From Beijerinckiaceae bacterium (lineage in GTDB: Bacteria > Pseudomonadota > Alphaproteobacteria > Rhizobiales > Beijerinckiaceae): a stretch of 64,000 nt of DNA. The DNA lies in the NCBI GenBank assembly GCA_947454485.1, contig CANGJJ010000008.1, forward strand, positions 62,001 to 126,000, read 5' to 3'. Below, piece after piece: positions 1 to 64,000 of the stretch. Under the pieces are notes generated by a model. It searched no databases and was not told the origin of the DNA. It saw nothing but the letters and a program-made list of their open reading frames with translations. The translations under genes were made by a program, and so were the position numbers. Positions within the stretch are counted from its first letter, which is position 1; each line of letters opens with the position of its first letter.

Positions 1-472
1 CATGGTCACGCATGATCAGTCCGAAGCGCTCGCCATGGCTGACCATATTTTGCTTCTGGAGAATGGCGTGATCGTGCAGTCTGGTACGCCGATGGAGATC
101 TATTCGCAGCCTGAAAGTTTCTATGCGGCGGATTTTCTGGGCACCAACAATGTGCTGCTGGGCAAGCTGGCTGAGGGGGCTGCGATTGGCGGGGATGACT
201 GGCAGCTGCGCGGTGTGCGGCGCGGGCAGGTGACGGGCGGGCTCGGCGAGAGCGCACGCGCTGTGGTGCGCACCGAGCGTATTCGCATCGTGGATGGTCC
301 CGGTGACAACCATCTTGAGATGCAGCTCGACGCTTGTCTGTATCTGGGCAGTCATTGGGAATATCGCCTAACGCGCGGTGGTTTGGCCATCAAGGCACAT
401 GGCGACCAGCCGCTGCCCCCTGGTCCGGTCTGGTGCGCGATCGCCCCTGAGAGCGTCTGGATCTTTGGGTAA
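1..472 (+). CDS. ABC transporter ATP-binding protein, C-terminal part (5' truncated by window edge)
   Basis: This is the C-terminal ~157 residues of an ABC ATPase; the Walker A and B motifs lie outside the window. The H-loop (THDQSEALAMAD) opens the visible part. It is followed by the LENGVIVQSGTP strand and 'IYSQPESFYAADFLGTNN', the usual lead-in to a TOBE domain, which fills the rest. This arrangement is typical of the polyamine/iron/sugar (PotA/FbpC/UgpC) class of import ATPases, which energise a membrane permease from the cytoplasmic face. The substrate cannot be told. The NMT1-type binding protein downstream normally partners a SsuB/TauB-type ATPase without a TOBE domain, so this ATPase probably belongs to an upstream transporter. 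Confidence 0.85.
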   Translation, partial: MVTHDQSEALAMADHILLLENGVIVQSGTPMEIYSQPESFYAADFLGTNNVLLGKLAEGAAIGGDDWQLRGVRRGQVTGGLGESARAVVRTERIRIVDGPGDNHLEMQLDACLYLGSHWEYRLTRGGLAIKAHGDQPLPPGPVWCAIAPESVWIFG

Positions 473-790
473 GTGAGCCTTTGGCGCTGGCTCGCGTTGG
501 CGAGCTATGGCGCGACCCACGCATAGGCCCAGAGGCGACCAGTGTCTGTGCGGTGGTGCTGCGGTTCGTCTCTTGGGGGCGCTATACACGGAACGCGCGC
601 TGCCTCTGTGCGTCCTGCGGCCAATTGTCCCAAAAAGAACCTGCTGCCTTGAGGCTCTTTGCCCCTGAATCTTGGGGCCTCACGCGATGGTCGTGGCAAA
701 ATGTGCTTTTTTTGGCACAAAGTTTTTGACAGCCTGCCCTTATGTGTAGACTCTGTGCGCAACGAGTTCTGACCCCGCAGAGGATGCGCT
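473..790. other. Intergenic region upstream of the molybdenum hydroxylase operon
   Basis: This 318-base stretch between the ABC ATPase and the coxM-like gene has no convincing gene. The only feature I can point to is the weak promoter candidate near its 3' end, listed separately. Confidence 0.5.
726..752 (+). promoter_or_regulatory. Candidate sigma70-type promoter for the coxMSL-like operon
   Basis: A perfect TTGACA (726-731) is followed after 15 bases by TAGACT (747-752), four of six matches to TATAAT. The spacing is shorter than the usual 17, so this is a weak candidate. It lies about 40 bases before the TTG start of the first gene. Confidence 0.3.
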
Positions 791-1648
791 TTGAAGCCGG
801 CCCCCTTTACACTTCATCGCCCGAGTGATGTGGCCGAGGCCGCCCAGCTCCTGACCCGATTTGCAGACGACGAGGTTCGTATTCTGGCGGGCGGGCAAAG
901 TCTCGTTCCCATGATGGCCTTTCGTCTGGCACGCCCCGGCCACCTCATCGACATCAATGGTCTTGGCGAGCTTGCACAGATCACGCAGAGCGATGGCGCC
1001 ATCGAGATTGGTGCCTTGGTGCGGCACAATGATATTGCGAGCGCTGAGATTGAGGGCGCAACGGGCGCCTTGTTGAAAAAGGTGATGCCCAATATCGCGC
1101 ATCACCCGATCCGCGCTCGCGGCACGATCTGCGGCAGTCTTGCCCATGCTGATCCGTCTTCCGAATGGTGTTTGAGCGCGGCCACGCTTGATGCGGTCTT
1201 GTTGGCTCGCAGCGCAACCGGCAAACGCGAGATCGCAGCGCGTGATTGGTTCACGGGTGCAATGTCCACCAGTTTGCAGGCCGATGAATTGCTGACAGGC
1301 GTGCGCTTGCCTGTGCTGCCTGAAGGGACGCGCTTTGGCTTTCAAGAGTTCTCGCGTCGCAAGGGCGACTTTGCAATCTGCGCGGCTCTTGTGGTCTTTG
1401 AGATCCATTATGGCGTGATCGAAGAGGCGCGCATCGGCATCGGCGGAGCGGAGGATCATCCGCGCCGCATTGCAGAGGGCGAGGCAGTGCTCAAAGGCCA
1501 GAGGCCGAGTGCTGAACTCTTCGCGCGCGCGGGTGCAGCCGTGGCGGCTGCGCTCGATCCGATGGAAGATCACAGCACCAAGGCGGCCTATCGCCGAGAT
1601 TTGGCCTGCGACCTTGTTGAAGGCGCATTGCAGGAGGCCGCGCGATGA
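791..1648 (+). CDS. Molybdenum hydroxylase FAD-binding (medium) subunit, CoxM/CutM-like
   Basis: This is the FAD subunit of a xanthine dehydrogenase-family molybdenum hydroxylase, which passes electrons from the Fe-S subunit to an acceptor. The flavin-binding motifs AGGQSLVP (residues ~33-40) and TICGSLAHADPSSE (~112-125) are clear, and the 285-residue length fits CoxM/CutM proteins. The start is a TTG; the nearby ATG at 784 is out of frame. The stop overlaps the next start by four bases (ATGA), so the three subunits are surely co-translated. The electron acceptor and the substrate are unknown. Confidence 0.9.
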   Translation: MKPAPFTLHRPSDVAEAAQLLTRFADDEVRILAGGQSLVPMMAFRLARPGHLIDINGLGELAQITQSDGAIEIGALVRHNDIASAEIEGATGALLKKVMPNIAHHPIRARGTICGSLAHADPSSEWCLSAATLDAVLLARSATGKREIAARDWFTGAMSTSLQADELLTGVRLPVLPEGTRFGFQEFSRRKGDFAICAALVVFEIHYGVIEEARIGIGGAEDHPRRIAEGEAVLKGQRPSAELFARAGAAVAAALDPMEDHSTKAAYRRDLACDLVEGALQEAAR

Positions 1649-2124
1649 GCAAGATCGCTGTTTCATTCACGCTCAATGGCCGCAAGGTCGAGGTTGAGGT
1701 CGAGCCGCGTCGCACTTTGGCGGATGTGATCCGCGATGATTGTGGCCTCACGGGTACTCATACGGGCTGCGAACATGGTGTGTGCGGCGCTTGCACCATT
1801 ATCGTCAATGGGCAGACGGTGCGCTCCTGTTTGATGTTTGGTGCGCAGGCTGAGGGGGCAGAGATTCGAACCGTCGAATCTTTGAGTGCGGGCGACACAT
1901 TGCATCCGCTGCAAGAGGCTTTCGTGCAACATCATGGCCTGCAATGCGGTTTCTGCACCCCGGGCTTTTTGATGCTCGCTTGCGGGACTTTGGAGGCCAA
2001 TCCCCAGATGGATGAAGAAGAGATGCGCGACATTCTCTCGTCCAATCTGTGCCGCTGCACGGGCTATGAGAATATTCTCAAAGCCGTCAAAGATGGCGCA
2101 GAGCGTATGAGGGGCGAGCCATGA
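1645..2124 (+). CDS. Molybdenum hydroxylase [2Fe-2S] (small) subunit, CoxS/CutS-like
   Basis: This is the electron-transfer subunit carrying two [2Fe-2S] clusters. The plant-ferredoxin-type cluster ligands are Cys42, 47, 50 and 62 (GCEHGVCGAC...SC). The proximal cluster ligands are Cys101, 104, 136 and 138 (QCGFCTPG and NLCRCTGYEN). All eight cysteines are present, so the protein should be functional. The length of 159 residues is normal. It overlaps both neighbours by ATGA, placing it centrally in a coxM-coxS-coxL-like operon. Confidence 0.95.
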   Translation: MSKIAVSFTLNGRKVEVEVEPRRTLADVIRDDCGLTGTHTGCEHGVCGACTIIVNGQTVRSCLMFGAQAEGAEIRTVESLSAGDTLHPLQEAFVQHHGLQCGFCTPGFLMLACGTLEANPQMDEEEMRDILSSNLCRCTGYENILKAVKDGAERMRGEP

Positions 2125-4433
2125 ACCATCGTCCTCAGCCCATCATCGGCCAGAGCCTGACGCGGCTTGAAGATCCGCCATTGGTGCGCGGCAAGGGCCG
2201 CTTTGCAGCAGATGTCAATTTTCCGCATCAGCTGCATATGCGCGTTGTGCGCTCGCCCGTGGCGCATGGACGTCTGCGCGGTGTCAATGTCGAGGCAGCC
2301 TTGCAGCTCAAAGGCGTTGTCGCTGTGTGGACTGCACAAGATGTCGCGGACCTCAGCCCGATTGATTATCGCGAAGGGCGGATCGAAAAGCTCGAACCCT
2401 ATCGCCAGCCTGTTCTGGCGCGCGATTTCGTGCGCTATGTCGGCGAGCCAGTTGCTGTTGTCTTTGCAGTCGATGCCTATGTGGCCGAAGACGGGGCTGA
2501 TCTCGTCGAGCTTGATATTGAGACATTGCAGCCCATCACCGATGCTGAACAGGCAGTGGGTGAATTTGCGCCGGGCCTGTCAACGGAAGCTGCAATCGTC
2601 ACGCAGGGTTTTGGCGATGTGGAGGGCGCTTTTGCGAGCGCTCACGCTGTGGTCTCGCTCGATTTACAGGTGGGTCGTCACTCAGGTGTGCCGCTTGAAA
2701 CACGCGGCGCGATTGGCCGCTATGATGCGGCGCGCGATGTGTTGGAGCTGCATGGCGCTGCCAAAGTCCCGCACAAAAACCGCGAGTCTCTCGCGCGTAT
2801 GTTGGGGCGCACGACGACGACGCTGCATCTTTATGAATATCATGTGGGCGGCGGCTTTGGCATTCGCGGTGAGATCTATCCCGAAGACATCCTCGTTCTT
2901 GTCGCAGCTTTGCGTCTTGAGCGTCCCGTCAAATGGATTGAGGATCGCCGCGAACATATGATGTGCGCCAATCAATCGCGTCATCAGCGCCATTATGTGA
3001 GCGCCGCTGTTGATCGCGAGGGGCGTTTGCTTGCGATCAAGAATGAGTTCTTCCATGATCAGGGTGCCTATCCGCGCACCCATGCCTTGCGCATTGCCGA
3101 AACGACTTGCGGCATTCTGCCGGGGCCGTACCATGTGGGGGCCTATAGCGCGCTTGGCCATTATCGCCTTACCAACAAGACGCCTTGCGCGACCTATCGC
3201 GCGCCGGGGCGCTATGAGACAAATTTCGTGCGCGAGCGTCTACTTGATGCGATTGCGCACAAGCTTGGGATTTCGCGCGTCGATGTGCGCCGCGTCAATC
3301 TCATCAAGAAAGAAGAGATGCCTTATGAGCGCCCCTTGAGCGTTCTCGAAGATGATGTGTCTTATGACTCGGGCGATTACGAAGGCCTGCTCGACAAATC
3401 GCTGCAAGCCATCGGCTGGGATGAATTGCAGGCGAGCCTCAAAGAGCGCAGAGCCAATGGTGAGATCGTGGGTGCGGGTCTCGCGCTTTTCATTGAAAAG
3501 AGCGGCTTGGGTCCGACCGATGGCGCGCATGTGAATGTCGACACCAATGGCGTGGTCGAGGTAATCACGGGCGGTGCATCCGTCGGTCAGGGTTTCGAGA
3601 CGGTCATTGGCCAGGTCTGCGCCGATATTCTGGGTGCTGATTATCGCAAGGTGCGCGTGGTTCACGGACAGACCGACCGTATCGAATTTGGCATTGGCGC
3701 TCATGCTTCGCGCGCAACGGTTATGACTGCCAATGCGGTTGCTGCGGCTGCTGCCAAAGTGCGCGCCAAGGCGCTCGATATGGCGAGTGAATTGCTGCAA
3801 ACGCCTGCTGCTGATCTTGAGATCGAGAAGGGCGTCATCTTCCGCCGCGATGCCCCTTCAGGCCCGACGATCACTTTGGGTGCTGTTGCCAATGCGCTGC
3901 GCCCCATGGCCAAGACGCGCGGTCCTCGCGAGCCGGGTCTGTGTTCAGACGGCTGGTTTGATAGCGAGCATCAGGTCTATCCCTATGGCAATCAATTGGC
4001 CGTGGTGAAGATTGATCCGCGCAGCGGCGCTGTCACGGTTGAGCGCTATCTGATCGCCTATGATGTGGGCCGTGCCATCAATCCGATGTTGGTGCGCGGG
4101 CAAATTCTGGGCGGCTTTGCACAGGGTCTGGGCGGGGCGCTCTATGAAGAGTTTCTCTATGACGACAACGGCGAACCGCTGAGTGTGACTTTCGCCGATT
4201 ATCTCATGCCAACCATGGCAGAGGTGCCGCCTGTCGAAGTCTTGCTCTGTGAAGATGCGCCAAGCCCGCGCAATCCGCTCGGCATCAAAGGCGCAGGTGA
4301 AAGCGGTATTGCCCCCGTGGGCGCAGCCATTGCCTCGGCGGTGGAAGATGCATTGCAGAGCTATGGTGTCGTGCGACAACTTCCGCTGACACCGCAACGC
4401 ATCAAAGCCATTCTGGACGGGTTTAAAAGCTAA
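2121..4433 (+). CDS. Molybdenum hydroxylase molybdopterin-binding (large) subunit, CoxL-like
   Basis: This is the catalytic subunit of the hydroxylase (770 residues), binding the molybdenum-pterin cofactor. The C-terminal GAGESG motif holds the conserved catalytic glutamate at about residue 727. The active-site loop at ~358-364 reads TYRAPGR, not the AYxCSFR of true (form I) CO dehydrogenase nor the AYRGAGR of form II. CO oxidation is therefore unlikely, and a heteroaromatic or aldehyde substrate is more plausible. The adjacent NMT1-type binding protein fits uptake of such a compound, but this is inference. Cofactor-sulfuration and maturation genes (coxDEF, xdhC) are not in the window. Confidence 0.9.
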   Translation: MNHRPQPIIGQSLTRLEDPPLVRGKGRFAADVNFPHQLHMRVVRSPVAHGRLRGVNVEAALQLKGVVAVWTAQDVADLSPIDYREGRIEKLEPYRQPVLARDFVRYVGEPVAVVFAVDAYVAEDGADLVELDIETLQPITDAEQAVGEFAPGLSTEAAIVTQGFGDVEGAFASAHAVVSLDLQVGRHSGVPLETRGAIGRYDAARDVLELHGAAKVPHKNRESLARMLGRTTTTLHLYEYHVGGGFGIRGEIYPEDILVLVAALRLERPVKWIEDRREHMMCANQSRHQRHYVSAAVDREGRLLAIKNEFFHDQGAYPRTHALRIAETTCGILPGPYHVGAYSALGHYRLTNKTPCATYRAPGRYETNFVRERLLDAIAHKLGISRVDVRRVNLIKKEEMPYERPLSVLEDDVSYDSGDYEGLLDKSLQAIGWDELQASLKERRANGEIVGAGLALFIEKSGLGPTDGAHVNVDTNGVVEVITGGASVGQGFETVIGQVCADILGADYRKVRVVHGQTDRIEFGIGAHASRATVMTANAVAAAAAKVRAKALDMASELLQTPAADLEIEKGVIFRRDAPSGPTITLGAVANALRPMAKTRGPREPGLCSDGWFDSEHQVYPYGNQLAVVKIDPRSGAVTVERYLIAYDVGRAINPMLVRGQILGGFAQGLGGALYEEFLYDDNGEPLSVTFADYLMPTMAEVPPVEVLLCEDAPSPRNPLGIKGAGESGIAPVGAAIASAVEDALQSYGVVRQLPLTPQRIKAILDGFKS

Positions 4434-4485
4434 GGTTAGTTTGCAGGCCATAACAACAAGCGGCGCAGCCGCAGGGGAGGGAAGA

Positions 4486-5433
4486 ATGATCCGCAAGCTC
4501 ATGATCTATGCAGCGCTCGGCGTCTCAACGCTGACGCCCGCTCTGGCGCTCGATGAATTGAAAGTCGCGAGCGGCGGGCGTGGTGGCTGGGAAGTCTCCG
4601 TGACGGAGCTTGGTCTGAGCGCGGATATGTTCAAGAAACATGGTCTGGATGTGAAGCTCTCTTATACCGAGGGCAGCGGCGAGACGATGCAGGCCGCGAT
4701 CAGCGGCGCTGTCGATGTGGCGCTGGGGATTGGGCCTTTCGGCATCATGGGTGCTTATGCGCGCGGCGCGCCGGTGCGCATTTTGGGCGCGACCATGACC
4801 GGTGTGAATGATCAATATTGGTATGCCAAGGCGGATTCGCCGATCAAGACGGGCAAGGATCTGGCCGGCCGCACCGTGTCTTATTCGACCTCGGGCGCCT
4901 CAACTCATGCTGTTGTGCTTGGCTTCAAGCGCACCTTTGGCGTGGAGTTCAATGCAGTGGCAACGGGTGGCCAGCCTGCGACTTTGACGCAAGTTCTCAG
5001 CGGCCAGATTGATGTGGGCTGGGCGGCTGCACCTTTCGCCTTCAAAGAGCTGGAAGCTGGTCGCATCAAGATCATCGCGCGCGCCAATGAAGTGCCCGAA
5101 TTGCGTCAGCAATCGGTGCGCGTGATGGCCGTGAATATCAACAATCTTGAAGCCAAGCGCGATCTCATCACCCGCTATCTGCGCGGTTATCGTGACACGG
5201 TGGAGTGGATGTATACGAGCGATGAGGCTGTTGAGCGCTATGCCAAGATCGTTGGCTCAACGGTTGAGCAAGCGCGCAAAGTCCGTGCAGACTTCATCAA
5301 GAAAGAAGACATTATGCCTGACCGCGTTGCGGGCCTTGATCTTTTGATGAAAGATGCGATCTCGTTCAAATTCCTCTCGCAGCCGCTGAGCGAACAGCAG
5401 CTGAATGATCTCGTTGTGAAGACGAGCAAGTAA
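4486..5433 (+). CDS. NMT1/SsuA-type ABC transporter substrate-binding protein
   Basis: This periplasmic binding protein (315 residues) belongs to the NMT1/TauA/SsuA superfamily, which carries pyrimidine precursors, sulfonates, nitrate and aromatic acids. It begins with a Sec signal peptide (MIRKLMIYAALG... cleaved after LAL or ALA near residue 21). I chose the ATG at 4486 because GGGGAGGGA lies just upstream; an earlier in-frame TTG at 4441 would give a non-signal extension. It starts 52 bases after the hydroxylase large subunit and is probably in the same transcript. No cognate permease or ATPase follows, so it may share one encoded elsewhere. Confidence 0.85.
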   Translation: MIRKLMIYAALGVSTLTPALALDELKVASGGRGGWEVSVTELGLSADMFKKHGLDVKLSYTEGSGETMQAAISGAVDVALGIGPFGIMGAYARGAPVRILGATMTGVNDQYWYAKADSPIKTGKDLAGRTVSYSTSGASTHAVVLGFKRTFGVEFNAVATGGQPATLTQVLSGQIDVGWAAAPFAFKELEAGRIKIIARANEVPELRQQSVRVMAVNINNLEAKRDLITRYLRGYRDTVEWMYTSDEAVERYAKIVGSTVEQARKVRADFIKKEDIMPDRVAGLDLLMKDAISFKFLSQPLSEQQLNDLVVKTSK

Positions 5434-5434
5434 G

Positions 5435-5710
5435 ATGGTCATCTGCCGGATCGCTTATGATGCAGCGGGCAAGGACGAGCAGCGCAAAGCTCTGTTCGAG
5501 GCGCATCGCACTCATCTGCGCTCCGGCGTGGTGAGGATCGTGCAATCTGGCCCGCTGTTTGTGCCTGACGGGGGCAAACGCGGCGCATTGGTTGTTTTTG
5601 ATGTGACGGATGTCTCTGAGGTCGAGCGTTTCAATGCGCTCGACCCTTATATCATCCATGGCGTTTATGACGAGGTTGAGATCCTGCGCTGGGACAAGAC
5701 CATCGGCTGA
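5435..5710 (+). CDS. YciI-like family protein
   Basis: This is a 91-residue ferredoxin-fold protein of the YciI family. It shows the family pattern R.AHR.HL near residue 25, followed by SGPLF and later ALVVFDV with the FNALDPYI segment. Proposed roles for the family (small-molecule hydrolase or dehydrochlorinase-like) are poorly defined. The ATG is one base after the binding-protein stop, indicating translational coupling and membership in the same operon. Its stop codon abuts the stop of the convergent aspartate dehydrogenase-like gene. Confidence 0.85.
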   Translation: MVICRIAYDAAGKDEQRKALFEAHRTHLRSGVVRIVQSGPLFVPDGGKRGALVVFDVTDVSEVERFNALDPYIIHGVYDEVEILRWDKTIG

Positions 5711-6529
5711 TCAGCGCTTATGCGTCGTTATCCAGCGCAGCACATCACAGGCCAGACTATAGGCTGTCGTCAGCGATGTTTTGGGATTGTCGGGAGAGGG
5801 GATGCCCTCGATCTTCATTGTCACATTGACGCAAGCTGAGACGATCGCAACTTCATGCACATTGGCCTGCGTGGCAGGATCGGCGATGAGCCGCACTCGG
5901 GTCTCTTCAAAGCCCGCACCATTGAGCGCCAGCGTGGCTGCCACATTCGCATTTTGCGGGAAGTCGCGCGCAGCATCTCGCGCGGTGCCTTCATAAAAAC
6001 AGACTTCGTGTTTGAGCCCATCAAGCGCAACCAGATCCTGCGCTTTGGTCCCTTGCCAGGCTTTGGGTGCTTTGCGCGACACATAGGTGACGCTGGTGAG
6101 GCCCGAGAGTTTGGCAGCTTGTAGAATATCGAGCCCGCCCACAGCACCCGAACACAGAATGAGCCGCCCTCCTGTGGCGGAGGCCGCCGTCAAGTCGCGT
6201 TCCAGCGCCTCGTGCGAGAGGGCCCCGACCGATGTCACGATGAGATCAATGCCGGCAGTGAGCAGGCTCGGCCCATAGGCGCCGAGTGCCTGATGGCCCG
6301 CAGCCTCAATCACAAGATCGGGAGCGAGGCTTTTGAACTTTGCAAAATCGCTGGTGACGACTGTGGTGCTGGCAAGATCGGCGCAACTGGCAAGCAGTGT
6401 CTGCGCATGTGCCTCGCGCCCCTCGCGGGCCAGGCAAATGATGCTGCCAAATGGCGCTGAATTGGTGCGCGCCAGAGTTTTGAGAGCCAGAGACGCAATC
6501 GTCCCATAGCCGATGATGCCAAGCTTCAC
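5711..6529 (-). CDS. nadX: L-aspartate dehydrogenase-like NAD(P)-dependent oxidoreductase (NadX/DUF108 family)
   Basis: The predicted reaction is NAD(P)-linked conversion between L-aspartate and iminoaspartate. A Rossmann motif (GYGTIA) occupies residues ~7-12, and the family motif FPQNANVAA and a downstream NVHEV segment holding the presumed catalytic histidine are present. The GTG at 6529 gives the usual family N-terminus (VKLGIIGYG) and has GGGGA seven bases upstream; a TTG at 6547 would add six residues. In other bacteria NadX can feed NAD synthesis with NadA. No nad genes are visible here, and its position facing a molybdenum hydroxylase cluster may mean a catabolic role. Confidence 0.8.
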   Translation of the reverse strand: MKLGIIGYGTIASLALKTLARTNSAPFGSIICLAREGREAHAQTLLASCADLASTTVVTSDFAKFKSLAPDLVIEAAGHQALGAYGPSLLTAGIDLIVTSVGALSHEALERDLTAASATGGRLILCSGAVGGLDILQAAKLSGLTSVTYVSRKAPKAWQGTKAQDLVALDGLKHEVCFYEGTARDAARDFPQNANVAATLALNGAGFEETRVRLIADPATQANVHEVAIVSACVNVTMKIEGIPSPDNPKTSLTTAYSLACDVLRWITTHKR

Positions 6530-6651
6530 GGGCAGTCCCCATCGCAATCTTCTCTAGCTGTGCCTCTTGTGCGGCGACTTGGCAAGACAGGCCGGGGGAG
6601 GGGCTGTTTGATCTCGCTTTGAACAGTTGAAAACGCTATTCTGAGGGCTGG

Positions 6652-7149
6652 ATGAACATGAGCATGTCGATGGCCGAAGAGAGCTTTGACCGAGCACGCG
6701 CAGGCGAGCTGATTGCCGCCAAAGCAGGGCTGGATGGCGCCCTGCTGCCTATTTTGCACGATCTGCAAAAGGCTTTCGATCATGTGCCCGATGCAGCCCT
6801 GCCGCTGATTGCCGAGGCTTTGAATCTCTCTCTCGCCGATGTGCGCGGCGTTGTCAGCTTCTATCATGACTTCAAGCGTGAGCCCTCGGGCCGCCATGTG
6901 CTGAAGATCTGCCGTGCGGAATCCTGCCAGGCGATGGGCGTTGAGGCTTTGGTGACGCATCTGGCAAAGGCACATCAGCTGACGCTGGGTGACACAAGCA
7001 AGGACGGCGCTTTGACCATTGAGGCTGTCTATTGCCTTGGCCATTGCGCTTGCTCGCCTGCAGCTTTGTTCGACAATGAGCCGATTGGTCGTTTGAGCCC
7101 CGCCATGCTCGATGAGCTTGTGCTGCAAGCTGGGGAGACGAGCGCATGA
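6652..7149 (+). CDS. fdsG: NAD-dependent formate dehydrogenase gamma subunit (NuoE-like)
   Basis: This is the small electron-transfer subunit of the soluble NAD+-dependent formate dehydrogenase. It has the NuoE/24-kDa thioredoxin-like fold with a [2Fe-2S] cluster held by CRAESC (Cys ~87 and 92) and CLGHC (Cys ~127 and 131). At 165 residues it is typical of FdsG. Translation may start at the first ATG of a run of methionines (MNMSMSM), so the exact start is ambiguous by a few residues. Its stop overlaps the next start (ATGA), and it opens the operon fdsG-fdsB-fdsA-fdhD-fdsD. Confidence 0.93.
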   Translation: MNMSMSMAEESFDRARAGELIAAKAGLDGALLPILHDLQKAFDHVPDAALPLIAEALNLSLADVRGVVSFYHDFKREPSGRHVLKICRAESCQAMGVEALVTHLAKAHQLTLGDTSKDGALTIEAVYCLGHCACSPAALFDNEPIGRLSPAMLDELVLQAGETSA

Positions 7150-8705
7150 GTATTCGCATCTATGTCCCGCGGGACTCCAGCGCGCTGGCCTTGGGTGCTG
7201 AGCCTGTCGCCAAGGCGATAGCTCAAGAAGCGCAAGCGCGCGGGCTTGATGTCACGATCTTGCGCAACGGAACGCGCGGCATGGTCTGGCTGGAGCCTTT
7301 GGTTGAAGTGGAGACACCGCTCGGCCGTGTCGGCTATGGACCTGTGACAACGCGTGATGTGGTGGGTCTGTTTGATGCAGGATTTTTGCAAGGCGCAGAC
7401 CATGCACTTCATCAAGGAATCGTCGACGAAATTGACTGGATGCGCGCGCAGCAACGCATCACCTTTGCCCGCACAGGTGTGATTGATCCGCTCTCCATCG
7501 CTGATTATCGCGCCCATGGTGGCTTCGACGCTTTGGTCAAAGCTCTCACCATGCCAAGTACGCAGATTGTCGATGAGGTCAGCGCATCTGGTTTGCGTGG
7601 GCGCGGCGGTGCTGGCTTTCCCACCGGCATCAAATGGTGCACGGCGGCGCAGGTGCAGGCCGAGCAGAAATATATCGTCTGCAATGCGGACGAGGGCGAC
7701 AGCGGTACATTCGCAGACCGCATGTTGATGGAGGGCGATCCCTTCGCCCTCATTGAAGGCATGATCATTGCGGGTTTAGCTATCGGTGCGACGAAGGGCT
7801 TTATCTATATCCGCAGCGAATATCCCCATGCGTGTCATGTGATCGAGCGCGCTTTGCGTCTGGCACAGCGTGCGGGCTATCTTGGCGAGCGCATTATGGG
7901 GAGCGCGCAGAGTTTCTCCATTGAGATGCGCATGGGGGCAGGGGCCTATATCTGCGGCGAAGAAACATCGCTGCTGGAGAGTTTGGAGGGCAAGCGCGGG
8001 CAAGTGCGCGCCAAGCCGCCACTGCCTGCCATTGCAGGACTCTTCGGCAAGCCAACGATCATCAACAATGTGCTGACGCTCGCCACAGTGCCGTGGATTA
8101 TCACCCATGGCGCAGCGGCCTATGCGCATCTCGGCTCAGGCCGTTCACGCGGTACGCAGCCCTTCCAGATCGCAGGCAATGTTAAGCGCGGCGGGTTGAT
8201 GGAGCTTCCCTTTGGTGTGAGCCTGCGCGAGATCATTGAGACCTATGGTAGCGGCACAGCGAGCGGGCGTCCCTTGCGCGCGGTACAGGTTGGCGGACCA
8301 CTGGGCGCTTATTTCCCGGCACATCTTCTCGAAACGCCGCTTGATTATGAATCCATGTCTGCAGCGGGCGGTCTTTTGGGTCACGGCGGTATTGTTCTGT
8401 TTGACGACAGCGTCGATCTGGCACGTCAGGCACGCTTCGCAATGGAGTTCTGCGCGATTGAGAGTTGCGGCAAATGCACGCCCTGCCGCATCGGCTCGAC
8501 GCGTGGTGTGGAGCTGATTGACAAGATCAGCGCCAATCAAGAGCGCGAAGGCAATGTCACCGTGCTGAAGGATCTTTGCGAGACGATGACGGAGGCCTCG
8601 CTCTGTGCTCTGGGTGGGCTGACCCCGCTGCCCGTGATGAGCGCACTCACCCATTTCCCTGAAGACTTCGCGCCCCCGGCCACTGCCGGGCTCGCGGCGC
8701 AATAG
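7146..8705 (+). CDS. fdsB: NAD-dependent formate dehydrogenase beta subunit (NuoF-like)
   Basis: This diaphorase subunit (519 residues) binds FMN and NAD and reduces NAD+. The NuoF motifs are intact: GLRGRGGAGFPTG (flavin/NADH site), NADEGDSGTFADR, GAGAYICGEET, and ESCGKCTPCR for a [4Fe-4S] cluster. The N-terminal ~130 residues form a thioredoxin-like module fused to NuoF, but I see no cysteine in it, so it should lack an iron-sulfur cluster. It is a cytoplasmic partner of FdsA and FdsG. Confidence 0.95.
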   Translation: MSIRIYVPRDSSALALGAEPVAKAIAQEAQARGLDVTILRNGTRGMVWLEPLVEVETPLGRVGYGPVTTRDVVGLFDAGFLQGADHALHQGIVDEIDWMRAQQRITFARTGVIDPLSIADYRAHGGFDALVKALTMPSTQIVDEVSASGLRGRGGAGFPTGIKWCTAAQVQAEQKYIVCNADEGDSGTFADRMLMEGDPFALIEGMIIAGLAIGATKGFIYIRSEYPHACHVIERALRLAQRAGYLGERIMGSAQSFSIEMRMGAGAYICGEETSLLESLEGKRGQVRAKPPLPAIAGLFGKPTIINNVLTLATVPWIITHGAAAYAHLGSGRSRGTQPFQIAGNVKRGGLMELPFGVSLREIIETYGSGTASGRPLRAVQVGGPLGAYFPAHLLETPLDYESMSAAGGLLGHGGIVLFDDSVDLARQARFAMEFCAIESCGKCTPCRIGSTRGVELIDKISANQEREGNVTVLKDLCETMTEASLCALGGLTPLPVMSALTHFPEDFAPPATAGLAAQ

Positions 8706-8712
8706 GTGCTGC

Positions 8713-11559
8713 ATGGGCCTCATTCAAGAACGAGACTTCGGAACAGCTTTGGCGCGCAGTGATGTTGCGGTCACGCTGACCATTGATGGTACGCATGTTG
8801 TCGTGCCGCAGGGGACATCGGTGATGGCCGCTGCCATGACGATGGGCACACAAATCCCCAAACTCTGCGCCACCGATATGCTGGACGCCTTCGGCTCTTG
8901 TCGACTGTGTCTTGTGGAGATTGAGGGGCGACGCGGTACTCCTGCCTCCTGCACGACGCCTGTTGAAGAGGGCATGGTCGTGCATACGCAAAATGCGCGG
9001 TTGGCGAAGCTGCGCAAGGGTGTGATGGAGCTTTATATCTCCGATCACCCGCTCGATTGTCTGACCTGCTCTGCCAATGGCGATTGCGAATTGCAGGATA
9101 TGGCCGGCGCAGTTGGCCTGCGCGATATGCGCTACGGCCAGAGCGGGGCCAATCATCTTGATGCGCCGCGTGACGACAGCAATCCCTATTTCTCTTTTGA
9201 TCCAACAAAATGCATTGTCTGCTCGCGCTGCGTGCGCGCTTGCGATGAAGTGCAGGGTACTTTTGCGCTGACGATTGATGGGCGCGGTTTTGCCTCGAAA
9301 GTTGCGACCGGCACGCAAGATTTCCTCTCCTCCGAATGCGTGTCTTGCGGCGCCTGTGTGCAGGCCTGCCCAACCGCGACGCTCATGGAAAAGAGCGTGA
9401 TTGAGATGGGACAGCCAGAACATTCTGTCCTAACGACTTGCGCCTATTGCGGCGTGGGCTGTTCCTTTAAAGCAGAGATGCAGGGCGAGCGTTTGGTGCG
9501 TATGGTGCCTTTCAAAGATGGTAAGGCCAATGAAGGTCATTCCTGCATCAAGGGTCGCTTCGCCTATGGTTATGCGACGTCGTCTGATCGCATCACAAAG
9601 CCGATGATCCGCGACAAGATCTCCGATCCGTGGCACGAAGTGTCATGGGATGAGGCTTTTGGGTTTGCCGCCAAACGATTCAACTTTATTCAAGACAAAT
9701 ATGGTCGCGAGTCGATTGGGGCGATTACATCTTCTCGCTGTGCCAATGAAGAAGTCTTCATCATGCAAAAGCTGGTGCGCGCTGGCTTTGGCAATAACAA
9801 TGTCGACACTTGTGCGCGCGTCTGCCATTCGCCGACCGGTTATGGATTAAAGACAGCTTTTGGAACATCAGCTGGAACACAGGATTTTAAATCGGTCGCT
9901 TCAGCTGATGTCATTTTGCTGATCGGCGCCAATCCGACAGATGCCCATCCCGTCTTTGCCTCGCGCATGAAGCGCCGTTTGCGCAAGGGCGCGAAGCTGA
10001 TTGTCATCGACCCGCGCCAGGTTGATCTTGTGCGCTCGCCTCATATTGAGGCGGCCTATCATCTGCCGTTGTTGCCGGGAACCAATGTGGCGATTATCAA
10101 TGCGCTCTCGCATGTGATTGTCAGTGAGGGCCTCATTGATGAGGACTTTGTGCGCGAGCGTTGCGACAGTTCTGATTTCGCCGCTTGGGCGCAATTCATC
10201 CTGCGCGCGGAGAATTCGCCGGAGGCGGTAGCCAAGGTGAGCGGTGTTGCCGCTGAACATATTCGCGCTGCGGCGCGTCTTTATGCCAAGGGCGGCAATA
10301 GCGCAATCTATTATGGGCTGGGCGTGACCGAACATTCGCAAGGTTCGACCATGGTCATGGGCATGGCGAATTTGGCGATGGCTTGCGGCATGATTGGGCG
10401 TGACGGTGTTGGCGTCAATCCGCTGCGTGGCCAAAACAATGTGCAGGGCGCCTGCGATATGGGATCCTTCCCGCATGAATTCTCCGGCTATCGTCATGTG
10501 TCGGATGATGCGACGCGCGATATGTTTGAGAACTTGTGGGGTGTGACGCTGGATCGCGAGCCGGGCCTGCGCATTCCCAATATGATTGATGAGGCGGTAA
10601 ATGGTCGTTTCAAAGGGCTCTATGTGCAAGGTGAGGATATTGCGCAATCTGATCCAGATACACAGCATGTCACGCGCGGGCTTGAAGCGATGGACTGCGT
10701 GATTGTGCAGGATCTGTTTTTGAACGAGACAGCTAAATATGCGCATGTTTTCTTCCCGGGCTCGTCCTTCCTTGAGAAAGATGGCACCTTCACCAATGCA
10801 GAGCGGCGCATCAATCGTGTGCGCAAAGTCATGTCTCCCTTGGCAGGCTTGGCTGATTGGGAAGTGACCTTGGGTTTCGCCAAAGCCTTGGGTGTTGCGA
10901 TGCCCTATGACAATCCTGCGCAGATCATGGATGAGATCGCGCATTTGACGCCCGGCTTTGCAGGCGTCTCTTACGCCTTGCTTGACGAGCTTGGTTCAGT
11001 GCAATGGCCCTGTAACGAGGCTGCGCCTCTTGGCACTCCGATCATGCATATTGATCGCTTCGTGCGGGGCAAAGGCAAATTCATGATCACTGAATATGTA
11101 CCCACCAGTGAGAGAACGGGGCCGAACTTCCCGCTTTTGCTGACAACGGGGCGCATTCTCAGTCAATATAATGTGGGCGCCCAAACGCGGCGCACGCAAA
11201 ACTCGATCTGGCATGAGCAAGATTTGCTCGAGATTCACCCTTATGATGCTGAGGCGCGTGGGGTCCGGGAGGGCGATCTTGTGGGAATGACCAGCCGCGC
11301 TGGTGAAGTCTCGCTGCGCGCGCATGTGACAGAGCGTGTCCAGCCGGGGGTTGTGTATACGACTTTCCATCATCCCGGCACGGGTGCGAATGTGGTGACA
11401 ACGGATAATTCGGATTGGGCGACCAATTGTCCCGAATATAAAGTGACGGCCGTGCAGGTGCGCCGCGTCAATCATCTGTCGCAATGGCAAGCGCATGATC
11501 GCGAATTGTCGGTTGCCTTGCGCAAGATCAGCCATGAGGGCGCCGATGCTGCCGAATGA
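8713..11559 (+). CDS. fdsA: NAD-dependent formate dehydrogenase alpha (catalytic) subunit
   Basis: This is the formate-oxidising subunit (948 residues). The N-terminus is NuoG-like: a [2Fe-2S] domain (FGSCRLC), a His-Cys cluster site (DHPLDCLTCSANGDC) and two [4Fe-4S] sets (CIVCSRCVRAC and CVSCGACVQAC). The bis-MGD enzyme follows with its own [4Fe-4S] site (CAYCGVGC). The active-site Cys-His pair is Cys371-His372 in ARVCHSPTG, so the metal ligand is cysteine, not selenocysteine. Whether molybdenum or tungsten is used cannot be read from sequence. The architecture matches oxygen-tolerant Fds enzymes such as those of Rhodobacter and Cupriavidus. Confidence 0.96.
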   Translation: MGLIQERDFGTALARSDVAVTLTIDGTHVVVPQGTSVMAAAMTMGTQIPKLCATDMLDAFGSCRLCLVEIEGRRGTPASCTTPVEEGMVVHTQNARLAKLRKGVMELYISDHPLDCLTCSANGDCELQDMAGAVGLRDMRYGQSGANHLDAPRDDSNPYFSFDPTKCIVCSRCVRACDEVQGTFALTIDGRGFASKVATGTQDFLSSECVSCGACVQACPTATLMEKSVIEMGQPEHSVLTTCAYCGVGCSFKAEMQGERLVRMVPFKDGKANEGHSCIKGRFAYGYATSSDRITKPMIRDKISDPWHEVSWDEAFGFAAKRFNFIQDKYGRESIGAITSSRCANEEVFIMQKLVRAGFGNNNVDTCARVCHSPTGYGLKTAFGTSAGTQDFKSVASADVILLIGANPTDAHPVFASRMKRRLRKGAKLIVIDPRQVDLVRSPHIEAAYHLPLLPGTNVAIINALSHVIVSEGLIDEDFVRERCDSSDFAAWAQFILRAENSPEAVAKVSGVAAEHIRAAARLYAKGGNSAIYYGLGVTEHSQGSTMVMGMANLAMACGMIGRDGVGVNPLRGQNNVQGACDMGSFPHEFSGYRHVSDDATRDMFENLWGVTLDREPGLRIPNMIDEAVNGRFKGLYVQGEDIAQSDPDTQHVTRGLEAMDCVIVQDLFLNETAKYAHVFFPGSSFLEKDGTFTNAERRINRVRKVMSPLAGLADWEVTLGFAKALGVAMPYDNPAQIMDEIAHLTPGFAGVSYALLDELGSVQWPCNEAAPLGTPIMHIDRFVRGKGKFMITEYVPTSERTGPNFPLLLTTGRILSQYNVGAQTRRTQNSIWHEQDLLEIHPYDAEARGVREGDLVGMTSRAGEVSLRAHVTERVQPGVVYTTFHHPGTGANVVTTDNSDWATNCPEYKVTAVQVRRVNHLSQWQAHDRELSVALRKISHEGADAAE

Positions 11560-12388
11560 TCTTGAAAGCGCCTATGTGAGTGAGCCAGTGCAGCGTCTCA
11601 CCTTTGCGGGTGCGACCCTTGCTGTGTCACGCGACTGCGCTGTGGAAGCACCGGTCAATATTATTTATGCGCCCGTCTCTCACGCGGTGATGATGGCCTC
11701 ACCGCGCGACTTGGAAGATTTTGCGCTTGGCTTCAGCCTGACAGAGGGCGTGATTGAGTCCGCTGATGACATTCGTTCGATTGAGATTGAAGCTCTGGAG
11801 GAGGGAATCAAGCTCATCGTATCTCTGGCGGGTGACAAGATGCAGCGTCATCTTGCGCGCAAGCGACAGATGGCAGGACGGACCAGCTGCGGTGTCTGCG
11901 GCATTGATGATCTCTCAGCCTTGGCTGTGAAGACAGGTGGTCCGCGTGAGCCGGGCCAATTGCGGCTCTCTGTCGTGCAAAGAGCACTGGAGGCCTTGCC
12001 GCCGTTACAAGTGCTCAATACGCATACGCATAGTGTTCACGCAGCTGGCTTTGCCAATGAAGAGGGCGAGATTGTTCTGCTGCGCGAAGATGTCGGGCGA
12101 CATAATGCACTCGATAAATTGATCGGAGCTTTGGTACGCGCAAAGATGGATCCCGCGCGCGGTTTCGTGGTTCTGACGAGTCGCTGCTCTTATGAGATGG
12201 CCGAGAAGGTCGCCGTGCTAGGTGCGCGCGCTGTTGTGTGTATCTCTGCACCAACCCATTTGGCTGTGCAGCGGGCCAAGGCCTATGGCGTAACATTGGT
12301 GGCTATGGCGCGCGGGGACGGGGTAAGTGTCTATACTTATCCTGAATGCGTGACCAATGATCTGCAGGCAGCGGAGATGCGCGCATGA
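11546..12388 (+). CDS. fdhD: Formate dehydrogenase accessory sulfurtransferase FdhD (FdsC)
   Basis: FdhD moves sulfur from a cysteine desulfurase to the bis-MGD cofactor, a step required for active formate dehydrogenase, and may protect the cofactor before insertion. The essential CGVC motif lies at Cys115-Cys118 (TSCGVCG). I chose the ATG at 11546, which overlaps the fdsA stop and has GAGGG a few bases upstream; in-frame ATGs at 11534 and 11495 lie deeper inside fdsA. The product is about 280 residues. The stop overlaps fdsD by ATGA. The gene occupies the position called fdsC in other fds operons. Confidence 0.93.
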   Translation: MLPNDLESAYVSEPVQRLTFAGATLAVSRDCAVEAPVNIIYAPVSHAVMMASPRDLEDFALGFSLTEGVIESADDIRSIEIEALEEGIKLIVSLAGDKMQRHLARKRQMAGRTSCGVCGIDDLSALAVKTGGPREPGQLRLSVVQRALEALPPLQVLNTHTHSVHAAGFANEEGEIVLLREDVGRHNALDKLIGALVRAKMDPARGFVVLTSRCSYEMAEKVAVLGARAVVCISAPTHLAVQRAKAYGVTLVAMARGDGVSVYTYPECVTNDLQAAEMRA

Positions 12389-12609
12389 CCTCATCCACCG
12401 ACAAGCTGGTGCGCATGGTCAATGACATTGCTCATTTCTTTCGGGCGCAGGGGCAGGCGCAAGCGGCTCAAGGCGTCGCTGATCATTTGCGCGCATTTTG
12501 GACCGTGCAAATGCGCCGCGATCTTCTCGACCATCTGCGCCACGGTGGGCAGGGGCTTGAGCCGATCGCTTTGGCTGCTGCCCAGAAATTGATGGCGGAG
12601 CAGATTTAG
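12385..12609 (+). CDS. fdsD: NAD-dependent formate dehydrogenase delta subunit
   Basis: This 74-residue protein closes the fds operon. It has the typical FdsD pattern: an N-terminal VRMVNDIAHFF helix, a central FWTVQMRRDLLDH segment and a C-terminal PIALAAAQKL helix. FdsD is a small subunit of the complex and has been linked to assembly or stability. Its reading frame overlaps fdhD by four bases. It ends only 12 bases from the stop of the convergent exported-protein operon, with no room for an independent terminator. Confidence 0.9.
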   Translation: MTSSTDKLVRMVNDIAHFFRAQGQAQAAQGVADHLRAFWTVQMRRDLLDHLRHGGQGLEPIALAAAQKLMAEQI

Positions 12610-12621
12610 CCGCGTGATGGC

Positions 12622-13833
12622 TTAGTCAAAGGCCTTGGAGCGCGTGCCCGGATTTGGTGGCGGGGCGCTTGGTTTTGCTTCAGTCTCGATGCGACGCAGG
12701 ATCAGATTGTCGGATTTCTTCGGTGTGCCGGAAACAAGCTTCGCTGAAGAGACATTTTGCGATACGCGCGTAATCTCGACCATTCCAATTTCATTTTCGC
12801 GACGCCCCAAAGATTCTTTTGTATCGGGGTCCATCATCTCAGCGCCCAGTTCGACCAGGCGATAGCGTTCACCTGCGGCGAGAGACTGACCGCCTTGATT
12901 GATCGTGAGATTGGCGGGATCATCGCTCGTGACCACACGCAGGGGGAATAGGGTTTCGGACACTTGTGCACCGATGGTGCGCGCAGCAGCCTCAAAGCCA
13001 TTATCGAGCGATGCGAGCTTGATAATATTTGACCATTGAATCTGGCGTGTCGCGATCTCAATCAATGAGACGGTGATCTCTGCGCTGATACGCTCTCGGG
13101 TACTGCGTTCCATGGATATGGGGTTGAGAACTTCTTCGCGCCGTTTGGTCGTCGTGACTTTGCCAACGAGGATAAAATCGGCGCCCAAGACCTGACCGAA
13201 GCGCACACGCTCGCTCATATTGGCAGCGGCACTGGTGACGAGTGCCATTTCAGAGGCATATTGCGCAGTCTCAGTTCGGTCGAGAACCGAGAACCGACGC
13301 GCTTGGACAAAATAGACTTTCAAGCGATCTTGGAGTTGCGCCGCGCTTTCAGGCGCCAGTCCCTGGAAGGCTGAGACAATAATACGAATACGATTGGCAG
13401 TTTCAGGCATTACGGATCGGAATTTCTCGACATCCACTTTCAAACGCACTGTCGTATAGCCGCGACTATCTGCAGAGGATGACAGGACTGTGTATGTCTT
13501 CACCGCGCCGCCGCTTTGGGATGCAACCATATCCATCCCTTCTGAGACTTTCGCTGTGCCGCTCATATCGAGGCCAATGGTAGACAAGGGCCCCGAACGA
13601 TTGGCATTGGCGTCAACCTGCAAGACGCGTTGGTTGAGCCCGGTGACAGCTGCTTGGTCGATGCGCACACCCGTGACACGCTGAACTGCTTCAACCAGCC
13701 CCTGCGTGATCGCCTCAGCGCGGCTGCGCCCCACACCTGTTGCCTCTGTTGCCACGACTTCAGCTCGGGCTGTGCTGTAGAAGATCAAGGAGAGCGCAAG
13801 CAAGTTTGCCAGAAGCGTTGTGGCTTTTTTCAT
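12622..13833 (-). CDS. Exported CsgG-like protein with FlgT-like N- and C-terminal modules
   Basis: This is the last gene of a six-gene operon of exported proteins (403 residues). A Sec signal peptide (MKKATTLLANLLALSL... ending ARA) has no lipobox cysteine. Residues ~25-140 hold a module with GVGRSRAEAI and GAVKTYTVL. The middle carries a CsgG/TolB-like core (RFSVLDRTE, then LGADFILVGKV). The C-terminus (~335-395) has a module containing DPDTKESLGRRENEIGMV. This N-core-C order recalls FlgT, the Vibrio flagellar H-ring protein, but no flagellar gene is nearby. I chose the ATG at 13833 because it starts the signal peptide. The function is unknown; a periplasmic or outer-membrane ring or adaptor role is inference. 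Confidence 0.75.
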   Translation of the reverse strand: MKKATTLLANLLALSLIFYSTARAEVVATEATGVGRSRAEAITQGLVEAVQRVTGVRIDQAAVTGLNQRVLQVDANANRSGPLSTIGLDMSGTAKVSEGMDMVASQSGGAVKTYTVLSSSADSRGYTTVRLKVDVEKFRSVMPETANRIRIIVSAFQGLAPESAAQLQDRLKVYFVQARRFSVLDRTETAQYASEMALVTSAAANMSERVRFGQVLGADFILVGKVTTTKRREEVLNPISMERSTRERISAEITVSLIEIATRQIQWSNIIKLASLDNGFEAAARTIGAQVSETLFPLRVVTSDDPANLTINQGGQSLAAGERYRLVELGAEMMDPDTKESLGRRENEIGMVEITRVSQNVSSAKLVSGTPKKSDNLILRRIETEAKPSAPPPNPGTRSKAFD

Positions 13834-13855
13834 CTCACGCTCTCCCTGTTTTGGC

Positions 13856-14566
13856 TTAGAGTTTGCTGATTGCGTCTGCGGACGCTTTGGGATCAGTCTT
13901 CTTGGCAAGTGCTGCCTTCTCCCCATTGGAGAGTTTTGGCACATTGTTTTCCCGCATATAGCCATTCATCGCTTCGTTGAACTTTTTTGAGTTCTCCGTT
14001 TGCGTGGGGATGGCGGTCAGAGCAAATTGCGCGGCTTCCAGAATGGCAGGTGCACCAACAATATCCTGCGGGCCGGGCTTTTGCGTAATCATCATGCCTG
14101 CTGATGCAAGGGCAAGGCCGTTGTAGAGAATGACAACATCCATATGGCCCTGCGCTTGAGCGACTTTCTTTTTGCCTTCCGCATCATTCACGCGCGCGAG
14201 GCCTTCACGATTGATGGGATTTTGCTCAATGACCTTGAGCGTCTTTTCCATCGGATCCTTGCTCGGCGTCTTCATCGACTGGATGGCGGCGGCCTGCGAG
14301 CGAATGGCGGCAGCCTTCTTCTTGTCGCCCATAGCATCTTGCACCAAGGCGATGGCCATCACTTGATTGTAGAGCGCGGTCTTGAGATTGGTTGAGAGTG
14401 CTGCAGCTGCATTAGAGAAGCCGCCGCCACCGCCGCCGCCAAGACCGGGAATGGGGAGGCCGCCTCCGCCGAGGCCAGGCAGACCAAACTGCGCTGAGGC
14501 GGGTGTGATGATCAGGCTTGTTGCGAGCGCCATTGCGCTGAGAATGAACATTCTACGCATAGTCAT
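13856..14566 (-). CDS. Exported protein of unknown function with Gly-rich N-terminus
   Basis: I do not recognise this 236-residue protein. A signal peptide (MTMRRMFILSAMALATSL... cleaved after PASA) is followed by a glycine/proline-rich linker of about 30 residues (GLPGLGGGG repeated). The rest is mainly helical and alanine-rich and ends in lysine-rich segments (KAALAKKTDPKAS). There is no cysteine in the mature part and no membrane segment. It is gene five of the operon, 22-25 bases from both neighbours, between the two CsgG-like genes. An alternative start two codons later (14560) is possible. Confidence 0.75.
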   Translation of the reverse strand: MTMRRMFILSAMALATSLIITPASAQFGLPGLGGGGLPIPGLGGGGGGGFSNAAAALSTNLKTALYNQVMAIALVQDAMGDKKKAAAIRSQAAAIQSMKTPSKDPMEKTLKVIEQNPINREGLARVNDAEGKKKVAQAQGHMDVVILYNGLALASAGMMITQKPGPQDIVGAPAILEAAQFALTAIPTQTENSKKFNEAMNGYMRENNVPKLSNGEKAALAKKTDPKASADAISKL

Positions 14567-14591
14567 TTCCCCCTTCTTCTGTGTTGAGTTC

Positions 14592-15524
14592 TTACTTCAG
14601 GCGAAGGATTGCGCCCGCTTCTGGCATTTGCGCCATGCGGCCGACAGGTTCGCTCACGCTGAACTTTTCTGCGATGCGTCGGATGACAACTTCGCCTATC
14701 AGTGTTTCTTCGCCGCCAAGATCAATGCCGGTTTTGGGATCCTTCATGGACGGGCCGACGGCGTAGACCTCATAGATTTCACCGATCTGGACGCCAGAGC
14801 CTTGGCCTCGATTGATGAAGATGGATTTGCCGTTGGTTTGCACGACCTCGATTGGGTAGATCGCACCAAAAATACTATTACCGACGCGGCGGCCCGCCTC
14901 TGTTGCAAGTAGGGTCCATACTGCGCGCGTTGCAACGCCAGTCCGTTCTGTCACGATTTCGGGCTTCGTGCCGAGTGCTGTGACGACTGAGCCTTGGTAT
15001 TTGATCTGGCCGGATGTCGTGTCGAGCACTTTGACCGAGACATCGAGGGATGCATTGTTCGTTTTGCGGAAGCGGCCGGGAAATTCTTCGATGGGACGAT
15101 AGCTCGGCTCCTGAATGCTCAGGTCGGTGATTGCAATCTGAACAATGAATTCCACATTGCTCAATTTGCCAATGTCAGCCGCATTACCCGCAAAGCGTCG
15201 AATATCGCATTTGATCTTGGCTGTCTCTTCATCCCCGCAAGCCGCGCGATCTTGTTCTTTGATGATCGTTGATTGAAGGACTTTTTGGTCACGCTCAAAA
15301 ATTTTGAAGCGCTTCGAGTTACGCAAGGCCTCTTCTGCACCCAGCACCAGCAGAGTTGGGTCCAGCTGTTCGCGCTTGATGAAGCTATTGACGGCGCTAT
15401 TGCTCGAGGCCTCCATTGGATAGACGGCGACCATTGGCAGCTCTTGCGCCAGAAGGCTGGTGCAGAGCGACGCAGCAAGCAAGAGACCTGCAGGCAAAGA
15501 CGTGAAAGAGAGACGATCTGTCAT
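14592..15524 (-). CDS. Exported CsgG-like protein with shared C-terminal module
   Basis: This 310-residue exported protein has a hydrophobic signal segment (LPAGLLLAASLCTSLLAQ). The cysteine there does not sit in a good lipobox, so it is probably a cleaved soluble protein rather than a lipoprotein. The core resembles CsgG/LpoB/TolB-like periplasmic domains: RFKIFERDQKVLQS near residue 75 and NVEFIVQIAITDL near residue 127. The C-terminal ~80 residues contain DPKTGIDLGGEETLIGEV, clearly related to the same segment in the last gene of the operon. CsgG forms secretion pores and LpoB activates penicillin-binding proteins; neither activity can be assigned. It is gene four of six. Confidence 0.75.
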   Translation of the reverse strand: MTDRLSFTSLPAGLLLAASLCTSLLAQELPMVAVYPMEASSNSAVNSFIKREQLDPTLLVLGAEEALRNSKRFKIFERDQKVLQSTIIKEQDRAACGDEETAKIKCDIRRFAGNAADIGKLSNVEFIVQIAITDLSIQEPSYRPIEEFPGRFRKTNNASLDVSVKVLDTTSGQIKYQGSVVTALGTKPEIVTERTGVATRAVWTLLATEAGRRVGNSIFGAIYPIEVVQTNGKSIFINRGQGSGVQIGEIYEVYAVGPSMKDPKTGIDLGGEETLIGEVVIRRIAEKFSVSEPVGRMAQMPEAGAILRLK

Positions 15525-15535
15525 AATGTCAGTGC

Positions 15536-16150
15536 CTATTTATAGAGGGTGACTGTGGCAGTCATGGCAGCAGGCGTGGGACCTGAGAGGATGACTGTCT
15601 TGTTTCGTTTGGCCTCAATCGCAATTCTCTGCTCATCAATCGCATCGCCAATCATGCGACCGCGCAGATCGGACCATTGTTCGACCATGCGAAGATGGGC
15701 TTGAGCGCCCCCGTTGCTATTGTCGACATCGAATTGGAGATGTGTCTTGCCGCCATCGCGCCATGTTTTGAGGTTGAGGACGCGCGCTGCACAGTAATTG
15801 TTCACGACTTTGATACGAATATTGTCATCACTCACTTCAACAGTTTTCTTGCAGGGCACGGGGGGGCGGATCGGTGCTGCCTGCGGCATGGTTTGTTGAG
15901 GGGGCGGCGCCACATTTCCCATGGGGCCGGCTATTGGCTCTTGCATCGCAGGTGGTGCAGGCGTGGGGGCTGGCGCATAGTTTGGCGGCGCTGCGCGGCG
16001 CCGTTCAGGCGCTCTGTCAGGCGATGTCACAATCACGGTTGTTGATGTGCTTGTGCGCGTGTCGACACGCACATCTTGTGCTTCAGCGGTTAGAGATGAG
16101 GACACAATCAGCAGGGCGAGTGCTGAGGGTATGGCGTTGCGCATGATCAT
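15536..16150 (-). CDS. Exported protein, possibly YcfL-like, with proline-rich linker
   Basis: This is a 204-residue exported protein: a signal peptide ending AEA, a long proline/alanine-rich linker (residues ~45-95), then a compact beta-rich C-terminal domain with two cysteines (VPCKK and NNYCAA) that could form a disulfide. The pattern of a hydrophobic strand, WSDLRGRMI and a final ATVTLYK strand is reminiscent of YcfL, whose gene neighbours lpoB in E. coli. Here the neighbour is also a CsgG/LpoB-fold gene, which supports the comparison, but similarity is by eye only. It is gene three of six. Confidence 0.65.
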   Translation of the reverse strand: MIMRNAIPSALALLIVSSSLTAEAQDVRVDTRTSTSTTVIVTSPDRAPERRRAAPPNYAPAPTPAPPAMQEPIAGPMGNVAPPPQQTMPQAAPIRPPVPCKKTVEVSDDNIRIKVVNNYCAARVLNLKTWRDGGKTHLQFDVDNSNGGAQAHLRMVEQWSDLRGRMIGDAIDEQRIAIEAKRNKTVILSGPTPAAMTATVTLYK

Positions 16151-16155
16151 CTCCC

Positions 16156-17460
16156 TCAGAATGTGATGTTGAATTCATTGTTACCTTTATATTGCGCATC
16201 AAAGGTCTTGTTGGCCTTGAAGGCATCAAAGAGCTTGTCCAGCAAATCTTCTGTATCGAGCTTGGGTGCGCTTGTGGTGAAGTTCAGCGTGACGCGGCTA
16301 TCATTGGACTCAGCTGTGTTCACTTCGGGGACAGCATCGGGTACTGCGCTTTTGATGGCGTTGCGCAGATCAGCGAGCTGACGACGGTCGCGTGTTGTGA
16401 TGCCAACAACGCGCAGGACATATTGCTTTTGTCCCAATTTCGCACGGTCATCTGCAGCTGCATCTGCTTCACGCGAGACCTGGAAGTTCACGACAGCCGC
16501 ACTCGTCTGACGTCCCACTTCTGTGGCAGCGGCATTGGAGAGGCGCTCGCGCAATTCGGTTTGCAGCGCAGCCGAATTGGGTCCGCGCACGGATTGGGTG
16601 ACATTCACGGGTACGGCCGCGACCTGCGTGTCGCCCTTCATATCCAGAAGTTTAAACCGCACGGTCAGAGCGCCCGTCATGCGTTGTTCGCTGTTGTCAT
16701 AATTGAACTGGCTGAATTCAAGCCCATTGATCGCGAGCGAGAAGTCGATGGGAAGATCTTTTTTGTCGGTGCGCGGATCATCTTTGGCCGCCAGCATCTG
16801 GTCGATAGCTTTGTTGGCAGCTGAACCGGTCATAACTTTAAAACCGTTTCCAAGGAAAGCGGAGGTGAGCTTGTCGGCAACATAAGGTGCATCTGGATCG
16901 TTTGTTTCAGCGGTACTCACGACAAAGGTCAGTGTGTTGGACAATGTACGTTCTGTCGACTTCATCATGCGTTGGAAGTCGTTTTTGAGCGCCAGCATTT
17001 TGATCGTGCCATCTGCACGGCAAGAATATTGGGCGACGGGTGTCTTTTTATCATTGGCGGCGATTGGCTTGTTGGCTTTATCAAGCTGGCGGCAATTATG
17101 AGCGGTGTCGGAGGTAAAATAGCGACGACGGAATGTGTTGAAGTCACGGTCCATATCGTCACGGAATTTTTGGCCAATTTCTGCTTCGGCTTGCGCGCCT
17201 GCAAGTTGGCGTAAAACTCGACCCATGCCTGTCGAATAGGCTTCGATGATCGCTTCTTTCTCTGACTTGCCATTGCCAACTGCGTTGAAGGCCACTTCAT
17301 CGAAGGAGATGTCGGCGCCTGCTTGGCCGCTTCCTGAGCGCACAACGGTTTCGACCTGCGTCTCCACACGCGTTTGCACACGGGTTTCGACATTCTGGGC
17401 CTGTGCCATAAGGGGCACGAGGAGGGCGGCGATTGCAATGGGAGTGAGATATGTCTTCAT
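16156..17460 (-). CDS. Exported protein of unknown function, second gene of six-gene operon
   Basis: This 434-residue exported protein has a clear signal peptide (MKTYLTPIAIAALLVPLMAQAQ). After a stretch of alternating V-E-T-R-V residues comes GNGKSEKEAIIEA, which resembles the GVGRSRAEAI segment of the CsgG-like protein encoded by the last gene. Two cysteines (HNCRQ and YSCRAD) could form a disulfide. The C-terminus has two alpha-beta segments (VVGITTRDRRQLADLRNAI and LDTEDLLDKLFDAF) suggesting duplicated ferredoxin-like folds. I do not recognise a family. It lies 11 bases after its upstream neighbour and 5 bases before the next gene. Confidence 0.7.
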   Translation of the reverse strand: MKTYLTPIAIAALLVPLMAQAQNVETRVQTRVETQVETVVRSGSGQAGADISFDEVAFNAVGNGKSEKEAIIEAYSTGMGRVLRQLAGAQAEAEIGQKFRDDMDRDFNTFRRRYFTSDTAHNCRQLDKANKPIAANDKKTPVAQYSCRADGTIKMLALKNDFQRMMKSTERTLSNTLTFVVSTAETNDPDAPYVADKLTSAFLGNGFKVMTGSAANKAIDQMLAAKDDPRTDKKDLPIDFSLAINGLEFSQFNYDNSEQRMTGALTVRFKLLDMKGDTQVAAVPVNVTQSVRGPNSAALQTELRERLSNAAATEVGRQTSAAVVNFQVSREADAAADDRAKLGQKQYVLRVVGITTRDRRQLADLRNAIKSAVPDAVPEVNTAESNDSRVTLNFTTSAPKLDTEDLLDKLFDAFKANKTFDAQYKGNNEFNITF

Positions 17461-17471
17461 GGCCGAGCCTC

Positions 17472-18719
17472 CTAAAATTCTTCTGCTGTTGCTTTAAGGA
17501 GTGGGACGAGCGCTGTTGCTGCCCCGCGTGCTGAATCGCGAATAGCGCCCATGATGACATCTCGTGGAAGACCGCGTTTGAAGTCAGGGCGGTCAATAAA
17601 TGTGCGCGCATTCGTAGAGACCGCAATCTTCTTTGCAGTATCTTTGATCGAGCTTGGCACATGTTCGAGATCTTCGCCTTTACGGCGCACGATCCGCGAT
17701 CCCATTGTGCAATTGATTTGCGACGTGCCAGCGCCCTTGCTGCGCTCGACCTTGATTAAGCCTGCGCGAATTTCAAAGCCGTTCATTTGTGTTGAATCAG
17801 GTTGCGCGAGGATTTGGGCCTGAACACCGAGGCGCTGTTGCAAGACACGCAGGATGCGGCCTTCAGTCCATGGGCTTTCGGGAGGCAAGATCGCGACATT
17901 GGCGACTTTTGCGCGATCAAGCGCGTCCAAAATCATGAGGCTATAGATATGCTGGATTTCGCGGCTGAGCTTCGTCATCTCGCGCTGGCGTGCATCGGGG
18001 CTTTTGTCAGCGGCTGCATCTACGCCGCTTGTAATCAGCCCGTCTATGTCGATCGGCAATGGTGATGGCATCACCATGTTTTTCACCTGAAAGACCGCAC
18101 TCGCGCGCTCGCGCTTGTCGCGTAGATATTTGGCTGTGCGATCCAGCAGCTCTTCAACAGCCGCGAAGAACACGCTTTGATAGTGCCGCGCGATCTCAGC
18201 GTCGCTGGGACGATTGCGCCCATGAATGACCTGATTGACGACAATCATCGTGCTGTAGAGGGACTCAAACCGGTTTTGATTCCTGAACGCTGCCTTGTCT
18301 GTCATGACATCAACAGCAGCCGAGACACTGATAGTGGTCAGAAACTCATTCGGGAGGCCAGGCGAGGTGATGGTGATAATGTCATGCTGCGCGCGTGTGA
18401 CGGACAATGCGATGGGATTGCCTTCATCTTTGTCGTTCAGGCCAACGATGCGGGCAAAATCTTTTTTGGTGTCGACGATGGCCCGAACGCGGCGCGATAG
18501 TTCTGCTCCGTTCTTTTCAGCGGACTGATCGTCTCGAAGTGGATTGATGAGGTTGCGAAAGAGCGTACTCGTGTCGGAGACAGCGGTATCGTAATAGCAG
18601 CCCGCGAAGAAATGGGTTTGAGCCTCTTGCGCGCGTATAATTTGAGGGCAAGCGAGGGCTGCGGCAGTCGTTGCGGCAGAAATAAGCAGATCTCGACGAT
18701 GCATAGTGACTGCTTTCAT
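17472..18719 (-). CDS. Exported protein of unknown function with twin-arginine-type signal, first gene of operon
   Basis: This 415-residue protein leads the six-gene operon. Its N-terminus carries MHRRDLLISAATTAAALA, a twin-arginine-style signal; the consensus SRRxFLK is only partly met, so Tat export is likely but not certain. The ATG at 18719 is used here; the one at 18704 would start directly at MHRRD. The mature part is alpha/beta with no metal or cofactor motif I recognise. One segment, RAKVANVAILPPESPWTEGRILRVLQQRL, suggests a LolB/TolB-like or nucleotide-fold element, but that is a guess. The upstream AT-rich region holds a palindrome that may control it. Confidence 0.7.
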   Translation of the reverse strand: MKAVTMHRRDLLISAATTAAALACPQIIRAQEAQTHFFAGCYYDTAVSDTSTLFRNLINPLRDDQSAEKNGAELSRRVRAIVDTKKDFARIVGLNDKDEGNPIALSVTRAQHDIITITSPGLPNEFLTTISVSAAVDVMTDKAAFRNQNRFESLYSTMIVVNQVIHGRNRPSDAEIARHYQSVFFAAVEELLDRTAKYLRDKRERASAVFQVKNMVMPSPLPIDIDGLITSGVDAAADKSPDARQREMTKLSREIQHIYSLMILDALDRAKVANVAILPPESPWTEGRILRVLQQRLGVQAQILAQPDSTQMNGFEIRAGLIKVERSKGAGTSQINCTMGSRIVRRKGEDLEHVPSSIKDTAKKIAVSTNARTFIDRPDFKRGLPRDVIMGAIRDSARGAATALVPLLKATAEEF

Positions 18720-18740
18720 TCGAGCAGATGATTAATGAAA

Positions 18741-18758
18741 GATCACTTTTATGTGATC
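18741..18758. promoter_or_regulatory. Palindrome GATCAC-N6-GTGATC, candidate operator
   Basis: A perfect 6-base inverted repeat with a six-base spacer lies 22 bases upstream of the first gene of the six-gene operon, a position where a bound repressor would block transcription. A further half-site-like GTGAT occurs at 18768-18772. The divergently encoded XRE-type protein is the obvious candidate binder; this is inference. Confidence 0.4.
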
Positions 18759-19165
18759 ATTGGGATAGTGATTATCTATTCATCAAAAAGGATGTTTTTG
18801 TTGTCTTAAAAAAGAGGATTGCAACAATTTTATCATTGATTTGGCTTCGATGACTTCTTCAAGCACTTGAGTTTCGGTTGAAGAGAATGTGAGAGGCCTT
18901 AAGCGAGTTAGTGATGGCAAAATCGCTCAAAGAGATTTTGGCGCGCATTCTTGAGGCGCGAGTCTGCGTGGTTTCGCATATCGGATGTGCTTTTAGCTTG
19001 TATGGTCGGCGTTGTTTTGTGCCAGCGCCAGCCCATCGTTGACATCATTGGTTGCTTGTCGCTCGTCATATCGGGTCGCAAGATGGCAGTCAGCGTCAGC
19101 TGACTTTGTTGGATCTTGTGATCGGCTTTATTCAACTCGGGCGCCATTACCTATTTTGGGTACAC

Positions 19166-19171
19166 TATAAT
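19166..19171 (+). promoter_or_regulatory. Candidate -10 element (TATAAT) of the XRE regulator gene
   Basis: A perfect TATAAT lies 50 bases before the chosen ATG at 19222. No good -35 hexamer is seen at 16-18 bases upstream, so an activator or an atypical promoter is possible. Confidence 0.4.
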
Positions 19172-19221
19172 TTAATCCTGTTTTTTTTGACACTCAGTTG
19201 AGCGCTTTGTATAAACGCGCA

Positions 19222-19875
19222 ATGTCAAATGCCGACACCGATCTTGCTGTGCACTCGGCTCGGGCTTCTCGTCTGAAGGCCGCGAGGATCGACGCCGGTT
19301 TTCGCACTGCCAGAGAGGCGGCTGAGCGGCTTCAAATTCCCTATCCCACTTATGCAGGCCATGAGAATGGCAGCCGTGGGATCAAGGATGGTGAGCTGCT
19401 TTTATATTCGGAAGCCTTCAAAACATCTGTGACTTGGATTGCATTCGGGATTCAGGCGACTGTGAATAAGGCTTTGTTGCCTTCGGTCGCATTTTTTGAC
19501 ACCATCAAACCGATGGATGATCTTGCGAATGGACTTGAAGGTTTCATCGAGGTTGAGGCGCCGTTCCCAATCCCGAGTGGTGTGTCTGTCGTGCGGATTC
19601 CGGACGACCATCTGTCTCCCACTTACTTTAAGAATGAACTGCTTCTCATCCAGTCAGCCGGTACTTTGTCTGGCTGCATCGCAAAGCGCTGCCTCATCAT
19701 TCTAGAAAAGCAGAATAGTGCCGGACCCGAGCGGGTTTCAGTTGCTGGCACAATCTTGCGCGTTACGACTGCAGGGCAGGGTGATGTGCAGGAGATTACG
19801 GGGCGCGTTCATTTTGAGGCGCGTATTTTATGGGCGGCCGAAGTCGTCGGCATCGTCGCCAATCAAGCTGCCTGA
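19222..19875 (+). CDS. XRE-type helix-turn-helix, phage-repressor-like regulator
   Basis: This 217-residue putative DNA-binding protein has an N-terminal HTH domain (residues ~15-75) with the sequence RLKAARIDAGFRTAREAAERLQ followed by YPTYAGHENGSR, the classic XRE recognition-helix region. The C-terminal ~120 residues are beta-rich and resemble the S24-like dimerisation part of phage-type repressors, but I cannot identify a Ser-Lys autocleavage dyad. I prefer the ATG at 19222; a TTG at 19198 would add eight residues. It is divergent from the six-gene exported-protein operon and upstream of the autotransporter, so it may control either. The translation shown is split here only for description. 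Confidence 0.75.
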   Translation: MSNADTDLAVHSARASRLKAARIDAGFRTAREAAERLQIPYPTYAGHENGSRGIKDGELLLYSEAFKTSVTWIAFGIQATVNKALLPSVAFFDTIKPMDDLANGLEGFIEVEAPFPIPSGVSVVRIPDDHLSPTYFKNELLLIQSAGTLSGCIAKRCLIILEKQNSAGPERVSVAGTILRVTTAGQGDVQEITGRVHFEARILWAAEVVGIVANQAA

Positions 19876-20376
19876 CAAGGTCCGTCTGTCAGAGCATTGA
19901 TAGAAGCCCGCGCGTTTCTGCGGCTTGTGATCCTCTTTATATATCGCATCCAGCGGGACTTTATGGTCGTCCGCTGTGTTCGACTGACCATCTTGGCTGG
20001 GCCGTGCGGCGGCATTTGACCGAGCGGGCAAGGTTCTACCTGCTCTTTGAGTGACGCGGCACCGGAAGTTGTCTCCTCTTGGCGCGGCTAAGACGACTCA
20101 CGGGCAATCAGGCAGGCGCCAACTCCATCTGCCGATCGACAGAGGTGCCGGCAAAACAGGTGACGCACCCCCGTCCAAGCCTCCCGCGTTTATGCTTTAT
20201 GAGTATCTTCGCGGAGAGATTCGCCCGAATTTCAGGTTAATTTTTACACAAAAAGCGTAAATTACTTTGAATGAAATGCTTTTTGCATAAAACTTACAAA
20301 AGGGCTGTTACGGGTCGTGGCGAGGTACCCGCTTCTTCTTAGCGGGTTCGCGAAACCGTTTCGAAAGTGCCCGTCT
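19876..20376. other. Intergenic region upstream of the autotransporter
   Basis: About 500 bases without a convincing gene. Bases 20235-20300 are strikingly A/T-rich and probably contain the autotransporter promoter, but I see no -35/-10 pair with good spacing. A minus-strand frame overlapping 19828-20031 is open for 67 codons and reads like protein in places (VPLDAIYKEDHKPQKRAGF), but has no recognisable family or ribosome binding site. Confidence 0.5.
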
Positions 20377-23300
20377 ATGACCCTTCAGGTTCCGAACACA
20401 AACGCTCTTCTTGTTGCGGCCAATGAGCGCCGCGCGGATGCTGCCAATATTGCGCGTCTGTCGAAGTGCTCTGTCTCGATGATTGCTTTGGCGGCGGGGT
20501 TGATTGTAGTCGCCGGTGCAACGCAAGTTCGCGCGCAGACTTCGATCACCACCGACCAGACAGGCATTGCGGGTACGGCTGGCAGTGTGATTGGTGACTC
20601 TGGAACCGCTGGCGGCGTTGGTAGCACGGGTGGTTTTGGCGGTAGCGGCGGCAATGGCGGCGCGGGTGGTAATGGCGGTAATGCGGGTGTGACCGGCGCG
20701 TCCGGCAATACGGGTACGGCTGGTATGTCCGGCACGTCCGGCACCAGCGGCGGTACCGCTGCGGGCAATACGGCTGCTGCTAACCCTGGTTTTGCTGGCT
20801 CTTCGGGAACTACAGGCGCTGCGCCTACCGGCCAAAGCGGTTCAACTGCTGGCGCTGGTGGTGCTGGTGGTGCTGGTGGCTCTGGTACGAGCGGCACACG
20901 CGGCCCTAGTGGCGTGACTGGTGCGACTGCGGGCAGCCCTGGCGGCATTGGTGGCACAGGCTATACGGGCCCGACGGCTGGTGGCCTTCTCATTGGGCCT
21001 AGCGCGACCATTCGCGGCGGCATCGGTGGCACGGGTGCTACCGGCGGCACGGGCGGCACGGGCGGCACCGGTGGTGCTGGCGGTGCTGGTGGCGCTGGCG
21101 GCAATGGCGGTGCTGGCGGCAATGGTGGCAACGGCTTTACAGGCTCGACTGGTAACACAGGCTCTGGTGGCGCTGGTGGCGCTGGTGGGGCGGGCGGTGC
21201 TGGCGGCGCTGGTGGCGCTGGCGGAACCGGTGGCACGGGTGGCCGCGGCGCGGCAGGCGGCAGCGGCGGTGCTGGTGGCGCTGGTATCTATAATGCTTCG
21301 ACCCTGACCATTTGGAACTTCGGTTCGGTCATCGGCGGCACGGGCGGCGCTGGTGGCGCTACAGGCGCGGCTGGAGCAGCTGGTGCAGCAGGTGCAACCG
21401 GGACAACCGGTGCGGCCGGATCTGCCGGCGCGACCGGCAATGCTGGTTCTGGTAACATCACTGATGGCAGCACAGGTGGTGCGCCGGGCGCTGGTGGCGC
21501 AGCTGGTGCAGGCGGTGCCGGTGGTGCAGGCGGCGCTGGTGGCGCTGGCGGTTCTGGTGGTACGGCTGGTCTGCAAGGCAATGGCGGCGCAGGCATTCAG
21601 TCTGCTGGTGGTACGCTGACCCTGACCAACTATGGCACGGGCGTCATTGCTGGCGGCATCGGCTATGCAGGCGGCGCTGGTGTTTTGGTCACGGGCGGTA
21701 CTGCATCGATCACCAATAGTGGAACGATCGACGGCGGCGAGGGTAATTTAGGTGCGGGCGGCGCTGGTATCGTGGCCTCTGGCCTGTCGCTCAACCTGAC
21801 AAACGAGCTCTTTGGTATCATCACCGGTGGCACAGGCGCTGTAACGGCTTCGGGTTCTTCCGGCGTTCTCGTGACTTCGGGCACAGCAAGCATCAACAAC
21901 AACGGTATCATTCAGGGTGGTTCGGGCGGTTCGACTGGCCTTGCAACTGGTGGTGATGCGATCCATGTGTCGGGCGGCGTTGCTTCGATCACCAACTTCG
22001 GCGCGCTGATCGGTGGTGCGTCGGGTGGTACGGGCCTCGATGGCTATGGCATCAATGTGACGGGTAGCGGCTCAGTCTCACATCTGACGAACTCGCAGGG
22101 CGGTTCAACTGCTGGCCCCGGCGTGTCGCCCACGATGGTTGGTCTGACCTATAGTGGCGCCTTGCCGACCAACTATAATATGGTGATCAATAGCGACACT
22201 TATTATGGTCAGCTCTTCGTCACCAATGGTACCGGCAACATGACCTTCGGTGTCACGCAGGTGAACCCGGGTAGCTCCAATCTGCCGGCTGGCGATCCCC
22301 TGACACGCATCAGATATCATGAGGTGGTGACGGGCGTGACTGCGGCGCAATATAACAACACGCCGAATGCGGCCGGCTGGTGGGGCACCTATGCCAACAC
22401 CCAGTGGCGGTTGGAGCAGCACGACCCCAATAATTGGGATCTGGTGTTGATCTTCAGCCCCGATCTGCAAAACACCACATCTGCCATGCTGCGCAATGGT
22501 GGTGCACTTGCCAACACATTGGATCGTCGTTCAACCGCATTGGCTTTCATGGCCAATTATGATTGCCCGACCTTCGACAAGAATGGCCTGTGCATCTCCT
22601 TCCAGGCGCGCTACAGCAGCTTCCAGTCGGACAATGAGGGTGCTGGTGTTCTCACCGCCGCCTATCGTCTGGGTGATGCGCTTCGCATCGGCGGCTTTAT
22701 TGACTATAGCGGTCAAGACAAGAGCGCCAATGGCCTGAAGTTCTCTGAGGCGTCGCCGACCTTCGGTGCCTTCATTGGTTATGATCAGCGCGTCAATGGC
22801 ACTGGCCTGAAGGGCAAGGTCATTGCAGCTGCCCATAACGATAAGGTCACTGTCACGCGTGATCTGATGACCTTTACGGAAGCTGGTTCGGGCCGCGCCT
22901 CCATCAACTCCTATATGGTTGCTGGTGAACTGGGTTGGGGCTTTGCGCTGGGTGGCGGCATGGTGGCCACGCCTTATGCTGGCATTCGTTACACGGATGT
23001 GTCGCGTAAGGGTTACTCAGAAACGCCGGTGGCCTATTCGGTTGAGTTCCCGATCACCTATAACGACTTCTATCGTCGCATGACGACGATGACCGGTGGT
23101 CTGCGTCTCGCGGGCAAGTTGGGTGACAAGGCTGGTTACCAGATCGGTGCTGGTGTCGAACAAGATGTGAGCGCTCAGAACAGCCTCTATTCTGGTACGT
23201 CCAACATCTTCGGTCTTGGGTCCTTCGGCTTTGCCACCACCACGACCATCAACAAGACCCGTGGTGTTGGTTCGGTCAGCTTGTTCTACCAGTTTGACAA

Positions 23301-23397
23301 GAACCAGCGTGTGCTGGGCTCGGTCAATGTGCGTAGCCAGGCCAATTCGAATGACACAGCTGTGACCGCAATCGGCGGCTACCAGCTCTCCTTCTAA
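20377..23397 (+). CDS. Glycine-rich autotransporter (type Va-like) outer-membrane protein
   Basis: This large surface protein has about 1006 residues. A long N-terminal signal (CSVSMIALAAGLIVVAG... ending VRAQ) with an extended charged region is typical of autotransporters. The passenger first runs through ~370 residues of glycine-rich repeats (GGAGGAGGAGG, GGTGGTGG). It then has beta-helix repeats of the type VLVTGGTASITNSGTI, and finally a ~280-residue C-terminal beta-barrel (from about LANTLDRRSTALAFM) ending in the expected aromatic residue (YQLSF). The barrel should insert in the outer membrane and display the passenger. The ATG at 20377 is preferred; a GTG at 20317 would add 20 residues. 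The binding target is unknown. Confidence 0.85.
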   Translation: MTLQVPNTNALLVAANERRADAANIARLSKCSVSMIALAAGLIVVAGATQVRAQTSITTDQTGIAGTAGSVIGDSGTAGGVGSTGGFGGSGGNGGAGGNGGNAGVTGASGNTGTAGMSGTSGTSGGTAAGNTAAANPGFAGSSGTTGAAPTGQSGSTAGAGGAGGAGGSGTSGTRGPSGVTGATAGSPGGIGGTGYTGPTAGGLLIGPSATIRGGIGGTGATGGTGGTGGTGGAGGAGGAGGNGGAGGNGGNGFTGSTGNTGSGGAGGAGGAGGAGGAGGAGGTGGTGGRGAAGGSGGAGGAGIYNASTLTIWNFGSVIGGTGGAGGATGAAGAAGAAGATGTTGAAGSAGATGNAGSGNITDGSTGGAPGAGGAAGAGGAGGAGGAGGAGGSGGTAGLQGNGGAGIQSAGGTLTLTNYGTGVIAGGIGYAGGAGVLVTGGTASITNSGTIDGGEGNLGAGGAGIVASGLSLNLTNELFGIITGGTGAVTASGSSGVLVTSGTASINNNGIIQGGSGGSTGLATGGDAIHVSGGVASITNFGALIGGASGGTGLDGYGINVTGSGSVSHLTNSQGGSTAGPGVSPTMVGLTYSGALPTNYNMVINSDTYYGQLFVTNGTGNMTFGVTQVNPGSSNLPAGDPLTRIRYHEVVTGVTAAQYNNTPNAAGWWGTYANTQWRLEQHDPNNWDLVLIFSPDLQNTTSAMLRNGGALANTLDRRSTALAFMANYDCPTFDKNGLCISFQARYSSFQSDNEGAGVLTAAYRLGDALRIGGFIDYSGQDKSANGLKFSEASPTFGAFIGYDQRVNGTGLKGKVIAAAHNDKVTVTRDLMTFTEAGSGRASINSYMVAGELGWGFALGGGMVATPYAGIRYTDVSRKGYSETPVAYSVEFPITYNDFYRRMTTMTGGLRLAGKLGDKAGYQIGAGVEQDVSAQNSLYSGTSNIFGLGSFGFATTTTINKTRGVGSVSLFYQFDKNQRVLGSVNVRSQANSNDTAVTAIGGYQLSF
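20560..21580 (+). repeat. GC-rich triplet/hexamer repeat tract inside the autotransporter gene
   Basis: This stretch is built largely of GGTGGCGCT-, GGCGGCAAT- and GGCGGCACG-like units encoding Gly-Gly-Ala, Gly-Gly-Asn and Gly-Gly-Thr triplets, with the densest runs near 21050-21130, 21160-21280 and 21500-21560. In-frame gain or loss of units by slippage or recombination would change passenger length without breaking the frame. On the opposite strand it creates long spurious proline-alanine frames. Confidence 0.8.
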
Positions 23398-23404
23398 GAC
23401 ATAT

Positions 23405-23442
23405 CACCGGCGCTGGATGATTAAGTCAGCCAAGCGCCGGTG
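23405..23442 (+). terminator. Hairpin after the autotransporter gene
   Basis: Ten-base perfect arms (CACCGGCGCT at 23405-23414 and AGCGCCGGTG at 23433-23442) with an 18-base loop lie eight bases after the autotransporter stop. There is no strong T-run after it (CCTTTCATCT), so it may stabilise the mRNA end or act as a weak terminator. Confidence 0.5.
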
Positions 23443-23454
23443 CCTTTCATCTGG

Positions 23455-23485
23455 GGCGCCTGATGTCTTCACGACATCGGGCGCC
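23455..23485 (+). terminator. Second strong hairpin after the autotransporter gene
   Basis: GGCGCCTGATGTC (23455-23467) pairs with GACATCGGGCGCC (23473-23485) over 13 positions with one G-U wobble and a five-base loop. It stands 13 bases after the first hairpin. The following TTCGTTCAT is only partly T-rich. The pair of hairpins most likely ends the autotransporter transcript. Confidence 0.5.
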
Positions 23486-23635
23486 TTCGTTCATATGGGC
23501 AAGCCGATTCTGGATAAAGATCAGTAAAACATCGTTGTGGCGGAGGAGAAAAAAATGCTTGTTTCTTATTTCATCCGCTTGGCACTCTTGGTGCGCGAAG
23601 GCGCGTAGCGTTTACGCTAGGGAAGGGGTCGTACA

Positions 23636-24772
23636 GTGGCGTCAATCGGTCTTTGCATGATCGTTAAAAATGAAACGCATGTCATCCGGCAGTGCCTCGA
23701 CAGCGTGGCCCCTTTTGTTGACTATGTGCTTATCTGCGACACGGGTTCGAGCGATGGCACGCAGGACCTTTGCCGAGCTTGGTGTGCCGAGCATCAGATC
23801 GCGGGCGAAGTCTATCAAGATCATTGGCGCGACTTTGCGTCCAATCGCTCGCGCGCCCTTGAATTGCTACGCTCGCGCTCTGAGATCGACTATGCGTTGA
23901 TCATGGACGCTGATGATGTCCTTCATTTTGACCCTCAGACCAATGTGCAGGAGCTCAAAGCAAAGCTTGATGCTGATATCTATATGCTGAACCTGCTTGA
24001 TGCGGGGGTCAGTTATCAACGCGTTCAGCTCGTTCGCAATCATCAAAACAATTTCTATCGCGGCGTCTTGCATGAATTTCTGGTTGCACCGGAGAATGCC
24101 AAGTCAGCCAATCTTCAAGGGCTTTGGGTCGAGTCGCGTCGGCTCGGCGCGCGCAACAAAGACCCCGAGAAATATATTCGCGATGCTGAGGTCTTGGAAA
24201 AGGCTCTGCTGAGCGAAACCGATGAATTCATGCGCGCGCGTTACACATTCTATCTGGCGCAATCATATAAAGACGCGGGCGATCGCAAAAATGCGATCAT
24301 CCACTATCGGCAACGTGCCCTAATGGGGTTTTGGCAAGAAGAGGTTTTCATCAGTCTCTACCGGGTCGCCCAGCTCATGGAAGCAGAGGGCGCGTCGGAA
24401 GACAATGTCTTGCAAGCATACAAAGATGCGAGCGCAGCCCAGCCAAGCCGTCTGGAGGCTTTGCACGGAGCGGCGCGCTTATGCCGGCTCACGAAGCGAT
24501 ATGATGAGGGCTATCGTCTTGCTCTTGCGGGACTGTTCTTGGCCAAACCAGTCGGCGGTCTTTTTGTCGAGAACTGGATTTATGACTTTGCATTTTTGGA
24601 TGAGTTTGCAGTGCTTGCTTATTGGGCCGGCCATTATCGTGAATCGCTCGATGCGTGTTGTGACTTGCTGATGCGCAATGTCGTGCCTGCTGAACATGTA
24701 GAGCGTGTTCGGCAGAATGCGATTTATGCGCGTGGCAAAGTGCCGTTGTCTTGGGCGCTGAGCGCGTCATGA
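23636..24772 (+). CDS. Family 2 glycosyltransferase with C-terminal TPR-like region
   Basis: A GT-A fold glycosyltransferase of 378 residues. The start of the GT2 domain (SIGLCMIVKNET), the CDTGSSDGTQD nucleotide-sugar loop (residues ~35-44) and the metal-binding DADD (91-94) are clear. The C-terminal half (from about residue 195) is helical with tetratricopeptide-like pairs (RYTFYLAQSYKDAGD). The start codon is GTG, with AGGGG about ten bases upstream. The sugar donor and acceptor are unknown; with gmd and fcl downstream, a role in building a fucose-containing surface glycan or glycosylating a surface protein is inferred. Confidence 0.85.
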   Translation: MASIGLCMIVKNETHVIRQCLDSVAPFVDYVLICDTGSSDGTQDLCRAWCAEHQIAGEVYQDHWRDFASNRSRALELLRSRSEIDYALIMDADDVLHFDPQTNVQELKAKLDADIYMLNLLDAGVSYQRVQLVRNHQNNFYRGVLHEFLVAPENAKSANLQGLWVESRRLGARNKDPEKYIRDAEVLEKALLSETDEFMRARYTFYLAQSYKDAGDRKNAIIHYRQRALMGFWQEEVFISLYRVAQLMEAEGASEDNVLQAYKDASAAQPSRLEALHGAARLCRLTKRYDEGYRLALAGLFLAKPVGGLFVENWIYDFAFLDEFAVLAYWAGHYRESLDACCDLLMRNVVPAEHVERVRQNAIYARGKVPLSWALSAS

Positions 24773-24794
24773 TCTGACTTGGGATTGAATCAGG

Positions 24795-25430
24795 ATGCGA
24801 TCTATCTCCTTGCTCTACACGACCGCTAGGCCACAGGTCATCAGCAAAGTCATAGAAAGGTGGTTTGCAGAAGATCCTCAAGAGATCGACATGATCGTGG
24901 TGACGGATGATCCCTTTCATGGAGATGTCGCGCATCCATCTGTGCGCTTTGTTGTCAATTCTGGGCGCAGAGATGCGGTGACGGGTTGGAATTTGGCCGC
25001 GCAGTTGTCTGCGGGTGATATTTTGATTCAGGTTTCAGATGATCTGTTTCCGCCCCTCAAATGGGCTGAAACCATTCGCAGTATGATCGATCAATTGGTC
25101 GAAATTCGAAGCGACGTTGTTTTGAACCTGCTTGATGAGCGTCGAGACCAAAGGGCGGTGTTTCACCCCATTTTGACACGGGCAGCCTTTGACAAACTGT
25201 CCTACCTATATCCGCCAGATTTTGAATCTATGTTCTCTGACAATTGGTTTTGCGCATATCATAAGAAATATAGTTGCTATGCCTGCAGCAATGAAATCTT
25301 CTGGCACCATCGGCACCGCACCACTCACGAGGTGGAGATTGATGACGTGATGCTAGCTCATGAAAGCCCCGAGCGTTTTGAAAAAGGCAAAGAAACTTTT
25401 AAAAAATATATTCGAGAGCATGATCTCTAA
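24795..25430 (+). CDS. Putative glycosyltransferase-like protein (GT-A fold)
   Basis: This 211-residue protein starts 22 bases after the glycosyltransferase gene and is probably co-transcribed. A DxD-like motif (IQVSDD, residue ~76) and the preceding TGWNLAAQLSAGDILIQ match the GT-A nucleotide-sugar fold, and an N-terminal strand reads ISLLYTTARP. It is shorter than most GT2 enzymes. A C-terminal segment (YSCYACSNEIFWHHRHR) contains two cysteines and a histidine cluster that could bind metal. No known specificity. Confidence 0.65.
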   Translation: MRSISLLYTTARPQVISKVIERWFAEDPQEIDMIVVTDDPFHGDVAHPSVRFVVNSGRRDAVTGWNLAAQLSAGDILIQVSDDLFPPLKWAETIRSMIDQLVEIRSDVVLNLLDERRDQRAVFHPILTRAAFDKLSYLYPPDFESMFSDNWFCAYHKKYSCYACSNEIFWHHRHRTTHEVEIDDVMLAHESPERFEKGKETFKKYIREHDL

Positions 25431-25454
25431 TTTTAGATTCCGAGGGGCTGCTCG

Positions 25455-27442
<1,988 letters not shown>

Positions 27443-27630
27443 TCAGAACGCCTGCTGCTGTCTGCAGAACAGCTTTTATTAAATCAAAATTGTTGGCCTG
27501 TGACTACTCATCGTCGTGACGCGAGAGTTGCTTTGTGCAGTAATTCTCAAGTCTTCAACTGCTTTTGGGGAAGAGTTTCATCGCGTCGTGATTGCCAATG
27601 CAACCCTTATGAAACGAGATATTTTGCGAT

Positions 27631-28083
27631 CTATTTTAGAATCTCTGCTGCATGATGAGTATCTGCGTCGGCCCATAAAAAGCTTGGGCCGGGAAAAGCG
27701 TTCATCCAGTCGCTATATTGGGTCAGTGTGTATTTGACTGGGTAGTAGGTCTCGAATTTGGGTCCAAATTCCGCTTTTGCTGACCATTTGTTTGCGACGA
27801 CGGGTCGCCCTGTGAGCAACCATTCATGTATCGTGAGGCCGTAACCTTCGGCGGGATGTAGCGACAGATAGATATCATCTGCACTCTGAAGGGCTGTGAT
27901 CTCTTCGCCCGACATATCTTGCGTGATAGTTTTTATATTGTTCGCGCCAGCTCTCAGAAATTCCAATTCTCTGAGGGTGCATTGGGTTCTTTTGCCAGTT
28001 CTGATTTTGAGAACCAAAATATAGTTGTCGTCATCGCCTATAATTCTCTGTGTCCCACGGGCCCCAATCTGTTTGGGCGCGCG
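27631..28083 (-). pseudogene. Decayed group 1 glycosyltransferase (C-terminal fragment)
   Basis: The minus-strand open frame preserves the C-terminal half of a group 1 glycosyltransferase: GDDDNYILVLK, then LRELEFLRAGANNI, then the donor-binding E-x7-E region as HPAEGYGLTIHEWLL, and FLWADADTHHAA near the end. Immediately upstream there is an in-frame stop (28084-28086), and the N-terminal acceptor domain is not seen in any frame. A TTG at 28017 is the only start-like codon near the fragment's beginning. I read it as an inactivated remnant of the glycan gene set, although a short expressed fragment cannot be excluded. Confidence 0.7.
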
Positions 28084-28381
28084 TTAGCTTTGACGACAGC
28101 GTCAGAGGAGTTTTGTCGGGAGAGGCGGCGCGCATCAATCGCGACGGGCTCACGCATGGCTTTGCCTATCTGGATCACAACGGGCAGTTGATAGCTGTGA
28201 ATGGCAAGAGGGGATGTGGGCTAAGATCTCTGGGGGCGTCTCAAGATGACAATTATAACGACGCTTGGGATGCGAGAGCTATCTACAACAAGTCTCCAAA
28301 ATTCCCGGACAGTCGTCCTGGCTCATGGCCCGATTGAGCCGGGCGGCATTGGCTCATTCGGCGGTTCTGGAGGGGGATGAC
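28084..28381. other. Region between glycosyltransferase remnant and tRNA-Ser
   Basis: About 300 bases with no gene I can support. A plus-strand frame runs through 28050-28337 (segment THGFAYLDHNGQLIAVNG) but has no family I recognise and no ribosome binding site. The stretch may contain further debris of the decayed gene or of an integration event at the tRNA. Confidence 0.4.
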
Positions 28382-28471
28382 TGGCGGAGACGGTGGGATT
28401 CGAACCCACGATAGGGTTTCCCCTATGACGATTTAGCAAACCGTTGCCTTCAGCCTCTCGGCCACATCTCC
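28382..28471 (-). tRNA. tRNA-Ser (anticodon GCU)
   Basis: A 90-base class II tRNA with encoded CCA (28382-28384). The acceptor arm GGAGATG pairs with CGTCTCC (one G-U), the T arm is GTGGG-TTCGAAT-CCCAC, the anticodon loop TTGCTAA carries GCT, and a long variable arm (TAGGGGAAACCCTA) is present, as expected for serine tRNAs. Its 3' end faces the accessory region to the left, a common integration target. Confidence 0.97.
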
Positions 28472-28534
28472 AGCAGTGCCGAACCCCTACAGAAACGGGG
28501 CTGGCTGGTCAATAGCGCCGGGCTGATTGGGTGG

Positions 28535-28560
28535 AAAAGCCTCGCTCTCCTGCGGCTTTT
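28535..28560 (-). terminator. Weak hairpin after the alpha/beta hydrolase
   Basis: AAAAGCC (28535-28541) and GGCTTTT (28554-28560) pair perfectly around a 12-base loop and lie just downstream of the hydrolase stop on the minus strand. The stem has only three G-C pairs, so it is a weak candidate. Confidence 0.3.
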
Positions 28561-28568
28561 GGGACGGG

Positions 28569-29429
28569 TCAGGGGGCGGTGTCGATCAGGGCGATGAATT
28601 TTTCGATCGCGGCCTGTGTCGACTCATCGCGCAGCAGGGGCGCATGACCTTGGCCGGGCACATCGACGCGGGTGAAATTGGGATGCTGGGCGGCCATTTG
28701 TGTGACCGTCTCTTCGCTCAACAAATAAGAGGTCTCGCCCCTGATACACATGACGGGCACGCCAGCCAGAGCGCCAAATTGCGGCCACAGGCTTGGCAGC
28801 GGCGCGTCAAGATTGAGCGCTTCCAGTCCCTTTGACAGGGCGGGGTCATAGCTCAGTTCAATGGCGCCATCGGTCTGCGTGAATGTGGCCTGCACATAGG
28901 CGCGCCAGTCCTCTTCGCTGATGTTCGTGAACTGACTGCCCATCGCGCGTTTGGCGGCAGCAATCGCCTCGTCCCATGTCTTGGGTTGTTCATATTTGCC
29001 GACATAGGCGCGGATGCGTTTCAGCCCTTCGGGTTCAATCACCGGGCCAATGTCATTGAGGATCACGCCGCGCAGCAGGGCCGGCTGCGTCAGTGTGAAG
29101 AGCATGGCGTGCAAGCCCCCGCGTGATGTCCCCAGAATGATCGCTTGGGTGATTTGAAGCTCTGCGAGCCCTTTCAGAATATCTGCATTTTCGACGAGCA
29201 GATCATAATGCGTCCAGTCGGGGTCGCGCTGCGACAGGCCGCGCCCGCGATAATCAAAGGCGATGACCTGGCGCTTGGTGCTGAGGCGCTGCGCGATGGA
29301 GTCAAAATCCATATGATTGCGCGTCAGACCCGGCAGGCACACGATGGGCAGCAAGTCAGAGCCAGTGCCCCATTGCCGGATATGAAGCTTGAGGCCATCG
29401 AGAGATGTGTAGAAGTGGCTGTCTGCCAT
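28569..29429 (-). CDS. Alpha/beta hydrolase
   Basis: A 286-residue alpha/beta-hydrolase-fold enzyme. The nucleophile elbow reads GTSRGG, giving a catalytic serine, and the oxyanion-hole region follows ICLPGLTRNHMDF. DYRGRGLSQ matches the family's cap-proximal motif, and PGQGHAPLLRDE near the C-terminus provides the catalytic histidine. The acid is likely the aspartate of the ...DAPL or ...VDVPGQ strand, not assigned. The sequence is typical of epoxide-hydrolase/haloalkane-type or esterase groups, with no substrate evidence. It is separated by six bases from the upstream lytic transglycosylase and may share its promoter. Confidence 0.85.
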   Translation of the reverse strand: MADSHFYTSLDGLKLHIRQWGTGSDLLPIVCLPGLTRNHMDFDSIAQRLSTKRQVIAFDYRGRGLSQRDPDWTHYDLLVENADILKGLAELQITQAIILGTSRGGLHAMLFTLTQPALLRGVILNDIGPVIEPEGLKRIRAYVGKYEQPKTWDEAIAAAKRAMGSQFTNISEEDWRAYVQATFTQTDGAIELSYDPALSKGLEALNLDAPLPSLWPQFGALAGVPVMCIRGETSYLLSEETVTQMAAQHPNFTRVDVPGQGHAPLLRDESTQAAIEKFIALIDTAP

Positions 29430-29435
29430 GGATCC

Positions 29436-31604
29436 TCAGCGCTGAATCTGACCCCGCAATGTGGCCTCAATCTGCAAATGCTCCGCCTCACCGAAACGCT
29501 GCCGATAGACTTCGAGATTCTCGGTCACGCGCTGGACATAATTGCGCGTCTCGGTGAAGGGAATACGCTCCACCCAGTCCACGGGATCTACATTCGGGTC
29601 ACGCGGATCGCCATAGGCGGCGATCCATTCGCGCACACGGCGACCGCCTGCATTGTAAGCGGCAAAGGTGAAGATGAGCGGGCCGGGATGTTCCACTATC
29701 AGCTCACCCAAATGCGCCGCGCCCAATTTCGCATTGAAGCTCGCATCGCTCAGCAGGCGCTGTTCGTCAAAGGCCACGCCTGCGCGCTGGGCTGTGCGGC
29801 GCGCAGTGGAGGGCAGCATTTGCATGAGGCCCTTGGCGCCTGCTGACGAGGTGATCTTGCTGTCGAAGGCGCTCTCTTGTCGCGCGATCGCATAGACAAG
29901 GGCGGGCGTTGCAGACCCCGGCAGACGCTCGAAGTCTGGCACACCGAAAGTGGGGAAGGCGGCTTCATCCATGGTGAAGCCGCGCTGGCTGGCATATTTG
30001 CCGACATTGAGCGTGATCCGCGCATCGCCCATGCGCCAGGCCATGGCGGCCAAAGCGGCGATCTGCGCTTCATCATCAAGGCGGCGCGCGCTCTCATAGG
30101 CAATCTGCGCAGCGAGATCTTTTTGCTCGAGCGCGCCCAGCAATTCAGCCACGCGAATGGGCAGGGCGCGCGCATCGCCAACAGCCCGTTTGCTGGCCAT
30201 GCGCAAGGTCAGGCGGTTCTGGCCAAGCCGCGCCGTGGCCAGCTGGCCATAATAGGTCGTGGGCTGTGCAGCGGCTTTCTCATAGGCCGCGCGCGCGTCG
30301 TCTGCGCGGCCCAACTCGTCCCATGTGCGGCCCTGCCAATAGGCTGTGCGCGCGATGGAGATGGGCGTCTTGGCTTGCGCGGCGGCCGCATCAAAATGCG
30401 GGGCGGCGCGCTGTGCATCTTTCAAGAAGCGCAGCGCAATCCAGCCTGCATGAAACTCAGCTTCAATGCGCTGATCATTGGCTTGCGCCGAATGGCGCGC
30501 TGCCAAGCGATAGGCGGTGGCTGCATCGCCCAGATCGAGCATTTTGCGGGCGACGATGCGTTGCTGCGTCCACCATTCATCGCCGACCAAGAGGCGGGCT
30601 GTGTCACGCGGTGCATCAAGCAGAAGTTGCGCTGCCTCCGCGAACTTGTTGTCTTGCCTCAATTTTTTGACCTGCGCGAAGATCAGCGTCGGGTCGTTTT
30701 GAAGCTCAGGTGGCAGTGCTTTGGCAGCGACTTGGCTATAGCTGGCGCGCGCTTTGTGAAGGGCTGCGACATCAGCGCCAGCCAATGTGGCTGCGCGTGC
30801 AGCCACGCTCATATTGTCTTTGTAGAAGAAGATATCGGCGCGCGTCTTATGATCTGTTTTGGTCAGCGCATCGGGGAAGTCTTTGAGGATTTTGGTTTCA
30901 AGGGATGCTGAAAGCTCTGCCTCGCGCCACAGCCCACGCAGCAAGGATGTGGCTGTGCGCATATCGCCCTGCGCCTGTAGAGCGCGGGCATAAGCAATCT
31001 TGCCGAGCGCGCTTTCGGGGCGGTTTTGTTTGAACCAGTTGATGACCTCTGCCGTGCTGCGTTTTTCGGTGTGCAGCATCTCTTCGACATTGCGTCGCAG
31101 ATAAGAGCCATTCGGCCAGCTTGGATTGTTTTTCAGAAAGGCCGCGATGCGCTCGATCCCAGCTTCGCGCGGCAACAAACGAAGGGCAGCCCATTCAGCG
31201 GTGAGACGCGCGATCTCATTGTTAGCTTTGGCGGCGGCCGCATCGCCGGCGGCCAAGTCTCCAGATCGATAGAAGCTGATCGCCTCCGCAACGCCACGCG
31301 CATCGACCATGATCGGGGCAGGGTCGGCCAGAAGTGCGCTACCACGGCTCAGCTCAGGCTCTGGGCTCGCATAGGCGAGGACATCATGATCGCCCAAGGG
31401 GCGGGGCTTTGGCAGCGAGGCTGTGGTGATGGCATCAAGCGCGCCGGGCTTGGCTGTGAGTGCGAAGGGCGCTTGTTCGCGCAGGCTGCCGGGGGGTGTG
31501 GTGACGCCGCGCAGGGCCGGAGGCACAGCCACGATCCCCAGGCCCACAAGGCCAAAGCCTGTGAGTCCATAGAGCAGGGGACGGGGCGGGCGCTTCATCG
31601 GCAT
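29436..31604 (-). CDS. slt: Soluble lytic murein transglycosylase (Slt70-like)
   Basis: Cleaves the beta-1,4 bond between N-acetylmuramic acid and N-acetylglucosamine in peptidoglycan, forming 1,6-anhydro ends. At 722 residues it has the Slt70 layout: a transmembrane or signal-like N-terminus (RPLLYGLTGFGLVGLGIVAV), a long helical superhelix (residues ~95-560) and a C-terminal SLT domain. The catalytic glutamate is in RQESAFDS, followed by GAKGLMQMLPSTA and YNAGGRRV. It probably acts in the periplasm in cell-wall turnover. The N-terminal hydrophobic segment could be an anchor instead of a cleaved signal. Confidence 0.93.
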   Translation of the reverse strand: MPMKRPPRPLLYGLTGFGLVGLGIVAVPPALRGVTTPPGSLREQAPFALTAKPGALDAITTASLPKPRPLGDHDVLAYASPEPELSRGSALLADPAPIMVDARGVAEAISFYRSGDLAAGDAAAAKANNEIARLTAEWAALRLLPREAGIERIAAFLKNNPSWPNGSYLRRNVEEMLHTEKRSTAEVINWFKQNRPESALGKIAYARALQAQGDMRTATSLLRGLWREAELSASLETKILKDFPDALTKTDHKTRADIFFYKDNMSVAARAATLAGADVAALHKARASYSQVAAKALPPELQNDPTLIFAQVKKLRQDNKFAEAAQLLLDAPRDTARLLVGDEWWTQQRIVARKMLDLGDAATAYRLAARHSAQANDQRIEAEFHAGWIALRFLKDAQRAAPHFDAAAAQAKTPISIARTAYWQGRTWDELGRADDARAAYEKAAAQPTTYYGQLATARLGQNRLTLRMASKRAVGDARALPIRVAELLGALEQKDLAAQIAYESARRLDDEAQIAALAAMAWRMGDARITLNVGKYASQRGFTMDEAAFPTFGVPDFERLPGSATPALVYAIARQESAFDSKITSSAGAKGLMQMLPSTARRTAQRAGVAFDEQRLLSDASFNAKLGAAHLGELIVEHPGPLIFTFAAYNAGGRRVREWIAAYGDPRDPNVDPVDWVERIPFTETRNYVQRVTENLEVYRQRFGEAEHLQIEATLRGQIQR

Positions 31605-31819
31605 CGAATCCGGCAGTCCTCACGAATGATCGAATAAGGCACACTGGGCATTATGGTTTACGAATTCCTTACCAGCTGGGGCGGCCTTCACGGTGGAGCA
31701 AGCGCTGGAGCCTCTTTCCTCGCCCGCCTGCAAGGGCTATCTGTGTCTTTCGATTTGCGAAGTGAGCCTGTCGATTGCGGCGCGTTTGGGGCGCAAGACG
31801 GGTGTTGGGAGAGGTGATC
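31605..31819. other. Divergent intergenic region between slt and dapA
   Basis: 215 bases that must hold the promoters of slt and dapA, but I see no hexamer pair with good spacing. The GAGAGG at the 3' end is the dapA ribosome binding site. Confidence 0.4.
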
Positions 31820-32713
31820 ATGGCGACGAAGGCCAATCTGAAGGGTTCGATGACGGCACTTGTGACCCCGTTCAAGGACGGCAAAGTCGACGAGCAGGCC
31901 TTCCGCTCCCTTATCGACTGGCAAATCGCTGAAGGAACAACGGGTTTGATCCCGGTTGGCACCACCGGCGAAAGCCCGACCCTGTCGCATGACGAGCATC
32001 GCCGCGTCGTGGAAATGTGTATTTCGGAGTCCAAAGGTCGCGCAGCTGTGATCGCTGGCGCAGGCTCCAACAATACGCATGAGGCCGTTGAGCTGGCCCG
32101 CCATGCCGAAAAGGCCGGGGCCGATGCCGTGCTCATCGTCACGCCTTATTATAACAAGCCGAACCAGGAGGGCATGTATCGCCACTTCAAGGCGGTGAAT
32201 GATGCGATCGGCATTCCGATCATCATCTACAACATCCCCCCGCGTTCGGTCGTCGATATGTCAGTCGACACGATGAAGCGCCTCTTCGAGCTGAAGTACA
32301 TCGCGGGCGTGAAGGATGCAACCGGTAATGTCGCGCGCATCTCGCTGCAGCGTCAGGCCATGGGGCCGGATTTCATCCAGCTCTCGGGCGATGACATCAC
32401 GGCTTTGTCCTGCCTCGCAGCGGGTGCTGTGGGCTGTATCTCGGTCGTGTCCAATGTCGCGCCGCGCCTGTGCGCTGATTTGATGGACCGCTGGTTTGCG
32501 GGCGATGCTGCTGGCGCGCTGGCGGTGCAGGACAAGCTCGTGCCGCTCCATGCGGGCATCTTCACCGAAGCGGGTGTGACGGGCGCCAAATATGGCCTCT
32601 CCTTGCTGGGCAAAGTGTCGGAGGAGGTGCGCTTGCCGCTCGTTCCCTCCATGGAGCCCACCAAGCAGATCATCCGCGCGGCCATGGTCCACGCTGGCAT
32701 CTTGAAGGCCTGA
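31820..32713 (+). CDS. dapA: 4-hydroxy-tetrahydrodipicolinate synthase
   Basis: Condenses pyruvate with L-aspartate semialdehyde in the lysine/diaminopimelate pathway. This 297-residue TIM-barrel protein has GTTGESPTL with the phosphate/carboxylate-binding threonines, the [10 protein letters not shown] tyrosine region and the Schiff-base lysine at about residue 165 (GVKDATGN). I chose the ATG at 31820 because the protein then begins [11 protein letters not shown] and GAGAGG precedes it by six bases; an upstream in-frame ATG at 31775 would give a non-homologous extension. The next gene, smpB, starts 20 bases later. Confidence 0.97.
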
Positions 32714-32733
32714 TCGGTCACGAAGGAGGCCGA

Positions 32734-33207
32734 GTGGCCAAGGAAAGCCGACCCATCAAGATCGCCGCCGACAACCGCCGAGCGCGGTTCAACTACGAGA
32801 TCGGTGAGGTCTTCGAGGCCGGTATCATGCTGCATGGTACCGAGGTGAAGGCGTTGCGCACCGGCAAGGCGACCATTGCCGAGAGCTATGTCAGCGTCGA
32901 CCGCAATGGCGAGGTCTGGCTGATCAACGCCAATATCCCCGAATATCTGCAGGGCAATCGCTTCAATCACGAGCCCAAGCGTCATCGCAAATTGCTGCTC
33001 AAGCAACGCGAGATCGTGAAAATGTCGCAGGCCATCGAGCGCGAGGGCATGACGATTGTGCCGCTCAAACTCTATTTCAACGAGAAGGGCCGGGCGAAGA
33101 TCGAGGTCGCGATTGCGCGCGGCAAGAAACTGCATGACAAGCGCGAGACTGAGAAGCAACGCGACTGGAACCGCGAGAAGAGCAGGCTGTTGAAGCAGAA
33201 TAACTAG
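32734..33207 (+). CDS. smpB: SsrA (tmRNA)-binding protein SmpB
   Basis: SmpB binds tmRNA and places it in the A site to rescue stalled ribosomes. The 157-residue protein shows the family core: [28 protein letters not shown], and the C-terminal lysine/arginine tail ([20 protein letters not shown]). The start is GTG with GGAGG five bases upstream. It follows dapA by 20 bases, so the two are probably co-transcribed, a common arrangement in related alphaproteobacteria. The tmRNA gene itself is not in the window. Confidence 0.97.
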
Positions 33208-33458
33208 TTTTTTCAGGTATTTGCTTTTGTTTGTTAAGAATATGAATCTGGATGAGGTAAGCGCCACCTTCTCCCAGTGGGAGAAGGTGGCTGCGGAGCA
33301 GACGGATGAGGGGATCGGGTGTTGCCCCGAGAGGCTCCCTTAGCTCCGGCGTCATTCTGAAAGTCTCGATCCCCGCCTCAGTCGGCATCCGCCGACAGCT
33401 CCTCCCACTGGGCGGAGCGGGTGCCTCTTCTTTTGAGGGGCAGCAGTCCAGCGTGGTC
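33208..33458. repeat. Composite palindromic repeat locus 1 (elements A and B) between convergent smpB and udg
   Basis: The intergenic region carries a composite element: A (33263-33321) then B (33366-33429) in the reverse order and orientation of the copy at 50.3 kb. The A part contains a perfect 14-base inverted repeat (GCCACCTTCTCCCA at 33263-33276 and its complement at 33278-33291). The B part contains GTCGGC-ATCC-GCCGAC and a near-perfect GCTCCTCCCA inverted repeat with one mismatch. A GGTGCCTCTT at 33420-33429 recalls one arm of the terminators at the other two loci. Confidence 0.85.
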
Positions 33459-34112
33459 CTATCCCAACATCCGCTGCACATCCTTGAACACCGCCTTGAA
33501 CATCTTCGGTGTCAGAACGCCCGTATTCGTATTGTAGCGGGAGCAGTGATAGCTATCGAAGACCCGAATGCCTGAGCCGATCTGCGGCAGGTCGAAGCTC
33601 GCCCCATGGCTGAAAGGCAGCTTTGAGGGGCTTTGGCCCAGCGCGCGGGCAAGGCTCTCATGGGCGATGCGGCCCAGGGCCACGATGGCCTTCAGATTTG
33701 GCATGTCAGAGATTGTCGCCTCCAGAAAGCTCCGGCAGGTTTTGATCTCGGCAGGGGTGGGCTTGTTCTGCGGGGGCACGCAGCGCACGGCATTGGTGAT
33801 GCGGGTATCGACCAAGGTGAGGCTGTCGTCGGGCCGCTCCTCATAGAGGCCGGTGGCAAAGCCATATTCAATCAGGGTCTCATAGAGCAGGTCCCCCGCC
33901 CAATCGCCGGTGAAGGGGCGGCCGGTGCGATTGGCGCCGCGCAGGCCCGGGGCCAGTCCCACAATCAGCAGGCGGGCGTCTTTGGAGCCGAAGGAGGGGA
34001 CGGGGGCATTGTGCCAGCTCGGCTCCATGAGCCGCGCCTCGTTGCGAAAATCGCGCAGGCGAGGGCACAAAGAACAATCGCGCCCAGGGCCGTAAGGCCC
34101 GGGCGCGATCAC
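33459..34112 (-). CDS. udgB: Family 5 (UDGb-type) uracil-DNA glycosylase
   Basis: Removes uracil and possibly other deaminated bases from DNA. The 217-residue protein has the family 5 motif GLAPGLRGANRTGRPFTGD, then NAVRCVPP and SYHCSRYNTNTG near the C-terminus, and iron-sulfur ligands beginning at CSLCPRLR (~Cys13 and 16) with a further cysteine in KTCRSF. The active site lacks the conserved polar aspartate/asparagine of family 1, as is usual for family 5. The gene is convergent with smpB and separated from it by a palindromic repeat. Confidence 0.9.
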   Translation of the reverse strand: MIAPGPYGPGRDCSLCPRLRDFRNEARLMEPSWHNAPVPSFGSKDARLLIVGLAPGLRGANRTGRPFTGDWAGDLLYETLIEYGFATGLYEERPDDSLTLVDTRITNAVRCVPPQNKPTPAEIKTCRSFLEATISDMPNLKAIVALGRIAHESLARALGQSPSKLPFSHGASFDLPQIGSGIRVFDSYHCSRYNTNTGVLTPKMFKAVFKDVQRMLG

Positions 34113-34142
34113 AGTGGTCTTGGCCTTGGGCGGCAGGGCCTG

Positions 34143-34769
34143 TTATTCCGCGTCGTCGCCAGCAGCCGCAGGGGCTGCGGGTGCGCCCGCTGCGGTGGGG
34201 CGACGCTCAACGAAGCGGGGACGCTCGGGGCGGTCGGTACGCTCCACAGGGTCGCGGCCGATCTTGGCGGCCAGATGGATGAGATCGACGAATTCGTCCG
34301 CCTGGCGGCGCAACTCGTCAGCCACCATCGGGGGCTGGGTGGTGATGGTGGAGACCACCGAGACCTTCACGCCCTTGCGCTGCACAGCTTCCACCAGCGA
34401 GCGGAAGTCGCCGTCGCCAGAGAAGAGCACGACATGGTCGAGATGTTCAGCCATTTCCATGGCGTCCACGGCCAGTTCAACATCCATGCTGCCCTTGACC
34501 TTGCGGCGACCGAGCGAGTCCACGAACTCCTTGGTCGGCTTGGTCACGACCGAATAGCCATTGTAGTCGAGCCAATCGATGAGGGGACGGATGGAGGAAT
34601 ATTCCTGATCTTCCACCAGCGCGGTGTAATAGAAGGCGCGCACGAGGCGACCGCGAGACTGGAACTCCTTCAGGAGGCGCTTGTAATCAATATCGAAGCC
34701 GAGGGACTTCGCGGTAGCGTACAGGTTCGCACCGTCAATGAACAATGCGATACGTTCCGAATCTGCCAT
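34143..34769 (-). CDS. NYN domain (LabA/DUF88) PIN-like protein
   Basis: A 208-residue protein with a PIN-like NYN nuclease fold. The first acidic residue lies in IALFIDGANLY, the second cluster in MDVELAVDAME and the third in LFSGDGDFRSLVE, matching the conserved metal-binding positions of LabA-like proteins. Residues after ~180 form a low-complexity alanine/arginine tail. RNase activity is predicted for the fold but unproven. It is immediately upstream of udgB on the same strand (30 bases), so they may share a transcript. Confidence 0.88.
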   Translation of the reverse strand: MADSERIALFIDGANLYATAKSLGFDIDYKRLLKEFQSRGRLVRAFYYTALVEDQEYSSIRPLIDWLDYNGYSVVTKPTKEFVDSLGRRKVKGSMDVELAVDAMEMAEHLDHVVLFSGDGDFRSLVEAVQRKGVKVSVVSTITTQPPMVADELRRQADEFVDLIHLAAKIGRDPVERTDRPERPRFVERRPTAAGAPAAPAAAGDDAE

Positions 34770-34990
34770 GCTTCTATCTCTACCGGGTCCGTGAAATGCA
34801 TGAATCCCTGGAAACGCTTTCGCTGCGCCCCAACCCGTTAAGCAGGCGCAATCCTGAAATGGAATTCATGAGCTAGTAGCGGAACTTCGCGCCTAACAGA
34901 CCGGGTAACACCCCAACCTTGGCAGGAAGCGCCTCAAACTTGTGTTACATTCACCGCCTAAAGTAGGGGAAGTCAAGGTCAAATGATGTG

Positions 34991-35022
34991 TAACGCGCGT
35001 TTCGCGACCAGTCGCGGCGTTA
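34991..35022 (+). promoter_or_regulatory. Bulged hairpin in the rpoZ upstream region
   Basis: TAACGC (34991-34996) pairs with GCGTTA (35017-35022), and inside it CGCGAC (35003-35008) pairs with GTCGCG (35011-35016) around a CA loop; the six bases GCGTTT bulge on the 5' side. Twelve base pairs in total. It may be a transcribed structure or a protein-binding palindrome. Confidence 0.4.
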
Positions 35023-35108
35023 CCGCAACGGTAGCTGAGCCGGGCTTTTCCGGGTGAATCGCTCACGCGCGCATTTATATGTTGCAATCTGACGAGGGGT
35101 TTTGTATC

Positions 35109-35124
35109 TCCGGGGCTTCCCGGA
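35109..35124 (+). promoter_or_regulatory. Small GC-rich hairpin in the rpoZ leader
   Basis: TCCGGG (35109-35114), loop GCTT, CCCGGA (35119-35124). It ends 25 bases before the rpoZ ATG and just upstream of the AGGA ribosome-binding region, so it could influence initiation. No U-run follows, so it is not an intrinsic terminator. Confidence 0.35.
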
Positions 35125-35149
35125 CATCCCCTACACAGGATCGCCGCCC

Positions 35150-35542
35150 ATGGCCCGCGTCACCGTCGAAGATTGCATCGACAAAGTCGAGAACCGTTTC
35201 GAGCTCGTTCTCGTGGCCAGCCACCGTGCGCGGCTGATTTCCTCGGGCGCTCAGATCACCATTGATCGCGACAATGACAAGAACCCTGTCGTTGCGCTGC
35301 GTGAGATCGCTGACAGCACGCTGCAGCCTGATGATCTGATGGAAGATCTGATTCATTCGCTTCAGAAGAACGTCGAAGTCGACGAGCCTGAGGCTGAAGT
35401 CGTTCCCTCGCTCGCCTCGGCCAGCGATGCGCTTGGCGAGCCTGCTGGCGATGTGCAGTTCGACCGTATGACGGAAGAAGACCTGCTGCGCGGCCTCGAA
35501 GGTCTTGTGCCCCCGGCTGAAACCGAAGACGACGGCGAATAG
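35150..35542 (+). CDS. rpoZ: RNA polymerase omega subunit
   Basis: The smallest RNA polymerase subunit, which helps fold and hold the beta-prime subunit and, in proteobacteria, forms part of a ppGpp-binding site. The 130-residue product begins [20 protein letters not shown], the characteristic N-terminus, followed by SHRARLIS and [14 protein letters not shown]. The C-terminal half is acidic and unconserved. The ATG at 35150 fits the family better than the one at 35102. The gene lies ~110 bases before the (p)ppGpp synthetase/hydrolase gene, its usual partner in this class. Confidence 0.97.
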
Positions 35543-35650
35543 GCCTTTGTCTGTTCTCGCCGTCATCACGGCGGGGCTTGTGCATGGCAACGCGCGCATA
35601 GATAGTGGCAGATCTGGCAAGGGGTCAGATCTGGGAGCTATGTTTTTCAC

Positions 35651-37855
35651 ATGATGCGGCAGTACGAACTCGTTGATCGCGTGCGGAGATATAATCCGAA
35701 CGCTGACGAGGATCTGCTCAACCGTGCCTATGTCTATGCAATGAAGGCCCATGGGGCCCAAAAGCGCGCCTCAGGCGACCCTTATTTCTCCCATCCTCTC
35801 GAAGTCGCCGCGATCCTCACCGATCTCAAGCTCGATGACGCGACCATTGTCGCGGCGGTGCTGCATGACACGATTGAGGACACTACGGCCACGAGGGAAG
35901 AGATTGACCATCTCTTCGGCCCCGAGATTGGCGCGCTCGTCGATGGTCTAACCAAACTCAAGAAGCTTGATCTGGTCTCCAAGCGCGCCGAACAGGCAGA
36001 GAATTTCCGCAAGCTCTTGCTGGCGATTGCCGATGACGTGCGTGTGTTGCTCGTCAAGCTTGCAGACCGGTTGCACAATATGCGCACGCTGCATTTCGTG
36101 CCGCCGGAGAAGCGCGCCCGTATCGCGCAAGAGACGCTCGACATTTATGCGCCACTTGCCGGGCGCATGGGTATGCAACATTTGCGTGATGAGTTGGAGG
36201 ATCTGTCCTTCCGCACGCTGATGAGTGAAGCCCATGCGATGATCGAAGCGCGGCTGAAGGATCTTGAGACCAATAGCTCAGCGCTCATCACCAGCATTGA
36301 ACGCGAATTGACAGAGGCTCTGGCCAAGCGCGGCATTGAAGCTGAGGTGAAAGGTCGCCAGAAGGCGCCTTACTCCATTTTCAAAAAGATGGAGCACAAG
36401 TCGATTGCCTTTGAGCAATTGTCAGACATCTTCGGTTTTCGCGTCGTCGTGAAAGAGGTCGAAGATTGCTATCGCGTGATTGGTGTCGTTCATACAAAAT
36501 GGCCGACCGTGCCGGGGCGCTTTAAAGATTATATCTCGACGCCCAAACAGAATGATTATCGCTCGATCCATACAACGGTGGTGGGGCCGGGGCGTCAGCG
36601 CGTTGAACTGCAAGTGCGCACGCGCACCATGCATGAAATCGCCGAATATGGTATCGCCGCCCATGCGCTCTACAAAGATGGGCGCGGTATTGATGGAGAT
36701 GCGCTCTCGCAAGAGAGCCGTGCTTATCAATGGCTGCGACGCACGATCGAGATGCTGGCCGAAGGCGACAGCCCGGAAGAGTTTCTGGAGCATACGAAGC
36801 TCGAACTCTTTCTTGATCAGGTTTTCTGTTTCACGCCCAAGGGCCGCCTGATTGCACTGCCGCGCGGTGCAACGCCCATCGACTTTGCCTATGCGGTGCA
36901 TACTGAATTGGGCAATGGTGCGATTGGCTGCAAGATCAATGGGCGCATCGCGCCTCTGCTGTCAGAACTGCAGAATGGCGATGAAGTCGATATCACACGC
37001 GCTGAAGGCCAATCGCCGCCGGCTGCTTGGGAATCGCTTGTTGTCACGGGTAAAGCGCGCGCTGCGATCCGCCGCGCAACACGCGATGCGGTGCGCAAGC
37101 AATATGCGGGCCTTGGTCGTCAGATCATTGCGCGCGCCTTTGAGCGCGCTGGCAAGCAATTCTCGGAAGAGAAACTGAAAGCCTCGCTGCCGCGTCTGGC
37201 GCGACAGAGTGTCGAAGATGTTTTGGCCGCTGTTGGTCGCGGTGAAATGTTCTCGGGCGATGTGGTGCGCGCGGTTCATCCTGACTTCCGCGAAGAGCGC
37301 AAGAGCGCTTCAACACCTGCCAAAGGTGAGCCCGGCTGGTTTGGTCTCAACAAAGCTGCGAGCCTTGTTTTCAAAGTTCCCGGTAAGGATGAAGTCTCGC
37401 CCAATGCCATTCCCATTCGTGGCCTCAATGGCGACTTGCCTGTGCGCTTTGCGCCCAATGGTGGCGCTGTGCCGGGTGATCGCATTGTTGGTATTCTCAC
37501 TCCCGGTGAAGGCATCACCATCTATCCCATTCAATCGCCTGCGTTGACGGCATTTGATGATCAACCCGAGCGATGGCTTGATGTGCGTTGGGATCTTGAT
37601 GAGGAGCTGCATGAGTTTTTCCCCTCCCAGATCATCGTCAATGCGCTGAATGAACCGGGTGCTTTGGGCACGATTGCCACGGTGATTGGTGAAGAGGGGG
37701 CCAATATTGATCATGTGGAATTCGTCAATCGCTCGTCGGATTTCCGCGACATTGTTATCGATCTGCAAGTGCATGACCTCAAACATCTCACCGGCATCAT
37801 TTCGCTGCTGAAGACCAAGAGTGTTGTGTCGCGGGTCGAGCGTGTGAATGGCTGA
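35651..37855 (+). CDS. rsh: Bifunctional (p)ppGpp synthetase/hydrolase (RelA/SpoT homologue)
   Basis: Makes and degrades the alarmone (p)ppGpp. At 734 residues it has the full Rsh layout: an HD hydrolase domain with LHDTIEDTTA (His72-Asp73), a synthetase domain with RFKDYISTPK near residue 290, a TGS domain (~400-460) and a C-terminal ACT domain (~650-734). The RxKD motif is the bifunctional/SpoT type, unlike the ExDD of monofunctional RelA. As the only such gene in an alphaproteobacterial genome it is usually the main stringent-response enzyme. It is 108 bases after rpoZ and probably in the same operon. Confidence 0.96.
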   Translation: MMRQYELVDRVRRYNPNADEDLLNRAYVYAMKAHGAQKRASGDPYFSHPLEVAAILTDLKLDDATIVAAVLHDTIEDTTATREEIDHLFGPEIGALVDGLTKLKKLDLVSKRAEQAENFRKLLLAIADDVRVLLVKLADRLHNMRTLHFVPPEKRARIAQETLDIYAPLAGRMGMQHLRDELEDLSFRTLMSEAHAMIEARLKDLETNSSALITSIERELTEALAKRGIEAEVKGRQKAPYSIFKKMEHKSIAFEQLSDIFGFRVVVKEVEDCYRVIGVVHTKWPTVPGRFKDYISTPKQNDYRSIHTTVVGPGRQRVELQVRTRTMHEIAEYGIAAHALYKDGRGIDGDALSQESRAYQWLRRTIEMLAEGDSPEEFLEHTKLELFLDQVFCFTPKGRLIALPRGATPIDFAYAVHTELGNGAIGCKINGRIAPLLSELQNGDEVDITRAEGQSPPAAWESLVVTGKARAAIRRATRDAVRKQYAGLGRQIIARAFERAGKQFSEEKLKASLPRLARQSVEDVLAAVGRGEMFSGDVVRAVHPDFREERKSASTPAKGEPGWFGLNKAASLVFKVPGKDEVSPNAIPIRGLNGDLPVRFAPNGGAVPGDRIVGILTPGEGITIYPIQSPALTAFDDQPERWLDVRWDLDEELHEFFPSQIIVNALNEPGALGTIATVIGEEGANIDHVEFVNRSSDFRDIVIDLQVHDLKHLTGIISLLKTKSVVSRVERVNG

Positions 37856-37864
37856 CGGCTCGCC

Positions 37865-38701
37865 ATGTCCCTGCAGGCGAGCAGCGAGGACCGGATCTAT
37901 CTGACGTCGCGCTGGCGCATCAGTCGGCGTCGCTTTGTGGTCTTGCTCGCTCTGTGTCTGTTGCTTCATGCGCTGATCGTGGCGCTCTTTGTGCGTGAAT
38001 ATCAGCCGCTCCCGGTCGAGCCCGAAGTGATCCCGGTGGAGCTTGTGCCCGAGCCCGAAGCCGAGCCCGAGCCTGAAAAACAAGACGAGCAAAAGCCCGA
38101 AGAAAAGCCGCCCGAACCGCCGCCTCCGCAACAGCAGGAGCGTTCGGAGATTGCGACTGATGCTCCCAAACTGCAGGAGCGCGAAAGCCCCGCTCAGCAG
38201 GATAAAGAGGCGACGCGTGTGCCTGAAGAGGCACCGCAAGAGGCGCAGCCTCCACCACCTGACGCGGTGGAAGAGGTGGAGCCCGAACCTGCGCCTGAGG
38301 CTTTGCAGCCCGCGAAGAAAGAGCCGCCGCCGCCCAAGCCCGAGAAGACACCTGCTGAGCGCTTTGGCACCTTCACGCCGCTGCCCGATATGGAGTTTGA
38401 GAGAGGCGGCGCGAAGACGCTGATGAATGGCAATGCGCGCGCAACCTATGAGTCCATTCTGTTTGGCCTCATTGTGCCGCGCATTCAGTTGCCACCAACG
38501 CAGGGGCCACTGAAGGGGCAGACGCAGGTGAATTTCACCGTCGACTCCTTCGGGCGCATTGTCTTTGCCAGTGTGACCCGCACGAGCGGCGATCCGAAGA
38601 TTGATGCTGCGGTGGTGGCGGGCCTGCGCAAGGCGGCGCCTTTTCCCCCGCCGCCCGGTGGTTTGCCGGTGACGCTCTTCCTCACCTATGGGCGCAAATA
38701 G
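37865..38701 (+). CDS. TonB-family energy-transducer protein
   Basis: A 278-residue inner-membrane-anchored protein that should transmit the proton-motive force to outer-membrane transporters. One N-terminal transmembrane helix (residues ~17-40, VVLLALCLLLHALIVALFV) is followed by a long proline/glutamate-rich linker (~45-165), then a C-terminal TonB domain beginning near GKTQVNFTVDSFGRI and ending TYGRK. The family usually works with ExbB and ExbD, which are not in the window. It lies nine bases after rsh, close enough for co-transcription. Confidence 0.85.
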   Translation: MSLQASSEDRIYLTSRWRISRRRFVVLLALCLLLHALIVALFVREYQPLPVEPEVIPVELVPEPEAEPEPEKQDEQKPEEKPPEPPPPQQQERSEIATDAPKLQERESPAQQDKEATRVPEEAPQEAQPPPPDAVEEVEPEPAPEALQPAKKEPPPPKPEKTPAERFGTFTPLPDMEFERGGAKTLMNGNARATYESILFGLIVPRIQLPPTQGPLKGQTQVNFTVDSFGRIVFASVTRTSGDPKIDAAVVAGLRKAAPFPPPPGGLPVTLFLTYGRK

Positions 38702-38733
38702 AGAAGGGTGGAAGAGGGCGGCGCCCGTGCTAT

Positions 38734-40548
38734 ATGGGCGTTCAGTTCCCTTTCCATCAGGTGATGATGCGCGCGAAGAGCAAGCTGGGCCGCGTGTGGC
38801 GGTTCGCAACCCATTATTGGCTTTTGTCACCCGTTCTCTTCGGGACGCTGCTTGTTGCCCGTTTTGGCTCGACCTTGATTGATGTCAGCGTGCCGCTGGC
38901 GGCTGGCTGGCTCGTTGATGCGGTGGCGCAAGGTCTGCGCGATGATCCAAAGCCCGCTCTTCATGCCTTGGGCTGGCTGTTACTGCTGGCCACATCTTTT
39001 CAGGTCTCGCGTCAGCTTGTGACCTTCTTGCTGAACCGTATGAGCGCGCGCGCCATCTCGGCCATCGGGCAAGATGCCTTCAGCAAAGTGCAGCGCTTCT
39101 CGGCTGATTGGCATGCCAATAGTTTTGCGGGTGCGACGGTGCGCAAGATCACGCGCGGCATGTCGAGCTTTGACACATTCACCGATACGCTCGCATTCAA
39201 TCTCGTGCCGGCACTCATCGTTGTGCTTGGCGTCACGGCAACCTTTGCCTGGCGCTGGCCTTTGTTGGGCGCTCTTGTGGGCCTGTGCATTGTTGTCTTC
39301 ATCGCAGTGAGTGTCAGCCTGTCGATCTTCTGGGTCTCGCCCGCCAATCGCGCTGCGCGTGAAATGGATTCCAGACTGAGCGGCACTGTCGCAGATTCTG
39401 TCACGGGCAATCCGACGGTGAAGAGCTTTGCAGCTGAACAGCGTGAGGATGCGCTCTTTAAAGATGTCGTGTCCAAATGGGCGCAGCGCTCCGTCGTGGC
39501 GTGGGATCGCGGCGCATGGACGGGCTTGGCGCAGGCAGCCATGTTGCTTGTTCTGCAAGCTGTCATGTTGTCGGTTGGTATTTTGCTGTGGAGCCGCGGC
39601 GAGGCGACCCCTGGTGATATTGCCAGTCTCATCGCCACGCAATTTCTCATCAGCGGCTATCTGCGCGACATTGCCCAGCATGTGCGCCAGATCCAGCGCA
39701 ATGTGAATGATATGGATGATGTGCTCGACTTCCGTGATGCCGAGCTTGATGTGGCCGATGCGCCGGATGCTGTGCCGCTTGCTGTCAGTCGTGGCAGTAT
39801 CGAATTTGAAAATATCACCTTCCGCTACAAGAGCGCGCGCGCTGCTGTCTATCGCAATTTCTCTCTGACCATTCCCGCTGGTCAGCGCGTGGGCCTTGTT
39901 GGTCATTCGGGTTCGGGCAAATCCACTTTCGTCAAACTCATCCAGCGTTTTTATGATCTCGATGAGGGGCGCATTCTGATTGATGGTCAGGATATATCGC
40001 GCGTGACGCAAACGAGCCTGCGCCAATCGGTGGGTCTTGTGCCGCAAGATCCGATTCTGTTTCACCGCTCTTTGGCCGAGAACATTTCCTATGGTCGCCC
40101 GGGCGCCAGCCTTGAGGAGATCCGTGAGGCAGCGCGCTTTGCCCATGCGGCTGAGTTCATCGACAATCTGCCCAAAGGCTATGAGACCTTGGTGGGCGAG
40201 CGGGGCATCAAATTGTCCGGCGGCGAGCGCCAGCGCGTGGCGATCGCCCGCGCCATTCTGGCCAATACGCCGATCCTCGTGCTGGATGAGGCGACCTCGA
40301 GCCTTGATAGCGTGTCTGAGAAATATATCCGCGATGCCATGGACCGGCTGTCGGCGGGGCGCACGACCATTGTGGTGGCGCATCGGCTCTCGACCATCCA
40401 GCGGCTCGACCGAATCCTTGTCTTTGAGAAGGGCGAGGTGGTGGAAGATGGCACCCATGCGCAGCTTATGGCTCGCCCGGACGGCCACTATCGCCGCCTG
40501 CTGGAGGTCCAGCTGGGGACAGGCGAGATTGCGGCGGCCGCAGAATAG
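38734..40548 (+). CDS. ABC exporter, permease fused to ATPase (MsbA-like half-transporter)
   Basis: A 604-residue half-transporter: an N-terminal six-helix membrane domain (residues ~20-340) fused to an ATPase with Walker A GHSGSGKST (~390), the signature LSGGERQRV and Walker B ILVLDEATSSLD. It should act as a homodimer or with a partner to export lipids, peptides or drugs; the substrate is unknown. The ATG at 38734 is used here, but the ATG at 38764 (MMRAKSKLG) also starts before the membrane domain. It begins 33 bases after the TonB gene. Confidence 0.9.
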   Translation: MGVQFPFHQVMMRAKSKLGRVWRFATHYWLLSPVLFGTLLVARFGSTLIDVSVPLAAGWLVDAVAQGLRDDPKPALHALGWLLLLATSFQVSRQLVTFLLNRMSARAISAIGQDAFSKVQRFSADWHANSFAGATVRKITRGMSSFDTFTDTLAFNLVPALIVVLGVTATFAWRWPLLGALVGLCIVVFIAVSVSLSIFWVSPANRAAREMDSRLSGTVADSVTGNPTVKSFAAEQREDALFKDVVSKWAQRSVVAWDRGAWTGLAQAAMLLVLQAVMLSVGILLWSRGEATPGDIASLIATQFLISGYLRDIAQHVRQIQRNVNDMDDVLDFRDAELDVADAPDAVPLAVSRGSIEFENITFRYKSARAAVYRNFSLTIPAGQRVGLVGHSGSGKSTFVKLIQRFYDLDEGRILIDGQDISRVTQTSLRQSVGLVPQDPILFHRSLAENISYGRPGASLEEIREAARFAHAAEFIDNLPKGYETLVGERGIKLSGGERQRVAIARAILANTPILVLDEATSSLDSVSEKYIRDAMDRLSAGRTTIVVAHRLSTIQRLDRILVFEKGEVVEDGTHAQLMARPDGHYRRLLEVQLGTGEIAAAAE

Positions 40549-40611
40549 GCCGGGGCCTTGTGCCAGCGGCAGGGCAGGCCCTAAATGGGCCTGACAAGGC
40601 AGGACCTGATC

Positions 40612-41199
40612 ATGACCCACGATGAAGTACTCGACGAATTCCGCGCCGCCGGCGCTTTGCTGACCGGCCATTTCATTCTGACCTCTGGCCGCCGCAGCCC
40701 GGTCTTCCTGCAAAAGATGTTTGTCTTTCAGGATCCGGCTCGCACGGAGAAGCTTTGCAAGGCACTCGCTGACAAAGTGAAGGCTGAGTTTGGGCGTATC
40801 GATGTTGTGGTCTCGCCCGCCGTTGGCGGTATTGTGCCGGGCTATGAGACAGCACGTCACTTGGGCGCGCGCGCGATTTTCGTCGAGCGAGAGGCTGGTC
40901 AATTCCAGCTGCGTCGCGGCTTTGAGATCAAGCCTGACGACCGCGTTCTGGTGGTGGAAGATATCATCACCACCGGCCTGTCATTGCGTGAGACGATCAC
41001 GGCGATCAAAGAACATCCGGGCAAGGTTGTGGGCGCGGCTTGCCTCATCGACCGTTCGGGCGGCAAGGCAGATCTGGGCGGCGTGCCGCATGTGGCCCTC
41101 GCGACCATGGTCATTCCTGATTATGCCGTTGATGAATTGCCGGCGGATCTTGCCGCCATTCCGGCGATCAAGCCGGGCAGCCGTGGGCTTGCCAAATGA
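40612..41199 (+). CDS. pyrE: Orotate phosphoribosyltransferase
   Basis: Makes orotidine 5'-monophosphate from orotate and PRPP in pyrimidine synthesis. The 195-residue protein has the PRPP-binding motif [13 protein letters not shown] and the surrounding [14 protein letters not shown] and [12 protein letters not shown] segments. The ATG at 40612 has AGGA eight bases upstream and matches the family N-terminus ([17 protein letters not shown]); an earlier ATG at 40585 is less likely. It overlaps pdxJ by four bases and begins the housekeeping run to parC. Confidence 0.95.
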
Positions 41200-41948
41200 C
41201 AAAACCTCTACGCCTGGGCGTCAACATCGACCATGTTGCGACCGTGCGTAATGCGCGCGGCGGTGCTTTGCCGGATCCGGTGCGCGCAGCTTTGCTGGCC
41301 ATTGCTGCGGGTGCCGATGGCATCACAGCGCATCTGCGCGAAGACCGCCGCCATATCCGCGATGAAGATATGGCGCGGTTGAAGCGCGAGATCAGCAAGC
41401 CGCTGAATTTCGAAATGGCTGCCACCGATGAAATGGTGGGCATTGCGCTGCATACGCGCCCCCATGCCTCATGCCTTGTGCCGGAGAAGCGCAGCGAGCG
41501 CACGACCGAAGGCGGGCTTGATGTGGTGAGTGGCCATGATCGGCTGAAGATCATCACGCAAGAACTGACGCGCGCAGGTGTGCGTGTCTCGCTCTTCATC
41601 GAGCCTTCGCTTGAAGCGCTGGAGGCGTCAAAGTCAATTGGCGCGCCCGTGGTGGAACTTCATACGGGCTCATGGTGCGATGCTATTTCGCATGGGCAGA
41701 GCGATAAAGCCGATCATGAGTTTGGCCGTATTCGCGTGGCAGCTGCACGCGCTGAAGAGCTTGGCATTGAGTGCCATGCCGGTCACGGACTTGATTTTGA
41801 CACGGCCCGCAAGATTGCGAGCTTGCCGCAAATCATTGAATTGAACATCGGTCATTTTCTGATGGGCGAGGCGATCTTTGTTGGCTTGACGCAGGCCATC
41901 CGCACCATGCGCAAAGCCATGGATGAGGGCAGGGCTCAAGGGGCCTGA
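41196..41948 (+). CDS. pdxJ: Pyridoxine 5'-phosphate synthase
   Basis: Condenses 1-deoxyxylulose 5-phosphate with 3-amino-2-oxopropyl phosphate in the DXP-dependent vitamin B6 pathway. The 250-residue TIM-barrel protein begins [17 protein letters not shown], the family's phosphate-binding start, and has [11 protein letters not shown] and the later GHGLDFDTA and [14 protein letters not shown] segments. It overlaps pyrE by four bases and is followed immediately by acpS, the usual order in this class. Confidence 0.97.
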
Positions 41949-41949
41949 C

Positions 41950-42351
41950 ATGATCGTGGGGATTGGGTCAGATCTGTGCAACATTACGCGCCTTGAAGAG
42001 GTGCTGGTGCGGCATGGCGAGCGCTTCGTGCAGCGTTGCTTTACCCCCGTTGAACAGGCCAAGTCGGACAAGCGCGCGCAAAGGGCAGCCTCCTATGCCA
42101 AGCGCTTTGCGGCCAAAGAGGCCTGCTCCAAGGCTTTGGGAACCGGCCTTAGCCGGGGCGTCTATTGGCGGGATATGGGGGTGGTCAATCTGCCCTCCGG
42201 CAAACCAACCATGCGGCTGACGGGGGGCGCGGCTGAACAGCTCAAGCGCCTGACGCCTGAGGGCCATGACATGGTCATCCATCTGAGCATGACGGATGAG
42301 CCGCCCATGGCCATGGCCTATGTGATTATTGAGGCCATCCCGCGGGGCTGA
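41950..42351 (+). CDS. acpS: Holo-[acyl-carrier-protein] synthase
   Basis: Transfers the 4'-phosphopantetheine arm from coenzyme A to acyl carrier protein. The 133-residue protein starts [19 protein letters not shown], with the magnesium-binding aspartate at residue 8, and has [14 protein letters not shown] around residue 55. The ATG at 41950 matches the family start, one base after the pdxJ stop; the one at 41923 would overlap pdxJ. Predicted active as a homotrimer. Confidence 0.95.
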
Positions 42352-42422
42352 GGCGCTTTGCCTTGTTTGCGCCGAATCCGGGGGGCCTGTATATCCGGAC
42401 AAGTGATTTTGAAGGATGTGAC

Positions 42423-43235
42423 ATGAGCGACAAGGCCGATGCTGACAGCAAGTCTCGCGAAGAGGGCGGCTTTGGCGAAACTGTAAAAGTTGTCATTCAG
42501 GCGCTGCTCATCGCGCTGGTCATCCGCACGGTCCTGTTCCAGCCTTTCAACATTCCCTCGGGCTCGCTGATCCCCACGCTGCTGATCGGCGACTATCTCT
42601 TCGTCTCGAAATATTCCTATGGCTATTCGCGCTATTCACTGCCCCAGCTGCCGGACTCTCTCGCGTGGATGATGCCGCGCTCTGTTGAGCTGCCCAAGGG
42701 CCGTATCATCGACTCTGCGCCCAAGCGCGGGGATGTGGCTGTGTTCAAGCTGCCGCGTGATGGCTCGACCGATTATATCAAACGCGTGATTGGCCTGCCG
42801 GGTGATCGTATCCAGATGGTCGAGGGACGCCTTGTCATCAATGGCCAGGTCGTGCCGCGCGTTGAGGTTGAGAAATATACAACCAGCGATGCTTATGGCC
42901 GCAAAGTTCCGGTTGCGACCTATAATGAGACGCTGCCGGGCGGCGTCACGCATCGTATCATCGAGATCGAGGGTGATCGCGGCTTCAATGACAATACGCC
43001 GGTCATCACTGTGCCTGAGGGCCATTACTTCATGATGGGCGACAATCGCGACAATTCGACGGACTCGCGTGTGCCTGCTGAGCGCGATGGTGTTGGCCCT
43101 GTGCCTTTCGACAATTTCGTGGGCCGCGCGGAGGTGATCTTCTTCTCCTTCGACAGCGACGTCGCTTCCTTCTTTGAAGTCTGGAAATGGCCGATGGCAA
43201 TTCGCTGGGGCCGTTTGTTCCAGCCTGTGCGGTGA
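42423..43235 (+). CDS. lepB: Signal peptidase I
   Basis: Removes signal peptides from secreted proteins at the inner membrane. The 270-residue protein has one N-terminal membrane segment (KVVIQALLIALVIRTVLF) and the Ser/Lys dyad: Ser48 in NIPSGSL and the lysine in DYIKRVIGLPGD near residue 130. The usual NIPSGSM has leucine in place of methionine here, a conservative change. C-terminal GDNRDNSTDSR is conserved. I chose the ATG at 42423 because AGGA lies seven bases upstream. Its stop is three bases before the rnc start. Confidence 0.95.
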   Translation: MSDKADADSKSREEGGFGETVKVVIQALLIALVIRTVLFQPFNIPSGSLIPTLLIGDYLFVSKYSYGYSRYSLPQLPDSLAWMMPRSVELPKGRIIDSAPKRGDVAVFKLPRDGSTDYIKRVIGLPGDRIQMVEGRLVINGQVVPRVEVEKYTTSDAYGRKVPVATYNETLPGGVTHRIIEIEGDRGFNDNTPVITVPEGHYFMMGDNRDNSTDSRVPAERDGVGPVPFDNFVGRAEVIFFSFDSDVASFFEVWKWPMAIRWGRLFQPVR

Positions 43236-43237
43236 CA

Positions 43238-43966
43238 ATGGCGCGCGGGCCAAAACCTCCTGTTGAGGCGCTTGAAGTTGCGCTGGGCCATGTCTTTGTC
43301 CAGCGCGATTTGCTCAAATATGCGCTGACCCATGTGAGCGCCATCAGCGGCCCCAAGCGCAATGAGAGCTATCAGCGTTTGGAGTTTCTGGGCGACCGTG
43401 TGCTGGGCATGGCGGTCTCGGCCATGCTCTATGAGGCCTTCCCGAAGTCGGATGAGGGCGAGCTGTCGCGTCGTCTTGCTGCGCTTGTGCGCAAGGAGAC
43501 CTGCGCGGAAGTGGCCCGCGACTGGGATGTTGGCCCCCATATTCGTCTTGGGGCCGGCGAGGCCCATTCGGGGGGGCGCAACAAGACAGCGATTTTGGGC
43601 GACGTCTGCGAAGCCTTGATCGGGGCTGTTTATCTTGATGGTGGCTATGGGGCCGCGCGCAATCTGGTGCAGCGCAGCTTTGGTGGCCGGATGAAAGAAG
43701 AGCAGCGGCCCTTGCAGGACTCCAAGACCAAGCTGCAAGAATGGGCGCAGGCGCGTGGTTTGCCGCCGCCATCCTATCGCGAGGTCAATCGCAGTGGTCC
43801 CGCACATGCACCTGAATTTGATGTCGGTGTTGTGGTAGAAGGTTTTGATGTGGTGAGCGCGCGCGGTTCATCGAAGCGCTTTGCTGAACAAGCGGCCGCC
43901 CTCGCATTCCTGATCAAGGAAGGCGTCGTGCCGAAAGATGCCGATGGCACGGAGATCGAAACATGA
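43238..43966 (+). CDS. rnc: Ribonuclease III
   Basis: Cleaves double-stranded RNA in rRNA and mRNA processing. The 242-residue protein has the RNase III signature NESYQRLEFLGDRVLGMAV (residues ~45-63) and a second acidic cluster GDVCEALIGAVYLDGGY, then a C-terminal double-stranded RNA-binding domain (DSKTKLQEWAQARG onwards). The ATG at 43238 starts two bases after the lepB stop; an earlier in-frame ATG at 43187 lies inside lepB. It overlaps era by four bases. Confidence 0.96.
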   Translation: MARGPKPPVEALEVALGHVFVQRDLLKYALTHVSAISGPKRNESYQRLEFLGDRVLGMAVSAMLYEAFPKSDEGELSRRLAALVRKETCAEVARDWDVGPHIRLGAGEAHSGGRNKTAILGDVCEALIGAVYLDGGYGAARNLVQRSFGGRMKEEQRPLQDSKTKLQEWAQARGLPPPSYREVNRSGPAHAPEFDVGVVVEGFDVVSARGSSKRFAEQAAALAFLIKEGVVPKDADGTEIET

Positions 43967-44868
43967 GTGAAGAGAACCAGGCCTGTGGCTTCGTCGCCCT
44001 GATCGGCGCGCCCAATGCGGGCAAATCCACCCTGATCAATGCGCTGGTCGGTGCCAAGGTCGCGATTGTGTCGCGCAAGGTGCAAACGACGCGCAGCCTC
44101 GTGCGTGGTATCGCGCTTGAGGGCAATACGCAGATCATCTTTGTCGATACGCCCGGCATTTTCGCGCCGCGCCGCCGTCTCGACCGCGCTATGGTCACCG
44201 CAGCTTGGGGCGGGGCAGGTGATGCTGATGTGGTGGCACTGCTCGTTGATGCAGGCCGCACTATTGACGAAGAGCTTGAAGCGATCATTGCCAAGCTGCC
44301 TGAAGTGCGCAAACCCAAAATCCTCGTGTTGAACAAGATCGACACTGTGCCGAAAGAAAAGCTGCTCGAGCTTGCAGCTGCGCTCAATGAAAAGCTCGCC
44401 TTTGATGCAACCTTCATGATCAGCGCGCTCAAAGAACATGGCGTTGATACATTGCGCACCAAGCTGACTGAGTGGATGCCCAAGGGGCCGTGGCTTTATC
44501 CTGAAGATCAGGTCTCCGATGCGCCTTTGCGCTCATTGGCCGCTGAAATCACGCGCGAGAAAATCTTCGAGCGTCTGCATGATGAGCTGCCCTATCAAAT
44601 CACCGTTGAGACCGAGCAGTGGAAAGAGCTGCCCGATGGCTCTGCGCGTATTGAGCAGACGATCTATGTCACGCGCGATGGTCAGAAAAAGATCGTGATT
44701 GGTGAACAAGGCCAGATGCTGAAAAGCATTGGCAGCGCCGCCCGCAAGGAAATCATGGAAGCGGCGGAGACCAAGGTTCACTTGTTCCTCTTCGTGAAGG
44801 TGCGCGAAAACTGGGTTGATGATCCCGAGCGCTATCGCGAAATGGGTCTGGAATTTCCCAAGAAGTAA
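43963..44868 (+). CDS. era: GTPase Era
   Basis: A GTP-binding protein that assists 30S ribosome assembly and 16S rRNA maturation. The 301-residue protein has GAPNAGKSTLIN (G1), DTPGIF (G3) and NKID (G4), then a C-terminal KH RNA-binding domain (IVIGEQGQMLKSIGSAARKEI). It overlaps rnc by ATGA, as in most alphaproteobacteria. Confidence 0.97.
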   Translation: MSEENQACGFVALIGAPNAGKSTLINALVGAKVAIVSRKVQTTRSLVRGIALEGNTQIIFVDTPGIFAPRRRLDRAMVTAAWGGAGDADVVALLVDAGRTIDEELEAIIAKLPEVRKPKILVLNKIDTVPKEKLLELAAALNEKLAFDATFMISALKEHGVDTLRTKLTEWMPKGPWLYPEDQVSDAPLRSLAAEITREKIFERLHDELPYQITVETEQWKELPDGSARIEQTIYVTRDGQKKIVIGEQGQMLKSIGSAARKEIMEAAETKVHLFLFVKVRENWVDDPERYREMGLEFPKK

Positions 44869-44877
44869 GGGCGCACC

Positions 44878-45117
44878 ATGTCGACTGCATCGCTCTCCAG
44901 CAAAAAGAAGATGACGGCCTATCGTTATATTACGGGGCCCGATGACTCGACCTTCTGTCACCGCATCTCGGATGCACTCTCGAAAGGCTGGCTGCTCTAT
45001 GGCTCGCCCACGCTCACCTTCGATCCTGTGAAGGGCCGCGTGATTTGCGGGCAGGCCATCACCAAAGATGTCGAGGGTCAGAGCTATTCGCCGGAGATGA
45101 AGCTCGGCGAGCTGTAA
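44878..45117 (+). CDS. DUF1737-family small protein
   Basis: A 79-residue protein with the DUF1737 pattern: YRYITGPDDSTFCHRIS, then GWLLYGSPTLTFD and a C-terminal ICGQAITKD. The domain occurs in many small proteobacterial proteins but has no established function. It lies nine bases after era and nine before the MFS gene, so it is likely co-transcribed. Confidence 0.8.
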   Translation: MSTASLSSKKKMTAYRYITGPDDSTFCHRISDALSKGWLLYGSPTLTFDPVKGRVICGQAITKDVEGQSYSPEMKLGEL

Positions 45118-45126
45118 GGATAGGCA

Positions 45127-46329
45127 ATGAGCGAGGGGACTGCAGGCAAGATCGTCGCGGGCACGCCTGCATTCCGCCGCGCCAATGTCGCGGTGTTCTC
45201 CTGCGGCTTTTCTATCTTCGCGATTCTCTATTGCCCGCAGCCCATTCTGCCTTTGTTGACGCAAGAATTTGGCATCACGCCGGCTGAAAGTTCGCTGGCT
45301 GTCTCGCTGCCCTGCATCACTCTGGCGATTGCGATGTTGTTTGCCAGCTCGCTGTCGGAAGTGTTTGGCCGCAAACCCCTCATGCTGGGCGCTTTGGCGC
45401 TCTCCTCCATTCTCACATTGGCGCTCTATTGGGCTGATAGCTGGACGCAGATCCTATGGCTGCGCGCATTGGCGGGCATTACGCTGAGCGGCGCGCCTGC
45501 GGTCACGCTGGCTTATCTGGGCGATGAAATGGCGCCCAAAGCTGTTGCGCCGGCCGTTGGGCTTTATGTGGGTGGCAGCGCGATTGGCGGCATGGCGGGG
45601 CGTCTTGCATCGGCTGCGATTTCGGATGCAGGCTCATGGCGTGTTTCCATGGCTTTGATTGCAGCAGCAGGTTTTGTCTCGCTGCTCGTCTTCTGGCGGA
45701 CCATGCCGCCATCGCGTTATTTCACCGCGAGCAAGGCGAGTGTGAGCGTATTGGTGCGCTCGATGTTCGGTCTGTTTGCCGAGCGCACGATTGTGCTCTT
45801 GGTGGTGGCGGGCTTCTTTGGTCTTGGCAGCTTCATGACGCTGTTCAATTACCTTGGTTTCAGACTGCAGCAGGCGCCTTTTGAGCTTAGTCAGGCGACG
45901 GCTGGTCTGGTGTTCTTGGCCTATCCAATCGGCTCTGTCGGTTCCGCCTTCTTTGGCGCACAGGCGGCGCGCTATGGACGCGGGCCCGTGCTGATCTTCT
46001 GCGCCTGTTGCTTGTTTGTAGCGCTGGCTATGATGATGCCGGATTCTCTCATCTCCATCACCTGCGGCCTTGCACTGCTGACCTTCAGCTTCTTTGGCGC
46101 GCATGCGATTTGTAGCGGCTGGGCACCCGCTGCCACACCGCATAGCAAGGCGCAGGCCTCTTCGCTCTATCTCTTGCTCTATTATGTCGGCGGGGGTGTT
46201 GCGGGCAGTGTGGGCGGCATCTTCTGGGCTTGGCAGGGCTGGGTTGGTGTTGCCATGTTCTGCGGCACATTGATGCTCGGTATTTTGAGCGTTGGCATTG
46301 CGCTCAATCGGACTGCGCAAGCCAGATGA
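45127..46329 (+). CDS. Major facilitator superfamily transporter
   Basis: A 400-residue inner-membrane transporter with 12 predicted hydrophobic helices. The conserved loop 2-3 motif appears as SLSEVFGRKPLML. Overall it resembles the YnfM-like group of MFS efflux proteins, but the substrate is not predictable. In many related genomes era is followed closely by recO; here the DUF1737 gene and this transporter sit between them. Confidence 0.85.
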   Translation: MSEGTAGKIVAGTPAFRRANVAVFSCGFSIFAILYCPQPILPLLTQEFGITPAESSLAVSLPCITLAIAMLFASSLSEVFGRKPLMLGALALSSILTLALYWADSWTQILWLRALAGITLSGAPAVTLAYLGDEMAPKAVAPAVGLYVGGSAIGGMAGRLASAAISDAGSWRVSMALIAAAGFVSLLVFWRTMPPSRYFTASKASVSVLVRSMFGLFAERTIVLLVVAGFFGLGSFMTLFNYLGFRLQQAPFELSQATAGLVFLAYPIGSVGSAFFGAQAARYGRGPVLIFCACCLFVALAMMMPDSLISITCGLALLTFSFFGAHAICSGWAPAATPHSKAQASSLYLLLYYVGGGVAGSVGGIFWAWQGWVGVAMFCGTLMLGILSVGIALNRTAQAR

Positions 46330-46341
46330 TTGGCAAGCTAA

Positions 46342-47067
46342 ATGGAATGGCGTGACGAGGGTCTCATCATTGGCTTGAGACGACATGGTGAGAGCGCCGC
46401 CATTGTCGAGCTGATGACGCGTGACCATGGTCGTCATATGGGCATGGTGCGTGGGGGACGTTCGCAGCGCATGCAGCCTGTGCTTCAGCCGGGCAATAGT
46501 GTGTCTTGTGTCTGGCGAGCCCGCATCGAAGAACAGCTTGGCACATTTGTGGTCGAGCCTCTGGAGACGCGGGCAGCCTCCATCATGGGCTCGGCGCTCG
46601 CTCTGCAAGGCGTCAATCTGATGGGGGCTTTGTTGCGTCTCTTGCCGGAGCGCGATCCCCATCCCGCCCTTTATGAGACCGTGCAGATCATCGCGAGCCA
46701 TCTTGATGATGCGCGCTCTGCACCCGCCTTGATGGTGCGCCTTGAGATGGCGGTGCTGGTGGAGCTGGGCTTTGGTCTTGATCTGAGTGAATGCGCCGCC
46801 ACGGGGGTGAAGGATGATCTCATTTATGTCTCGCCCAAATCTGGCCGCGCTGTCAGCCGTGATGCTGGGGAGCCCTGGAAGGACCGTTTGCTCGCGCTGC
46901 CCGCCTTTTTGACAGGTAGCTATGAGGAGCATCCCAGCCGCGCCGATATTGAAGCGGGCTTTGCGCTGACGGGCTTCTTTTTGGAGCGCGATGTTTTTGG
47001 TCCGCGTGGCATTGAGCCTCCAGCCGCGCGCCGCGCCTTTATGGCAGAGGTTGCACGGCTGAGCTGA
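46342..47067 (+). CDS. recO: DNA repair protein RecO
   Basis: Loads RecA in the RecFOR recombination pathway. The 241-residue protein begins MEWRDEGLIIGLRRHGESAAIVELMTRDHG, the standard OB-fold N-terminus, and then has the GRSQRMQPVLQPG loop. The C-terminal helical part is typical in length. No cysteine zinc motif is apparent, as in many proteobacterial RecO proteins. It starts 12 bases after the MFS gene. Confidence 0.95.
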   Translation: MEWRDEGLIIGLRRHGESAAIVELMTRDHGRHMGMVRGGRSQRMQPVLQPGNSVSCVWRARIEEQLGTFVVEPLETRAASIMGSALALQGVNLMGALLRLLPERDPHPALYETVQIIASHLDDARSAPALMVRLEMAVLVELGFGLDLSECAATGVKDDLIYVSPKSGRAVSRDAGEPWKDRLLALPAFLTGSYEEHPSRADIEAGFALTGFFLERDVFGPRGIEPPAARRAFMAEVARLS

Positions 47068-47195
47068 TCCGCACCGGCGCTCCAGGGCAGCAAAGCCCCC
47101 AATCTTGGGGGAGATGGGGCGCTGCGATGGGGATGGTCTGTGTGCGGACAAAAAGAGAACTTGCGGCGACTCGAGGGGTCGTTTAGTCCCGAGCC

Positions 47196-49451
47196 ATGGC
47201 TCGCACACCCACCAATCCGCCCCCGCCAGCCCCCACAGGGGGGACTGATCTCGTCAATCTGCGTGAGGCGCTCGAAGAGCGTTACCTCGCCTATGCGCTG
47301 TCGACCATTATGGGTCGCGCGCTGCCGGATGCGCGCGACGGATTGAAGCCTGTGCATCGGCGCATTCTGTATGGAATGCAGATCCTCAAGCTCGACCCGA
47401 CCTCAGCCTTCAAGAAATGCGCGAAGATTGTTGGTGATGTGATGGGTTCGTTCCATCCCCATGGCGATCAGGCGATCTATGACGCGCTGGTGCGTTTGGC
47501 GCAGGACTTCTCCTCGCGCTATCCGCTGGTCGAAGGGCAGGGCAATTTCGGCAATATCGACGGCGATTCCGCTGCCGCTTATCGCTACACCGAAGCGCGT
47601 ATGACCGATGTGGCGCGTCTGCTGCTCGAAGGCATTGACGACGACGCTATCGATTTTCGCGAAAATTATTCGGGCGATCAAAAAGAGCCGATCGTTCTGC
47701 CCGCCGCCATTCCCAATCTCTTGGCCAATGGGTCGCAGGGCATTGCGGTTGGCATGGCGACGTCGATCCCGCCGCATAATCTTGCTGAGCTTTGTGATGC
47801 AGCGCTCTATCTCGTCACCCATCCCAAAGCCACGACCGATCAGCTACTGAGCTTTGTTCTGGGGCCTGACTTTCCCACGGGTGGTTTGATTGTTGATCCG
47901 CCCGAGCAGATTGCCGAGACCTATCGCACCGGTCGCGGCTCCTTCCGCATTCGCTCGAAATGGGAGAAGGAGGAGGGCGCGCGCGGCATGTGGAATGTCG
48001 TCGTCACCGAGATTCCCTATGGCGTGCAAAAGAGCCGCCTCATCGAAAAGCTCGCTGAGCTGATCAATGACAAGAAGCTGCCGCTGGTGGCTGATGTGCG
48101 CGATGAATCGGCCGAAGATGTGCGCGTGGTTCTGGAGCCGCGCAACCGAACCGTTGATCCGGCTGTGATGATGGAAAGCCTGTTCAAGCTCTCGGAGCTT
48201 GAGGCGCGCTTCCCCATGAATATGAATGTCCTTGTCGATGGCGTTGTGCCGCGTGTTGTGTCGCTGGCTGAGGCCCTGCGCCAATGGCTCGACCATCGCC
48301 GTGAAGTCTTGCTGCGCCGCTCGCGCCATCGTTTGAGCGAGATCGAGCATCGTCTCGAAGTCCTCGCGGGCATGCTCATTGTCTTCCTCAGCCTCGATGA
48401 GGTCATTCGCATTATTCGCGAAGAGGACGAGCCCAAACAAGCGCTGATGGAGCGCTTTGGTCTTACAGAGCTGCAGGCCAATTATATTCTCGACACGCGT
48501 CTGCGCTCCTTGCGCCGACTGGAAGAGATGCAGCTGCGCAAAGAAAATGACGATCTGCAGCGCGAGAAAGCCGAGATCGTCAGCCTCGTTGGCGATGAGC
48601 AGCAGCAATGGAAAGTCGTTGCGCTGCAGATCCGCGATGTGCGCAAGAAGTTCAATCCTGAGACCAAGGTCGGCAAGCGCCGTACCATCTTTGCAGAAGC
48701 CCCGCCTGCCTCTGAGATTGATCTGACCGAAGCGATGATCGAGCGCGAGCCTGTGACCATTGTCGTCTCCGACAAGGGCTGGGTGCGCGCGCTCAAGGGC
48801 CATATGGCCGATGTCAGCAATCTGCAGTTCAAGGGCGATGATGCACTGAAGGTCTCCTTCTTTGCAGAGACAACGTCGAAGCTCTTGGTCCTTGCCTCCA
48901 ATGGCAAGGTCTTCACACTCGATGCGTCGAAACTGCCGGGTGGTCGCGGTTTTGGCGAGCCCATGCGTCTCATGGCCGATATTGAAGAGGGCGCCGATAT
49001 TGTCAGCGTCTTCTTGTTCGAACCTGGCACAAAGATGCTCATTGCTGGCACGGATGGCCGTGGCTTTGTGGTCACTCATGATGAGATGATCAGCTCGACG
49101 CGCAAGGGCCGTGCTGTGCTCAACCTCGATGCGCCTGCCAAGGCTGTCGTTCTGGTGCCAGCCATTGGCGATCATGTCGCCACCATTGGCGATAATCGCA
49201 AGATGCTCATCTTCAAGCTCGATGAAGTACCAGAGATGGCGCGTGGCAAGGGCGTGCGTTTGCAGCGCTACAAAGATGGTGGCATTGCGGATGCCCGTGT
49301 CTTCAAATTGTCAGAGGGACTGACCTGGACCGACAGTGCAGGCCGCAATTTCACCGTGCCGAAGTCTGAGTTGAAAGAATGGATCGGTGCGCGGTCAGAT
49401 GCGGGTCGCCTGCCGCCGAAGGGTTTTCCGAAGAACAACAAATTTGGCTAA
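47196..49451 (+). CDS. parC: DNA topoisomerase IV subunit A
   Basis: Subunit A of the type II topoisomerase that decatenates daughter chromosomes. The 751-residue protein has the [20 protein letters not shown] start and the catalytic tyrosine in RYTEARM (about Tyr131). It lacks the GyrA C-terminal box (QRRGGKG), which separates ParC from GyrA. The C-terminal beta-propeller region is present. parE is not in the window. An inverted repeat CCCCCAA-TC-TTGGGGG at 47096-47111 lies between recO and parC. Confidence 0.95.
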
Positions 49452-49496
49452 TTGAGCAGAGGCCCTGCGCAGACAGGGCGCTGCCGGGGAGGACTG

Positions 49497-50189
49497 ATGC
49501 TGCGTGTTGCCATTGCAATCTCCGCTGCGGGCGGGGCCTTTTGGTCGAGCCATGATGCAGCGGGCAAGCCTCAAGGTGTTGCTGTTGATCTGGCGCGCGC
49601 TTTTGCTGATGAGCTTGGCGAGACGTTGCAGCTTGTCGAATATCCAAATTCAGACACGATCACCAATGAGGCAGCCGCTGGTACTTGGGATGTGACCTTC
49701 ATTCCGATGGATGCAGCGCGTGCGCAAAAGCTCGACTTCGGTCCGGTTTATAATCTGTCGGAATCGACATGGCTTGTGCGTGGGGGTTTGACGCTTGCGA
49801 CGCAGGCCGATGTGGATGATCCCTCCGTGCGCCCTGTCGCAGTTGCCAATACAACGACGATGCGCGCGGCGGTTGCGGCTTTGAAGCGCGTCAGCGTGAC
49901 GGGCTATGCGACCATGCCGGAAGTGATGGAGGCGCTGCGCTCAGGTGCGGGTGACGCCTTTGCCATGAGCCGCGATGGATTGGAGCGCCTGTCGAAAGAT
50001 CTGCCGGGCTCTTATGTTCTGCCGGGCAAATTCTTTGAAGCCAAGACGGCTGCTGCTGTGCCCAAGGGCCATGCTGAGATGCTTGCGAAAGTGAGCGCAT
50101 TTTTAATGCGTGCTGCGAAAGACGGAACTTTGCGCAAGGCGCTTGATGAGAATGATATGAAAGAGGCTGCAGTGCCAGAGATAGGGTGA
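49497..50189 (+). CDS. Family 3 solute-binding-like protein without apparent signal peptide
   Basis: A 230-residue type II periplasmic-binding fold: LRVAIAISAAGGAFWSS, GVAVDLARAFADEL, and NEAAAGTWDVTFIPMDAARAQKLDF are the family's usual blocks. GGGGAGGACTG directly upstream supports the ATG at 49497, which begins straight on the first beta strand, with no hydrophobic export segment. The earlier in-frame ATG at 49452 does not create a signal peptide either. It may therefore be cytoplasmic or exported by a non-standard route. No transporter partners follow; a palindromic repeat does. Confidence 0.75.
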   Translation: MLRVAIAISAAGGAFWSSHDAAGKPQGVAVDLARAFADELGETLQLVEYPNSDTITNEAAAGTWDVTFIPMDAARAQKLDFGPVYNLSESTWLVRGGLTLATQADVDDPSVRPVAVANTTTMRAAVAALKRVSVTGYATMPEVMEALRSGAGDAFAMSRDGLERLSKDLPGSYVLPGKFFEAKTAAAVPKGHAEMLAKVSAFLMRAAKDGTLRKALDENDMKEAAVPEIG

Positions 50190-50491
50190 GGGTAGTCGGC
50201 AGTCGCACAGGACGCGCTCTGATCGCCACTGCCGTGCTCGCTGCATCTTACAAGAAAGGCTCCCGCTCCTCCCAGTGGGAGGAGCTGTCAGCGGATGCTG
50301 ACTGAGGCGGGGGTCGGGGCTCTCAGAATTGAACTCCCGCTTGCGCCTCACGCCGCTAGCACTCGATCCCCTCATCCGTCCGCTTCGCGGCCACCTTCTC
50401 CCAACAGGAGAAGGGTCGCGCAGGTTTGCTGTAAAAAAAAGAGGCACCAGTGCTGGTGCCTCTTGTCTTGAGATGGTGTCGGGAGGCAGCG
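50190..50491. repeat. Composite palindromic repeat locus 2 (B then A) with terminator, between convergent genes
   Basis: B (50255-50319) has a perfect GCTCCTCCCAGTGGGAGGAGC palindrome, then GTCAGC-GGAT-GCTGAC, then CTGAGGCGGGGGTCGGGG. A (50360-50417) has GATCCCCTCATCCG and a CCTTCTCCC inverted repeat with an altered centre (AACA). The region between B and A keeps TCAGAAT in both copies. An intrinsic terminator follows. Confidence 0.85.
50439..50464 (-). terminator. Intrinsic terminator for the accBC transcript
   Basis: AAGAGGCACCAG (50439-50450), two-base loop, CTGGTGCCTCTT (50453-50464): a perfect 12-base stem. Preceded on the plus strand by eight A's (50433-50440), which read as a U-run for minus-strand transcripts. 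It follows the accC stop, so it should end the accB-accC message. Confidence 0.85.
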
Positions 50492-51841
50492 TTAGTCGAG
50501 CCCACCTGTCGCCAGAAACTTCTCGAGCCAGTGAATGTCGTAATCGCCATTCTGCACATCGGTGTTGCGCACGAGTGTGCGGAACAGCGGGATGGTTGTG
50601 TCGATGCCATCGACGATGAACTCATCGAGGGAACGACGCAGACGCATCAAAGCTTCCGTGCGATTGCGGCCATGGACGATCAGCTTGCCAACCAGAGAGT
50701 CATAGTTGGAGGGGATCGTATAGCCTTGATAGACGGCGGAATCGACGCGAACGCCAAGACCACCGGGGGGATGGTAATAAGCAATCTTGCCGGGCGAGGG
50801 ACGGAAGGTTGCGGGATGTTCTGCATTCACGCGGCATTCAATCGCGTGGCCGGAGAAGTTCACATCCTTCTGTGTGATTGTCAGTGGCGAGCCAGCTGCA
50901 ATCTTGATTTGCTCGACGACAAGATCAATGCCCGTGATCATTTCCGTCACGGGATGCTCGACCTGAATACGCGTATTCATTTCGATGAAGTAGAATTTGC
51001 CGTCCTCATAGAGGAACTCGACCGTGCCGGCGCCAGAATATTTCAGCTCGCGCATCGCATTGGCAACGATCTCGCCAATCTCTTCGCGCTGCTGTGCGTT
51101 GAGCGCAGGCGAGGGGCTTTCTTCCAGCACCTTTTGGTGGCGACGCTGCAGCGAGCAATCACGCTCGCCCAGATGAATCGCATTGCCGCGACCATCGCCC
51201 AGAACCTGAATTTCGATGTGGCGCGGCTTCTCGAGATATTTTTCGAGATAGACAGCATCATCACCAAACGCAGCTTTGGCTTCGGTGCGCGCAGTCGACA
51301 AAGCAACCGACAGATCATCAGCCGTGCGCGCGACTTTCATGCCGCGACCACCGCCACCTGAGGCCGCCTTCACAAGAACGGGGAAGCCGATCTCTTTGGC
51401 GATCTTCATCGCCTCATCATCATCGGTCACGCCGCCTTCAGAACCCGGCACGCAAGGAATGCCGAGGCGCTTGGCAGTGCGCTTGGCCTCAATCTTGTCA
51501 CCCATGATGCGGATATGTTCCGCCTTGGGGCCGATGAAGGCGATATTGTGCTCTGCGAGGATCTCCGCAAAGCGCGCATTCTCGGACAAGAATCCGTAGC
51601 CGGGGTGAATGGCTTCAGCGCCTGTGATCTCGCAGGCCGCGAGCAGGGCTGGAATGTTGAGATAGCTGTCGCGTGCAGCGGGCGGGCCGATGCAAACGGA
51701 TTCATCGGCGAGCTTCACATGCATCGCATCTTTGTCGGCCGTCGAATGCACAGCGACCGTTTGAATGCCGAGCTCCTTGGCAGCGCGCAGAATGCGAAGC
51801 GCGATTTCGCCACGGTTGGCAATGAGGATCTTGTCGAACAT
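50492..51841 (-). CDS. accC: Acetyl-CoA carboxylase biotin carboxylase subunit
   Basis: Carboxylates biotin on AccB using ATP and bicarbonate, the first half-reaction of acetyl-CoA carboxylase. The 449-residue protein begins [17 protein letters not shown] and has the ATP-grasp loop [12 protein letters not shown] and the active-site [13 protein letters not shown]. The ATG at 51841 gives the same length as E. coli AccC and has AAGG six bases upstream; an earlier in-frame ATG at 51868 is unlikely. It follows accB by 23 bases. Confidence 0.97.
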
Positions 51842-51864
51842 GGGAACCTTCTTCGGTGAGCGGC

Positions 51865-52464
51865 TCACTCGATGACAAGGAGAGGTTCGCCGTATTCGAC
51901 CGGCTGGCCGTCTTCGACGAAAATGGAGGTGACTGTTCCGCTACGCGGAGCAACGATTTCGTTGAAGGTCTTCATAGCTTCAACGAGCAAGATCTTGTCA
52001 CCCGCCTTCACCTGCGCGCCGATCTCAACGAAAGGCTTGGCATCGGGTGAGGGGCGACGATAGGCGGTGCCAACCATCGGCGACTTCACAGTGCCGGGAT
52101 GATCTGCAGTGGGCGCTGCAGCAGCCGCGCTCACAACAACAGCTGCTGGCGGGGGCGCAACAACAGCAGTGGGTGCCGAGACAACAGTGGGAGCTGCCGC
52201 AGGCGCGACGCTCGACTGGCGCGCAACGCGAATGCGCAGGCCGTTGAACTCGACTTCGACTTCCGACAAATCATTCACACCAACGATGGCGGCCAGCTCT
52301 TCGACAAGGCTCGTGTCGATGCCCGAAATATTCGCGGACTTCTTGCGCTCGGGCTTGGCCGCTGCCTTGCTCGCCTGCGGCTTGGGTGCAGTTTTGCCAG
52401 TCGATTTCGCAGCCGTTTTGGCCGCGCGGCGCTGGGGCTTCGCCTTGGAAACAGACTTCTTCAT
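51865..52464 (-). CDS. accB: Acetyl-CoA carboxylase biotin carboxyl carrier protein
   Basis: Carries biotin between AccC and the carboxyltransferase. The C-terminal domain has the biotinylated lysine in [10 protein letters not shown], close to residue 165. The N-terminal ~45 residues are lysine/alanine-rich ([15 protein letters not shown]), an extension beyond the typical ~150-residue BCCP, followed by a second segment with [16 protein letters not shown] and a proline/alanine linker. Starts three bases downstream of aroQ. Confidence 0.96.
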
Positions 52465-52467
52465 GTG

Positions 52468-52914
52468 TCAGCTCTTCTTCTGTGGCGCGCCCGCAGTCAG
52501 GGCATCGAGCGCCAGTTCGTAGGACAGGGGGCCGAAGCCGAGGATCACGCCCTTGGCGACGGAGGAGATGAATGAGTGATGGCGAAAAGCTTCGCGCGCA
52601 TGGACATTGGACAAATGTACTTCAACAACCTCCGCGCCTGAACCACGAATGGCATCGTGAATGGCGACGGATGTATGCGTATAGGCACCGGCATTCAGAA
52701 TGACGGGCTCGCCCTTTGCGCCTGCCTCTTGAATCCAGTTCACGAGGTCGCCCTCAGTGTTGGATTGGCGGAAGGTCAGTTCGACCCCCTTGGCCTTCGC
52801 CTTGGCCTGCAACTGTGCCTCAATCTGCGCGAGCGTAACCGTGCCATAGGTGGCCGGTTCCCGCGTTCCGAGCAGGTTGAGGTTCGGTCCGTTGAGGACA
52901 TGAATGACAGGCAT
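52468..52914 (-). CDS. aroQ: 3-dehydroquinate dehydratase, type II
   Basis: Dehydrates 3-dehydroquinate to 3-dehydroshikimate in the shikimate pathway. The 148-residue type II enzyme begins MPVIHVLNGPNLNLLGTR, with the catalytic tyrosine region at PATYG, then RQSNTEGDLVNWIQ, NAGAYTHTSVAIHDAI and VHLSNVHARE. The ATG at 52914 is the family start; a longer in-frame start at 53097 overlaps the next gene and is not supported. It is commonly followed by accBC in alphaproteobacteria. Confidence 0.97.
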   Translation of the reverse strand: MPVIHVLNGPNLNLLGTREPATYGTVTLAQIEAQLQAKAKAKGVELTFRQSNTEGDLVNWIQEAGAKGEPVILNAGAYTHTSVAIHDAIRGSGAEVVEVHLSNVHAREAFRHHSFISSVAKGVILGFGPLSYELALDALTAGAPQKKS

Positions 52915-53023
52915 GGGTGAATCGAAAGCCGCGTCGAACTGCCCGCAGAGTGGGCCGGGACGTCTTAGCCCGATTGGGCCGCCGAGGGAAGCCTTAGGCG
53001 TTCGGCGGCCGCTTGGGCTTTGG

Positions 53024-53800
53024 TCAGCCGCAGGCGTTTTTCCCGCATTTTCGCACATTGGCGATGCGGGCCTTAAGCTCGTCACGGCCCACGGCACCCA
53101 CGATCACATCGTCAGCGAGGACAAAGGTGGGGGTGCCGGTCAGCTGCAGGCGGTCAGCGATCTTCATGATTTCCTGTAGATAGCCGCGGGTTTGGGGGCT
53201 CGCGATGTCTTTGGTCAGGCGGTCCATATCCGCGCCGGCCTCTTTGGCAGCTGCCAGAGCCTGCGCTTTGGCGACCTGCCCACGGGTGGAGAGAAGCTTC
53301 TGGTGGAACTGCCAATATTTGTCGCCATTGGCTTGGTTGAGCATGGCAATGGCGACCTCGGCGGCCTCCACCGAGCCAGGCCCCAAAACCGGGAAGTCCT
53401 TGAGGATGAAACGGACATCCTTCTCGTCCTTCAGGACCGCTGAAATATCATCGAGCGCGCGCTTGCAGTAGCCGCAGTTGTAATCAAAGAACTCGACCAG
53501 CGTGATCTTGCCCTTGGGATTGCCCAGAACCGCCTGACGGGGATTGTCGAAAATCAGCGGAGCAAGCTCGGCGATGGCGCGGCCACGATTGGCCTCTTCA
53601 TCAGCCTTCTGGCGGCGCTCCAACTCGACAAAAGCATCGCGCAGTACTTCGGGATTCTTCACGAGGAAGTCTTTCACGATGGCCTCGACCTCGCTGCGCT
53701 GGGCCGGCGTCATTTGCGCGCTGGCGGGGGCAGAGGCACCCAGCAGGCACAGGGCAAGGCTGGCGGCAGCAAGGCGGCGCAGAAGGGGCGTGAACATCAA
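53024..53800 (-). CDS. DsbA/Com1-like thiol:disulfide oxidoreductase
   Basis: A periplasmic thioredoxin-fold protein of 258 residues. The signal peptide (LRRLAAASLALCLLGASAPASA) ends near residue 29, and the active-site Cys-x2-Cys is CGYC at Cys109-112. The preceding region (residues ~35-90) is a helical dimerisation-type extension as in Com1/ScsC-like proteins. The last residues include a further cysteine pair (KCGKNACG). It likely introduces or shuffles disulfides in exported proteins. It ends 109 bases before the aroQ start. Confidence 0.88.
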   Translation of the reverse strand: MMFTPLLRRLAAASLALCLLGASAPASAQMTPAQRSEVEAIVKDFLVKNPEVLRDAFVELERRQKADEEANRGRAIAELAPLIFDNPRQAVLGNPKGKITLVEFFDYNCGYCKRALDDISAVLKDEKDVRFILKDFPVLGPGSVEAAEVAIAMLNQANGDKYWQFHQKLLSTRGQVAKAQALAAAKEAGADMDRLTKDIASPQTRGYLQEIMKIADRLQLTGTPTFVLADDVIVGAVGRDELKARIANVRKCGKNACG

Positions 53801-53872
53801 GACGTCTCCACAGATCTCAAATTTATATAGCGCAAGGCCGTTGCCGGGTCGAACGCGGCTTGAGGCAGCGCT

Positions 53873-55330
53873 TTAGTTTTTCGGCGGGCGCCAATTCAAG
53901 ATGTCGTCAGCCTTCAGCCAGCCGGGCGAATTTTGGGCAAATTGTTTCTTGGCACGGTCGGCCTGCGTGCGGGCCTCAACATAGCGCCCCACGAGAAAGA
54001 GTCCTTGGGCGGCAGCCAGCTGGGCTTGCGGTGTATTGCCCTTTCGATCATGGGCCATCGCGAGATATTGGAAGGCCTCGCTGTCTTCAGGATCGCTTTG
54101 CGTGACTTGCGTCAACAAACGTATGGCTTCATCGGGTTGATCGGCTGCCACCAGCGCATGGCCGAGCATGACTTTGATTGGCAAAGCAGAGGGAACCATG
54201 GAAGAGGCTTTGCGCAGATGGGGCAAAGACTCGCGCGCCTTGCCACCCTCCAGCAGCGACTGTCCTTTGAGTTCATAGAACCAGGGATTATTCGGCTGGG
54301 CTGCAATCAAAGCATCAATCTGCGTTTGTGCATCATGGCTGCGCCCAAAGCGATGGGCGGCGACAGCGCGCGCATATTTGGCAGCAAGCGATGTATCGGA
54401 CAAAGGATAGCGACGCGAAATCTCGCCCGCATTGCCAATGAAGCCGACGATCTTTGCGCGCACCAGATCATGGCGCTGCTGCAATGACACAGGATCCGTC
54501 TTGCCGAATGTGCTGCTGCCTTTGGCTGCGGTCTCGAGATTAGACAGGCGCTCGCGCGGCAGGGGATGGGAGAGTGTGTAAGGGTCAACGCCATTCGTTT
54601 TGAACAGCGATTCATTTTCAAAGCGCGACAAAGTGGCGAGCAGGCCCTTGGCCGATTGGCCCGTCGTCTCCAGATATTTTACGGCAGCGCGGTCTGCGGC
54701 TTCTTCTTGTGAGCGCACATAAGACAGCATGGTGCGGCGCGCGATTTCCATCGGGCCAAGGATCATGCCCATGGGTGCATTGCCCTCGACACCCACAGCA
54801 GAGCCGGGGCGATTGGAGCGCGCGCTTGCGACCATACCGCCTGCGCCCATCAACATGCCTACGATGCCGATGATCTGCGCGCGCGCCATCTCTTGATGCA
54901 TATTGGCAAGATGGCCACCTGCAATATGGCCGGTCTCATGCGCGAGCACGCCAATGATCTCGTTCGGCGTCTTGGACTCCATGATCGCGCCCAGATTGAC
55001 GAAGATCTTGCGGCCATTGGCGACAAAGGCGTTGAAGCTGCGGTCGCCGATGAGAATGATCTTGGTCGCGCCACCATTCACGCCAGCCGCGCGAAAAATT
55101 GGGGTCGCATAATCGCGCAGCAATTGCTCGGTCTCAGAGTCGCGCACGACGCCCGGCATATTGAAATCAGCACCGCCGGGCGGACCTTCTTGCGCGTGAA
55201 GGGGAGCCACCGCCAGGCTCAGGGCCAATAGGCCAGCCAGCGCGCGCACTGGCGTGGGCGCGGGCTTGCTGCTAGGGCTCTTCGCCAATGTATTGACCAT
55301 GCTCGGCATCCTTCGCATTAGCCAAGTCAT
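53873..55330 (-). CDS. M48-family zinc metalloprotease with TPR repeats (BepA-like)
   Basis: A 485-residue periplasmic metalloprotease. The signal region (ALAGLLALSLAVAPLHA) is followed by the HExxH zinc motif in VLAHETGHIAGGH (near residue 150), with the third ligand expected in the EEAADRAAVKYL segment. Residues ~300-460 form tetratricopeptide-like repeats (AQPNNPWFYELKGQSLLEGGK). This order matches BepA/YfgC, an outer-membrane quality-control protease. Start choice: 55330 (ATG); a later ATG at 55300 would start closer to the signal. Confidence 0.88.
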   Translation of the reverse strand: MTWLMRRMPSMVNTLAKSPSSKPAPTPVRALAGLLALSLAVAPLHAQEGPPGGADFNMPGVVRDSETEQLLRDYATPIFRAAGVNGGATKIILIGDRSFNAFVANGRKIFVNLGAIMESKTPNEIIGVLAHETGHIAGGHLANMHQEMARAQIIGIVGMLMGAGGMVASARSNRPGSAVGVEGNAPMGMILGPMEIARRTMLSYVRSQEEAADRAAVKYLETTGQSAKGLLATLSRFENESLFKTNGVDPYTLSHPLPRERLSNLETAAKGSSTFGKTDPVSLQQRHDLVRAKIVGFIGNAGEISRRYPLSDTSLAAKYARAVAAHRFGRSHDAQTQIDALIAAQPNNPWFYELKGQSLLEGGKARESLPHLRKASSMVPSALPIKVMLGHALVAADQPDEAIRLLTQVTQSDPEDSEAFQYLAMAHDRKGNTPQAQLAAAQGLFLVGRYVEARTQADRAKKQFAQNSPGWLKADDILNWRPPKN

Positions 55331-55342
55331 TATGGCTGCAAG

Positions 55343-56554
55343 ATGTCGAGCGCAACAGGTGGAATTGTGACCAACAGCCTCAGCGCACAGGCCAAAGGCC
55401 TCAGCCCCTCACGCCGCTCGCAGATCCATTCCTTCATCGCGATGGATATGCTGGCGGCTGCGAGCGCTTTGGAGCGGGCAGGGCGCAGCATCATCCATCT
55501 GGAGGCGGGGGAGCCCGGTACGCCAGCCCCGCTGCGCGTGCGCGAGGCGGCCGCTGCTGTCATCGCAGATGGGCGGATTGGTTACACCGAGTCCCTTGGC
55601 CGCCCGAGCCTGCGCGCCCGCATCGCGCGTCATTACGAGGAAACCTATGGGGTGGAGATCAACCCCAATCGTATTGCTGTGACGACCGGCTCTTCAGGTG
55701 GGTTTGTTCTCTCGCTGCTCGCTCTGTTTGATGAGGGCGCGCGGGTTGCCGTGTCAGCCCCCGGCTATCCGGCCTATGTGAATATTTTTAAGGCGCTCGG
55801 CATTGAAGCGGTGATGATCGAGACCGGTGCTGAAAGCGGTTATGTCGTCACTGCGCAGATGATTGCGGCTGAGCACCAGCGCGCCAAGCTTGATGGCGTC
55901 TTGCTGATGAGCCCGGCCAATCCATCAGGCACGATGATGAGTGATGAGGAGCTGCGCGCCATTTGCCAGACCTGCGCCCAGCTTGGCATCGCCTTTATCT
56001 CAGATGAGATTTATCACGGCCTCACTTATGAGCGCGATGCGGCGACCGCTTTGCAGTTCTCCGATCAAGCCGTGATCGTCAATTCATTCTCGAAATATTA
56101 CTGCATGACAGGCTGGCGCGTGGGCTGGCTCGTTCTGCCAGATGTGCTTGTGGCGCCTGTCGAGAAATTGCAGCAGAATCTTGCGATCTCGGTGCCTTTT
56201 ATCAGTCAGGTCGCAGCAGAAGTTGCATTTGATTGCCGCGATGAATTGGAGCGGGTGAAGCAGTCTTATGTCCGCAACCGCGCCTTTTTGCTCGATGCTT
56301 TGCCAAAGATGGGCATCAGCACATTTCATCGCGTGGATGGGGCTTTTTATGTCTATGCCGATATCGGCCATCTGACGCAGGATTCCGTTGCCTTCTGCCG
56401 CACCATTCTGGATGAGGCAGGTGTGGCTTTGACGCCGGGGCTCGATTTTGATCGCGCGCGCGGCCACCGCATGTTGCGCATCTCATTCGCTGGCAGTGAA
56501 GAGGATATGCGCGAAGGCATTGCGCGTTTGAGTGCTTGGCTCGCCAAGCGCTGA
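55343..56554 (+). CDS. PLP-dependent aminotransferase, class I/II
   Basis: A 403-residue fold type I aminotransferase. The Schiff-base lysine is in NSFSKYYCMTGWRVGW, the phosphate-binding tyrosine and asparagine region is in MSPANPSGTMM, and the N-terminal substrate loop contains LEAGEPGTPAP. The sequence resembles aspartate/aromatic or methionine aminotransferases of the class; substrate unassigned. Its stop TGA lies inside CTGAGGCGGGGATCGGGG, the end of repeat element B. The start (55343) is 12 bases from the divergent M48 gene. Confidence 0.88.
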   Translation: MSSATGGIVTNSLSAQAKGLSPSRRSQIHSFIAMDMLAAASALERAGRSIIHLEAGEPGTPAPLRVREAAAAVIADGRIGYTESLGRPSLRARIARHYEETYGVEINPNRIAVTTGSSGGFVLSLLALFDEGARVAVSAPGYPAYVNIFKALGIEAVMIETGAESGYVVTAQMIAAEHQRAKLDGVLLMSPANPSGTMMSDEELRAICQTCAQLGIAFISDEIYHGLTYERDAATALQFSDQAVIVNSFSKYYCMTGWRVGWLVLPDVLVAPVEKLQQNLAISVPFISQVAAEVAFDCRDELERVKQSYVRNRAFLLDALPKMGISTFHRVDGAFYVYADIGHLTQDSVAFCRTILDEAGVALTPGLDFDRARGHRMLRISFAGSEEDMREGIARLSAWLAKR

Positions 56555-56664
56555 GGCGGGGATCGGGGCATAAAAAAGAGGCACCAAAATCGGTGCCTCT
56601 TTCTTTTTGATCTGATCCCTTCATCCGCCTGCATCCGCAGGCACCTTCTCCCACTGGGAGAAGG
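56551..56664. repeat. Composite palindromic repeat locus 3 (partial B end, terminator, A) between convergent genes
   Basis: The 3' end of element B (CTGAGGCGGGGATCGGGG, 56551-56568) overlaps the stop codon of the aminotransferase. After a terminator hairpin comes element A (56611-56664): GATCCCTTCATCCG and the perfect palindrome CCTTCTCCCA-C-TGGGAGAAGG (56644-56664). Confidence 0.8.
56575..56602. terminator. Bidirectional intrinsic terminator
   Basis: AAAGAGGCACC (56575-56585), loop AAAATC, GGTGCCTCTTT (56592-56602), then CTTTTT. A-run before and T-run after make it suitable for both the plus-strand aminotransferase and the minus-strand rne. It shares GAGGCACC/GGTGCCTC with the terminator at 50439. 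Confidence 0.85.
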
Positions 56665-56675
56665 AAAACCCGGAC

Positions 56676-59432
56676 TCAGCTACCACCCAGCGATTGCTTG
56701 GCGCGCGCCCACCAGCCGGTACGCTTGGGGCGCGAGGGATCAACCTCGGCCTCAGGCAGGGGGGCTTCGCGGGCAGGCGCGGGAGCGGGTGCAGGCGGGG
56801 CCTCCACAGCAGGGGCCTCGATGATGGGCGCGGCAGCTTTGGGCTGCTCAGCGGCCCGCTCAGGGGCATGGACGAGCGGCTGCGCAAAGGCAGGCGCTGA
56901 GACTTCGGTCACGGGCTGGGGAGCACGGGGCGCAGGGTCGAACTCGTCGGTGAAGACGGGCTGTTCGGCATCCAGCGGCAAGGGCTCACCATCGCGCTCA
57001 CGGCGGCGGTTGCGGCCACCGCGGCGCGAGCGACGACGACGACGACGCTCGGCCTCTTCAGCCGTGCCAGCGCCCTCAGTCTCGAAGTTCTCGGCCTCGT
57101 TCTCATCCACATCGCCATCAGAGACTGTAGCCTCCTTGAGACGATTGGGAATGTCGCCAGCGATTTCGGCCATCATCAAAAGGCCAGTGTCAGGCGGCTG
57201 GGGCGCGTCGGGCGAAGCATAGCTGCCTTCGCGATCACCGCGACCGCTGCCACCGCGACGACGACGGCGACGACGGCGGCGACGGCCTTCTTCGGTGTCG
57301 CCATTGGCATCGGTCTCGCCTTCAGAGGCTTCGCTCTCGGCGTCTGTTTCGACCTCGTCCTCAACTTCGATCTCTTCGACCTCGTCTTCGAGTTCGTCGG
57401 GAACGATGGAGTCGATGCGCACCAGATTCTGGCGGCGCACATCAATCGGCGGCGTTGCCAGCTCACCGCGCTCAAGCGCGTGGTGAACCATGCCGGTCAA
57501 TGTGTCATCAGCCAGGACGCTGATCTGAACGCCAAAGCGCAATTCCAGATCGGTGAGATGGCTGCGCTTCTGGTTGAGAATATAGAGCGCCACTTCCGAG
57601 CGCGCGCGCACGGTGAGATTGTGCTGCGCATTCTTGAGCAAAGCGTCTTCAAGCACGCGCAGGATATGCAGCGCAATCGAGGCAGTGGAGCGCACCGAGC
57701 CAGAGCCTGCGCAATGCGGGCACTGAACGGTCGAGCCTTCCAGCACGCCGGTGCGCATACGCTGACGCGACATTTCCAACAGGCCAAAATGCGAGATGCG
57801 GCCGACTTGAATGCGGGCGCGATCGTTCTTCAGCGCCTCCTTGATGCGGCGTTCCACAGCGCGGTTGTTGCGGTTCTCTTCCATGTCGATGAAATCGACA
57901 ACGATGAGACCTGCAAGATCGCGCAGGCGCAGCTGGCGAGCCACTTCGTCAGCGGCCTCCAGATTGGTGCGCACAGCCGTGTCTTCGATATTGTGCTCGC
58001 GCGTGGAGCGGCCCGAATTCACGTCGATGGCCACCAGAGCTTCGGTCTGGTTGATGACGATATAGCCACCCGACTTCATCACGACGACATTCGAGAACAT
58101 GGCATCGAGCTGCTGCTCAACACCATAGCGCGCGAAGATCGGTTGGGGTTCGCGCCAGGACTGCACGGCCTTCACATGGGTTGGCATGAGCAGGCGCATG
58201 AACTCTTTGGCTTCGCGATAGCCCTCATCACCGGCCACCACAACTTCGTCGATCTCCTTGTTGTAGAGATCGCGAATGGAGCGCTTGATGAGCGAGCCTT
58301 CTTCGTAGACCAGATTGGGCGCAGTGGACTTCAAGGTCAGTTCGCGCACCGTCTCCCACATGCGCAGGAGATATTCGAAATCGCGCTTGATCTCGGGGCG
58401 GGTGCGGCTGGCACCTGCGGTGCGCAGAATGACACCCATGCCGTCCGGCACTTCCAGATCCTGCACCAATTCCTTGAGGCGGCGACGGTCAACAGCGTCG
58501 GTGATCTTGCGCGAAATGCCACCACCGCGGGCGGTATTGGGCATCAGCACCGAATAGCGACCAGCGAGCGACAGATAAGTTGTCAGCGCAGCGCCCTTGT
58601 TGCCGCGCTCTTCCTTGACGACCTGCACCAGGAGAACCTGGCGGCGCTTGATGACTTCCTGAATCTTATACTGGCGACGCAGGCGCGGCATGCGCACCGG
58701 CATCTCCTCAAGCGCATCACCGCCGAGCTGCTCGACGACTTCGGCCTCTTCATCGGCCTCCTCGTCGTCCTCGTCTTCAATGTCCTGCGGCATGGGCACG
58801 CTTTCGACATTGCTGGGCTCTTCGCGATGATCATCACTGGCGATGATCTCGTCGTGATGGTCTTCGTGATCCTCCTCCTCGGCGATCACTTCTTGCGCAG
58901 GGGCAACAGCGATGGGCGGGGTGGGGATATTGATCAGCGGCAGGAACTGCAGCGGAGCGCCATCAACAACGGGGGCGCATTGGAAGGGGAACACATCGAG
59001 CGAGCCCATCTGTGTGGGCTGCGCGAGGATCTCGCCATTGATGCGCTCGCTGGTGACGGTCTCATCGCGGTTGAAGCGACGACGACCGCGCTCGCGCCGA
59101 CGGCGGGTGCGACGGGGACGCTCTTCCTGCTCTTCTTCCTCGTGCGCGCGCGCCTCGTCTTCGAGTAGCGCGAGGCGATCAGCCACGGGGATCTGGTAAT
59201 AGTCGGGATGGATTTCCGAGAAGGCGAGGAAGCCGTGACGATTGCCGCCGTAATCAACGAAGGCAGCTTGCAGTGACGGCTCAACGCGCGTCACCTTGGC
59301 CAGATAGATATTGCCACGAAGCTGTTTCTTGTTGGCTGCCTCGAAGTCGAAGTCTTCTACGCGGTTGCCGCGCAGCACCACCACCCGGGTCTCTTCCGGA
59401 TGGGATGCATCAATGAGCATTTTGTTGGCCAT
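56676..59432 (-). CDS. rne: Ribonuclease E
   Basis: Endoribonuclease that starts mRNA decay and processes stable RNAs, and forms the degradosome scaffold. The 918-residue protein has an N-terminal S1 domain split by a long acidic/arginine-rich insert (starting EEEEQEERPRRTRRRR), as in other alphaproteobacteria. The catalytic domain follows with VVDFIDMEEN and the zinc-link CPHCAGSG. The C-terminal ~250 residues are low complexity with arginine-rich blocks. The ATG at 59432 gives MANKMLIDASHPEETRV, the expected start. It is divergent from amiC. Confidence 0.95.
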   Translation of the reverse strand: MANKMLIDASHPEETRVVVLRGNRVEDFDFEAANKKQLRGNIYLAKVTRVEPSLQAAFVDYGGNRHGFLAFSEIHPDYYQIPVADRLALLEDEARAHEEEEQEERPRRTRRRRERGRRRFNRDETVTSERINGEILAQPTQMGSLDVFPFQCAPVVDGAPLQFLPLINIPTPPIAVAPAQEVIAEEEDHEDHHDEIIASDDHREEPSNVESVPMPQDIEDEDDEEADEEAEVVEQLGGDALEEMPVRMPRLRRQYKIQEVIKRRQVLLVQVVKEERGNKGAALTTYLSLAGRYSVLMPNTARGGGISRKITDAVDRRRLKELVQDLEVPDGMGVILRTAGASRTRPEIKRDFEYLLRMWETVRELTLKSTAPNLVYEEGSLIKRSIRDLYNKEIDEVVVAGDEGYREAKEFMRLLMPTHVKAVQSWREPQPIFARYGVEQQLDAMFSNVVVMKSGGYIVINQTEALVAIDVNSGRSTREHNIEDTAVRTNLEAADEVARQLRLRDLAGLIVVDFIDMEENRNNRAVERRIKEALKNDRARIQVGRISHFGLLEMSRQRMRTGVLEGSTVQCPHCAGSGSVRSTASIALHILRVLEDALLKNAQHNLTVRARSEVALYILNQKRSHLTDLELRFGVQISVLADDTLTGMVHHALERGELATPPIDVRRQNLVRIDSIVPDELEDEVEEIEVEDEVETDAESEASEGETDANGDTEEGRRRRRRRRRRGGSGRGDREGSYASPDAPQPPDTGLLMMAEIAGDIPNRLKEATVSDGDVDENEAENFETEGAGTAEEAERRRRRRSRRGGRNRRRERDGEPLPLDAEQPVFTDEFDPAPRAPQPVTEVSAPAFAQPLVHAPERAAEQPKAAAPIIEAPAVEAPPAPAPAPAREAPLPEAEVDPSRPKRTGWWARAKQSLGGS

Positions 59433-59951
59433 GGGGAACTCTTTGGGCCGTAACCGGCTGCGGCGTCGCGCCTGTCCATTGGAAGCGAGCCTGCGCCCGT
59501 CCGGGAGGAGGGCGGCGAGGCGACGTAGCGGGTCTTGGCGATCAGTGTGGAAAGGATACGCAAGCTCCGGCCGATGGCGCGCGCGGGCGCGCGGGTATCG
59601 GAAGTTGCGCAATTCGGTGAATATGCGGCAGAGCCGCAGAAGGAGGTGGGAGGTGCGATCGTCAGAGACACGCCGAGCCGCCCTTCGACCGCGTCAGCGC
59701 AGCGCGCCGAGCGAGACGAAGTTTCGGAATAAGCCTTGGCGGTGTGGAACATTTCTCACGACCTGAAACATGCGGCCGGAAGGCCGCCCTTGCCCCGGTC
59801 CGTGTCGAACTGCGCCGGTCTATGACCGAACGACCTGCCGACCCACCCGAACCTGCAACTGAGGGTTGCTCATCTTGGGTGGGGAGTTTTCGCGTGGCGC
59901 TCCGTTCAGGGCGCGTCACCGCAAGACTCTGTCCCGGACCGGGACTTGATA

Positions 59952-59981
59952 GTCATAGCTTCTATCGGCCGCTGTTGGCAA
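59952..59981 (-). promoter_or_regulatory. Weak candidate promoter for rne
   Basis: On the minus strand TTGCCA (59976-59981) and TATGAC (59952-59957) are 18 bases apart. If used, the rne leader would be about 510 bases. Matches to consensus are partial. Confidence 0.2.
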
Positions 59982-60058
59982 GTTATTCGCGGGTGTTGCC
60001 TTAAAGTGACGCTTGAGCTCGATCGCCAGAAGTTCTGCGGGAGAAGCGTTACTGAGCG

Positions 60059-60087
60059 TTAACCAATCATCGCCTATCGCGTAAAAG
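60059..60087 (+). promoter_or_regulatory. Weak candidate promoter for amiC
   Basis: TTAACC (60059-60064) and TAAAAG (60082-60087) are 17 bases apart, each matching four of six consensus positions, about 40 bases before the ATG of amiC. Confidence 0.3.
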
Positions 60088-60127
60088 GGGCCACGGAGTC
60101 GGCGCTCTTGGCTGGCTTGGAGTTGTT

Positions 60128-61423
60128 ATGGTCGCGCTCGCCTCTCGCCTGATCCGGATTTTCGCTCTTGCCCTCAGTATGTTGGGCGGGATTGCGGGGT
60201 CGTTGGATTTGGCCCGCGCGCAGGGTGTGCCTGTGGCGAGTGCTGTGGATTTGCAGACCGCCGGTGAGCTGACCCGCCTTGTGTTCGACCTGTCCGAACC
60301 GGTTTCAGTGAGCGGTCATGTGCTGGCAGCACCCGACCGGGTGGTGGTCGATCTGCCCGAAGTCTCATTTAAAATTGATCCGGGCAAAGGGCAGGGGGTG
60401 GCTCCGGCCAAGACCGGCAACCGCCGTAACCAGATCGGACAGATGCAGGGGGCCAAGCCCCTTTTGGGCGCTGTGGCAGCCTATCGCTTTGGTCTGGTGG
60501 CCGCTGCCAAGTCGCGGATCGTGATCGACCTCACCCATCCGGTACGGATCCACCGCCTGCTCAGCGAGCCTCAGCAAGGGGGCAAGGGGGCGCGGTTGGT
60601 GATCGAGCTCGCCAAGATCGAGCGCAGCCAGTTTCTGGCGGAGGCGGCAAAATCGGCTCAGTCCAAACCCCTCATGTCAAGCCAGCCCACCCCCACAGTC
60701 GAGCCCTCTGCTTTGCCGGTCGTGGTGCTGGATGCTGGCCATGGCGGCATTGATACGGGGGCCAATGCCCCCAATGGCGTGCTCGAAAAGGACATTGTCT
60801 TCGACTTTACCCGCAATCTGGCCGCGCGGCTGGAGATGGGCGGCAAGGTCAAGGTCATCCTGACCAGAGATACGGATGTCTTTGTGGCTCTGGGCGAGCG
60901 GGTGCGCCGCGCAAGGGCTGTGGGGGCTGCGCTGTTCATTTCGGTTCATGCCGACACATTGTCCAATGATGGCTCCGTGTCGGGGGCGACTGTCTATACG
61001 GTCTCGGACCGGGCCTCTGATGCGGAGGCGGCCCGTGTGGCGGAGAAGGAGAACCAGTCCGATATTCTGGGCGGGCTGGATGGCAGCGAGGATCAGGGCG
61101 ATGTGTCGGACATCCTCTTCGATCTCACCCGCCGCGAGACCCGCGCCTATAGCCATGTCTTTGCGCGCACATTGGTCGGCTATTGGCAGGACATTGGCTC
61201 GCTCAACAAAAATCCGCACCGTTCGGCGGGGTTTCGCGTTCTCAAAGCGCCCGATGTGCCCTCAGTTCTGCTGGAACTGGGTTATCTGTCGAGCCGCAAT
61301 GACCTGGCCAGCCTGACCGCACCGCAATGGCGCGACAAGGCGACTGACCGTGTGGCCCGTGCGGTTGAGGGCTTCTTTATGGAGCGAACGGGAGGGGTGA
61401 CAAAGGCCGTCACCGACCGCTGA
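60128..61423 (+). CDS. amiC: N-acetylmuramoyl-L-alanine amidase with AMIN domain
   Basis: Cleaves the bond between N-acetylmuramic acid and L-alanine to separate daughter-cell walls. The 431-residue protein has a signal peptide (LIRIFALALSMLGGIAG), a beta-rich AMIN domain that targets the septum (residues ~35-150) and a C-terminal Amidase_3 domain with the zinc-binding DAGHGGIDTGA and FISVHADT segments. LytM activators are not in the window. PBP1A follows 76 bases later on the same strand. Confidence 0.95.
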   Translation: MVALASRLIRIFALALSMLGGIAGSLDLARAQGVPVASAVDLQTAGELTRLVFDLSEPVSVSGHVLAAPDRVVVDLPEVSFKIDPGKGQGVAPAKTGNRRNQIGQMQGAKPLLGAVAAYRFGLVAAAKSRIVIDLTHPVRIHRLLSEPQQGGKGARLVIELAKIERSQFLAEAAKSAQSKPLMSSQPTPTVEPSALPVVVLDAGHGGIDTGANAPNGVLEKDIVFDFTRNLAARLEMGGKVKVILTRDTDVFVALGERVRRARAVGAALFISVHADTLSNDGSVSGATVYTVSDRASDAEAARVAEKENQSDILGGLDGSEDQGDVSDILFDLTRRETRAYSHVFARTLVGYWQDIGSLNKNPHRSAGFRVLKAPDVPSVLLELGYLSSRNDLASLTAPQWRDKATDRVARAVEGFFMERTGGVTKAVTDR

Positions 61424-61499
61424 GCCCGCCCACAAAGTGACACAAAACCGGGTGAGAAGATCGGACGGGTAAGGGGCTCGCCTTGCTGGCTGCGACTCG

Positions 61500-63959
61500 G
61501 TGAGCCTGCTAGAAGGCCTTCAGGCTGCGACGGGGATTTTTGACAGTATGGGTTTGATCAGGGGCTTTGCCCGCTTTCTCGGCTTTCTGTTTGCAACCGG
61601 CGCAATCATTGTTGTGCTCGGCGCAGCGGCGGCTGGGTTGGTGATCTGGCACTTCCAGCAAGATCTTCCCGATACGGCGCAGCTGCAAAAATATGAACCC
61701 CCGGTCATGACGCGCGTCCATGCGGGTGACGGATCCATTCTGGCCGAATATGCGCGCGAGCGCCGGCTCTATTTGCCGAGCGCTGCGGTTCCCGCGATGG
61801 TGAAGCAGGCCTTCATTTCGGCGGAAGACAAAAATTTCTACACCCATGGCGGCATTGATCCTGAAGGTATCGCCCGCGCGGTGATGATTTTGTTTCAGGG
61901 TCGGCGCATGCAGGGCGCTTCCACCATCACCCAGCAGGTGGCGAAGAACTTTCTGCTTACCAATGAACGCAGCTTTGAGCGCAAGATCCGCGAAGTGCTC
62001 GTCGCTTTCCGCATCGAGGCGACCTATTCCAAAGAGCGTATTCTCGAACTTTATCTGAACGAGATTTATCTCGGCCTTGGCAACTATGGTCTGGCGGCTG
62101 CGGCGCTCAATTATTACGGCAAGTCGGTGCATGAATTGACCGTGGCTGAGGCGGCCTATCTTGCAGCGCTGCCCAAAGCGCCGAGTGATTTGCATCCCTT
62201 CCGCAACCCCACGGGCTCTGTGGCGCGCCGCAACTATGTCGTCGATCGCATGATCGAGAATGGTTATATTTCGCGTGAAGTGGGTGCAAAGGCCAAAGCT
62301 GAACCGCTGGGCGTGACGCCGCGCGTTCTGTCGCCCAACACTTATGCCGCCGGTTATTTTGCTGAAGATGTGCGCCGCATCTTGTCGGAAAAATACGGCG
62401 AGAAGAAACTCTATGAAGGCGGCCTGTCGGTTCGCACCACGCTTGATCCCAAGATGCAGTTGATGGCGCGCAAGGCGCTGGTCGATGGTCTGGTGCGCTT
62501 TGATGAAGCGCAGGGCTTCCGGGGCGCGATGCGCAATATCCGCATTGATCAAGACTGGGGCTTGGCGCTTGCTGAGGTCCCGGCGCTGGGTGATGTGAGG
62601 CCGTGGCGTTTGGCGGTGGTGCTGGATGCCTCCGATGCGTCAGCGCGCATTGGTCTGCAGCCCCCGCGCGAAAAGTCGGGCGAAGTGAGCCGCGATCGCC
62701 AGACGGGGACTTTGCCGCTTGATGGAATTCGCTGGACCAAGCGCACATCGGTGCGCGCGCTGCTGCAGCCCGGTGATGTGATTTATGCCGAGCCGGTTGA
62801 CGACAAGCCTGGTCAATGGCGTTTGCGTCAGATCCCCGAAGTGTCGGGCGGTATTGCTGCGATGGATCCCCATACGGGCCGCGTTCTGGCAATGGTCGGT
62901 GGCTTCAGCTTCGACCAGTCAGAGTTCAACCGCGCCTCGCAGGCCTATCGTCAGCCCGGCTCCTCCTTCAAGCCCTTCGTTTATGCGACCGCGCTCGACA
63001 ATGGCTATACGCCATCCTCACTCGTTCTCGATGCGCCGATTGAGATTGATGTGGGCAATGGTGAAATCTGGCGGCCTGAAAATTACGGCGGCTCTGCGGG
63101 CGCCTCGCCGCATACTTTGCGCTATGGCATCGAGCGTTCGAAGAACCAGATGACCGTGCGTCTGGCGCGTGATCTTGGCATGCCTGTCGTGTCCGAATAT
63201 GCGCGCCGCTTTGGAATTTATGACGACATGCCGCCCTTTTTGGCGATGTCGCTGGGTGCAGGCGAGACGACTGTGCTGCGCATGACCACAGCCTATTCCA
63301 TGCTGGTCAATGGTGGGCGTCGCATCAAGCCGACTTTGATTGACCGCGTGCAGGATCGCTATGGCGCGACGATCTATCGTCATGATGAGCGTATCTGCGA
63401 AGGTTGCGAAGCGCCGGGCTGGCGCGCTGGCCAGGCTGAGCCAAAGCTGACCGATCAACGCGAGCAGGTGCTTGATCCTCTGACCGCTTATCAGATCACC
63501 TCAATCATGGAAGGCGTTGTCATTCGCGGTACGGCAACGACCGTGCGCGCAGTGGGCAAACATCTGGCTGGTAAGACAGGTACGACGAATGACTCGAAGG
63601 ATGTCTGGTTCGTTGGCTTCTCACCCGATCTGACGGTGGGTGTGTTCATGGGCTATGACCGCCCGCGTTCGCTGGGCAATACGGCGACCGCCGGTCTTTA
63701 TGCAGCGCCCATCTTCCGTGATTTCATGATGGCTGCTTTGAAGGATAAGCCCGACACGCCCTTCCGCGTCCCCCCCGGCATCAAGCTGATCTCGGTGGAT
63801 GCCAAGACGGGCGTGCGCTCCTCGGGCGCAGGCACGATCCTCGAGGCCTTCAAGCCCGGCACCGCGCCCCCCGAGAGCCTCTCGCTGGCAGATCCGGCCA
63901 TGCGCGATGTGCCCGATGCGGATCGCGGGGTTGGCACCGGCACGGGCGGGCTCTACTAG
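61500..63959 (+). CDS. mrcA: Penicillin-binding protein 1A
   Basis: Bifunctional glycosyltransferase/transpeptidase that builds peptidoglycan. The 819-residue protein has a membrane anchor (residues ~26-50), a GT51 domain with the catalytic glutamate at residue 109 (SAEDKNFYTHGG) and QGASTITQQVAKNF, an intervening OB-like region, and a transpeptidase domain with PGSSFKPF (Ser488-x2-Lys491) and KTGTTND (Lys692). The start codon is GTG at 61500; an ATG at 61548 would begin nearer the membrane segment. Downstream bases to 64000 hold no complete gene. Confidence 0.95.
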   Translation: MSLLEGLQAATGIFDSMGLIRGFARFLGFLFATGAIIVVLGAAAAGLVIWHFQQDLPDTAQLQKYEPPVMTRVHAGDGSILAEYARERRLYLPSAAVPAMVKQAFISAEDKNFYTHGGIDPEGIARAVMILFQGRRMQGASTITQQVAKNFLLTNERSFERKIREVLVAFRIEATYSKERILELYLNEIYLGLGNYGLAAAALNYYGKSVHELTVAEAAYLAALPKAPSDLHPFRNPTGSVARRNYVVDRMIENGYISREVGAKAKAEPLGVTPRVLSPNTYAAGYFAEDVRRILSEKYGEKKLYEGGLSVRTTLDPKMQLMARKALVDGLVRFDEAQGFRGAMRNIRIDQDWGLALAEVPALGDVRPWRLAVVLDASDASARIGLQPPREKSGEVSRDRQTGTLPLDGIRWTKRTSVRALLQPGDVIYAEPVDDKPGQWRLRQIPEVSGGIAAMDPHTGRVLAMVGGFSFDQSEFNRASQAYRQPGSSFKPFVYATALDNGYTPSSLVLDAPIEIDVGNGEIWRPENYGGSAGASPHTLRYGIERSKNQMTVRLARDLGMPVVSEYARRFGIYDDMPPFLAMSLGAGETTVLRMTTAYSMLVNGGRRIKPTLIDRVQDRYGATIYRHDERICEGCEAPGWRAGQAEPKLTDQREQVLDPLTAYQITSIMEGVVIRGTATTVRAVGKHLAGKTGTTNDSKDVWFVGFSPDLTVGVFMGYDRPRSLGNTATAGLYAAPIFRDFMMAALKDKPDTPFRVPPGIKLISVDAKTGVRSSGAGTILEAFKPGTAPPESLSLADPAMRDVPDADRGVGTGTGGLY

Positions 63960-64000
63960 CCCTCTGGAAGGGCGGTGTGACTTCACTGTTTACTTGGGGG

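What the first reader, a model, noticed from the sequence alone, without database searches (positions are those of the whole stretch)
12622..18719. Six-gene operon of exported proteins with two FlgT/CsgG-like members: candidate undescribed envelope system
Six minus-strand genes separated by 5-25 bases all encode signal-bearing proteins. The fourth and sixth share a C-terminal module visible by alignment (DPKTGIDLGGEETLIGEV against DPDTKESLGRRENEIGMV) plus a CsgG-like core (RFKIFERD/RFSVLDRT and FIVQI/FILVGKV). The sixth and second also share a GxGxSxxEAI segment. The set therefore looks like a multi-part periplasmic or outer-membrane assembly, similar in fold to FlgT/CsgG/LpoB but with no flagellar or curli genes around it. 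Neither CsgG-like member has a lipobox, unlike CsgG and LpoB.
Basis: partly seen in the sequence, partly recalled or inferred. Interest (0 to 1): 0.75.

Follow-up and report, generated by a model that had tools for sequence, protein, structure and literature searches.

The report
Non-flagellar FlgT-like envelope gene cluster
Six neighbouring genes make exported proteins, one of them built like the ring protein FlgT of some flagella, and they look like one version of a widespread, apparently undescribed cell-envelope system that does not depend on flagella.

Summary
In detail: six minus-strand genes (A to F), 5-25 bases apart, encode exported proteins. F is a three-domain FlgT-like protein: its AlphaFold2 model hits FlgT over its length (Foldseek 8e-15, 1.3e-14), and its family profile aligns full length with true FlgT (98.8%). 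It is not flagellar FlgT: true FlgT forms another clade, sits elsewhere in 5 genomes that also hold an F relative, and 10 of 44 genomes with F relatives lack flagellar rod genes, one of them carrying all six genes. D is F without its first domain; B has the same core fold; C resembles YcfL; E has relatives beside F elsewhere; A is unassigned. The order is the same in 4 other Rhizobiales/Beijerinckiaceae MAGs. Across phyla F relatives recur in two layouts: TPR-YcfL-LpoB-DUF6844-F and A-like-B-like-E-like-F-DUF6844; the window looks like a mixture. Most likely a periplasmic or outer-membrane-associated ring or scaffold; that mechanism is inferred. Ten searches of held papers found no description.

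The parts
17472..18719 (-). gene A, 415 aa, exported with a twin-arginine-type signal; unassigned, weakly like the A-like family (f7/f15/f42) found upstream of B-like genes elsewhere
   Evidence: orthologues in 4 of 80 loci; hhalign to the merged A-like profile 48%, E 1.8e-4, collinear 1-198 to 9-204, but 0.3% when limited to residues 16-150 and 0.7% or less to the single A-like families
16156..17460 (-). gene B, 434 aa, exported; N-terminal SHS2-like region, LptE/CsgG/TolB-type middle domain, C-terminal extension
16999..17298 (-). B, N-terminal SHS2-like region (about residues 55-154)
   Evidence: strand-helix(es)-strand-strand in the model; my reading of the secondary structure
16483..16929 (-). 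B, LptE/CsgG-type middle domain
15536..16150 (-). gene C, 204 aa, exported, C-terminal part YcfL (DUF1425)-like
   Evidence: orthologue in L015 hits DUF1425 at 1.1e-4, 22.4 bits, under the cut-off 28.3; hhalign with the YcfL family 46%; YcfL-family profile hits the orthologues in L122 (=L015) and L123 (=L014) at 8e-5 and 6e-4; window C itself has no DUF1425 hit
14592..15524 (-). gene D, 310 aa, exported; F without its N-terminal domain
   Evidence: hhalign D with the wider F family 99.9%, 34-313 to 148-394, E 5e-33; CsgG 7e-4, FlgT_M 0.011, both under cut-off
14643..14897 (-). D, C-terminal module shared with F and with LysM-domain/TsaP proteins
   Evidence: BLASTP 1e-9 to F; hmmsearch 6ve2_O 2.1e-5, 3jc8_Ta 4.6e-5
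13856..14566 (-). gene E, 236 aa, exported, Gly-rich then helix-prone; relatives sit near F in other phyla
   Evidence: iterated profile hits in distant loci; hhalign to family f8 94%
12622..13833 (-). gene F, 403 aa, exported three-domain FlgT-like protein
13423..13764 (-). F domain 1, SHS2/LPP20/FlgT_N-like, with a 55-residue insert between the helix and the second strand
   Evidence: AF2 model, low confidence in the insert; 37-84 residues there in the 72 aligned sequences
12943..13401 (-). F domain 2, TolB_N/CsgG/LpoB/FlgT_M-like
12685..12942 (-). F domain 3, beta-barrel, FlgT_C/TsaP-like

Best explanation
The six genes form one operon for an exported, flagellum-independent envelope complex whose core is a FlgT-like protein. 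F is a three-domain FlgT homologue (shown: fold, and family profile). D (domains 2 and 3 only) and B (an SHS2-like region and the core domain plus an extension) are further subunits of the same fold class (D by profile, B by model with weak profile support). By analogy with FlgT, which makes the H ring around the flagellar basal body, F most likely oligomerises into a ring or collar at the periplasmic face of the outer membrane, with D and B as extra layers and C (YcfL-like), E and A as accessory factors (inferred). In other bacteria the same F family is encoded with predicted lipoproteins (TPR protein, YcfL, LpoB family) and a DUF6844 protein, so the system probably links the outer membrane to the peptidoglycan layer or to a structure crossing it (inferred).
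Against: No experiment. Window F's own close family against true FlgT gave only 1.6%: the link runs through the wider family. Window F has no FlgT Pfam hit, and its genome no FlgT_C match at E <= 0.1. The insert is modelled with low confidence. Foldseek TM-scores to FlgT are low, 0.23-0.26. The best fold match of B is LptE-type, not FlgT. A and C are weakly assigned. 34 of 44 genomes with F relatives do have a rod-protein match.
Confidence: 0.58

Rival explanations
1. The operon is a flagellar accessory (an H-ring-like part) encoded away from the flagellar genes.
For: F is FlgT-like; the window's genome has flagellar rod genes, the listed ones on contig C9; 34 of 44 genomes with F relatives have a rod-protein match.
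Against: No rod-protein match in 10 of 44 genomes with F relatives, including one with all six genes, and in G001; 5 gammaproteobacterial genomes hold a separate true FlgT besides their F relative.
Confidence: 0.08
2. The operon makes an outer-membrane secretion channel in the manner of CsgG: F or D oligomers form a pore for a substrate such as the Gly-rich E protein.
For: CsgG-type core fold in F and B and CsgG profile match in D; CsgG Pfam hits in 53 of 72 F sequences; E is exported and Gly-rich; PelC, a ring protein of an export system (recalled), is a fold hit.
Against: No lipobox in the window's F or D; F and D carry an extra C-terminal barrel and F an N-terminal domain; none of the 6 window neighbours scanned is a curli or Pel gene; the curli substrate was not searched for genome-wide.
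Confidence: 0.14
3. It is a peptidoglycan-synthesis regulator in the manner of YcfL/LpoB: C and D correspond to the YcfL-LpoB pair and act on a penicillin-binding protein.
For: C is YcfL-like and is followed by the CsgG-fold gene D; LpoB in 43 and YcfL in 30 of 80 loci with F relatives; F is over the LpoB Pfam cut-off.
Against: NCBI's LpoB equivalog model scores F 13.5 against a cut-off of 110.55; the LpoB family of the clusters matches D at 2.5% and F at 1.4%; window B-F have no lipobox.
Confidence: 0.15
4. The genes are unrelated exported proteins that happen to be adjacent.
For: A, C and E have no clear common family with B, D and F.
Against: Same order and strand in the 4 other loci that hold A; short gaps; B-like, E-like and F genes recur together in other phyla.
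Confidence: 0.03

Closest known systems
FlgT (H-ring protein of Vibrio-type flagella)
   Same: three-domain architecture and fold; exported; profile match over the whole length through the F family
   Different: separate clade on a long branch; window F not over any FlgT Pfam cut-off; present in genomes without rod proteins
YcfL-LpoB pair of E. coli (ycfL-lpoB, pairing recalled)
   Same: YcfL-like C followed by a CsgG/LpoB-fold gene; YcfL and LpoB family genes recur with F relatives
   Different: no lipobox in C, D or F of the window; extra domains in D and F; LpoB equivalog cut-off not met by F
CsgG / PelC / LptE / TolB_N fold proteins
   Same: core domain fold of F and B by model, of D by profile
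   Different: additional domains, no lipobox, different gene neighbours
TsaP and LysM-domain relatives (solved structures 3jc8, 6ve2)
   Same: C-terminal module of D and F
   Different: no LysM hit in D or F

Membership tests
FlgT | three domains N, M, C in the FlgT fold | tested here: met
   F model, Foldseek 8z5n and 3w1e first, 415-421 columns; a domain-wise rather than rigid match
FlgT | over the curated FlgT Pfam cut-offs | tested here: not met
   window F has no FlgT hit; no FlgT_C match in its genome at E <= 0.1
FlgT | groups with flagellar FlgT in a tree | tested here: not met
   5 FlgT rows form their own clade, 100/99, branch 4.62; window F lies in another starred clade of 6, 100/100. 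Long branches: how the clades join is unsure
FlgT | found with flagella | tested here: not met
   no rod-protein match in 10 of 44 genomes with F relatives (completeness not told there) nor in G001, 100% complete
CsgG | over the CsgG Pfam cut-off | tested here: not met
   D 19.4 bits against 20.8; window F no hit
CsgG | outer-membrane lipoprotein (lipobox) | tested here: not met
   no lipobox in window D or F
CsgG | membrane-spanning beta-hairpins forming a channel | not testable with these tools
   no oligomer prediction available
LpoB | over the LpoB Pfam cut-off | tested here: met
   F 32.1 bits against 22.3
LpoB | NCBI LpoB equivalog model TIGR02722 | tested here: not met
   F 13.5 against 110.55
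LpoB | lipoprotein | tested here: not met
   window F has no lipobox
LpoB | activates PBP1B | not testable with these tools
   needs biochemistry
YcfL (DUF1425) | over the DUF1425 cut-off (gene C) | tested here: not met
   window C no hit; L015 orthologue 22.4 bits against 28.3
YcfL (DUF1425) | profile-level similarity of the conserved domain | tested here: inconclusive
   hhalign 46%, E 2e-4, over the DUF1425 part
TsaP | LysM domain plus the C-terminal module | tested here: not met
   module matched; no LysM hit in D or F

The most novel reading that the evidence does not exclude
A cross-phylum, flagellum-independent ring or collar system of the outer membrane, built on FlgT-like subunits and encoded with YcfL, LpoB-family and TPR lipoproteins and DUF6844 proteins, is the wider family from which the flagellar H-ring protein FlgT was recruited; the window carries a version with no evident lipoprotein that mixes its two main layouts.
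Probability: 0.33. Interest if true: 0.8.

Novelty: new variant of a known kind. Interest (0 to 1): 0.6.

Why it matters
If right, FlgT is one specialised member of a much wider envelope-ring family, YcfL and part of the LpoB family gain a shared system, and the origin of the extra flagellar rings becomes testable in bacteria without flagella. The gene sets and loci listed here allow direct knock-out and structure work.

Tried and rejected
Rejected: flagellar accessory (genomes without rod genes); simple CsgG or LpoB membership (cut-offs or lipobox not met). Comparison of A with the single A-like families gave 0.7, 0.5 and 0.1%; only the merged profile gave 48%, and the same limited to residues 16-150 gave 0.3%, hardly above seven control families (0.1-0.3%). 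A3 against A4 gave 18%. The close F family against true FlgT gave 1.6%, B against FlgT 0.2%. E against f13 gave 0.8% and f14 31%, so the E-like2 label rests on f8-f13 (86%) and f13-f14 (98%). A CsgG search of the own genome found one match, on another contig (C1), not D or F, at E <= 1e-3. Rfam search of 12000-20300: 0 matches at the gathering scores. Promoter- and terminator-like sites were not above shuffles (2 against 3.6; 5 against 8.8).

Literature: ten searches of the held open-licence papers. Six returned 0 papers: FlgT+LpoB+CsgG, FlgT+TsaP+peptidoglycan (31), DUF6844 (52), COG3014 or COG3417 (55), TsaP+FlgT domain (58), FlgT-like (72). Four returned papers: LpoB+YcfL 5 (32), FlgT+non-flagellar+homolog 3 (53), FlgT+LPP20 3 (54), two of DUF1425/LPP20/CsgG/DUF4810/DUF799 1 (73). 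Of these 12 listed papers I saw passages of two (PMC12222027; PMC7693769) and only the listing of the rest, so a mention in an unread one is not excluded. Subscription papers are mostly not held.

Limits of the counts: one search counts same-strand genes within 8 kb with overlapping ORFs dropped, so C in L012 and L013 (seen) is missing there, and A-like genes on the other strand in L044, L070, L072 are left out. The family profiles were built from these same loci. The 80 loci are the best 80 of 221 confirmed. For one search I picked 44 of the 80 loci by hand, for 24 genomes (19 of the 80 loci and 5 of the genus). Order, family and class searches drew samples; the tables show at most 6 or 4 candidates scored a genome. 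A type I secretion/adhesin link (L117, L123, Alteromonas loci) was seen but not tested.

Full report
WHAT IS THERE. Six minus-strand genes, A (18719-17472), B (17460-16156), C (16150-15536), D (15524-14592), E (14566-13856) and F (13833-12622), follow each other with 5-25 bases between them. Window B-F have type I export signals and no lipobox by a simple heuristic. The heuristic returned nothing for window A; its sequence shows a twin-arginine-type signal, with RR in all five A sequences. D and F share a C-terminal module (BLASTP E 1e-9 for one comparison). Pfam gives LpoB for F (1.2e-7, over the cut-off), CsgG for D (7e-4, just under the cut-off), and nothing solid for A, B, C or E.

CONSERVATION. 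All six genes occur in the same order and strand in L012, L013, L014 and L015, records titled uncultured Rhizobiales (3) and Beijerinckiaceae (1). The distribution is patchy: a match to D in 6 of 61 relatives including own, one of them (G012) only to the F C-module; F in 2 of 297 genomes of the order including own, the other at 8.7e-4 over 80 positions; B in 10 of 298 of the family including own, 5 of them strong; and an F-profile match in 38 of 387 genomes of the class including own, many over part of the length only. The genes beside the operon differ between the window, L012, L013, L014 and L015 as far as they were read; L012 and the cut locus L017 share a flank.

THE WIDER FAMILY. The scan for F relatives confirmed 221 places; the best 80 were kept. 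In these 80 loci, same strand and within 8 kb: DUF6844 in 50, a TPR protein in 43, LpoB family in 43, YcfL in 30, B-like in 25, E-like in 17, E-like2 in 10, A-like in 17; 5 loci show F alone. Two layouts dominate: TPR-YcfL-LpoB-DUF6844-F (14 loci exactly, others lacking one or two genes) and A-like-B-like-E-like-F-DUF6844 (5 loci exactly, others with changed order or members). In the clusters most TPR (30 of 41), YcfL (20 of 26) and LpoB (24 of 35) proteins match a lipobox pattern, while F proteins do not (57 of 60 type I, 3 lipobox). The window looks like the second layout with a YcfL-like/CsgG-fold pair (C-D) set inside it; this reading rests on weak A and B assignments.

NOT FLAGELLAR. The window's genome has rod-protein matches, 7 in all, the listed ones on contig C9. 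Of 44 genomes with F relatives that I chose, 34 have a rod-protein match and 10 do not, among them records titled Chlorobium, Opitutales, Alcaligenaceae and Verrucomicrobia; completeness is not told for genomes reached this way. The genome of L012, which has all six genes, is one of the 10; by contig number and length it is G433, 100% complete. G001 (100% complete, no rod match) has B', a DUF6844-like protein, F and D in one cluster. Five genomes carry a separate true FlgT over the cut-off besides their F relative. In a 75-row tree the five FlgT form one clade (100/99) on a branch of 4.62; window F and its five sampled close homologues form another (100/100; I labelled these six 'six_gene' in the script, but did not check the operon around all of them). 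How the clades join is unsure because of long branches.

HOW IT MAY WORK. FlgT makes the H ring of Vibrio-type motors (PMC7693769, passages). A study of the Campylobacter motor says the SHS2 fold is shared by FlgP, Lpp20 and FlgT and that ring formation goes with an insert between the SHS2 helix and the second strand (PMC12222027, passages). F has 55 residues there, and the 72 aligned sequences 37-84. I infer a ring or collar at the periplasmic face of the outer membrane with F, D and B as layers and C, E and A as accessories. Oligomerisation, location and partners are untested. The main rivals are a CsgG-like channel and a YcfL/LpoB-like regulator of peptidoglycan synthesis.

NOVELTY. Ten searches of the held open-licence papers found no description of these clusters and no paper with DUF6844 or 'FlgT-like'; 10 of the 12 papers listed were seen only as listings, and subscription papers are mostly not held. 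I file it as a new variant of a known kind: FlgT-type proteins in a non-flagellar setting.

Noticed in passing
L095/L120 9971-12082 (-), L116 1749-3731 (+), L117 9743-11905 (-): In three family genomes a longer B-like gene is followed directly by a caspase-domain protein (Peptidase_C14 2.5e-16, 4.5e-20, 1.5e-18) in which the SGHG and DxC motifs (recalled as catalytic) are replaced in 3 of 3: a likely inactive caspase fold.
   Followed up: partly
L123 512-6895 (+), also cut in L014: A 2127-aa DUF4347/ALTTAQ-repeat protein lies directly upstream of gene A, looking like a giant surface protein.
   Followed up: partly
L117 14140-18000 (-): A 995-aa repeat protein and, by eye, an HlyD-like secretion protein lie upstream of the B-like gene; ABC-transporter-like genes of secretion type, by eye, also lie near F in Alteromonas loci L021 and L023.
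   Followed up: no
L001 (own genome, C1:62865-63395): The only CsgG-family match in the own genome at E <= 1e-3 (1.5e-5, over cut-off, 517-aa frame) lies on another contig.
   Followed up: no
window 20317-23397 (+): 1026-aa Gly-rich repeat protein with an autotransporter-like C-terminus by eye, divergent from the operon; no Pfam hit at E <= 0.01.
   Followed up: no
window 19198-19875 (+): Divergent HTH_3 protein (3.2e-4, under cut-off) beside the operon's upstream end; possible regulator; not seen beside A in L121 or L123, where the upstream side could be read.
   Followed up: partly
L044 6389-7753 (-), L070 6276-7655 (-), L072 6246-7673 (-): A-like proteins with twin-arginine signals (by eye) lie on the opposite strand inside otherwise same-strand clusters.
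   Followed up: no
L085, L089, L090: Three verrucomicrobial-type loci have two adjacent F-family genes upstream of TPR-YcfL-LpoB.
   Followed up: no
window 8713-12609 (+): Molybdopterin oxidoreductase (formate dehydrogenase type), FdhD and FdsD, ordinary, next to the operon's 3' end.
   Followed up: yes
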